From contig JAFXSQ010000071.1 in NCBI GenBank assembly GCA_017525525.1, positions 1 to 35,108 of the forward strand: DNA of 35,108 bases, in the 5' to 3' direction. Of this stretch, positions 1-35,108 are shown piece after piece (position 1 is the first letter of the stretch; the number at the start of each line of letters is the position of its first letter). Source of the stretch: Lachnospiraceae bacterium (GTDB taxonomy: Bacteria; Bacillota; Clostridia; Lachnospirales; Lachnospiraceae). Under the pieces are notes generated by a model, which had not been told where the DNA came from, made no database searches, and saw only the letters and a list, made by a program, of their open reading frames with translations. The translations under genes and the position numbers were made by a program.

Positions 1-149
1 AGTCTTTTTTGCGGACGCGAGGTCCAAGAAAGGAAGCCGACATACCTATTGCTCCATCATTATACAGCTTAAGCAACAAGATGGATAATTCCTTACTGGC
101 TGTAAGGGATATTAACCATAAATATATTGTAGTAGAAAGGAGCTTCAAC
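1..149 (+). other. thrS upstream leader (partial)
   Basis: The window opens with a T-run (positions 5-10) that could be the tail of an upstream terminator. A short hairpin (CCTTAC 91-96 with GTAAGG 102-107) lies before thrS. No T-box core motif is visible in these 149 nt, but a T-box could lie just outside the window. A reading frame runs through the stretch in phase with thrS, but it looks non-coding. Confidence 0.4.
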
Positions 150-2183
150 ATGATAATCACATTGAAAGACGGATCAACAAAAGAGTATGCCGGCGCGATG
201 TCCGCTTATGATATCGCAAAGGATATAAGCGAGGGACTTGCCAGGGCAGCATGCGTTGCCGAGATTGACGGCGAGGTATGCGACTTAAGAACAGTTATAG
301 ACAAGGACGCAAGCCTTAACATCTTAACCTTTGACTCAGACGAGGGCAAGAAGGCCTTCCGCCACACCGCAAGCCACGTACTTGCACAGGCGGTTAAGCG
401 CCTTTATCCGGATGCAAAGTGCACCATCGGTCCCTCTATTGACGACGGCTTCTACTATGATTTCTTCATGCCTTCGCTTTCCAGGGAGGACCTTGACAAG
501 ATCGAGGAGGAGATGAAGAAGATAACCAAGGAGGGTGACGAGATCACTCGCTTTACCCTTCCGAGGGACGAGGCAATAAAGTATATGAAGGAAAAGAATG
601 AGCCCTTTAAGGTTGAGCTCATCGAGGACCTCCCCGAGGATGCCGAGATCAGCTTCTACACACAGGGCGACTTCACTGACCTCTGTGCAGGCCCGCACCT
701 TATGAATACAAAGCTTGTGAAGCATTTCAAGCTTACATCATCTTCGGCTGCTTACTGGAGGGGCGATTCCAACAGAGAGACACTTACAAGAATATACGGT
801 ACCGCATTTACCAAGAAGTCAGACCTTGAGGAGAGGCTTGCCTTCCTTGAGACGGTTAAGCTCCGTGACCACAACAAGCTCGGCCGTGATATGGATTTCT
901 TCACAACCGTGGATGTTATCGGACAGGGACTTCCCCTCTTCATGCCCAAGGGCACCAAGGTTATCCAGACTCTTCAGCGCTGGATAGAGGATCTCGAGGA
1001 TTACGAGTGGGGCTATGTTAGAACACGTACACCTCTTATGGCGAAGTCCAACCTGTACAAGCTCTCCGACCATTGGTTCCACTACAAGGACGGAATGTTC
1101 GTATTGAACGACGACCTTATGAGCGACGAGGATGCGCACGAGGATCAGAAGCTTTACTCCGATCCCGAGTTCGCTATGAAGAACGCCCAGGAGCAGGTAT
1201 ACGCCGATAAGGACGGCAGGGAGGTTATGGCTCTTCGTCCGATGACCTGTCCGTTCCAGTACTTTGTATATAAGGCAAGACAGCACAGCTATCGCGATTT
1301 GCCTTACAGGATGGGTGAGACCTCAACCCTGTTCAGAAATGAGGACTCCGGCGAGATGCACGGACTTACCCGTGTGAGACAGTTTACCATATCCGAGGGA
1401 CATCTTATCTGTACTCCCGAGCAGATTGCGGATGAGTTCAAGAACTGCGTGAAGCTTGCGAAGTACTGCCTGACAACCCTCGGCCTTGAGAACGAAGTTA
1501 CATATAGAATGAGTAAGTGGGATCCGAAGAATCCCGACAAGTATCTCGGAACCGCTGAGGACTGGGATCATGTTCAGAATGCTATGCGTGAGATTCTTGA
1601 CGAGATAGGGCTTGATTACACCGAGGAGGACGGCGAGGCTGCCTTCTACGGTCCGAAGCTCGACATACAGGCTAAGAATGTGTATGGCAAGGAAGACACC
1701 ATGATAACCGTTCAGCTCGACATGTTCCTCGCCGAGCGCTACGATATGTACTACATAGATGCAAACGGCGAGAAGAAGCGTCCGTACATCATCCACCGTA
1801 CCTCCATGGGCTGCTACGAGAGAACCCTCGCATGGCTCATCGAGCACTACAATGGCGCACTCCCGACCTGGCTCATGCCCGAGCAGGTGCGCATACTTCC
1901 TATCTCCGACAAGTACATGGACTACGCAGAGCAGGTTAAGAAGGAGCTCAGAAAGCACGACGTCAAGGTTGAGATTGACGGCCGCTCCGAGAAGATAGGT
2001 TACAAGATTAGAGAGGCGCGCCTCGACAAGCTTCCCTACATGCTCATCGTGGGTGAAAAAGAGGCAGCAGAAGGAAATGTATCGGTACGCCGCCGCGGCG
2101 ACGACGGAGACCTCGGAGCCATGGCACTTGCGGACTTCGTCGAGAAAATCACAACCGAAATCCGCGATAAAGTACACGAATAA
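150..2183 (+). CDS. thrS: threonine--tRNA ligase (class II, clostridial type)
   Basis: This enzyme charges tRNA-Thr with threonine in the cytoplasm. I place the start at the ATG at 150, which has AGAAAGGAG 7 nt upstream and gives the usual N-terminal TGS domain (MIITLKDGS); 677 aa. In order: TGS (1-62); editing domain with H72-TAS-H76 and C179-AGP-H183; class II core with motif 2 (FRNEDSG, R396) and motif 3 (ERT, R558); C-terminal anticodon-binding domain (about 575-670). The zinc ligands expected from E. coli ThrRS are present as C367, H418 and H549. The core departs from the common form: MTCPFQ replaces MNCPGH and ISEGH replaces QDDAH. From memory, many clostridial ThrRS proteins share this, so I read it as a clade feature. 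The identification is very secure. Confidence 0.97.
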   Translation: MIITLKDGSTKEYAGAMSAYDIAKDISEGLARAACVAEIDGEVCDLRTVIDKDASLNILTFDSDEGKKAFRHTASHVLAQAVKRLYPDAKCTIGPSIDDGFYYDFFMPSLSREDLDKIEEEMKKITKEGDEITRFTLPRDEAIKYMKEKNEPFKVELIEDLPEDAEISFYTQGDFTDLCAGPHLMNTKLVKHFKLTSSSAAYWRGDSNRETLTRIYGTAFTKKSDLEERLAFLETVKLRDHNKLGRDMDFFTTVDVIGQGLPLFMPKGTKVIQTLQRWIEDLEDYEWGYVRTRTPLMAKSNLYKLSDHWFHYKDGMFVLNDDLMSDEDAHEDQKLYSDPEFAMKNAQEQVYADKDGREVMALRPMTCPFQYFVYKARQHSYRDLPYRMGETSTLFRNEDSGEMHGLTRVRQFTISEGHLICTPEQIADEFKNCVKLAKYCLTTLGLENEVTYRMSKWDPKNPDKYLGTAEDWDHVQNAMREILDEIGLDYTEEDGEAAFYGPKLDIQAKNVYGKEDTMITVQLDMFLAERYDMYYIDANGEKKRPYIIHRTSMGCYERTLAWLIEHYNGALPTWLMPEQVRILPISDKYMDYAEQVKKELRKHDVKVEIDGRSEKIGYKIREARLDKLPYMLIVGEKEAAEGNVSVRRRGDDGDLGAMALADFVEKITTEIRDKVHE

Positions 2184-2191
2184 GATTGTAG

Positions 2192-2220
2192 TTGATTGAA
2201 AAAATGATTTCTGTTATAAT
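2192..2220 (+). promoter_or_regulatory. sigma-A promoter of the amylase-yerC unit
   Basis: TTGATT (2192-2197), a 17-nt spacer and a perfect TATAAT (2215-2220) begin 9 nt after the thrS stop and lead into the gene starting at 2259. Confidence 0.8.
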
Positions 2221-2258
2221 CGAAATGTTGTTAACATTATCTCATGGAGGATAAAGGC

Positions 2259-3704
2259 ATGGATTTTAACGGCACAATGATGCAATATTTTGAGAGCAGC
2301 TTAAAGCCTGATCACACTCTTTGGAACAAGCTTAAAGAGGATGCTCCCAGGTTAAAAACGCTTGGTGTGACTGCAGTCTGGCTTCCGCCTGCATACAAGG
2401 GCGCGGACGGCGTAAACGATAGCGGTTATAATGTATATGATGCGTATGATTTGGGCGAATTCAAGCAGAAGGGATCAATTCCTACCAAGTACGGTACTAA
2501 GGCCGAGTACGAGGCGGCGATTAAGACACTTCATGACAAGGATATAAATGTATATGCCGATATGGTATTCAACAACAGAGTAGGCGCCGACGGCTTCGAG
2601 AGTGTGTCCTCCGAGGAGTTTAACGAGAAGTCAAGAAACCAGATGGTTGGCGAAGGCAAGACCATAGGCGCATGGACAAAGTTTACTTTCCCCGGCAGAA
2701 AGGGCAAGTATTCGGACTTTACCTGGAATTGGACTCATTTTGGTGGAATAGATTGGGATACGGACAGAGCAAAGAAGAATATCTCCGAGTACTCGGGCGG
2801 AGCAAGTGATAAGGACGCTGACAAGTACGATTATTTGATGAGCACAGGACTTGACTTCGACAATCTCGAGGTAAGAGAGGAGTTCACCAATTGGTCAAGG
2901 TGGTACACGAACGAGTGTAAGCTTGACGGATACAGGCTTGACGACCTGGTTCATGCCAATAAGTACTTCTTCCGTGACTGGATGAAGGCGATGAGAGAGA
3001 ATTCCGAGAGGGAGCTCTTTGCTGTGGGAGACTACTGGCATTGGGATGTAAATCAGCTTCTTGATTACATAAGGGCGTGCGACGGTGAGATCAGTCTCTT
3101 TGATGTGCCGCTTCATTTTAATCTGCATAACTGCTCTAAGGCAAACGGAGCTTACGACTTAAGGACCATATTTGACGGCACTTTGGTTGCGGTCAATCCG
3201 CTGAAGGCCGTTACATTTGTTGATAATCATGAGAGTCAGCCGGGTCAGTTATTCGACTCGTGGGTTGATGACTGGTTCAAGCCTATGGCTTATGCGCTTA
3301 TTCTGCTTCGCCAGGACGGCTATCCGTGCTTATTCTACGGCGATTATAAGGGCATTCCTTCGGCTAAGATTAAGTCCAAGAAGAAGGAGCTCGACAAGCT
3401 AATGAAATTAAGACGCGAGAATGCTTACGGTCTGCAGCATGATTATTTCGATGATGCAAACTGCATAGGCTGGACGCGCGAGGGCGATGATGAGCACCCG
3501 GATTCGGGGCTTGCGGTTGTTATCTCTGACGGAGTGGGCGGAACAAAGCGTATGTACATAGGAAAGAAATTCGCCGGCTGCCATTTTGCGGATGCCATGG
3601 GCAACGCAAAGTACAATATAAAGATAGACGAGTGGGGCTACGGTGACTTCTATGTAAACAGAAGTGCAGTCGCAGTCTGGGTTCACAAGGAGAATGCCAA
3701 GTAA
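2259..3704 (+). CDS. GH13 alpha-amylase-like protein with exchanged catalytic acids
   Basis: This is a cytoplasmic glycoside hydrolase family 13 protein of 481 aa with no signal peptide, closest in layout to bacterial liquefying alpha-amylases (Asp nucleophile, Glu acid/base, Asp stabiliser). The ATG at 2259 is chosen because GGAGG (2246-2250) stands 8 nt before it; the in-frame ATG at 2244 overlaps that site. Conserved regions align easily: I DMVFNNRVGAD (101-111), II GYRLDDLVH (224-232), III FAVGDYW (254-260), IV FVDNHESQPGQ (320-330). The nucleophile D228 and R226 are kept. The acid/base position reads Asp (D258; family VGEYW) and the stabiliser position reads Glu (E325; family NHD). The region I His is N106 and the Lys of region II is lost. 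The fold is secure. Activity is doubtful: it may be inactive, altered or a binding protein. It is followed after 19 nt by a YerC-like regulator. Confidence 0.9.
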   Translation: MDFNGTMMQYFESSLKPDHTLWNKLKEDAPRLKTLGVTAVWLPPAYKGADGVNDSGYNVYDAYDLGEFKQKGSIPTKYGTKAEYEAAIKTLHDKDINVYADMVFNNRVGADGFESVSSEEFNEKSRNQMVGEGKTIGAWTKFTFPGRKGKYSDFTWNWTHFGGIDWDTDRAKKNISEYSGGASDKDADKYDYLMSTGLDFDNLEVREEFTNWSRWYTNECKLDGYRLDDLVHANKYFFRDWMKAMRENSERELFAVGDYWHWDVNQLLDYIRACDGEISLFDVPLHFNLHNCSKANGAYDLRTIFDGTLVAVNPLKAVTFVDNHESQPGQLFDSWVDDWFKPMAYALILLRQDGYPCLFYGDYKGIPSAKIKSKKKELDKLMKLRRENAYGLQHDYFDDANCIGWTREGDDEHPDSGLAVVISDGVGGTKRMYIGKKFAGCHFADAMGNAKYNIKIDEWGYGDFYVNRSAVAVWVHKENAK

Positions 3705-3723
3705 TTCCGGGAGATGAAGCCAA

Positions 3724-4020
3724 ATGGGGAAGACGATAAAAACCGAGGCGGTGGAGGAGCTCTTTGAGGCAATTCTCACGCTGAAGGATACAGACGAATG
3801 CACCAAGTTCTTCGAGGACATCTGCACCGTAAATGAAGTGCTTTCGATAGCGCAGCGATTTGCGGTTGCAAAGATGCTTAAGGAGAACCATACATACCTG
3901 GAGGTAGCCGAGAAGACCGGAGCATCCACTGCCACGATAAGCAGGGTAAACAGGTCTCTTAATTACGGCAACGACAGCTATACGATGGTGCTTGAGAGAA
4001 TGAAAGGAACACAGCAGTAA
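3724..4020 (+). CDS. yerC: YerC/YecD family TrpR-related DNA-binding protein
   Basis: This 98-aa protein matches the YerC/YecD family, relatives of the Trp repressor found in Firmicutes. Visible hallmarks are the central segment VNEVLSIAQRFAVAKML (residues 37-53) and the helix-turn-helix YLEVAEKTGASTATISRVNR (59-78). The start ATG has GGGAGATG about 10 nt upstream. The gene lies 19 nt behind the amylase-like gene, so the two are probably co-transcribed. What it regulates cannot be read from the sequence; a role for a small effector, as in TrpR, is only a family analogy. Confidence 0.9.
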   Translation: MGKTIKTEAVEELFEAILTLKDTDECTKFFEDICTVNEVLSIAQRFAVAKMLKENHTYLEVAEKTGASTATISRVNRSLNYGNDSYTMVLERMKGTQQ

Positions 4021-4066
4021 AACGCTTAAGTATAATGCGGTTCCGATGTTGCAGATTAAGTTATTT

Positions 4067-4136
4067 GTCATCCTGAGCGTAAGCGAAGGATCTTATGTAA
4101 GAAAGTTATAAGATTCTTCGCTTCGCTCAGAATAAC
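4067..4136. repeat. palindromic copy of a dispersed CTGAGCG-AAGCGAAG repeat
   Basis: Two arms of about 27 nt (about 4068-4095 and 4108-4135) are imperfect inverted copies of each other around a loop of about 13 nt, giving a long hairpin. Related half-copies occur at 11865, 15716, 24424 and, more diverged, 29941. It lies between yerC and the MATE gene and could act as a terminator-like structure, though no T-run follows. Confidence 0.75.
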
Positions 4137-4181
4137 ACCGGGTTTGCAGCATTGGAATCGTTTTTTGTTTGGTAATATATT

Positions 4182-5573
4182 ATGTTGGATACATTTAAGA
4201 ATAAGTTCATAGGAAACAGGGCCTTTTACAGCAAGGTTATGAAGGTTGGAGTGCCGATTATGATCCAAAACGGCATCACTAATTTCGTGAGCCTTCTTGA
4301 CAACATTATGGTGGGACAGTGCGGAACCGAGGCCATGTCCGGCGTGGCCATAGTTAACCAGCTTATGTTCGTGTACTTTCTGTGCATGTTCGGAACCTCG
4401 GCCGGGGGCGGTATATTTACGGCGCAGTACTACGGCATAAAGGATGACGAGGGCATAAGGTACACGGTCAGGTACAAGTTCTGGCTTATGTCGCTGCTCT
4501 CCGTGGCGGTGGTTGTAGTTGCTGTTATCTTCGGCAGTGACCTTATAGGGCTTTACCTGAACGGCGAAAATGAGGGAGGCGACCTTGCCCTTACCTTACA
4601 ATACGGCCTAGACTACATGTATATAGTGCTTGTATCGATTCCTGCAATCATGGTGAGCATGGTCTACAGCAGTACCTTGAGAGAGTGCGGCGAGACAATA
4701 CTTCCGATGAAGGCGGGCGTGGTCGCCGTGTTTGTAAACTTAAGTTTCAACTGGCTATTGATATATGGTAATTTAGGATTCCCTGAGCTTGGGGTTAAGG
4801 GCGCGGCGATTGCCACGGTAATATCCCGTTATGTGGAGGTTTTGATAGTTGTTGTGTGGACACACACGCATCGTGAGCAGAATACATTTGTCAGTGGCCT
4901 GTGGAGCACCATGAAGCTGCCCTTAAGGCTTGGAGTGAAGTTCTTCCTGACCGGCGCGCCGCTTCTTGTCAATGAGACGATGTGGGCGCTCGGGATAGCC
5001 ACTCTTACGCAGAGCTATTCTACGAGAGGGCTAAATGTGGTCGCGGGGCAGAACATCGCGAACACGATATACAACTTGTTCAACATAGCGTTTATTGCTA
5101 TGGGAGATGCGGTGGCGATTATAGTAGGGCAGCTGCTTGGCGCAGGTGATATGAAACGGGCAAAGGACGAAGACAACAAGATCATAGCCTTCTCCGTCTT
5201 TATCTCTGTGGTAATCGGAGGCGTTATGCTCGCAACCTCGTGGGTGTTCCCGCAGCTCTACAACACCTCCGATGAGGCGAAGCTTATAGCAACACAGTTC
5301 ATGATAGTGCAGGCGCTTGCCATGCCGCAGAACGGATTCCTGCACACGACGTATTTTACCTTGCGTTCCGGAGGGCGCACGATAATCACCTTCCTCTTTG
5401 ACAGCGCATTCACATGGGCTGTGTCGGTTCCGGCTGCGTTCCTGCTGACAAGATATACGGATTTATATGTGATTTGGGTGTTCGCCATAGTGAATGTTCT
5501 AGACTGGATAAAGTGCATAGTAGGGTATGTATTGTTGAAGAATAATATGTGGATGAATAATATAGTGAGTTAA
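4182..5573 (+). CDS. MATE family multidrug/toxin efflux transporter
   Basis: This is a 463-aa polytopic membrane protein with about 12 predicted hydrophobic segments, typical MATE length and two-fold layout. The N-terminal pattern VPIMIQNGITNFVSLLDN (residues 25-42) matches the MATE signature in which a hydrophobic first helix is followed by N..D. MATE proteins export cationic compounds or metabolites in exchange for Na+ or H+; the substrate here is unknown. The start is uncertain: the ATG at 4182 has no clear ribosome binding site, and the Met at residue 20 (AAGGTT before it) is an alternative. A weak TTGGAA/TAATAT pair (4152-4178) with a 15-nt spacer sits too close to the start to be trusted. 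The gene stands alone between a repeat and the tRNA operon. Confidence 0.9.
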   Translation: MLDTFKNKFIGNRAFYSKVMKVGVPIMIQNGITNFVSLLDNIMVGQCGTEAMSGVAIVNQLMFVYFLCMFGTSAGGGIFTAQYYGIKDDEGIRYTVRYKFWLMSLLSVAVVVVAVIFGSDLIGLYLNGENEGGDLALTLQYGLDYMYIVLVSIPAIMVSMVYSSTLRECGETILPMKAGVVAVFVNLSFNWLLIYGNLGFPELGVKGAAIATVISRYVEVLIVVVWTHTHREQNTFVSGLWSTMKLPLRLGVKFFLTGAPLLVNETMWALGIATLTQSYSTRGLNVVAGQNIANTIYNLFNIAFIAMGDAVAIIVGQLLGAGDMKRAKDEDNKIIAFSVFISVVIGGVMLATSWVFPQLYNTSDEAKLIATQFMIVQALAMPQNGFLHTTYFTLRSGGRTIITFLFDSAFTWAVSVPAAFLLTRYTDLYVIWVFAIVNVLDWIKCIVGYVLLKNNMWMNNIVS

Positions 5574-5585
5574 AATACTTTTTTC

Positions 5586-5614
5586 TTGACATCGACATTC
5601 TAATTTGGTATTAT
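5586..5614 (+). promoter_or_regulatory. strong promoter of the tRNA operon
   Basis: Consensus TTGACA (5586-5591), a 17-nt spacer and TATTAT (5609-5614). A perfect hairpin, GCGTGC-GAC-GCACGC (5621-5635), starts near the expected transcription start and would cap the 5' end of the tRNA precursor. Confidence 0.85.
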
Positions 5615-5667
5615 AGTCGAGCGTGCGACGCACGCTGTTGGTATAAGGTTTGCTTTATTCCGGCACT

Positions 5668-5755
5668 GGAGATGTACTCAAGTGGCTGAAGAGGCGCCCC
5701 TGCTAAGGGTGTAGGTCGTTCACGCGGCGCGAGGGTTCAAATCCCTCCATCTCCG
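5668..5755 (+). tRNA. tRNA-Ser (anticodon GCT)
   Basis: 88 nt. The acceptor stem GGAGATG/CATCTCC closes with discriminator G5755. The anticodon arm CGCCC-CTGCTAA-GGGTG carries GCT. A long variable arm typical of tRNA-Ser follows, then a T arm GAGGG-TTCAAAT-CCCTC. CCA is not encoded. It is the first gene of the operon and reads AGC/AGU serine codons. Confidence 0.96.
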
Positions 5756-5902
5756 TTCATGGGTACTGTATGTGTTGCATGCTATTACAAGCTCACTAAA
5801 CTCAACTACGGACTTCGTCCTTGTTTCGTTAAGTGGCTTGCATGCGTCGCACGTAAGACGCCAACTGCGCAAAGCTTGTTGCCGTCTAAGTGCTCATCGC
5901 GA
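5756..5902 (+). other. structured spacer in the tRNA operon
   Basis: No coding signal. The left part can fold through GCATGC near 5779 with GCATGC near 5840, with an inner GGAC-TTC-GTCC tip. The right part (5859-5902) is a near copy of 6135-6177 and can pair with the stretch just upstream of it. Both copies end directly before a tRNA-type 5' end. It may be a processing spacer; that is an inference. Confidence 0.55.
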
Positions 5903-6048
5903 TCCTCGATAGCTCAATGGTAGAGCACTCGGCGAGTTCCGAGGGCCGCTGTTGGTCCGACAGGATACATTTTAATCCTCGATAGCTCAATGGTAGAGCA
6001 CTCGGCGAGTTCCGAGGGCCGCTGTTGGTCCGACAGGATACATTTTAA
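5903..6048 (+). repeat. two identical 73-nt tRNA-Asn-like units in tandem
   Basis: Two perfect 73-nt copies (5903-5975, 5976-6048) stand head-to-tail before tRNA-Asn at the same 73-nt pitch. The first 31 nt equal the 5' half of tRNA-Asn: 5' acceptor strand, D arm and anticodon 5' strand. The rest differs. The anticodon hairpin (CTCGG/CCGAG) has a 6-nt loop CGAGTT, no TTCRA-type T loop is present, and the 3' end lacks a strand to pair with TCCTCGA. They are therefore not functional tRNAs by inspection. They may be recombination relics, tRNA-like decoys or an assembly artefact. Confidence 0.85.
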
Positions 6049-6120
6049 TCCTCGATAGCTCAATGGTAGAGCACTCGGCTGTTAACCGAGGGGTTGTTGG
6101 TTCGAGCCCAACTCGGGGAG
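6049..6120 (+). tRNA. tRNA-Asn (anticodon GTT)
   Basis: 72 nt. The acceptor stem TCCTCGA/TCGGGGA has one G-U pair and discriminator G6120. The anticodon arm CTCGG-CTGTTAA-CCGAG carries GTT. The T arm has the TTCGAGC loop. CCA is not encoded. It is the complete member of the three-unit tandem array. Confidence 0.96.
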
Positions 6121-6177
6121 CTTAGGCACTTAAGCGCCAACTGCGCAGGCTTGTTGCCGCCTAAGTGCTCATAGCGA
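6121..6177 (+). repeat. second copy of the hairpin spacer
   Basis: Positions 6135-6177 repeat 5859-5902 with few changes. GCACTTAAGCG near 6127 pairs with CGCCTAAGTGC near 6158, one mismatch in 11. The copy stops directly at the 5' end of tRNA-Cys, so it may position precursor cleavage. Confidence 0.65.
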
Positions 6178-6248
6178 GGTGCCATAGCCAAGTGGTAAGG
6201 CGTGGGTCTGCAACACCCTGATCGTCGGTTCAAATCCGTCTGGCACCT
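6178..6248 (+). tRNA. tRNA-Cys (anticodon GCA)
   Basis: 71 nt. The acceptor stem GGTGCCA/TGGCACC has discriminator T6248. The anticodon loop CTGCAAC carries GCA on a GGGT/ACCC stem, with the outer T-T mismatch common in bacterial tRNA-Cys. The T loop is TTCAAAT. CCA is not encoded. It is the last gene of the operon. Confidence 0.95.
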
Positions 6249-6255
6249 CTTTCTT

Positions 6256-6284
6256 ATTCCTTCTCGTCAGAGAGGGAATTTTTT
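6256..6284 (+). terminator. intrinsic terminator of the tRNA operon
   Basis: A ten-pair stem (ATTCCTTCTC with GAGAGGGAAT, one G-U) around a GTCA loop is followed by TTTTT. Confidence 0.92.
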
Positions 6285-6286
6285 AT

Positions 6287-6315
6287 TTGCTTTTCCACCG
6301 CCAAATGTGTATAAT
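6287..6315 (+). promoter_or_regulatory. promoter of the PAS-MCP gene
   Basis: TTGCTT (6287-6292), a 17-nt spacer and a perfect TATAAT (6310-6315) stand directly after the tRNA terminator. The start of transcription should be near 6322. Confidence 0.8.
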
Positions 6316-6361
6316 AACCCTATGTGGGCGCTTTTTTGCGTGCAGGAAGAACGAAGAATGA

Positions 6362-6370
6362 GGGGGGGGG
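6362..6370 (+). promoter_or_regulatory. G9 homopolymer at the ribosome binding site
   Basis: Nine consecutive G form the Shine-Dalgarno region 7 nt before the ATG at 6378. A second ATG (6358) lies just upstream in another frame and opens a 20-codon frame; gain of one G would fuse it to the receptor frame. Tract-length changes could thus alter translation. Confidence 0.6.
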
Positions 6371-6377
6371 TAGCTAT

Positions 6378-7799
6378 ATGTTCGGAAAAGGCAGAGATAT
6401 GGGTTACGACGGCGGCATGAACCGTGAGCTTGAGGGCTTAAGGGCGCAGCTTGCCGAATTACAGGAGGAAAAAGAGCTCGCCGAGAGAGAACTTGAGACT
6501 ATAAATAATGACACACATCTTGGATTATGGAAAGCGCTGTATGATAAACAGGGCAACCAGACTACAGCATGGTACAGTGACGAGTTCAGACGTATGCTTG
6601 GTTACAGCAGGACAGAACTCCCGGACTCACTGGATTCATTGGGCAAGCTTATTCACCCGGATGATGTGGAAGCAGCATACGGAGCGTTCGGTGCCGCGGC
6701 TGCGGACAGGACCAACAGAACAAAGTATGATATTGATTACAGACTTCTTATGAAGAACGGTGAGTACCGCTGGTTCCATGCGGCAGGCTCCGCGATCAGG
6801 AAGAAGGACGGAACTCCGATAGTGTTCATCGGTACATTTACGGACATTGATGAGCAGAGAAGGAATGCTGAGACCCTTGAGATAAGCCAGAGGCGTTCAA
6901 CTGCGGTTGAGACCATGATGCTTGAAGGAAGCTGGAGCATGGATCTTGTGAACAACGCAATCGACGATCCGAATTCACCGATGGTATTCTCCCAGCAGTT
7001 CAAGAGGATACTCGGCTACAGCGGTTCGGATTTTCCGGATGTTATGTCATCATGGATCACAAAGATGCATCCCGATGATGTACAGGAGGCTTCCGAGGCA
7101 ATAGGCAGGCAGCTTTCGGATCCGACAGGTCAGACCGTATTCGATATGGAATACAGGATGATGCACAAGAGCGGCGAGTACATATGGGTTCGCGCATCGA
7201 GCATGGTAGTTTGGAACAGAGAGAAGACAAAACCCCTTATGGCTGCGGGTACCATACTTGACATAAGTGAGGAGAAGAGAAATTCCCTCCGCTTCCGTGA
7301 GGAGATGGCTCCGAATATTGAGTCCTTAAGGTCCGGTATATCCGAGATAGCGAAGACTGTGGATCTTGCCACAAGGCAGATGCAGGAGATGGCCGAGAGC
7401 CAGATAGCCGTGTCCGAGTCGGCAGGCAAGATTGAGGAGTCTGTGGATGAGTCCATGAACATCATCACCAGCATCCAGAGCATTGCCAACCAGACCAATC
7501 TTCTTTCGCTCAACGCGAGCATCGAGGCAGCGCGTGCGGGCGAGGCAGGAAAAGGCTTCGCGGTTGTTGCGACAGAGGTTCAGAAGCTTTCCGCTTCAAC
7601 CAAGGAAACTACAAATGACATCGCAAGAATCCTTAATGAGATGAGAGATTCGGTTAAGGATATGATGGTCAAGATTAATCAGATAAATGAGAATGTTACA
7701 GACGAGAGCACTGAGATGGAGGAGATTGATTCTACCATCGAGTCGCTGCATGCATCCGCGGATGAGATCGCAGATATGGCACAGAGTCTGTATAAGTAG
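6378..7799 (+). CDS. soluble methyl-accepting chemotaxis protein with two PAS domains
   Basis: This is a 473-aa cytoplasmic chemoreceptor with no membrane segment. A short coiled coil (about 14-42) leads into two PAS/PAC domains (about 45-160 and 180-298; each ends in a FTDIDE- or LDISEE-type PAC edge). A receptor signalling domain (about 310-473) follows, whose hairpin tip reads [19 protein letters not shown] (371-389). PAS domains often bind haem, flavin or small ligands; which one cannot be told here. The signalling domain is short and ends soon after the tip, with no CheR-docking pentapeptide. The start at 6378 is chosen over the in-frame ATG at 6324 because the latter falls at the predicted transcription start. 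CheA/CheW are not in the window, so signalling must be in trans. Confidence 0.9.
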
Positions 7800-7809
7800 A
7801 GTTTTATAA

Positions 7810-10230
7810 ATGATTACAAAGTCCAAAGATAATGCCGAAGCAAAAGATATCAAGGAAAACTCCGTGGATATCAAGGCTAAGGCTGTAAAACAGGAATTAA
7901 AGAAAGACGGATCTTCAAAGAATTTAAAAGATTCAAAAGAAAGCGGGTCTGCGGAAACTAAGGTTTCCGCAGGCGGCGCTTTTTTACGGATAGTACTTTT
8001 TACAAGTTTATTTCTTGTACTCTTTTTCTTTGCAAATAAGTTCTTCATGCCGGAGATCTCAAGGCAGAACAGCTATGTGAAAAGAAGAAATTTCTACAAC
8101 GAACCAAGGAATACGATCGAGACCGCGGTGCTTGGAGCAAGTATAGCATTTCACTCGGCCATCCCCATGCAGATGTATGAGGATTACGGTCTCTGCGCCT
8201 ATGATTTCGGTTCTTCGGGGCAGCCGGTGCTTGCGTCTTATTTCTGGCTGCGCGAGGCCTACAGACTTCACGGAGAGTCTCTTAAAAATGTGTGCATGGA
8301 CGTATCCATCCTGAGGAAAAACGAAAAATTCGAATGGTATGAAGCCGCGATCGATCCGATGAAGCTTTCGCTTTTAAAGGTTCAGGCGGTCTATGAATAT
8401 AACGACGATATCAACGACACCATAACTCATCTGTTCCCGCTTTTTGCTTATCACAGCAGATGGAATTCCCTTGCCGCTATTGATTTCGACAGGAACGGAT
8501 ATGCTGCGGAGGATTACTTAAGAGGGTATTTCTTTAATACTTCGACGGCATACTTCGATAACTATGAATATGATGAGATGGAGATACCGAATTTCTATCC
8601 GGACTACGGTGATGAGACGGTACCCTTTAAGACAGAGTCGCTTTATTATATGCAGAAGATAATCGACTTCTGTAAGGAAAAGGATCTCAACCTGATCATA
8701 TACAAGACTCCCGGTCAGGGCGTGGGAATTCCGGCGCACAACACTATCCAGCAGCTTGCGGACAAGAACGGAATACCGTTCTTCGACTTTAACTTCGAGC
8801 CCTACTTAAGCGAGGTCGGATACGTACGTCCAACAGATAATGTGGACAACGGACATCTGAATTTCTACGGCGCGTCGAAATTCACTGACTGGCTCGGAAG
8901 GTATCTTGTCGAGGAATGCGGCGCTACGGATGTTAGAGGCAAGGCGGGCTATGAGCATCTTGAAAAGCAGCTTGCCGATTATCATGAGAGATCCCTGGAC
9001 GTTATGTACTTAAGAGACGCCGAAGATCCGGTTGATTACATAAGGAAGACCATTACCAACACGGGCTTCTCGTCATTTATAGCCGTTAAGGGCGATGCGG
9101 CAACAAAGCTTACCAAGGAGCAGAGGGCGCAGTTCAAGGAGCTTGGGCTCGTCAAGCTGGCAGAGCTAAAGCCGTATGATTCCTATGCGGCGGTTATCGA
9201 TAACGGCCATGTGATGTACGAGGAGATCGTCGAGAATCCTACCAAAAAGGAGCAGATGGTAGAGGCGGGCCTTGAGCAGGATGATGAGAGTGATTATAAC
9301 ATGATCGCAAAATGGGCCGACGATCCGGATGTGTCCACCATAGATCAGGCCGAGCAGCTTACCTTTGATGATGTGAGAAACGCGCGTGAGATAAGGTTCG
9401 CCGATCCGGAAGACTACATCAAGCTTGAGGGCAAGCTTTGCGACGGAACGGTATTCAAGGTTATAAGCGGCGTGTCCAGCGAGTATGACAGGGCCTCCGT
9501 GCATCTCGAGGGAGTGCAGTCCTGCAGGAACGAAATCGGAATAAATGTGGTCGTTTACGACAGGGTAATCGGCGGTACCGTTGACAGAGCCGTGTTCGAT
9601 ACCGGCGAGATGTCGTGCAGAACCGGATATGATTATGAGAATAACTTAAGTGAGGCGCTTGAAGCGGGGAAGAGTTTTAGCGAGCTTTCGGAGGAGCTTC
9701 AAAAGCTTTATCTATATTACAGAAGATCGGATGCAAAGCGCTTTATAAGACAGCTTAGGAAGCAGGTTGGCAATACCGATTTGCTCACTTATTTAAGCGA
9801 AGTGATCAAACAGGACAGATATGTGGTATTTGTTATGGCCAAGGGTAAGATCGGCGAGGGAATCGGAGAGAAGACAAGAGCCGGTCTTGCGGAATTGGGA
9901 CTTAACGAGCTCTCGCAGATAGCAGAAGGAGACTCGTACATCGCTTTGTTTGAAAACGGCAAGCTGATAGGAGAGCATAAAGAAGCAAAATTCGGGCATA
10001 TTGCGGCTGCGGGAATGATAAACCCCGACGAGGGCGTGGCTGAGCACATAATGTATGACATGAGCAGCGGAAGGCCTGATAATACAGCGGCCGGTTCCAT
10101 CATCGTGGACGGCGTTGAGTACGCGGGCGCGACACGCGGTTTATACATACTGGTTTGGGATACGGTTACCAACATGAAGGTTGATATCATGAAGTTCGAC
10201 CCAAAGAAAACGCCCTTAAAAGAGGATTAG
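7810..10230 (+). CDS. SGNH/DltD-AlgJ-like membrane protein with duplicated FAM3/ILEI-like domains
   Basis: This 806-aa protein probably works outside the membrane with the MBOAT encoded next to it. It has a charged cytoplasmic N-terminus (1-55), one transmembrane anchor (about 57-79), then an SGNH-hydrolase-like domain (about 100-370). That domain has block I GAS (109-111, nucleophile candidate S111) and the C-terminal D346-NG-H349-LN dyad, as in DltD and alginate O-acetyl proteins. The C-terminal half holds two related units (about 408-600 and 650-797). Each has a FxxxxKGxA/K-type strand, a ..GL..L segment, DSYIA/DSYAA with (D/E)NG, and a closing GINVVVYD..FDT / GLYILVWD..FD strand; I relate this to the FAM3/ILEI carbohydrate-binding fold. 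The gene starts 10 nt after the MCP stop with a weak ribosome site. Role and pairing are inferred from gene order; an acyl hydrolase or carbohydrate-binding scaffold is possible. Confidence 0.82.
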   Translation: MITKSKDNAEAKDIKENSVDIKAKAVKQELKKDGSSKNLKDSKESGSAETKVSAGGAFLRIVLFTSLFLVLFFFANKFFMPEISRQNSYVKRRNFYNEPRNTIETAVLGASIAFHSAIPMQMYEDYGLCAYDFGSSGQPVLASYFWLREAYRLHGESLKNVCMDVSILRKNEKFEWYEAAIDPMKLSLLKVQAVYEYNDDINDTITHLFPLFAYHSRWNSLAAIDFDRNGYAAEDYLRGYFFNTSTAYFDNYEYDEMEIPNFYPDYGDETVPFKTESLYYMQKIIDFCKEKDLNLIIYKTPGQGVGIPAHNTIQQLADKNGIPFFDFNFEPYLSEVGYVRPTDNVDNGHLNFYGASKFTDWLGRYLVEECGATDVRGKAGYEHLEKQLADYHERSLDVMYLRDAEDPVDYIRKTITNTGFSSFIAVKGDAATKLTKEQRAQFKELGLVKLAELKPYDSYAAVIDNGHVMYEEIVENPTKKEQMVEAGLEQDDESDYNMIAKWADDPDVSTIDQAEQLTFDDVRNAREIRFADPEDYIKLEGKLCDGTVFKVISGVSSEYDRASVHLEGVQSCRNEIGINVVVYDRVIGGTVDRAVFDTGEMSCRTGYDYENNLSEALEAGKSFSELSEELQKLYLYYRRSDAKRFIRQLRKQVGNTDLLTYLSEVIKQDRYVVFVMAKGKIGEGIGEKTRAGLAELGLNELSQIAEGDSYIALFENGKLIGEHKEAKFGHIAAAGMINPDEGVAEHIMYDMSSGRPDNTAAGSIIVDGVEYAGATRGLYILVWDTVTNMKVDIMKFDPKKTPLKED

Positions 10231-10254
10231 TTGCAAAAAGAGGATTAGTTTCAG

Positions 10255-11823
10255 ATGAGTTTTACTGATTATTTGTTTTTCCCGTTATTCTTAATATATG
10301 CGGCGTTATACCATATCACGCCGAAGAAGATAAAGTGGTTTATTCTTCTTGCCGGCGGCATAGCATTTTACTGTACCTATGGCGCGGAGCTTCTTCCCTT
10401 TGCCATAGGCGCATGCCTTGTTGCATGGGTAGGCGGAGTGGCCATAGGAAAGCGGTATGAGAAGTTCGATGCGGCGCTTTCTCCGGAAGCGACAAAGGAG
10501 GAAAAGGCAAAGCATAACGCCAAGGCAAAGAAAGGCGCAAAGGGCATTCTCTGGCTTACAGTTGCTCTTATGCTTCTTGCCCTGGTCTTCGTCAAGACAC
10601 AGAGCTGGCTGGTACCGAAGCTCTTCGGAGAGGGCAGGATCCCGGTCATGGTTCCGCTCGGCATCTCCTACTATACGATGTCGCTCGTGGCCTACCTTGC
10701 GGATACCTACTGGAGGAAGGTTAAGGCAGAGAAGAATATCTTCAAGCTTTTGACCTTTACCATGTTCTTCCCAAAGCTTCTCGAAGGACCTATCGCAAGG
10801 TACCAGGCATTTGAAAAGCAGTTAAGCAACCCGAAGGGGTTTGATTACATAACCTTCTGTCACGGACTTCAGAGGATGCTCTGGGGTTATTTCAAGAAAA
10901 TGTGCATAGCGGACAGGCTTTCGGTATTTGTGGACACGGTATATGAAAGCTATAAGACCGAGTACGGCTCCATGCTCCTGCTTGCGACGATCTTCGCGGC
11001 ATTTTCACTCTACTGTGATTTCTCGGGGTGTATAGACATAGCGCTCGGCGCGGCGGAGGCCCTCGGCATAAAGATAGAGGAGAATTTCAAGCAGCCCTTC
11101 TTCTCGGAGAGCGCTGCGGAATTCTGGCGCAGATGGCACATTACCCTCGGTACCTGGTTTAAGGATTATATCTACATGCCGATAGTCATAAATCCGCGCA
11201 TGCTCAAGATATCAGGCTCCATAGGAAAGAAGAATAAGAGGGTCGGCAAAGCATTTATGAGCGTGATACCGCTTCTGGTGGTGTGGCTGCTCACGGGCTT
11301 GTGGCACGGCACAGGCATCAATTACATAATATGGGGGCTTTACTGGGGTATTCTGATCATAATCTCCACGGTATTTGCTCCGGAATTAAAGAAGCTTATG
11401 CTTAAGGTGACCGGACTTTTGAAGGTTGATCCGGACGGAGCGGGATATACGGCCTTCAAGAGGTTAAGGACCTTTGTGCTCTACCTGATAAGCCGAATGA
11501 TAGTTCTTTCGGGAAGCGTAATGGCTCTCGGAGTTGTGATAAAGAGGCAGTTCGTGGCTTTCGGTCCGTGGAAGCTGGTGGACAAATCGGTGTATGGTTA
11601 CGGTCTTGACCGCCCGAACTTCTGGCTGGCCGTCCTTTTGATCATCTTCCTTGTGGTTGTTGAGTCAAAGCAGAACAAGGGAGTAAACTTCCGTGAGGAG
11701 ATAGATAAGAAGAATATAGTTATAAGATGGCTTGTGTACCTCTTCGCCATATTCTTCGTACTGATCTTCGGCATGTACGGCGGCGGTTATGATGCGGCCG
11801 GGTTTGTATATATGAATTATTAA
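10255..11823 (+). CDS. MBOAT O-acyltransferase (DltB/AlgI type)
   Basis: This is a 522-aa polytopic membrane-bound O-acyltransferase. MBOAT enzymes of the DltB/AlgI group pass an acyl group from an intracellular donor across the membrane to a surface polymer. The diagnostic motif LLTGLWHGTGINYIIWG (345-361) contains the catalytic His H351. The second conserved site, EFWRRWHITLGTWFKDYIYMP (about 289-309), carries H295. The FPKLLEGPIARY segment (172-183) is also typical. The start ATG lies 24 nt behind the SGNH gene. The 18-nt motif AAAAGAGGATTAGTT at the end of that gene is duplicated in this gap. With a carrier protein and an adenylating ligase downstream, this is the DltB equivalent. The acyl group and the acceptor are unknown. 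Confidence 0.94.
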   Translation: MSFTDYLFFPLFLIYAALYHITPKKIKWFILLAGGIAFYCTYGAELLPFAIGACLVAWVGGVAIGKRYEKFDAALSPEATKEEKAKHNAKAKKGAKGILWLTVALMLLALVFVKTQSWLVPKLFGEGRIPVMVPLGISYYTMSLVAYLADTYWRKVKAEKNIFKLLTFTMFFPKLLEGPIARYQAFEKQLSNPKGFDYITFCHGLQRMLWGYFKKMCIADRLSVFVDTVYESYKTEYGSMLLLATIFAAFSLYCDFSGCIDIALGAAEALGIKIEENFKQPFFSESAAEFWRRWHITLGTWFKDYIYMPIVINPRMLKISGSIGKKNKRVGKAFMSVIPLLVVWLLTGLWHGTGINYIIWGLYWGILIIISTVFAPELKKLMLKVTGLLKVDPDGAGYTAFKRLRTFVLYLISRMIVLSGSVMALGVVIKRQFVAFGPWKLVDKSVYGYGLDRPNFWLAVLLIIFLVVVESKQNKGVNFREEIDKKNIVIRWLVYLFAIFFVLIFGMYGGGYDAAGFVYMNY

Positions 11824-11853
11824 ATAAAGATTTTTCGGGAGAAAGAGGAGGTA

Positions 11854-11890
11854 TTGACACGAAGGTGTCACTCTGAGCGAAGAGTCTTAA
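11854..11890. repeat. dispersed repeat copy with a TGACAC hairpin
   Basis: TGACAC-GAAG-GTGTCA forms a small hairpin (11854-11869) directly joined to a CACTCTGAGCGAAGAGTCTT copy of the dispersed repeat (to 11890). It lies in the MBOAT-carrier gap, so it would be part of the operon transcript. Confidence 0.6.
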
Positions 11891-11913
11891 TACGAAAGGA
11901 GACTTAAAGTAAA

Positions 11914-12141
11914 ATGGAAGAAAGAGTACTTGCACTTTTATCAGAGGAGTTCCCGGATGTGGATTTTGAGGCGTCGGACGCGCTTGTCGATGACGGAATA
12001 CTTGATTCGCTTACAATAACAGGAATCATAGCATCTCTTTCCATGGAGTTTGGCATAACCATTCCGTACGAGGAGATAATCGAGGAGAATTTCAACTCTA
12101 TCAGCGGACTTGCGAAAATGGTTGAAAGGCTTCAGGACTAA
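11914..12141 (+). CDS. acyl/D-alanyl carrier protein-like (ACP/DltC)
   Basis: This 75-aa acidic four-helix carrier protein has the phosphopantetheine attachment motif DDGILDSLTI (residues 27-36), in which S33 is the predicted modification site. It would carry the acyl group activated by the ligase encoded 3 nt downstream and hand it to the MBOAT encoded upstream, as DltC does for D-alanine. The ribosome site AAAGGAG (11894-11900) stands a rather long 13 nt before the ATG. The gene order MBOAT-carrier-ligase and tight spacing support one operon. It is too short to tell a D-alanyl carrier from an acyl carrier. Confidence 0.93.
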   Translation: MEERVLALLSEEFPDVDFEASDALVDDGILDSLTITGIIASLSMEFGITIPYEEIIEENFNSISGLAKMVERLQD

Positions 12142-12144
12142 GCT

Positions 12145-14199
12145 ATGAGTGATTATTTCGATAAAACTTTGGTCGGAAGGTTGTTTGGGCTTTCAAAGGA
12201 ATTACCTGATAAGCCGGCTCTGTGCTTTAAGAAGGACAGCATAACCTACGGCGAGCTTCCCGCGAAGATAACCGGTATGGCTGCAAAGCTAAAGGAGCGC
12301 GGAGTAAAAAAGGGTGACAGGGTGTGCATATCCGCTGTCTCAAAGCCCGAGTCCGTCCTTTGCTACCTGGCTGTATTTTATGCGGGCGGCATAGGATGCC
12401 TGCTCGACAAGAACAGCAACGCAAGGATAATGGCAGACATATGCAAGGATGCGGGTGCAACGCTTCTGGTTACCGATAAGCCCATGAAGGAGTTCGGTGA
12501 AGGGTTAAATGTAATACCGCTTCACGAGACCTACGAGAATGCTGTGTCTAACGCAACAGAAGAAATGTCTACGGAAGTAGACGAAACGGACATAGCGGAG
12601 ATTTTATTTACCACGGGAACCACCGGAAAGCCCAAGGGAGTTATGCTCTCTTACAAGGCGGTTTATAACATACTTTCGAATACCATAATAGGAGCGGACA
12701 TGAGGCAGGAGGACGTGCTTTTACTGCCCTTGCCGCTTAATCATTCCTTTGCGTTAAGGGTTCTTCGTTCTGCTCTGTGGCAGGGCGCGACGGTTGTACT
12801 GCAGAACGGCTTTACATTTGCAAAGGAAGTGGAGAATAATATAGATACCTTTAACTGCACGCGCATGGCCTGCGTGCCTGCGTCCTACGAGGTTATGAAG
12901 GGACAGATGCAGGACGCTTTCAAGAGGGTTATGTGCCGCCTGAAGTGCATAGAGTTCGGTGCGGGCAGCCTGACTGTAAGGCAGAGAAAGGAGATCACGG
13001 ATACTCTGCCGGATACCAGGATCATCAATACCTGGGGAAGCTCGGAGACGGGCGGGGCGCTCTTTTTGGATGTGACAGAGGCAGTGAAGGATGAGACGAA
13101 GATCAAGGCGCTCGGCAAGCCTTTGGATGGCAAGGTAAGCGTGAGGATACTTGACGAGGACGGCAACGAGAAGGAAAGCGACAGCACCCATCCGGGCCGT
13201 ATGTCCATAAAGGGCGACATGATCATGACCGGCTACTGGAACGACCCGGAGAACACGGAGGCCACGATAAAGGGCGACTGGCTTTTGACGGGCGATATGG
13301 CTTATGTTGAGGACGGCTTTGTGTATATGCTCGGCCGCGCGGACGACATAATAAATGTGGGCGGCGAGAAGGTCTCTCCGATAGAGGTGGAGAATACCGC
13401 CGGACAGTACGAGGGAATACGCGAGTGCGCCTGCATATCCGCGGAGGATCCCGACGGAGTCCTCGGGCAGATACCTGTTCTCTTTATAGTTCCGGATTTT
13501 GGCTATGATAAGGATGCATTTGTCAAGTTCCTTAATTCAAGACTCGAGAAGTACAAGATTCCGAAGGAGCTGGTTACGATAGATGCCATCCCGAGGAACC
13601 GCATGCAGAAGATAGACAGAAGAAGCCTGAAAAACCTCTGGGATGACAGGGATAAGCTGGAGCTGATAAATCCGGTGATACAGGCGATACTTTCGAGAAG
13701 GAGCATCAGGAATTTCACTGATAAGGAGATTAGCCCGGATGTGCTCGAGATGATCCTGAAGGCAGGCTACAATGCGCCGAGCGGACACAATCTTCAGAGC
13801 TGGAGATTCACGGTCATCGAGAGCGAGGAGAAGCTGGCCAGGCTTAAAGCACTTACCGAGGAGACTGCGAAGGCCAACGGGGTCTACTTCTACGGCTGGA
13901 ATAACCCCAAGGTAATAGTGCTCATATCCAATGACACAAGAAATGTGAACGGCTGCCAGGACGCTTCGCTAGCTGCGGAGAATATGATGCTCGCAGCGCT
14001 TTCCTACGGCATCGGAGCGGTATGGCTCAATCCGCTTATGACGCTGCGTGACAAGGAGCCGGTGAAGACTCTGCTTGATGAGTTCAAGATACCGGAGAAC
14101 CATACTGTGTGGTGCACGATGGCGCTCGGATATCCCGCAAGCCCCGGAACAAAGCTTGCGAAGAACGCGGATGTCATAAATTATGTAGACAGAGCATAA
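12145..14199 (+). CDS. adenylate-forming acyl ligase fused to a nitroreductase
   Basis: This 684-aa two-domain protein is encoded 3 nt after the carrier gene. Residues 1-505 form an ANL-superfamily ligase: A3 LFTTGTTGKPKGV (154-166), A5 NTWGSSETGG (295-304), A7 GDWLLTGD (377-384), A8 GRADDIINVGGEKVSPIEVE (397-416) and catalytic K489 in MQKIDR. Residues 506-684 are an FMN nitroreductase-like domain: SRRSIRNF (517-524), NAPSGHNLQSWRF (543-555), a central LAAENMMLAALSYGIGAVW and a closing MALGYPAS. The substrate region reads PLPLNHSFAL (195-204), more like acyl/aryl-acid ligases than the FD-type pocket of amino-acid adenylation domains, so the acid may lack an alpha-amine. The ligase would load the carrier; the flavin domain could oxidise or reduce the bound acyl group. 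The domain calls are firm; the pathway is inferred. Confidence 0.92.
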   Translation: MSDYFDKTLVGRLFGLSKELPDKPALCFKKDSITYGELPAKITGMAAKLKERGVKKGDRVCISAVSKPESVLCYLAVFYAGGIGCLLDKNSNARIMADICKDAGATLLVTDKPMKEFGEGLNVIPLHETYENAVSNATEEMSTEVDETDIAEILFTTGTTGKPKGVMLSYKAVYNILSNTIIGADMRQEDVLLLPLPLNHSFALRVLRSALWQGATVVLQNGFTFAKEVENNIDTFNCTRMACVPASYEVMKGQMQDAFKRVMCRLKCIEFGAGSLTVRQRKEITDTLPDTRIINTWGSSETGGALFLDVTEAVKDETKIKALGKPLDGKVSVRILDEDGNEKESDSTHPGRMSIKGDMIMTGYWNDPENTEATIKGDWLLTGDMAYVEDGFVYMLGRADDIINVGGEKVSPIEVENTAGQYEGIRECACISAEDPDGVLGQIPVLFIVPDFGYDKDAFVKFLNSRLEKYKIPKELVTIDAIPRNRMQKIDRRSLKNLWDDRDKLELINPVIQAILSRRSIRNFTDKEISPDVLEMILKAGYNAPSGHNLQSWRFTVIESEEKLARLKALTEETAKANGVYFYGWNNPKVIVLISNDTRNVNGCQDASLAAENMMLAALSYGIGAVWLNPLMTLRDKEPVKTLLDEFKIPENHTVWCTMALGYPASPGTKLAKNADVINYVDRA

Positions 14200-14202
14200 T
14201 AC

Positions 14203-14326
14203 GTCAGCGCCCGCTTTATGAAACGGCTCGACTGTCTGGGGCAATTTTTCCCGGCGGGACAGTGAAATGCCCGACGTAAAAATGCCCTGCCGTGTCGAGT
14301 TGAAGGTTAAGTCAAGGGGCGCTGAC
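14203..14326 (+). other. nested inverted-repeat element, possible structured RNA
   Basis: This begins 4 nt after the ligase gene. The outer arms GTCAGCGCCC (14203-14212) and GGGCGCTGAC (14317-14326) pair perfectly. Inside them CTCGAC (about 14227-14232) pairs with GTCGAG (14294-14299). Within that, either ACTGTC/GACAGT (14231-14236, 14258-14263) or GGGCAATTTTT with AAAAATGCCC (about 14239-14249, 14278-14287) can pair, and these two are mutually exclusive. No known riboswitch class is recognised. A palindromic mobile element is the alternative. Confidence 0.6.
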
Positions 14327-14351
14327 TTGATTGGTGCATGTTGAAAAAGCC

Positions 14352-14380
14352 TTGCATATGGTTTGTTTGGGTGTTACAAT
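14352..14380 (+). promoter_or_regulatory. promoter of the aminotransferase gene
   Basis: TTGCAT (14352-14357), a 17-nt spacer and TACAAT (14375-14380) stand 41 nt before the ATG at 14422. Confidence 0.7.
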
Positions 14381-14421
14381 TACACGAGTTTTGAAATACT
14401 ATAAACAAGGGAGACGATGAC

Positions 14422-15711
14422 ATGAAGAAATATACAGAGATGACACTCGAGGAGCTTAAAGATGAGCACGCGGTGTTAGAGGATGAATACAAGAAGTACC
14501 AGAGCATGAATTTAAAGCTCGATATGAGCCGCGGTAAGCCTTGCAGGGAGCAGCTCGACATATCCATGGGCATGATGGATGCTCTTAATTCACATGTTGA
14601 TCTTTCATGTGAGGACGGAACCGATTGCCGTAACTACGGGTTGCTCAGCGGTATTCCCGAGGCTAAGGTTCTGCTCGGAGACATGATGGAGAACCATCCG
14701 GACAACATTATCATATACGGTAATTCATCGCTTAATGTAATGTATGATACGGTTGCGCGCGCCATGACACACGGTATCATGGGTGGCACGCCTTGGTGCA
14801 AGCTTGACAAGGTAAAGTTCCTGTGCCCCTCACCGGGCTATGACAGGCATTTTGCCATAACCGAGTATTTCGGAATAGAGATGATAGTGGTTCCCATGAC
14901 ACCGGAAGGACCGGACATGGATATGGTTGAAGACCTTGTGTCTAAGGATGAAGCCATAAAGGGTATCTGGTGCGTGCCGAAGTATTCGAACCCGCAGGGC
15001 TACACATATTCCGATGAGACCGTAATGCGCTTTGCAAGGTTACAGCCTGCTGCAAAGGATTTCAGAATCTTCTGGGACAACGCATACGGCATACATCACC
15101 TCTATGAGGACAGACAGGAGTATCTTCCGGAGATTCTTGCCGAGTGCAAGAAGGCAGGCAACCCGGATATGGTATACAAATTCGCTTCGACTTCGAAGAT
15201 AACCTTCCCGGGAAGCGGTATTGCTTGTCTTGCAACCTCGCTCAACAATCTTGAGGACATCAAGAATCAGCTTAAGAATCAGACCATAGGTCACGATAAG
15301 GTAAACCAGCTCAGACATGTGCGTTTCTTCAAAGATATTCACGGCATGACAGAGCACATGAAGAAGCATGCGGCTATAATCCGTCCAAAGTTTGAGGCGG
15401 TAGAGCAGATCCTCGAGGATGAGCTCGGCGGACTTGGCGTGGGAGAGTGGACCAAGCCGATCGGCGGCTACTTCATCGGCTTTGATTCCCTTCCGGGATG
15501 TGCAAAGGCTATCGTTGCAAGGGCTAAGAAAGCCGGAGTGGTTATGACAGACGCGGGAGCGACATATCCGTACCACAAGGATCCTAACGATTCCAATATA
15601 CGTATAGCACCGACCTTCCCGCCGGTAGAGAGCTTAAAGACCGCAGCACAGCTCTTTGCTCTGTGTGTAAAGCTCGTATCCTGTGAGAAGCTTATCGCTG
15701 AGCATGAGTAA
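14422..15711 (+). CDS. class I PLP-dependent aminotransferase, aspartate-type
   Basis: This 429-aa fold-type I aminotransferase resembles the group typified by Corynebacterium glutamicum aspartate aminotransferase (Pfam Asp_aminotransf/MocR-like, PF12897). Supporting motifs: LDMSRGKPCREQLDIS near the N-terminus (33-48), RNYGLLSGIPEAK (71-83), the PLP-ring contact region WCVPKYSNPQGYTYS (about 180-194), the IFWDNAYGIHHLY loop (about 215-227) and the Schiff-base lysine in STSKITFPGSG (about 255-265). It probably interconverts aspartate/2-oxoglutarate and oxaloacetate/glutamate in the cytoplasm. GGGAGA lies about 9 nt before the start and the gene has its own promoter, so it need not belong to the acylation operon. 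The exact amino donor is not certain. Confidence 0.9.
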   Translation: MKKYTEMTLEELKDEHAVLEDEYKKYQSMNLKLDMSRGKPCREQLDISMGMMDALNSHVDLSCEDGTDCRNYGLLSGIPEAKVLLGDMMENHPDNIIIYGNSSLNVMYDTVARAMTHGIMGGTPWCKLDKVKFLCPSPGYDRHFAITEYFGIEMIVVPMTPEGPDMDMVEDLVSKDEAIKGIWCVPKYSNPQGYTYSDETVMRFARLQPAAKDFRIFWDNAYGIHHLYEDRQEYLPEILAECKKAGNPDMVYKFASTSKITFPGSGIACLATSLNNLEDIKNQLKNQTIGHDKVNQLRHVRFFKDIHGMTEHMKKHAAIIRPKFEAVEQILEDELGGLGVGEWTKPIGGYFIGFDSLPGCAKAIVARAKKAGVVMTDAGATYPYHKDPNDSNIRIAPTFPPVESLKTAAQLFALCVKLVSCEKLIAEHE

Positions 15712-15715
15712 AGCA

Positions 15716-15745
15716 GTGTCTGACTGAGCACAGCGAAGAATCTTA
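15716..15745. repeat. dispersed repeat copy
   Basis: GACTGAGC-ACAGCGAAGAATCTTA is a half-copy of the repeat at 4067-4136. It lies 5 nt after the aminotransferase stop and ends about 9 nt before the next gene. Confidence 0.6.
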
Positions 15746-15754
15746 TTCTTAATT

Positions 15755-17338
15755 ATGACTAACAAATTAGACAAAACTTCAAAACGAAAGAATACATCGG
15801 AGGCCCTCGCGGTCTCCGATTATTCGTCGTATCTTTATCTTATCTATATCTTCGGGTTTTATCCGATCATAACCCACAACAAATACTTCGACATAACGGT
15901 CACGAGATACTCATCATTTATGGCGGGGACTCTCGCTTACATCTTCCTGTGCGGCATGAGCATCATAGTCTGCAAAATGCTTGAGGGCAGTGTCAATACC
16001 CGGCTCCGTCATGCATTTGCGATGGCGGGCGAAAAATGGTTTGAGCGTCCGTTCGTGTGGATGTTCTTCCTTATGGTTGCGCATATCCTGGCTTATACGG
16101 ATGCGTATGACGCGGCGGAGGTAATGGTGGGGCCGGCAAGCAGATACATGGGACTTGTCACCTGGCTAGTGATGGGAGTGATGTTCATACTCATGGCACA
16201 GGGAGTGAGGCCTGAGGAGAGGCTGTTCATACCACTGGCTTTGAGCGCGCTTTATGCGTGCGTGATCGCAATCTTCCAGCACATGGAGATTGATTTCATG
16301 AACTATAAGGGCTCAATCAAGGAGAGCTTATATACCAAGTTTATCTCAACCTTTGGGAACATTAATATGTTTGCGTCCTTTTTGGGCATGGTGATACCGC
16401 TTTTTGCGGCACTGTTCATCCTCACAAAAAGGGCGTATATAAGATATGCGTCGGCGGTTCTGCTTTTCCCATGCGGCATGTGCATTATGATATGCAACAG
16501 CGACAGCATATTCCTTGCGCTTTTTGCGGGGCTCTTCGTGGCGCTTCTGCTTGCTTTAAGAGCGAGACAGCCGGTAAGGTTCGCGCTTGCTTTGTGCCTG
16601 CTTGCGGCGGGCAATCTGTCTACCATATTAGTCAATAAGTACGGGCATGCAAGATATGACAGCAAGAGGGGCGGTCTTATCATATATCTCGATAAGGTTC
16701 CGGCCGCGCTCATCATCCTCGGGGCCACACTTATTCTGCTTGGGTTAACGGTTATCTTCAAGGCAAAGATAAATGCGCTTTGCGACCGTGTGGGAGTTAA
16801 GAGGATTGCGATAGTACTGACGGTTTTGGTGGCGGTTATCATGATCGCAACGGTGATCGTCGGAGTGACAGTCATAAAAAAGGGAGTGTTCAAATTCGAT
16901 TACAAATGGGGCAGCAAGAGGGGATATATCTGGACGAAGACGGCGGAGCTTTTTAAGGATGCGCCTTTAAGGAACAAGCTTTTCGGCTACGGTGATGAGA
17001 GCCTAAAGAGTCTGATGACTGATTATTATTACACCGAGATGATAGATGTGACCGGCACCGTGTATGACAACGCTCACTGTGAACCGCTGCATTATCTGAT
17101 AACCACGGGCATAACGGGCTTGTTAGCATACCTCGGCCTTTTGTTCGTCACAATCAGGAGCGTGATAAAAAGGGGACTTGACTGCGGGCCGGCGTGCTGT
17201 CTGCTTGCGGCAGTTTTCGGCTATCTCGGGCAGAGCCTTATAACCATAAGCCAGCCCATCACAACACCGCTGTTTTTTGTAATGCTTGCTACCATGTCGG
17301 GCTTTTCAAGAACCTGCAAGCCGAGGAATGCCGCTTAA
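15755..17338 (+). CDS. O-antigen ligase/polymerase-like polytopic membrane protein
   Basis: This 527-aa integral membrane protein has about 12 hydrophobic segments. Two features fit the Wzy/WaaL (O-antigen ligase) superfamily: ISTFGNINMFASFLGMVIPL (about 194-213), matching the common TFGN.N..A.FL.. motif, and the late extracytoplasmic loop with WGSKRGYIW (about 386-394) followed by AHCEPLHYLITTGITGLLAY (about 440-459), matching AH..YL..L...G..GL. Such proteins polymerise or transfer lipid-linked glycans on the outer face of the membrane. In a monoderm this could act on teichoic-acid-like or exopolysaccharide chains, which would suit the acylation genes upstream. That link is inference. No good ribosome site precedes the ATG at 15755, so the start is less certain. 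The gene follows the aminotransferase by 43 nt. Confidence 0.8.
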   Translation: MTNKLDKTSKRKNTSEALAVSDYSSYLYLIYIFGFYPIITHNKYFDITVTRYSSFMAGTLAYIFLCGMSIIVCKMLEGSVNTRLRHAFAMAGEKWFERPFVWMFFLMVAHILAYTDAYDAAEVMVGPASRYMGLVTWLVMGVMFILMAQGVRPEERLFIPLALSALYACVIAIFQHMEIDFMNYKGSIKESLYTKFISTFGNINMFASFLGMVIPLFAALFILTKRAYIRYASAVLLFPCGMCIMICNSDSIFLALFAGLFVALLLALRARQPVRFALALCLLAAGNLSTILVNKYGHARYDSKRGGLIIYLDKVPAALIILGATLILLGLTVIFKAKINALCDRVGVKRIAIVLTVLVAVIMIATVIVGVTVIKKGVFKFDYKWGSKRGYIWTKTAELFKDAPLRNKLFGYGDESLKSLMTDYYYTEMIDVTGTVYDNAHCEPLHYLITTGITGLLAYLGLLFVTIRSVIKRGLDCGPACCLLAAVFGYLGQSLITISQPITTPLFFVMLATMSGFSRTCKPRNAA

Positions 17339-17386
17339 GTAATACATTAGGCTTACACATTTTTGCTATTTTTTTTACATTCAAGA

Positions 17387-17415
17387 TTGATTATAGGATA
17401 CGAAAGTGATATAAT
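17387..17415 (+). promoter_or_regulatory. promoter of the Cache-type MCP gene
   Basis: TTGATT (17387-17392), a 17-nt spacer and a perfect TATAAT (17410-17415). Confidence 0.82.
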
Positions 17416-17472
17416 TTGCCTATGTGGCGTCCGGAGGGTAAAGGGCGCAAATACTTATTATGGAGGCAGCAT

Positions 17473-19482
17473 ATGGGAGAGAAAGCAGGACTATTTGGCA
17501 CGATGAAAACAAAGCTTATCTTCTTCATGGCACTGATGTGCCTTGTACCGCTCGCGATAGCGATTGTGGTAAGCGTTATCACAACAAACAATGTTTCAAA
17601 GGATAATGCGAAGGAGATCAACTTAGAGAAGGCGGAGCTCGTGGAGCAGGATTTCTCCATGACCATCACTGCCAACCTCAGGGCTATGGAGCAGCTGGCC
17701 GGATCAAGGTCGACCAGGGAGTTCATGAAGAACCCCACCGACGAGGCAATGTATGAGGCAGCGGTTGCTCAGTTGAAAACCTTAGAGGAGAATTTTGCGG
17801 ACGGCAACTCATCGGTTCTTACCGGCTTGGACGGTCAAAACGTTGCACGTTCAAGAGGTGATTTTACCAATATTGCAGAGAGAGAATATTTTAAGCAGGC
17901 AGCAGCCGGCAATAAATATTTCTCGGAGCTTTCGGTCAGCAAGACCACCGGCGCCAGGATCATAGTTCCGGCAGTCCCGGTATTTGACGATGACGGCAAG
18001 ACTGTACTCGGTATTCTTTCAAGAAACTATGATGTGGGCTATCTCCACGAGAAGCTTAAAGGCGAGGTTGAAGAGGGACAGCACATCTACATTCTCGGTG
18101 AGGACGGCGGGCTGATCGCAGATTCAAATAAGGAGCTCACCGCTGAGGATGATATAAAGCTTGATACAAGCACAGCCTACAAGGAAACAAAGGAAGGCAA
18201 GTCAGAGGGAAGCTACATAGAGAAGGAAGACGGCGTTAAGAAGATTACTTCTTATGTGTATGAGCCCTACTCAGGCTGGACTATAGTCGTATCCACAGAG
18301 TACAGCAAGATAATGGCTGCTTCAAGAAAGGCCATGATCCTTCTGCTTGTAATAGGTATAATACTTGTGTTGGCATCGATTGTCATAGCTACGCTCATAG
18401 GAAAGAGCATAGACAAGCCTATCTCTGATATAGACGAGTCATTAGAGCTTCTTGCAAACGGTGATTTCAAGGACATCGAGCACGGAGCGAACAGAAAAGA
18501 CGAGTTCGGAACCATGATCAGGAACACGAACGCCGTTATAGACAAGCTGAGAGACATAGTGGATGCTATCCGCGGTACGGCTAACGACCTTGAGAACGAC
18601 TCGACGGATGTTGCCAACACTGCAACCGAGATTTCATCCGCAATGGACGGTGTGTCAAATGCGGTTCAGGAGATCGCTTCAGGTGCGGTTCAGCAGGCTG
18701 ACGAGATCCAGCAGGCTAACGAGAACATGATGACCATTTCCGAGAATATAGAGGGAGTTACGGGAGATGCTACAGGCCTTGCAAGAACAGCACAGGTTAT
18801 GAACACCGACTCCAGAAGCTCACAGGATGAGCTTCGTAACCTTGAGATATCATCGAACGAGATGGCAGATTCCATCGAGAGGATCACAGAGGTTATCATC
18901 GCTACAAGCAGGGCGGTAGACAATATATCCGAGAAGGTTGCGATGATCGACTCTATCGCATCACAGACAAGTCTTCTTTCGCTCAATGCTTCAATAGAGG
19001 CAGCCCGTGCAGGTGAGGCAGGAAGAGGCTTCTCGGTTGTTGCAAGCGAGATCGGAAAGCTTGCTACAGATTCCGCAACATCAGCGGCAGAGATTCAGAT
19101 GGAGATGGAGAAGCTCCTCGCACAGTCACAGGAAGCGGTTCGTGTTGCAGAGGACGTTGCAAAGTCCAACAAGGCACAGCATGCAACCATCAACAACACG
19201 GTCAACAGCATACAGAACCTTATCGGTGGTATCCAGACCACGGTAAGCGGCGTAGACCACATCAATTCCAATGCGGCAGCTTGCAACGACTCAAAGGATG
19301 TTGTTGTGGATGCCATGAGCAATATCTCCGCTATATCTGAGGAGAATGCAGCGGCAACAGAGCACACCTCAGCAACCATCGAGGAGCTGAACGCAACTGT
19401 GGCAGCGCTTGCTACAGAGGCTGCAACCTTGAGGGAGCATGCGGATACGCTTATCGAAGAGATGGCATTCTTCAATCACTAA
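17473..19482 (+). CDS. transmembrane methyl-accepting chemotaxis protein, dCache-HAMP-MCP
   Basis: This 669-aa chemoreceptor has a first membrane helix (about 12-37) and an extracellular double-Cache-type sensor (about 45-280). The sensor shows a [14 protein letters not shown] strand, REYFKQA (137-143), [18 protein letters not shown] and a second module ending in [10 protein letters not shown] second membrane helix (about 286-310), HAMP (about 311-362) and the signalling domain follow; the tip reads [21 protein letters not shown]. dCache domains commonly sense amino acids or other small metabolites directly. I start at 17473 because GGAGG (17462-17466) lies 6 nt upstream; the longer frame from TTG 17416 begins at the promoter -10 end. 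No C-terminal pentapeptide is seen. A terminator follows, so it is a single-gene unit. Confidence 0.94.
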
Positions 19483-19508
19483 GGCGGATATATCGTGTAA
19501 TTATTTCC

Positions 19509-19539
19509 CCGGGACTTGTTATAAGGTCCCGGTTTTTTT
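19509..19539 (+). terminator. intrinsic terminator after the Cache MCP
   Basis: CCGGGAC (19509-19515) pairs with GTCCCGG (19526-19532) and is followed by seven T. Confidence 0.93.
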
Positions 19540-19570
19540 GTTGGGCTGATAAGAAGAAAAAAGGTGCGGG

Positions 19571-19681
19571 CGGCTAACAAAAGTGAGGAAAACGGGGGAA
19601 TTGTTAGCCGGGATAAGGGGATAAGGAGGGGAAGTGTGAAAAAAGGCTAACAAAACAGGAGAAATCATAAGGTTTGTTAGC
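19571..19681. repeat. twin stem-loops sharing GCTAACAA arms
   Basis: CGGCTAACAA (19571-19580) pairs perfectly with TTGTTAGCCG (19601-19610). GCTAACAAA (19646-19654) pairs with TTTGTTAGC (19673-19681). The four arms are interchangeable, so alternative pairings are possible. Loops and spacer are purine-rich. Downstream, AAAGCGGYAACATAAA occurs twice (about 19725-19765). No gene is supported between 19540 and 19851; a minus-strand frame here lacks coding character. Confidence 0.6.
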
Positions 19682-19851
19682 TGCGCAGGGCAAATCTGTC
19701 GGAAATCAATGGATGACAACAAAAAGCGGTAACATAAAGCTACAGCATAAAGCGGCAACATAAAACAATGGTTATTAGTTCGTTACAAGCTGCTTCAAAG
19801 TAAAAGCAGTGCTTCAGGGGAAATGCTGTCTGCAACAAGGACAAAAACCTG

Positions 19852-19880
19852 TTGATTTATAAAGGAAAAATAACTATAAT
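19852..19880 (+). promoter_or_regulatory. promoter of tyrS
   Basis: TTGATT (19852-19857), a 17-nt spacer and TATAAT (19875-19880). The leader is only about 33 nt long, so there is no room for a T-box below this promoter. Confidence 0.85.
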
Positions 19881-19919
19881 GATTGATGATATTCTACAAT
19901 TCTAAGGAGGATAATATCC

Positions 19920-21137
19920 ATGCAGCTTTATGATGAATTAGTAGCCAGAGGCCTGATTGCCCAGGTTACGAATGAAGAGGAGATAAGCAAGCTGATCAAC
20001 GAGGGAAAGGCTTGCTTTTATATAGGTTTTGACCCCACGGCGGACAGCCTTCATGTGGGACATTTCATGGCGCTTTGCCTTATGAAGAGACTTCAGATGG
20101 GAGGAAACAAGCCGATCGCCCTTATAGGCGGCGGCACCGGCATGATCGGTGATCCTTCGGGCAGGACCGACATGCGTCAGATGATGACGGTGGAGACCAT
20201 ACAGCATAACTGTGATTGCTTCAAGGAGCAGATGAGCCGCTTTATAGAGTTTGACGACGGTAAGGCTCTTATGGTGAACAACGCCGACTGGCTGATGGGT
20301 CTTAATTACATTGAGCTGCTCCGCGAGGTGGGCGCTCATTTCACGGTAAACCGTATGCTTGCGGCAGAGTGCTACAAGCAGCGCTGGGACAAGGGACTTT
20401 CCTTCCTTGAGTTCAACTACATGATCATGCAGGCTTACGACTTCTACATGTTGTATCAGAAGTACGGATGTAATTTAGAGTTCGGTGGGGATGACCAGTG
20501 GTCAAACATGCTTGCCGGAACCGAGCTTATCAGAAGAAAGCTCGGCGAGGATGCGCATGCCATGACCATAACCCTTCTTCTTAACTCTGAGGGCAAGAAG
20601 ATGGGCAAGACTCAGAAGGGCGCTGTATGGCTTGATCCGAACAAGACTTCGCCCTACGAGTTCTTCCAGTACTGGAGAAATGTGGGAGATCAGGATGTCA
20701 TAAAGTGCATGAAGATGCTCACCTTCCTTCCTCTTGAGGAGATAGCCAAGTACGAGAAGCTTGAAGGCAGCGAGCTTAATCAGGCTAAGGAGGTTCTTGC
20801 TTACGAGCTGACTAACTTGGTACACGGAGAGGAAGAGGCTAAGAAGGCTCTAGAAGCAGCGCGCGGAGTATTCGGCGGCGGAGACACCTCGAACATGCCC
20901 GAGTTTGCGCTTACCGACGATCTCTTCAGAGACGGCGTAGTGGATATAGTTACCATACTCCACGCATCGGGCCTGGTAGGCAGCAGAGGCGACGGACGCC
21001 GTGCGGTTGAGCAGGGCGGTGTGGTTGTGAACGATGAGAAGGTTACGGATCCGAAGACCTCTTACGACAAGGATGCATTTGCCTCGGAGTTTGTAGTAAG
21101 AAGAGGAAAGAAGAACTACAGGAAGATTACTATGTGA
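19920..21137 (+). CDS. tyrS: tyrosine--tRNA ligase (class I)
   Basis: This 405-aa bacterial TyrRS charges tRNA-Tyr. The HIGH-type motif is H45-VG-H48 within DPTADSLHVGH, and the KMSKS-type motif is K227-MGK-T231. The tyrosine pocket is visible in YIGFDPTADS, LEFNYMIMQAYDF and LEFGGDDQWSNM. A C-terminal S4 RNA-binding domain (about 340-400) has VGSRGDGRRAVEQGGVVVN. AAGGAGGATAATATCC precedes the ATG, so the start is secure. The KMGKT form is a permitted variant. The gene is transcribed from its own promoter with a short leader. Confidence 0.97.
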   Translation: MQLYDELVARGLIAQVTNEEEISKLINEGKACFYIGFDPTADSLHVGHFMALCLMKRLQMGGNKPIALIGGGTGMIGDPSGRTDMRQMMTVETIQHNCDCFKEQMSRFIEFDDGKALMVNNADWLMGLNYIELLREVGAHFTVNRMLAAECYKQRWDKGLSFLEFNYMIMQAYDFYMLYQKYGCNLEFGGDDQWSNMLAGTELIRRKLGEDAHAMTITLLLNSEGKKMGKTQKGAVWLDPNKTSPYEFFQYWRNVGDQDVIKCMKMLTFLPLEEIAKYEKLEGSELNQAKEVLAYELTNLVHGEEEAKKALEAARGVFGGGDTSNMPEFALTDDLFRDGVVDIVTILHASGLVGSRGDGRRAVEQGGVVVNDEKVTDPKTSYDKDAFASEFVVRRGKKNYRKITM

Positions 21138-21258
21138 CCTAAGCATAACTAATGCGGAGCATGAAGTTGAGCGCTGAGTCACATGCATGCAACGAAGCGT
21201 AATGAATACGGGCCTGATGGACACTGTGAGAATTTAGCGGAGTTGCTTATGATGTGAG

Positions 21259-22740
21259 ATGAAAAAAATAATAAACACATTCAAATACAGCTCGATGAAG
21301 GCGAAGATAGTGCTTGGGCTTGCGCTTGTCGCGGCTCTTGCGGCCCTTGGACTTGTGGCCGGCGCGATATTCACAAAGCAGCTTGCCTTCTTCTTCGGAG
21401 CTGTCATATGCGCTTTCGCGGCGATAGCGCTCTTTGATACATTTAACATACATGCGGCGGGGGACGGCGGAGTTGTAGTGCCACTCGGAGAGGGCGCAAT
21501 CGAGCCGAACCTGACGTTGCCCGAGGGTATGGCGCCCGTCGGTGAAAATGTACCGGAGAATGCGGCGGCCGGTGTTACCGCCGAGCAGGCGCTTGCGGGA
21601 ATGTTCGCCGGAGAAGGAGCTTCATCCGCAGACTCGGGCAGGGAGCTTGACGACATAGACATGCTGCTTCGGAAGATGACAGAGGATGTCGAGGTTGATG
21701 AGTCCGAGAAGGAACAGATATTAGAAGAGAGCGGTAAGAAAAAAGGCTTCTTTGCAAGGCTGTTCAAGAAGATATTCAAGGGAAAGCTCCGTGAGAAAAA
21801 GCCTGCGCGGGAAGATGTGGAGCTTGAGGCTGCCGGGGCTGAAACCGGTAACGAAGCTGATAGCACGACAACCGTGAAGAAGAAAAAGAAGAAAGTTAAG
21901 AAAAAAACGGTGGTCGAGGTCGTAGAGCCAGGTAAAGTAATTAAGACAGAAACTAAGCATATCAGCGCGCCGGATGTAAAGGTTGCAGCGCCTGATGAGC
22001 CGAATGTCTTCGTGGTGCGCCAGGCGAGTGAACAGGATCTTGCACAGTATGACAGGAAGTCCATCAAGAAGCTGCTTCATAAGTACAAGGTCAAGCGTGA
22101 TCACAGGCCGGTTATGATAGACCGCTGCGATGAGTTCTTCATCAAACAGACACCGGCTTACGTGTGGGTGGACGGAAAGGAATTTCATGTGCTTCTTATA
22201 GAGAAGGAGCCGCGTCATCTGTCGCTTCCTATACACGGGCTTCGCGAGATGAGGTATTTAAAGAAACAGGTTGTGAATAAGGACATAGACTACGGCGCAT
22301 TTAAGGGAAAGTCGATGCTTGCGGAGTTGTTCAGGCCTTACCTGCCGGATCTTACTCAAAGCACGGTGGTGGATGACCCGACCGCGACTAAGAATCTGTA
22401 CGGCTTCGGGCCGGGTATGTACGTAACCAACAGATCGGCGGCTAACATCTTCGACCTGCTGGCGATGGAATTCAGGGTGGACGACAAGGTTACCCTGTCC
22501 GCAAAGGTAAACTATTATTTCAAGGAAGCTTATAAGGCGAACATCCTGCTTCGCGATAATGTAATCGACGCCAACGGCTATGCTGACAGGATAGCGAAGA
22601 CTTTGGACGATATGGCTCACTCGCGCATAAGCAACGGCGAGTTCGAGGACACCTTGAAGCAGATGATCAAGAATAAGCTTATAACCCTTGAGTTTGCGAA
22701 CCATTACAGGAATGTGCGTGAGAAGCTTCAGACGAGCTAG
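21259..22740 (+). CDS. unknown two-TM protein with disordered linker and conserved C-terminal domain
   Basis: I do not recognise a named family for this 493-aa protein. Two closely spaced hydrophobic helices (about 15-37 and 41-60) make an N-terminal membrane hairpin. A long low-complexity region (about 65-250) follows: it is first Gly/Ala/Glu-rich and acidic, then has a basic amphipathic stretch KKKGFFARLFKKIFKGK (about 158-174) and a lysine run (about 209-220). Residues 250-493 look folded and soluble, with FFIKQTPAYVWVDGKEFHVLLIE, a central YGFGPGMYVTNRSAANIFDLLA and a helical end. Membrane topology cannot be decided from this. The ribosome site is weak (GCGGAG at 21238). Its stop overlaps the ribosome site of the aquaporin gene 10 nt downstream, so the two are likely co-transcribed, perhaps in a membrane- or turgor-related unit. 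Confidence 0.85.
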   Translation: MKKIINTFKYSSMKAKIVLGLALVAALAALGLVAGAIFTKQLAFFFGAVICAFAAIALFDTFNIHAAGDGGVVVPLGEGAIEPNLTLPEGMAPVGENVPENAAAGVTAEQALAGMFAGEGASSADSGRELDDIDMLLRKMTEDVEVDESEKEQILEESGKKKGFFARLFKKIFKGKLREKKPAREDVELEAAGAETGNEADSTTTVKKKKKKVKKKTVVEVVEPGKVIKTETKHISAPDVKVAAPDEPNVFVVRQASEQDLAQYDRKSIKKLLHKYKVKRDHRPVMIDRCDEFFIKQTPAYVWVDGKEFHVLLIEKEPRHLSLPIHGLREMRYLKKQVVNKDIDYGAFKGKSMLAELFRPYLPDLTQSTVVDDPTATKNLYGFGPGMYVTNRSAANIFDLLAMEFRVDDKVTLSAKVNYYFKEAYKANILLRDNVIDANGYADRIAKTLDDMAHSRISNGEFEDTLKQMIKNKLITLEFANHYRNVREKLQTS

Positions 22741-22750
22741 GAGGTAAAAA

Positions 22751-23476
22751 ATGAATGCATTAAAGAAGTATATAGCAGAATTTATCGGAACATTTATCCT
22801 GGTATTCATGGGCTGCGGAACCGCGATGACGGTGGGCTGCGACTCCAAAAACGGAAGTGGATATATACTGACAGCATTTGCATTTGGCCTTGCGATAGTC
22901 GCCATGGCTTACGGCGTGGGAAATGTATCGGGCGGCCACGTAAATCCGGCGGTTTCACTCAGTATGCTCATCAGCGGCAGAATGGGAATAACAGATTTTC
23001 TTGCCTACATAGTGGCTCAGTGCTTCGGTGCGATAGCGGGCTCGGCTGTGCTTTCGCTCGTGTGGGATATGGCGAGCCTTGAGGATAAGACCGGAAGTCT
23101 CGGTTCAAACGGCTTAGGCGGCGTGAAGGACAACCAGCTTGCGGGCTTTATCATAGAAGCGGTGCTTACCTGCATCTTCGTGATGACCATCCTTGGCGTG
23201 ACGAGCGCAAAGCAGAAGCACGGTTCATTTGCGGGCGTGGTTATCGGACTTACGCTTGTAGGCATACATATAATCGGAATAGGATTGACCGGCACCTCGG
23301 TAAATCCGGCGAGAAGCTTAGGCCCCGCGCTGGTTACGGCAATCACCGGTGATACCGACAACTTAAAGGACCTGTGGGTATTCCTGGTTGCGCCTCTTGT
23401 AGGAGCGGCCGTCGGAGCGTTCGTTTATAAATTCGTTGAGAAGCTGAAGCCGGAAGTTATAGATCCGGAGGAGTAG
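22751..23476 (+). CDS. aqpZ: aquaporin (water channel, AqpZ-like)
   Basis: This is a 241-aa six-helix MIP channel with both half-helix motifs: N65-PA in GGHVNPAVSL and N185-PA in TSVNPARSLGPAL. By alignment to E. coli AqpZ the selectivity filter is F45, H173, T182 and R188, the narrow set of water-selective channels rather than the glycerol facilitator set (W/G/F/R). This argues for water transport. The ribosome site AGGAGG overlaps the end of the upstream gene and a strong terminator follows. The family call is certain; substrate selectivity is an inference from four residues. Confidence 0.95.
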   Translation: MNALKKYIAEFIGTFILVFMGCGTAMTVGCDSKNGSGYILTAFAFGLAIVAMAYGVGNVSGGHVNPAVSLSMLISGRMGITDFLAYIVAQCFGAIAGSAVLSLVWDMASLEDKTGSLGSNGLGGVKDNQLAGFIIEAVLTCIFVMTILGVTSAKQKHGSFAGVVIGLTLVGIHIIGIGLTGTSVNPARSLGPALVTAITGDTDNLKDLWVFLVAPLVGAAVGAFVYKFVEKLKPEVIDPEE

Positions 23477-23482
23477 CGAGAA

Positions 23483-23511
23483 AAAAGACAGGGGCCTGTC
23501 CCCTGTCTTTT
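23483..23511. terminator. terminator after the aquaporin gene, possibly bidirectional
   Basis: AAAAGACAGGGG (23483-23494) pairs perfectly with CCCCTGTCTTTT (23500-23511), with A and T flanks on the two sides and another T-run nearby. Confidence 0.9.
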
Positions 23512-23678
23512 GCATTTTTGCGCACGTCCGCGAAATGAAAATAGTCATTTTGTGACACGCGGGCGGCACAGTGGTAGGGAGCAACTTCGTTTTTCCTATT
23601 TGATTGTACACAAGTGCAATATTCGGTGCTGTTAGGGAGATTATATATATAGAAGTGTCTTTGAAAAGGAGGCGTATT

Positions 23679-24410
23679 ATGGCTATTTACGTGGTATCGG
23701 ACCTGCATGGGCAGAACAAGGTGTTTAAAAAGGGCCTTCAGGTTATAGATTTTAAGAAGGAAGACCAACTTTATGTGATTGGGGATGCGGTTGACCGAGG
23801 ACCTGACGGGGTGGAGATATTGAAGCGCATCATGCAGAGCGAGAACATGGATTTGCTGCTCGGAAATCATGAATTCATGATGCTTAACTCCGTGGACAGA
23901 AGCGGCAAAGCCTGCTGCAACGGCGAAAGCACGGAGCTGTGGTTGTATTATAACGGTGGCGAGGAGACCTTTGAAAGGTATGAAAGGCTGTCGGATGAGG
24001 AGCGCAAGGAGCTTCTTGTGTGGCTTGACGGCAGACTGCTTATCAAGACCTTAGAGGTTGGCGGAAAGCAAATCTGTCTTACACACTCTTATTACATTCC
24101 GCAGTGTGAGAACAAGCCGTTTTCCGAGATGAAGCATGAAAGGTGCGCTTGGGAGATTGTGTGGAAATCCATGTACAGAAGCGGTAGCACGCACTGCAGG
24201 GATGTATATTCAAAGTATGACTATACATTTATCACCGGACATGTTCCTGTGCAGAGGCTTAATCCGGAGGACAAAATATTTGCTCCGTATATAAGAGGAA
24301 ACGTATACGACATCGACGGCGGCTGCGCCTTCGGCGATTACGACGGGATTGAGCACGGCGCCATATTCTTAAGACTTGACGATATGAAGGAGTTTTGCGT
24401 GGAGATGTAG
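23679..24410 (+). CDS. calcineurin-like metallophosphoesterase (ApaH/PrpE type)
   Basis: This is a 243-aa PPP-type metallophosphoesterase. The metal-binding blocks are all present: SDLHG (residues 7-11), GDAVDRG (about 39-45), GNHE (about 67-70), a HS pair in CLTHSYYIP, and GHVPV in TGHVPVQ. Its length and the GDxVDRG-GNHE spacing fit diadenosine tetraphosphatase (ApaH), PrpE and bacterial Ser/Thr phosphatases; the true substrate could be Ap4A, capped RNA or phosphoprotein. The start is the ATG at 23679, directly after AAAGGAGG (23665-23672); the in-frame ATG at 23604 has no ribosome site. No convincing promoter is seen in 23512-23640, apart from a TTGATT at 23600 without a matching -10. Confidence 0.93.
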   Translation: MAIYVVSDLHGQNKVFKKGLQVIDFKKEDQLYVIGDAVDRGPDGVEILKRIMQSENMDLLLGNHEFMMLNSVDRSGKACCNGESTELWLYYNGGEETFERYERLSDEERKELLVWLDGRLLIKTLEVGGKQICLTHSYYIPQCENKPFSEMKHERCAWEIVWKSMYRSGSTHCRDVYSKYDYTFITGHVPVQRLNPEDKIFAPYIRGNVYDIDGGCAFGDYDGIEHGAIFLRLDDMKEFCVEM

Positions 24411-24423
24411 CGGAATGATATGT

Positions 24424-24450
24424 GTTACTCTGAGCATAGCGAAGAGTCTT
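24424..24450. repeat. dispersed repeat copy
   Basis: TTACTCTGAGC-ATAGCGAAGAGTCTT is another half-copy of the repeat at 4067-4136, 14 nt after the phosphoesterase stop. Confidence 0.6.
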
Positions 24451-24468
24451 TACAGGGGAGGGATTTGT

Positions 24469-24540
24469 ATGAAGACAATTCAACAGGTATTAAAGGAACT
24501 GGATCATGAGGAAATCCGAACACCACTTTTGATGCGCTGA
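24469..24540 (+). pseudogene. 23-codon remnant of a truncated gene
   Basis: A strong GGGGAGGG ribosome site precedes an ATG that opens MKTIQQVLKELDHEEIRTP and stops after 23 codons. The opening resembles the start of small clostridial proteins beginning MKT..EVL.ELD.E.L, so this is probably the 5' stub of a decayed gene. It could be a real micropeptide. 24541-24660 holds no further coding signal. Confidence 0.4.
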
Positions 24541-24663
24541 AAAAAGAGCAGGCCACCGTCCGCAATGGCAGCGGGAGGGGGTCTCGTTTTTTAAGTATGC
24601 TTAATTTCAACGAGGTTTATTTCGGCTGATTGTTGGAAATTTCTTTATGACAGGTAGAAATTG

Positions 24664-24672
24664 TGGTATAAT
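24664..24672 (+). promoter_or_regulatory. extended -10 promoter of the thioesterase gene
   Basis: TGG-TATAAT (24664-24672) is an extended -10; the -35 at 17 nt is poor (TTTATG). The leader of about 65 nt contains two small hairpins (CGGG/CCCG near 24675, TCCGT/ACGGA near 24698). Confidence 0.6.
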
Positions 24673-24745
24673 TTCGGGAAAACACCCGGATAAGGTTTCC
24701 GTGGTCGTTACGGATAGAATTGAATAAATACAGGGGAGGTTATGC

Positions 24746-25228
24746 ATGGACAGACAGATGAGAACTGTTGAATTCTCACATACGGAGTGGATGAAGTGTA
24801 TTCAGTATGAAGATATAAACGGAAGCGGAAGACTATTCGGCGGACGCCTGATGCAATGGATGGACGAGGTTGCGGGCATCACTGCGACAAGGCATTGCGG
24901 TTCCTATGTCACTACTGCCGCCGTTGACAATCTTACTTTTAAGAAGGGAGCTTTTATCAATGAGATAGTTGTGATCATAGGGCGGATGACGTATGTAGGG
25001 CGTTCTTCCATGGAGGTTCGTGTGGACGTATATGCCGAGGACAGGAAGACCGGCAACCGCCAGGTGATCAACAGAGCTTATTTCACCGAAGTATGTGTGA
25101 ATGAAGACGGCAAGCCTGTTCCGGTGGAGTATGGCCTTGAGCTTGTCAGCGAAGTAGAGAAGGCGGAATGGGAGGGTGCGAAGAAAAGGATAGAGATAAG
25201 ACGCAAGAGACGCGCGGAAGGATATTGA
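24746..25228 (+). CDS. acyl-CoA thioesterase, hotdog fold (YkhA/YciA-like)
   Basis: This is a 160-aa single hotdog-domain thioesterase that would hydrolyse acyl-CoA to free acid and CoA in the cytoplasm. Family markers are the N-terminal H..E....Q...NGSGRLFGGRLMQWMDEVAG region (about 12-44), where the Gly-Gly and D40 line the active site, ATRHCGSYVTTAAVDNLTF (about 47-65), and VDVYAED plus the Y-F strand of the last sheet. GGGGAGG (24733-24739) is 6 nt before the ATG at 24746; another ATG at 24742 is out of frame. Its C-terminus is rich in Arg/Lys, as in YkhA relatives. The acyl chain specificity is unknown. Confidence 0.93.
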   Translation: MDRQMRTVEFSHTEWMKCIQYEDINGSGRLFGGRLMQWMDEVAGITATRHCGSYVTTAAVDNLTFKKGAFINEIVVIIGRMTYVGRSSMEVRVDVYAEDRKTGNRQVINRAYFTEVCVNEDGKPVPVEYGLELVSEVEKAEWEGAKKRIEIRRKRRAEGY

Positions 25229-25273
25229 TAAGGCTGCAAAAGAATGAGAGAATAAACAAAGTAGGAGTAACAA

Positions 25274-25666
25274 ATGAAAAGAAAAAAGCTGCTTGGGGCA
25301 GGTATTGGAATGGCGCTTGCGGCATGTTCTGTAATGCTTGCGGGCCCCGGCTCTGTCAAAGCCGCAGAGGGCAATCTGGAGATCAACGAAACAAGCTTTC
25401 CGGATGCGGTCTTTTGATCTTATGTGAGCGAAAACTACGATACGGATCATGACGGTTTTTTGAGTCAGGAGGAGATCGAAGCGGTTACGGAGATGAATCT
25501 ATCCGAAAAGGATATTTCTTCCCTGGAAGGAATCGGATACTTTACGGAATTGAAGATGCTGGATTGCAAATGGACCGGATTAAAAAATCTGGATGTGAGC
25601 CAAAATGAGGCGCTTGAGATATTGAGCTTCTACGACAAGACAAAGGACGGAGCTGATCCGAAGTAA
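25274..25666 (+). pseudogene. secreted LRR/EF-hand protein gene broken by an in-frame TGA
   Basis: The frame opens at ATG 25274 after GTAGGAG with a clear signal peptide (MKRKKLLGAGIGMALAACS, then A-A near residue 36). It continues NETSFPDAVF, meets TGA at 25415-25417, and goes on without a shift as SYVSENYDTDHDGFLSQEE. This contains a calcium-loop pattern D.D.DG.LS..E followed by an LRR segment (ISSLEGIGYFTELKMLDCKW, LKNLDVSQNEALEIL). Relatives normally read FPD..FR.YV here, so an Arg codon (CGA or AGA) has probably become TGA. The LRR tail also ends after one repeat. Both defects suggest decay of a surface or secreted protein. TGA is a normal stop elsewhere in the window, so recoding is unlikely. 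Confidence 0.8.
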
Positions 25667-25696
25667 TAACGGCAAAACAGAATAACCCATAATATG

Positions 25697-25734
25697 AAGA
25701 CCTCCGGTGGAGTAAGTGCTCTAACGGAGGTCTT
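25697..25734. terminator. bidirectional-type hairpin after the broken LRR gene
   Basis: AAGACCTCCG (25697-25706) pairs perfectly with CGGAGGTCTT (25725-25734). No T-run follows on the + strand, so termination would be weak. Confidence 0.6.
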
Positions 25735-25779
25735 ATAAACTCAGTTGCTCTACTATTGTTGAACGTTGCTATGTTATTA

Positions 25780-25807
25780 TTGAAATTGGCAGTGAGATGT
25801 ATATAAT
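25780..25807 (+). promoter_or_regulatory. promoter just upstream of the second MATE gene
   Basis: TTGAAA (25780-25785), a 16-nt spacer and TATAAT (25802-25807). The -10 ends only 8 nt before the ATG at 25816, so the transcript would be nearly leaderless unless translation starts downstream at 25840. Confidence 0.65.
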
Positions 25808-25815
25808 AGGGGAAT

Positions 25816-27153
25816 ATGAAAAAGACGAACACAACAGATATGACGCAGGGTAATCCCTTGCGGTTAATAATACTATTCACGATTCCTCTTGTGCTGGGGA
25901 ATATATTCCAGCAGCTCTACAACATAGGCGATGCCAAGGTTGTGAGCTACTTCATTGACGAGAATGCCCTTGCGGCGGTCGGTTTGACGGCTGTTGTCTC
26001 AAACATGCTGATAGGACTTATCAACGGTTTTACCCAGGGGTTCGGCATAATGACCGCGAACGCATTTGGCGCGAGGGACGAGGATAGGATAAGAAGATAT
26101 ATAGCCGGGGCAACGGTGCTCACGGTTATTCTTGTCGCGCTTCTTTCCGTGCTTGCTTTTATATACATCAGACCGGTGCTGGAGCTTCTGAATACGCCGG
26201 ATGAGCTCATGGACGATGCGCTTTCTTACGTGAAGATAATTCTTATGGGGATATCCTTTTCAGCCATCTACAATCTCTCGGCGAATTTGCTTCGCTCGCT
26301 CGGAGACAGCAGGACGCCGCTTTACTGCCTCATGGCGTCTATTGCGTTAAACATAATCCTTGACATATTCTTTGTAGGAAGCCTCAAATGGGGAATTAAA
26401 GGTGCGGCTGTTGCAACCGTTATCTCACAGGCAGTGGCCGGCTTGGTATGTATGGGTTACGGGGCGGTTCATTTTAAAAGATACCTTCCCGGGCGTGAGG
26501 ACTTTCATGTGAGAAGGGATGAGATAAATGATCTCTTTCTGACGGGACTTTCCATGGGGCTTATGGGATGCATAGTTAACATCGGCACCATAGTGCTGCA
26601 AGGCTCAATCAACAAACTCGGAGCGGATGTTGTTTCGGCGCATACCGCGGGCAGGAGGCTGGTGGACATATTGATGTCGCTCATCTACACCTACGGTTTC
26701 ACGATGACAACCTATGTGAGCCAGAATGCGGGCGCGGGACGGACTGACAGGATAAAGCAGGGGGTGAAGATTGCTTCGCTTATAGTGACTGTTGAATCTG
26801 TCGTAATCATCGCCTTTACTTGGCTTTTCGCAAGGGGTATCGTAACATGGATCGCAAGCACGGACAACACGATGATATGCGATGATGCAACCATGTACTG
26901 CCGCGTGATGACGCTGTTCTTCCCTGTGCTTGGACCGCTGTTCATACTGCGCTGTACTTTGCAGGGAGTGGGAAGAAAGATGGTCCCGCTTGTGTCCTCG
27001 GGCATGGAGCTTACAATCAAAGTCCTTTCCGCGATGTGGCTTGTGCCGTGGCTCGGCTACTTTGGGGTAGCGCTGACCGAGCCCATAAGCTGGACTGTGA
27101 TGACGCTCACGCTGTTTATAGGATATCTGCTATGGGCGAGGAAAGAGGCGTAA
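25816..27153 (+). CDS. MATE family efflux transporter (second copy)
   Basis: This is a 445-aa MATE transporter with about 12 membrane segments, only distantly similar to the MATE protein encoded at 4182. The N-terminal pattern TQGNPLRLIILFTIPLVLGN-IFQQLYNIGD is the classical start of clostridial NorM/DinF-type MATE proteins. Conserved loops such as TQGFGIMTANAFGARDED (about 71-88) and LRSLGDSRTPLYCLMASI (about 161-178) are also present. AGGGGA lies just before the ATG at 25816, but it overlaps the promoter region, so the Met at residue 9 (25840) is an alternative start. The substrate is unknown. Confidence 0.92.
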   Translation: MKKTNTTDMTQGNPLRLIILFTIPLVLGNIFQQLYNIGDAKVVSYFIDENALAAVGLTAVVSNMLIGLINGFTQGFGIMTANAFGARDEDRIRRYIAGATVLTVILVALLSVLAFIYIRPVLELLNTPDELMDDALSYVKIILMGISFSAIYNLSANLLRSLGDSRTPLYCLMASIALNIILDIFFVGSLKWGIKGAAVATVISQAVAGLVCMGYGAVHFKRYLPGREDFHVRRDEINDLFLTGLSMGLMGCIVNIGTIVLQGSINKLGADVVSAHTAGRRLVDILMSLIYTYGFTMTTYVSQNAGAGRTDRIKQGVKIASLIVTVESVVIIAFTWLFARGIVTWIASTDNTMICDDATMYCRVMTLFFPVLGPLFILRCTLQGVGRKMVPLVSSGMELTIKVLSAMWLVPWLGYFGVALTEPISWTVMTLTLFIGYLLWARKEA

Positions 27154-27180
27154 ACAGACTTTTACAAGTCCTTGTTTTCC

Positions 27181-27209
27181 TTGAATAATGAAGGTTTAGT
27201 TGATATAAT
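27181..27209 (+). promoter_or_regulatory. promoter of the Uma2-EAL unit
   Basis: TTGAAT (27181-27186), a 17-nt spacer and TATAAT (27204-27209). A second TATAAT at 27225-27230 with TTGATA 19 nt upstream could be an alternative. Confidence 0.7.
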
Positions 27210-27259
27210 TATTATAAATTGCTGTATAATTTTGATTTGTTTTATTTTGGAGGTGTGCC

Positions 27260-27802
27260 ATGGATCCTGCATTAGTTCAAGAGTATTACACAACAGATTA
27301 TATTGAAGCATTACCCGAAGGGGAAAGGGCAGAGCTGATAGATGGGAAGCTTTATATGATGGCTTCTCCGAGTGTGCTTCATCAGGATATAATTACGTTT
27401 TTGACAATGAAGATAGGTAATTGTATCGAAGAGCATAATAAAGGCTGTAAACTAAATGTATCACCAATCGCGGTATATATTAATAACGATAAGTATAACT
27501 ACGTCGAGCCGGATTTGATCGTGGTCTGTGATCCGGAGAAGAGAAAAGAAAAAGGGATATTCGGCGCACCTGACTTTGTGGTAGAAATAGTATCTCCTTC
27601 AAGTATACAGATGGATTATCTGAGGAAGATGATTAAGTATGCCAACTCCGGAGTGCGTGAGTACTGGATAGTTGATCCCCTTATCAAAAAGACGAGAGTT
27701 TACAACTTCGAGACTGAGTATACCGAGGATGTACCATTTAACGAGGATATTCATGCAGGTATATGTGAGGAGCTTACAGTAAATCTGACGGAGTTTATTT
27801 AA
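27260..27802 (+). CDS. Uma2 family PD-(D/E)XK nuclease-fold protein
   Basis: This 180-aa protein fits the Uma2 family (DUF820), which has a restriction-endonuclease-like fold. The expected core is visible: AELIDGKLYMMASPS (about 24-38), YVEPDLIVVCD (about 76-86), FVVEIVSPSS (about 105-114) and YWIVDP (about 134-139). Together these give the P-D...E-x-V nuclease signature. The biological role of Uma2 proteins is poorly known, and a nuclease function is only a fold inference. GGAGG lies 7 nt before the ATG. The gene is more A/T-rich than its neighbours. The next gene starts 9 nt after its stop, so it is transcribed with the EAL gene. Confidence 0.9.
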   Translation: MDPALVQEYYTTDYIEALPEGERAELIDGKLYMMASPSVLHQDIITFLTMKIGNCIEEHNKGCKLNVSPIAVYINNDKYNYVEPDLIVVCDPEKRKEKGIFGAPDFVVEIVSPSSIQMDYLRKMIKYANSGVREYWIVDPLIKKTRVYNFETEYTEDVPFNEDIHAGICEELTVNLTEFI

Positions 27803-27811
27803 GGGAACATT

Positions 27812-29950
27812 ATGGCGAAGAAGAGCAACGAAAAACAGCTTAGGGAATTGAAGAAGAATCACATCTGGGTGCCGCTGGTTATGTTTATCCTTGTTTGCGG
27901 CATAGTGGGATGGATGTCTTATTTCTTTGTTCAGAGCATGATTGCGATCACGATAGACTCAAAGCTTGCCACGGAGCAGAATATGGTTGCTTACATGGCG
28001 AGGCTTTATGGGACTGACGGGGGAAGTACGAAGTATATCGACTTGAACGGTCGAAACTATATCGTGCTGGATAAGTCGGGGGATATAACTGCTTCAAAGG
28101 GGAAGAATACCTGCTCTTTTGACGGAGCGGAGGTTTATGCGACTGTCGGAAAGCTTAAGGTATATAAGGACAGTGAGGTCAACTTTTTTGATTATACGGA
28201 TGGAGAGAACTTGCAGCTTGATACTTTCAGGTTCTTAAAAGTACTTGCAGACTCGGACAGTGAGTATAACAAGAGGCTCACGGAATTTTTAGACGAGATT
28301 TCTGCCGAGGATGAGCTCGAAGAGGATTTGGCGGAGAGAATAGCGAACGGGGACACGGAAGAACTCGACAGGAAAATAGGTGATCGTGTGAAAAAGATTG
28401 CCATGGACACGGTGCTCTACCTGCCGGTATGGATCGAGCAACCGCTTGAGGACGGCACCAGACTTGTGGTTCAGGCAAGAATATCCATAGGCGTGTCGGA
28501 TGTAGCGTACTTTGCCATATTCATAGGAGCTATTATTCTTCTTGCATTTATTATCTTTATAGTGCTTATCATAAACTTTGTAAGAACAGTCTCGAGGAAC
28601 AAGAAGACCATGAGGATATTCTTCACGGATCCGGTAACCAAGGGGCACAACCGCATGTGGTACCTGATAAAGGGCGAGCAGTACTTAAGGAAGAGCAAGG
28701 CTGCAAAGTCAGAGTTCGCGGTTGTCAACCTCGAGTTCGTGGACTACGGGAACTACTGCCTGTGCCACTCCATAGCGGAGGGCGAGAAGATGCTCTGCGA
28801 GATTCAGGAGCGGCTCGACAACAGGCTCGGTAAGGAAGAGATAAGCGCGCACATGAACACCTCGAACTTCGCACTGCTGCTCAAGATATACGCCGATGAG
28901 GAGGCGTTAATGGAGTGCGTGGAGGGAATCATCCGCGAGCTTGAGGGCATACATACCGAAAGAGCGTTCCATTTCCAGGCGGGAATCGAGACGATAGGAT
29001 TGAAACGGAACGACAAGGGCAACATCGTCCGCCGAAAGGACATAGATTTGGAGCTTCATTACAACAACGCGAGCGCAGCGAGGTCGACTCTTGCGAAGAG
29101 CGACGAGTCAGGCGTAGCGATGTTCGACGACAAGCTTGTGGAGGAGCGCCGCTGGGTTGACACGGTTTCCGCAAACCAGCAGTCGGCTTTAGACAAAGAG
29201 GAGTTCGTGGTGTACTACCAGCCGAAGTACGATCCTGTTACCGACGAGCTTCGCGGCGCAGAGGCTCTTATCCGCTGGCAGTCGCCGGAGTTCGGCTTCA
29301 TACCTCCGGGGAGGTTCATCCCCATCTTCGAGACCAACGGATTTATAACCGAGATAGATCATTACATGATACGCCATGTGGCGCGTGACCAGAAGGCGTG
29401 GCTCGACGCCGGCTTTAAGTGTGTGCCCGTATCCGTAAATGTATCGCGCGCCCACTTCATAGAAGCGGACCTTGCGGAGCAGATACGCGACATGGTGGAT
29501 GAGGCTGAGTGCCCTCATGAGTACATAGAGATAGAGCTTACGGAGAGCGCCTTCTTCGACGACAAGAATGCGCTGATCGCTACAATCAATAAGCTGAAGT
29601 CCTACGGCTTCGCGGTTTCCATGGATGACTTCGGTTCCGGCTATTCGTCCCTTAACTCGCTTAAGGATATGCCGCTTGACGTGCTCAAGCTCGATGCGGA
29701 ATTCTTCCGCGGCGAGAACGCGGGCGAGAGAGGAGAGCTTGTGGTAAGTGAAGCCATAAAGCTTGCGAAGAGCCTGAAAATGCGCACCGTGGCAGAGGGC
29801 GTAGAGGAGAAGAGCCAGGTAGAGTTCTTAGCCGAGCAGGGCTGCGACATGATACAGGGGTACTTCTACGCAAAGCCCATGCCGGGCAAGGACTACGAGG
29901 AGCGAATGACCGCCGGAAAGAAGAGTAAGGAAGAAGTTGTGTCATCCTGA
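27812..29950 (+). CDS. membrane c-di-GMP phosphodiesterase (degenerate GGDEF + EAL)
   Basis: This 712-aa protein degrades the second messenger c-di-GMP. Two membrane helices (about 18-42 and 231-257) enclose an extracytoplasmic sensor region (about 45-225) of unknown fold. A GGDEF-like domain follows (about 275-430), whose active site is lost (NTSNF at 349-353 in place of GGDEF). A complete EAL domain (about 450-695) comes next: E484-A-L486, N543, E575, D605/D606 in DDFGSG, K626, E662 and Q682, the metal and catalytic residues known from EAL enzymes. It should therefore be a hydrolase, with the dead GGDEF perhaps sensing GTP. AGGGA precedes the ATG. The last codons and stop lie inside a repeat-like sequence (29941 on). 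Confidence 0.94.
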   Translation: MAKKSNEKQLRELKKNHIWVPLVMFILVCGIVGWMSYFFVQSMIAITIDSKLATEQNMVAYMARLYGTDGGSTKYIDLNGRNYIVLDKSGDITASKGKNTCSFDGAEVYATVGKLKVYKDSEVNFFDYTDGENLQLDTFRFLKVLADSDSEYNKRLTEFLDEISAEDELEEDLAERIANGDTEELDRKIGDRVKKIAMDTVLYLPVWIEQPLEDGTRLVVQARISIGVSDVAYFAIFIGAIILLAFIIFIVLIINFVRTVSRNKKTMRIFFTDPVTKGHNRMWYLIKGEQYLRKSKAAKSEFAVVNLEFVDYGNYCLCHSIAEGEKMLCEIQERLDNRLGKEEISAHMNTSNFALLLKIYADEEALMECVEGIIRELEGIHTERAFHFQAGIETIGLKRNDKGNIVRRKDIDLELHYNNASAARSTLAKSDESGVAMFDDKLVEERRWVDTVSANQQSALDKEEFVVYYQPKYDPVTDELRGAEALIRWQSPEFGFIPPGRFIPIFETNGFITEIDHYMIRHVARDQKAWLDAGFKCVPVSVNVSRAHFIEADLAEQIRDMVDEAECPHEYIEIELTESAFFDDKNALIATINKLKSYGFAVSMDDFGSGYSSLNSLKDMPLDVLKLDAEFFRGENAGERGELVVSEAIKLAKSLKMRTVAEGVEEKSQVEFLAEQGCDMIQGYFYAKPMPGKDYEERMTAGKKSKEEVVSS

Positions 29951-30038
29951 ACGAAGTGACGCAGACCGTAATGCGAAGCGTTACGGTGCCGGCCTTCGAT
30001 GTCATAAGGAATCCACCGCAAGCGGTACCCCTTATGAC
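29941..30038. repeat. composite palindromic element between the EAL and DUF4153 genes
   Basis: It begins with GTCATCCTGAACGAAG, a diverged copy of the dispersed repeat that supplies the EAL gene stop. Then ACCGTAA/TTACGGT (29965-29971, 29981-29987) forms one hairpin. GTCATAAGG/CCTTATGAC (30001-30009, 30030-30038), with an inner ACCGC-AA-GCGGT, forms another. The reading frame stays open through it, but it is probably untranslated. Confidence 0.65.
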
Positions 30039-30087
30039 GAAATGCGAGGGCTTGCGAAGCAACAGGAAGGAGCTTAAAAGGAGTACA

Positions 30088-32070
30088 ATGGGTAAGGTAC
30101 AGGAATTCATATCCCGCCAGCGTGAAAGCTACGTGGCGGTTATAAAGAGGTATGCGGCGACTGTGGTGGCGACGATTGTCCTGTCGCTGGTGTTATGCCT
30201 GCAAAGCATGGATGTGATTGGTGAGGAGCCGACGGAGGACATAGGCGTATTCTTGGGCTTTTTTATATGCTGCGCCTTCTTCATAGAGACGGTAATGAAG
30301 TCGAGGACTAAGGCTCAGCCGGTTTCGGCAAGTAAGCTTTTGACGGCGCACCTGATATCGGCTTTGGTTTCTGTCGGGGTGGCTATAGCCGTACACATGC
30401 TGAAGGATACGGACAATAGTTTCGTAGCATACTACGCGGCAGCGATACTCGGTTTCGTTTTGCTTATCCTGAATGGTTTTGCCATGCGCAGGCTGATCAA
30501 GGATAGCGAGCTTACCTTTGAGCAGTACGCCGTAAAGCTGATGTTCTCCTTTCTCCGGATGCTGACAATCGTGCTCGTCTTGAATCTCGGACTGCTGATT
30601 ATCTTGGAGATGATAGATCATCTGCTTGTGGATATCCGGGAATGGAAGATAATGAGCACCATAGAGTACCTGCTTGCGGGCACGGTCTACACCCCTTTCA
30701 TGCTGATCTGTCTGAATGTGGATGACGAGGAGGACTCGAAATTCATCCGCGGTCTTATAATGTATGCGCTTACGCCTCTCTTCCTGGTGGCGATGGCAAT
30801 AATCTATCTGTACATCTTCAAACTTATCTTCACGATGAAATTCCCATCGAATTCGGTATTCGGAATATGCGCGGGACTTTTTATGCTGGGCGTATGCATA
30901 TGGACGGCCGCTTATTCCTACGTGAAGGCGGAGCTTGATGCGGGGAACTATAATGAGGACTCCGGCGGAGGTTTGGCGCCGAATGACATTCCGCCGATGA
31001 TCACACAGGGAAATGTACCTCTGACGAGCGTTCAGTCAGGCGTACCTACAGATGCACAGCCGGGCATTCACGCAAATGCACCGGCTCCGGAGCTTACCTC
31101 ATCCTGGGGTGGGCTCGGCTCCCTTTCGGATATCCCTCCGGTTGATCTGACCGACATTGCAATCGATAATGCAGATACAAATACAGGCAGTAAAACCGTT
31201 GTTGCCCGCGGGGGAGGCCATGCGAGATACAACAAGACCTTTTATGATAAGCTGATCATCTACATGAAATATATCTACGCTCCGTTCCTTATGCTCGAGC
31301 TTTACTGCGTGGGCGTGAGAATTCACGAGTTCGGTCTGACCGGCGACCGTATACTGGGTGTCTGGTTCATAATCGCGCAGGCGATATACATAGCCTGGGA
31401 GCCGCTTTACAACCTGTTCCTTAAGATTAGGGGTAAGGGCGAGAGGATACATTTGCATGAAAGGTATGAGGACTATCTCTTCGTGGCGCTTGCGATGTAT
31501 ATCTTCATGGTGCTCTGTCCCTTTACAAGTGTCTCTAAGATGGAGTACCTGTCGCAGAAGGCCAGATTCGAGAATGAGGCGAATTCCTCAAGCTACAGGG
31601 TTCTTAAGAATAACATATACGGCGAGCGTTACCTGGAGGACGAGGGCAAGCTCGGTAAGGAGTATGAGCTCGCTTTAAAGCAGGATAATCCGTATCAATC
31701 CCATAACAAGCAGCACATCTACCTCACGGAGGGCGAGAGCAATTACACGGGTCCGGTGGATATATCCGGGGCGGACACCCTGTTCAAGTTTGACAACATC
31801 AATGATAACGTGTTCAAGGATATCGAGGAGTTAAAGGAGTTCAAGATAACCTACGGTGATCAAGAGTCCCTGGCTGTCGATCTGTCTAACCTAGTAGACG
31901 ACATGATGGAGGACGAAAAGTACAGTAACGGCAAGCATGCCAAGCAGGCAGAACTGCCGTACACGACTACTGCCGCCGACGGCAGCAGGGTAGTGATAAC
32001 GTATATTTCATTTACGTACAGCACGGATGGTTATGAAGGAATCTGTGTGAGAGGGTATGTGATGAGGTAA
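30088..32070 (+). CDS. DUF4153 domain-containing membrane protein
   Basis: This 660-aa polytopic membrane protein is probably of the DUF4153 family; the best match is the conserved segment around RGLIMYALTPLFLVAMAIIYLYI with the following KFPSN (about 222-254). About ten hydrophobic helices occupy 20-290 and 380-480. They are split by a Pro/Asn/Gly-rich linker (about 300-370) that looks disordered. The C-terminal about 160 residues are soluble and presumably extracytoplasmic. The function of DUF4153 is unknown. The start ATG 30088 is chosen for AAAGGAG (30077-30083); the upstream part of the open frame is the palindromic element. The gene lies 137 nt behind the EAL gene. Confidence 0.82.
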   Translation: MGKVQEFISRQRESYVAVIKRYAATVVATIVLSLVLCLQSMDVIGEEPTEDIGVFLGFFICCAFFIETVMKSRTKAQPVSASKLLTAHLISALVSVGVAIAVHMLKDTDNSFVAYYAAAILGFVLLILNGFAMRRLIKDSELTFEQYAVKLMFSFLRMLTIVLVLNLGLLIILEMIDHLLVDIREWKIMSTIEYLLAGTVYTPFMLICLNVDDEEDSKFIRGLIMYALTPLFLVAMAIIYLYIFKLIFTMKFPSNSVFGICAGLFMLGVCIWTAAYSYVKAELDAGNYNEDSGGGLAPNDIPPMITQGNVPLTSVQSGVPTDAQPGIHANAPAPELTSSWGGLGSLSDIPPVDLTDIAIDNADTNTGSKTVVARGGGHARYNKTFYDKLIIYMKYIYAPFLMLELYCVGVRIHEFGLTGDRILGVWFIIAQAIYIAWEPLYNLFLKIRGKGERIHLHERYEDYLFVALAMYIFMVLCPFTSVSKMEYLSQKARFENEANSSSYRVLKNNIYGERYLEDEGKLGKEYELALKQDNPYQSHNKQHIYLTEGESNYTGPVDISGADTLFKFDNINDNVFKDIEELKEFKITYGDQESLAVDLSNLVDDMMEDEKYSNGKHAKQAELPYTTTAADGSRVVITYISFTYSTDGYEGICVRGYVMR

Positions 32071-32072
32071 AA

Positions 32073-32180
32073 TCAAATTCATACAAGGAAGGCAACCGGC
32101 GCGAGGTGAAGGCTGCTGAGGGCGGACTGCCTACAAGCCTGTGGGACACTTATTCTGCCCAGAGTGGACAAAGGATGTGA
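32073..32180 (+). pseudogene. N-terminal fragment of an AlbA_2 (Schlafen-like) ATPase gene
   Basis: The frame starting near 32073 reads SYKEGNRREVKAAEGG then LPTSLWDTYSA, which closely resembles the start of AlbA_2-domain ATP-binding proteins (family pattern YxE..R.EAK.A.GGLP.S.WETYSAFANT). After TYSA the similarity stops and TGA follows at 32178. No Met start or ribosome site precedes it. The piece matching the later part of this family lies at 34622-35108. 32181-32308 holds no clear gene. Confidence 0.65.
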
Positions 32181-32308
32181 AAATGCCGGTTCCCAAGGAG
32201 ATACTTGTAAATCATGTATCGTTGAATTAAAATGGAACGAGATTATTCAATAGAAATATGTGCGGATGGTTTTATACCCGCGAAAAAGGTCTCAAGGAGG
32301 TAATCACA

Positions 32309-32758
32309 ATGCTCAATATTGTATTTGGAGAAGTAGAAGGTTCTATATATCATCCACCGGTTTATTTCGATAATACATACATGGATGAGTGGATTACTGA
32401 TGAATTATCTGTCAAGATGATTAAAGATGTGGATAAGTCTGAGGTTATAGGTCCCAGAGTGATCGACAGCCCGGTGCTTGGATCCATTTCAACAAAAGAG
32501 CTTTCCGGAGGGGTGAAGACTCTTATCCTTATGATGTTTGATGATTCAGGCAAAATATTCAATGCGTCAGCGTGTGGTGATAATTGCGCCAAGTGGATAT
32601 ACGAGATAAGCAAGCGGCATGACCTGACAATTAACCTGCATCACATAATGGATTTCAGCAAGTGTGATGATTTCGAGGCTTATATTATTAATACGGAAAA
32701 AAAGGTTACAGGTTATAGAGAATATCTTGAAGAAGCGATGGAGATAGAGGATAAGTAG
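32309..32758 (+). CDS. DUF4869-like protein
   Basis: This 149-aa soluble acidic protein starts MLNIVFGEVEGSIYHPPVYF and continues with DEWITDELSVKMIKDVDKSEVIGP (about 29-52). From memory this matches DUF4869, a family of unknown function common in Lachnospiraceae. AAGGAGG (32294-32300) stands 8 nt before the ATG at 32309, which decides the start over the upstream frame. The next gene, a P-loop protein, starts 3 nt after its stop, so the two are translationally close and likely partners. Base composition is A/T-rich compared with the genes before 32000, suggesting an acquired segment. A 52-nt near copy of positions 32566-32617 occurs at 33917-33968. Confidence 0.8.
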   Translation: MLNIVFGEVEGSIYHPPVYFDNTYMDEWITDELSVKMIKDVDKSEVIGPRVIDSPVLGSISTKELSGGVKTLILMMFDDSGKIFNASACGDNCAKWIYEISKRHDLTINLHHIMDFSKCDDFEAYIINTEKKVTGYREYLEEAMEIEDK

Positions 32759-32761
32759 TAT

Positions 32762-33727
32762 ATGAGAGGGAAATACCATATCATAATTCAAAACAGCAGA
32801 ATAAAGTTCGAGTTTGACATAAAAAGAAATATAACCGTCATTCGTGGTGACAGTGCAACCGGAAAGACTACCCTCATTTCATTGCTTGATATGTACGAAA
32901 GAATGGGAGAAGAATCCGGCGTCAGTATATCGTGTGAGAAAAAATGCAGGACAATCAACAATGCAAACTGGGAGACGGTAATAGATTCATCAAGCGATTG
33001 CATTATATTTGCTGATGAGGATGTTAAGGCTATCAAGTCGGATGAATTTGCGGTAAAAGTAAAAGAATCGGGGAATTATTTTGTCCTGGTAACGAGAGAA
33101 AACCTACATAACCTTCCGTATTCGGTTGAGGAGGTGTATGGAATTCATTCGTCAGGGAAATATATGGACATACGACAGACGTATAACTCGTTTTACAGGT
33201 TATATGAGTTTGGAGAATACACCGATAGGAAGAAAGCAAGTACCATCGTTGTCGAAGATACTAATTCCGGTTACGATTTTTTCAAGGGAATCTCTTCTGA
33301 TGAAACGGAATGCATTTCTGCGGGAGGTAAGGCAGGGATAAAGGGGATTCTGAAGAATAAAACGGACAAGAATATTCTCGTGATAGCCGATGGAGCTGCG
33401 TTTGGTTCACAAATGGCGGAAATATATCTGTATATACAGTCTAATCCGGAGATAAGTCTGTATCTTCCGGAGTCGTTTGAGTGGATTATACTTTCTTCGG
33501 GGCTGATAGATGGAAACCGGATAAAGGATATGGTTCAAAACACCGAGAATTATGCTGATAGTGCTGATTATTTCAGCTGGGAACAATTCTATACAAAAAT
33601 CTTGGTGACAGAGACACAGGGAACGGTTTACAGGTATTCCAAACAGAAGCTTAATGAAGTGTATCTTAATGAAAAAGAAAAAAATGCGTTATTGAAAGTG
33701 ATAGAAGTCATAAAGGGCTTGATATGA
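32762..33727 (+). CDS. P-loop NTPase with TOPRIM-like C-terminal segment
   Basis: This 321-aa protein has a clear Walker A, G29-DSATGK-T36-T37, after a beta strand (ITVIR), and a Walker B-like strand CIIFADED (80-87). A TRE-ended strand follows at about 106-113. The second half carries features reminiscent of a TOPRIM fold: VVEDTNSGYDFF (163-174, E165), SAGGKAGIKGIL (186-197) and ILVIADGAAFG (205-215, D210, second Asp replaced by Ala). That order recalls OLD-family ATPase-nucleases in miniature, but the active site would be incomplete; this is inference. It lies 3 nt after the DUF4869-like gene. Homologues are sometimes labelled as translation factors, I believe wrongly. Confidence 0.75.
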   Translation: MRGKYHIIIQNSRIKFEFDIKRNITVIRGDSATGKTTLISLLDMYERMGEESGVSISCEKKCRTINNANWETVIDSSSDCIIFADEDVKAIKSDEFAVKVKESGNYFVLVTRENLHNLPYSVEEVYGIHSSGKYMDIRQTYNSFYRLYEFGEYTDRKKASTIVVEDTNSGYDFFKGISSDETECISAGGKAGIKGILKNKTDKNILVIADGAAFGSQMAEIYLYIQSNPEISLYLPESFEWIILSSGLIDGNRIKDMVQNTENYADSADYFSWEQFYTKILVTETQGTVYRYSKQKLNEVYLNEKEKNALLKVIEVIKGLI

Positions 33728-33972
33728 AGTTACTATTCACAGTGAATAAGCAGATTATAACTTTCCCAAATCGTCGGACTATATAAAACCCTCGTAGTCA
33801 CGTCGATTGATACAGATAGAGATCACATATGGAGGCACCAGAGGAAAACAACCTTGGTAAACCGCTACATATGACCCGATTTTAAACGCACCTTGACATC
33901 AGATTTTTGTAAAATAGTCAGCGTGTTGTGATAATTGCACCAAGTGGATATATGAGATAAGCAAGCGGTGGT
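33728..33972 (+). other. intergenic stretch with palindrome and gene remnants
   Basis: A perfect palindrome TATTCAC-A-GTGAATA (33734-33748) follows the P-loop gene stop and could be an operator or hairpin. An 18-codon frame (ATG near 33830) has no support as a gene. TTGACA at 33893-33898 lacks a good -10. The right end is a DUF4869 gene remnant, listed separately. Confidence 0.45.
33917..33968 (+). pseudogene. 52-nt remnant of a second DUF4869-like gene
   Basis: Positions 33917-33968 match 32566-32617 at 49 of 52 bases. The + strand frame reads SACCDNCTKWIYEISKR, against SACGDNCAKWIYEISKR in the intact gene. It ends 4 nt before the HEPN-like gene start. Confidence 0.85.
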
Positions 33973-34617
33973 ATGATGGCTGAAACAAGAGAGATACAGG
34001 TTGTAAAAGATAACTACGAAAAACAGAATACATATCGGATTCAAAAGGGCAGATATAATAAGGCTATAAAAGATGGTTATTATTTTGAGGCTCTGTTGAT
34101 AGTGTATGCTTTGCTTGAGGACAGACTGAGGTCGTTCATTTATTACATCGGCGGAATCAGTAGCCACACGAGCTCAAAGCTTGATACCGGAAAGACGATA
34201 AAAGATAATCTCAGGGCGATATACTTTGGTTCTGCCGAGAAAGCGGAAGGAAAGAATTTGAGTCTTAGTGTTATATCTAATAAGATAAGACTTGTGTCAG
34301 AAGTAGTAGATTGGGTTATCAATGCGGAAGGCGAGCTTGAGGATGATTACTTGAAGGTACTGAAGAAGGAGCTTGAAGGCTGCGTGGATTTGGACGGAAC
34401 TCAGCAGGTATTGAAGAAAGTCAGCAAATGGATTAAGTATAGAAACGAAATAATGCACGCCCTTATGAATAAGAAAGTCGAGGATCTACAGGAACAGCTG
34501 TGTGACAAGGTGGTTGAAGGTATGGAACTTGTCGACTTCCTTGACAACCAGGTTAAGTCACTGAGGCGTAGTAAGGGCATAAGGAAGAAGATGAAGCTCG
34601 GGGTGGAGTACAGATGA
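33973..34617 (+). CDS. HEPN-like protein with RNxxxH motif
   Basis: This 214-aa all-helical protein contains R157-N-EIM-H162 within WIKYRNEIMHALMNKK, the R-N-x3-H signature of HEPN domains. Many of these are metal-independent RNases in toxin-antitoxin, abortive infection and CRISPR effectors. An earlier helix, EALLIVYALLEDRLRSFIYY (39-58), fits the first HEPN helix with its conserved LLE..LR. No nucleotidyltransferase (MNT) partner is adjacent. The start is ATG 33973 or 33976; the ribosome site is weak, and a DUF4869 remnant ends just before it. This suggests the upstream part was replaced by recombination. A structural, non-catalytic HEPN protein is the alternative. Confidence 0.72.
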   Translation: MMAETREIQVVKDNYEKQNTYRIQKGRYNKAIKDGYYFEALLIVYALLEDRLRSFIYYIGGISSHTSSKLDTGKTIKDNLRAIYFGSAEKAEGKNLSLSVISNKIRLVSEVVDWVINAEGELEDDYLKVLKKELEGCVDLDGTQQVLKKVSKWIKYRNEIMHALMNKKVEDLQEQLCDKVVEGMELVDFLDNQVKSLRRSKGIRKKMKLGVEYR

Positions 34618-34621
34618 ACCT

Positions 34622-35108
34622 TTTCGACCTTTCAAAATTGCTGGGGACGGCAAGTTGCATCCGACTTGTGCCGGTCTTCTGATGTTTGGCATGGAGTACA
34701 AAATCCTGTACGAGTACAGTCCCTGCTTGACTTTCGTGAGCATATGAGCGCGGATGTCAGATGGACGGATAGGATTATGTCGCAGACCGGTGACTGGTCC
34801 GGGAATATGTTTGATTTCTTCTACAGGGTTTCAGCGAAGCTTACGCTTGACCTGAAGAAACCGTTCAAGCTTGTAAATATGGTGCGTCAGGACGAAACGC
34901 CTATTCATGATGCTGTGCGCGAGGCACTGGTCAACACGCTTACGAACGCGGATTTCTATGAACCCCGTGGTGTTGTGATTGAGAAATACCCTGACAGGAT
35001 AATCCTCGAGAATCCCGGCACGGTAATCGTAGGCAAGAAGCAAATGCTCCGTGGAGGTATCTCTGAACCCCGAAATGAAGCGGTTATGAAGATGTTTAAC
35101 CTCATTGG
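34622..35108 (+). pseudogene. C-terminal part of an AlbA_2/RecG-like ATPase gene, frameshifted and cut by the window end
   Basis: The frame at 34622 reads KIAGDGKLHPTCAGLLMFGM, the family segment DGKLHPT.AGLLMFG, then runs to TGA at 34739. From about 34723 a different frame continues the same family: LLDFREHMSADVRWTDRI, GDWSGNMFDFF, then HDAVREALVNTLTNADFY, VVIEKYPDRIILENPG and GGISEPRN, open to the window edge. The switch fits loss of one base (or four) near 34720. The AlbA_2 family joins an N-terminal DNA/RNA-binding domain to a HATPase-like C-terminal region. With the fragment at 32073 this suggests one gene split by the intervening 2.4 kb, or two separate relics. No start codon or ribosome site is seen. 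Confidence 0.78.

Follow-up and report, generated by a model that had tools for sequence, protein, structure and literature searches.

A four-gene locus of a Lachnospiraceae bacterium joining a ligase-nitroreductase fusion to carrier, MBOAT and SGNH proteins: a probable carrier-fed acylation system for a non-amino acid

The best-studied bacterial MBOATs include AlgI, PatAB and DltB, and WssH is also named, in the sections of PMC9558356 on which we draw. According to the part of PMC12148441 that treats the C-terminal tail of PatA, the Tyr of its motif is acylated and an acetylated peptide can feed PatB. DltX fills the role of this tail in the Dlt system, and the paper sets the carrier-fed Dlt system against MBOAT-SGNH pairs that are fed by acyl-CoA. 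The His pair of DltB has been described (PMC11035591, relevant section).

Here we describe a locus in a window of 35,108 nucleotides (the whole stretch of DNA that was analysed) and compare it with these systems. The locus shares with Dlt (DltA, DltB, DltC, DltD, DltX) the division of labour among ligase, carrier, MBOAT and SGNH parts and the carrier-bound donor. It differs from Dlt in that its ligase lacks the amino-acid-type motif and belongs to another clade, the shuttle motif is on the MBOAT instead of on DltX, the ligase bears an FMN domain and the SGNH protein bears FAM3-like units. Like the PatA-PatB and AlgI-AlgX/WssH O-acetylation systems, it has an MBOAT with a C-terminal FxYxxF-type shuttle, a separate SGNH protein and, as predicted here, envelope or extracellular glycans as acceptors; unlike them, it has a dedicated carrier protein and ligase. 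Our results suggested that the locus probably encodes an MBOAT-SGNH system that receives its acyl group from a carrier, the cargo being a carboxylic acid other than an alpha-amino acid. Acylation of surface or secreted material is very likely, and a glycan is the likely target. In the open-access literature, we found no description of a ligase-nitroreductase combined with a carrier, an MBOAT and an SGNH protein.

Four ORFs on the plus strand stand in a row at 7810-14199, encoding the SGNH protein, the MBOAT, the carrier protein and the ligase-nitroreductase fusion (Table 1), with intergenic gaps of 24, 90 and 3 bases in this order. A sequence-only reading of this DNA had proposed the functions of DltD, DltB, DltC and DltA in the order D-B-C-A, a dlt-like acylation logic and a ligase fused to a nitroreductase. 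The row was borne out by the ORFs together with Pfam matches and motifs, the architecture of the four parts agrees with the proposed logic, and the AMP-binding and Nitroreductase matches fall in one frame. The fusion was found in 15 genomes and is therefore no sequencing accident. Terminator-like sites were at chance level (9 versus 8.5) and promoter-like sites numbered 19 versus 13.3 (sd 3.4); the operon ends were not set by either.

Table 1. Coordinates of the features in the window
Feature	Position	Strand	Basis or remark
SGNH protein ORF	7810-10230	+	806 aa
SGNH acyltransferase-like domain	7810..8994	+	one N-terminal TM helix (residues 57-75, hydropathy); predicted Ser111, His349
FAM3/ILEI-like unit 1	8995..9609	+	C-half ~396-466, then N-half ~551-600; Pfam ILEI and comparison with L042
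FAM3/ILEI-like unit 2	9772..10227	+	halves ordered as in unit 1; C-half resembles unit 1, N-half by eye
MBOAT ORF	10255-11823	+	522 aa
MBOAT acyltransferase (His295, His351)	10255..11823	+	Pfam MBOAT E 5e-17; TIGR04091 below cut-off
Putative acyl-shuttle motif FVYMNY, MBOAT C-terminus	11803..11820	+	motif; analogy to PatA and DltX suggests its function
Carrier ORF	11914-12141	+	75 aa
Acyl carrier protein, phosphopantetheine site Ser32	11914..12141	+	Pfam PP-binding E 4e-6
Ligase-nitroreductase ORF	12145-14199	+	684 aa
AMP-forming acid ligase domain	12145..13659	+	Pfam AMP-binding E 2e-59, AMP-binding_C
Nitroreductase-family (FMN) domain fused to ligase	13660..14196	+	Pfam Nitroreductase E 3e-27
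O-antigen-ligase-like gene	15755-17338		Pfam Wzy_C

The ligase carries the motif PLNHSFALRVLR at residues 197-208 (12733-12768), where DltA-like ligases mostly read FDFDVSVKD. The other fused ligases in the alignment have PLNHSFALRVLR or close variants, and Arg205 is present in the aligned acid ligases except that of L047. In amino-acid ligases, the Asp contacts the amino group of the substrate. The amino-acid-type Asp motif was absent from the window ligase and from 14 other fused ligases (for L078 and L079, on identity only). It is kept in 12 of the 14 DltA-like ligases of the genus and order, L068 having Ser and L075 not matching the pattern; these 14 were taken from 20 DltA-family loci, and the other six, which are NRPS-length frames, were left out. 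At the level of the motif, the earlier claim of an acid-type rather than D-alanine-type ligase was thus upheld, and a cargo other than an amino acid is predicted with good confidence.

A diverged D-alanylation (Dlt) operon, putting D-alanine onto a teichoic-acid-like polymer, would comprise the same four functions, and the family searches and the phylogeny bear on this alternative. The top NCBIfam matches of the window ligase, none of which reached its cut-off, were acyl-CoA ligases and MenE, and no DltA model was among the best 25 of its 119 NCBIfam matches. The window ligase was also not among the TIGR01734 matches of its own genome at E 1e-60. None of 41 relatives (own genome included) had a match above the curated cut-off of this model, whereas 2 of the 14 genomes used as controls did. 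In a tree of 32 ligases, eight DltA-like ligases of the genus and order (12 of the 20 DltA-family loci, minus L056, L057, L065 and L067) formed a clade with 100/100 support, and the 15 fused ligases fell in a separate 100/100 clade. The unfused ligases of L041 and L042 nest within the fused clade, L042 on a long branch with weak support for its exact position, and this fits one origin of the fusion and two losses. A profile search of the PDB gave no match at E 1e-90; at 1e-55, linear gramicidin synthase came first, followed by MenE, another peptide synthetase, FadD5 and 4-coumarate ligases. Such a ranking of sequence matches leaves the substrate of the ligase unfixed.

The motifs of the window MBOAT are WRRWH295, LWHG351 and FVYMNY, the last ending in Y, not F. 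Both His motifs and a C-terminal FxYxx[FY] were found in all 19 cassette MBOATs. They were found as well in the five other MBOATs of the window's own genome (G000, contigs C7, C8 and C37), around each of which 9-9.5 kb contained no match to a carrier or ligase. The tail is therefore general to this type of MBOAT and was rejected as a mark of the cassette; it is the carrier and the ligase that set the cassette apart. A search of 7600-14600 in all six frames found FxYxx[FY] at the end of the MBOAT and of no other frame, and no separate frame for a DltX-like microprotein was found there. We propose that the Tyr of FVYMNY on the MBOAT itself would make DltX unnecessary. The score of the window MBOAT against the DltB equivalog was 167.2 bits, short of the cut-off of 375.

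All 18 carriers listed have the phosphopantetheine Ser. The window carrier matched the DltC models weakly (E 2.2e-6) and below cut-off; its best match, a cispentacin carrier, was below cut-off too. These weak DltC and DltB matches are what a diverged Dlt operon would have in its favour besides the shared functions. Against it stand the missing Asp motif, the ranking of the DltA models, the separate ligase clade, the DltB score and the absence of a separate DltX-like frame from 7600-14600; we rejected membership of the Dlt operon and consider D-alanylation very unlikely here. The window MBOAT and ligase and the MBOAT of L042, a relative, likewise fell short of the Dlt models with which they were compared. 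A carrier-fed system for a non-amino acid is the reading that we pursue below.

The nitroreductase domain shares its sequence family and conserved residues with the nitroreductase family (including albonoursin synthase and CLA-ER), and differs in being fused to an acid ligase. R13, S15, R17, A39, P40, G42, N44 and G157 (domain numbering) are invariant in 13 aligned members. We take these residues to line the FMN site, which would accordingly be intact. Of the three findings that would have spoken against the sequence-only reading, namely a D-alanine site in the ligase (judged here by its sequence motif), loss of the FMN site and homology to known dlt operons, none was made. Compared with L016, dN/dS was 0.061 for the ligase, 0.045 for the nitroreductase domain and 0.030 for the carrier, ratios that are rough because dS is 1.0-1.6. 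The nitroreductase domain is under purifying selection. This selection, the conserved residues and the retention of the domain in 15 genomes, including one from another family of the order, argue against the idea that the domain leaves the acyl group alone and is a flavin-recycling, regulatory or structural appendage. That idea draws on two relatives without the domain, L041 and L042, both nested within the fused clade (L042 retaining the remaining cassette), and on generic nitroreductases being the closest solved relatives; we regard it as rather improbable. On balance, we favour a domain that does modify the acyl group.

The direction of the redox reaction is a further question. The domain was below the cut-off of every NCBIfam model that it matched. 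Its solved relatives include a generic nitroreductase (3ek3, E 5e-24), albonoursin synthase (8uc3, E 5.7e-7) and the enone reductase CLA-ER (4qlx, E 2.2e-5), and since they span these types, the direction is not set by them. Albonoursin synthase lends some support to a flavin domain that dehydrogenates the acyl group instead of reducing it, whereas 3ek3 matches far better and CLA-ER is listed too. Dehydrogenating flavoproteins of the albonoursin synthase type need O2. Because the host is presumably an anaerobe, reduction is favoured over oxidation, and we consider dehydrogenation unlikely. Reduction of a C=C bond, suggested by known chemistry together with the sequence, is a possible activity of the domain to which we give somewhat less than an even chance.

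In the SGNH protein, the putative catalytic motifs G-x-S111 and D346-x-x-H349-x-N are common to all 14 proteins that were aligned from the surroundings of MBOAT or ligase genes. A Pfam scan of the window protein gave neither an SGNH nor a DltD match, and the assignment is made because of the motifs, a family match playing no part; both the catalytic Ser and the His were found at this level. Pfam ILEI matched one stretch of the window protein, residues 423-466 (E 2.6e-9), and an internal comparison by two-sequence BLAST (E 6e-9) revealed the second unit. The two FAM3/ILEI-like units described in the earlier reading were thereby recovered.

These units resemble FAM3/ILEI and the POMGnT1 stem through sequence matches to both domain halves, and differ in being attached to a bacterial SGNH protein and in having the halves reversed in single-unit relatives. 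FAM3A aligned with window residues 396-463, the C-half, which alone is not significant (E 0.44). The N-half of the L033 homologue aligned with FAM3C (E 2e-4), FAM3B (0.015) and FAM3A (0.09). The N-half comes first in FAM3 and the C-half comes first in the single-unit proteins of L030, L032 and L042; this reversal points to either circular permutation or domain swapping. The order in the window and L033 is C-N-C-N; its middle N-C pair has the FAM3 order and could also make up a domain in that order, and the Pfam match of L033 spans this pair. Degenerate FAM3-like versions were seen by eye in L034, L035 and L037. No FAM3-like N-half was seen in the SGNH protein of L038, and the DHHW/AlgX-type partners of L039 and L079 had no ILEI match. 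A Pfam ILEI search over 120 genomes missed even the copy of the own genome and is uninformative on distribution.

Sugar binding has been reported for FAM3C, FAM3A and the POMGnT1 stem (PMC9802357, in the part relevant here). For this reason we propose by analogy that the FAM3-like units may grip the glycan, a proposal about as likely to be right as wrong. With them, bacteria would be using a fold that is known from animal proteins of signalling and glycosylation.

The distribution of the fusion was surveyed in family, order, phylum and genus samples, which overlap. At E 1e-90 or better, fused ligases were found in 12 of 397 family genomes (own included, with 2 further unfused matches), in 3 of 295 order genomes (the own genome is among these, and another belongs to a different family, with 59% identity) and in 1 of 398 phylum genomes, which is the own genome. 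At E 1e-60, two of 37 genus genomes had a fused ligase, and there was one unfused match. This patchy spread suggests horizontal transfer. The sole named record with the fusion comes from an uncultured Clostridiales isolate, RUG655; this contig shows 89% identity along the fusion and was counted as one with a G173 contig. RUG presumably stands for rumen genomes.

The 15 fused loci are the window, L016, L030-L040, L078 and L079. A carrier was found in 13 of them (not L031 or L040), an MBOAT in 12 (not L030, L040 or L016, the last a 3.3-kb contig) and an SGNH candidate in 13 (not L016 or L040; that of L031 was recognised by eye in a frame cut at the contig end, that of L039 is of the DHHW type and that of L079 is AlgX-type). 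In the L030 genome, another contig opens with an MBOAT match and two further matches lie elsewhere; these may or may not belong to the locus. All four parts were present on the stretches examined in 11 of the 15 loci, spread in L036 over ~11 kb with other genes between them. The gene order of the window, which the earlier reading proposed to look for elsewhere, recurs in three other fused loci (L038, L039 and L078). L078, which is from another family, has a second SGNH-like sequence at 12665-15760, in two frames (305 and 199 aa), ahead of its SGNH and MBOAT genes.

Glycan genes surround 4 of the 15 fused loci. L033 has GT2, polysaccharide pyruvyl transferase and ABC neighbours; L035 has GT8, GT2 and an epimerase; L036 has GT4, a CDP-glycerol glycerophosphotransferase and an epimerase; and L079 has a second MBOAT, AlgX, ABC-2 and an epimerase. 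L031 adjoins an AT3 acyltransferase gene. These neighbours count against a small molecule or a lipid as the acceptor in place of a polymer, as in natural-product tailoring, and so do the membrane anchor of the SGNH partner and the FAM3-like units on its presumed outer part. Two observations point the other way. No glycan genes were seen among the scanned neighbours of the window, L034, L037, L038 and L078 (some neighbours were scanned, and the unlinked Wzy_C gene of the window is set apart). In L040, the fusion (9270-11321) lies inside a PKS-NRPS cluster with no MBOAT nearby and with two neighbours that look radical-SAM-like by eye. The fusion is therefore not bound to polymer acylation, and, judging by the L040 setting, the enzyme may be able to provide an acyl starter elsewhere. 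For the cassette itself, we consider a small-molecule or lipid acceptor quite unlikely and retain a surface glycan as the expected target.

Among the nine unfused ligase loci (L041-L049; matches in G026, G033, G081 and G098 are excluded from this tally), carrier, MBOAT and SGNH matches occurred together in L042, L044, L045, L046, L048 and L049. L043 had a carrier only, and L041 and L047 had no carrier, MBOAT or SGNH match. In L045, a gene matching CitMHS and Na_sulph_symp (7283-8686, E 4e-44) lies between the carrier and the ligase, and a gene of the same type (8658-10076, E 1.5e-46) lies directly upstream of the ligase in L046. These anion-transporter genes hint at a di- or tricarboxylate cargo in the two loci; the families also hold sulfate carriers. 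Near the DltA-like ligases, a carrier was found in 13 of 14 cases and an MBOAT match (E < 1e-5) in 3 of 14, with flanks of at most 1.5 kb seen. The activation module, which may be an amino-acid ligase, an acid ligase or an acid ligase with an FMN reductase, looks as if it has been swapped between otherwise similar cassettes.

From families and motifs, a route in four steps can be proposed. The ligase domain would make the acyl-AMP and load the acid on Ser32 of the carrier. The fused FMN domain would then alter the acyl group, most likely by C=C reduction at the expense of NAD(P)H; the opposite reaction, dehydrogenation, calls for an acceptor such as O2 and would be unlikely in a presumed anaerobe. 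By analogy with PatA and DltX, the MBOAT would take the acyl group off the carrier, move it through the membrane and place it on the Tyr of its own FVYMNY. Finally, Ser111 of the membrane-anchored SGNH protein would take the acyl group and esterify a surface glycan, which the FAM3-like units might hold, as the POMGnT1 stem and the sugar binding of FAM3 proteins would suggest.

As a tentative extension, which we think less likely than not, an unsaturated acid, perhaps a fumarate-like dicarboxylate or a plant phenolic, might be reduced on the ligase-flavin enzyme and put on a surface glycan, so that the coat would be set by the available acids and the redox state, with activation modules exchanged between cassettes. 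The loci suggest a further class of system, which is carrier-fed, uses a non-amino-acid ligase and has an MBOAT that bears the shuttle Tyr itself; this branch would add a built-in flavin step. Surface acyl groups that have not yet been described would be predicted in rumen or gut Clostridia, and the cassette offers a defined four-gene set with which to test for them.

The genes downstream of the fusion were also considered. The O-antigen-ligase-like protein had been suggested earlier as the source of the acylated polymer, and this suggestion was not sustained. At E 1e-30, the gene has relatives in 33 of the 37 genus genomes, versus 2 of 37 for the fusion, and no match to it was found in the other cassette loci examined. 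In eight stretches around its relatives, some of which end early at contig ends, no cassette gene was found. A tyrosyl-tRNA synthetase stands beside the relative in three of these stretches (L109, L110 and L111), and the aminotransferase that neighbours the gene in the window is near it only in L115, from G173, whose fusion is on another contig. The Wzy_C gene, being widespread in the genus with no link to the cassette found, was rejected as a partner. The aspartate aminotransferase at 14422-15711 was rejected as a cassette part as well; it is of housekeeping type Ic (661.9 bits, cut-off 435), and BLAST gave no match to it in 20 ligase loci. On the other side of the cassette, tRNA-Ser, tRNA-Asn and tRNA-Cys genes lie at 5667-6249, upstream of a PAS chemoreceptor and the cassette, and may mark an integration region.
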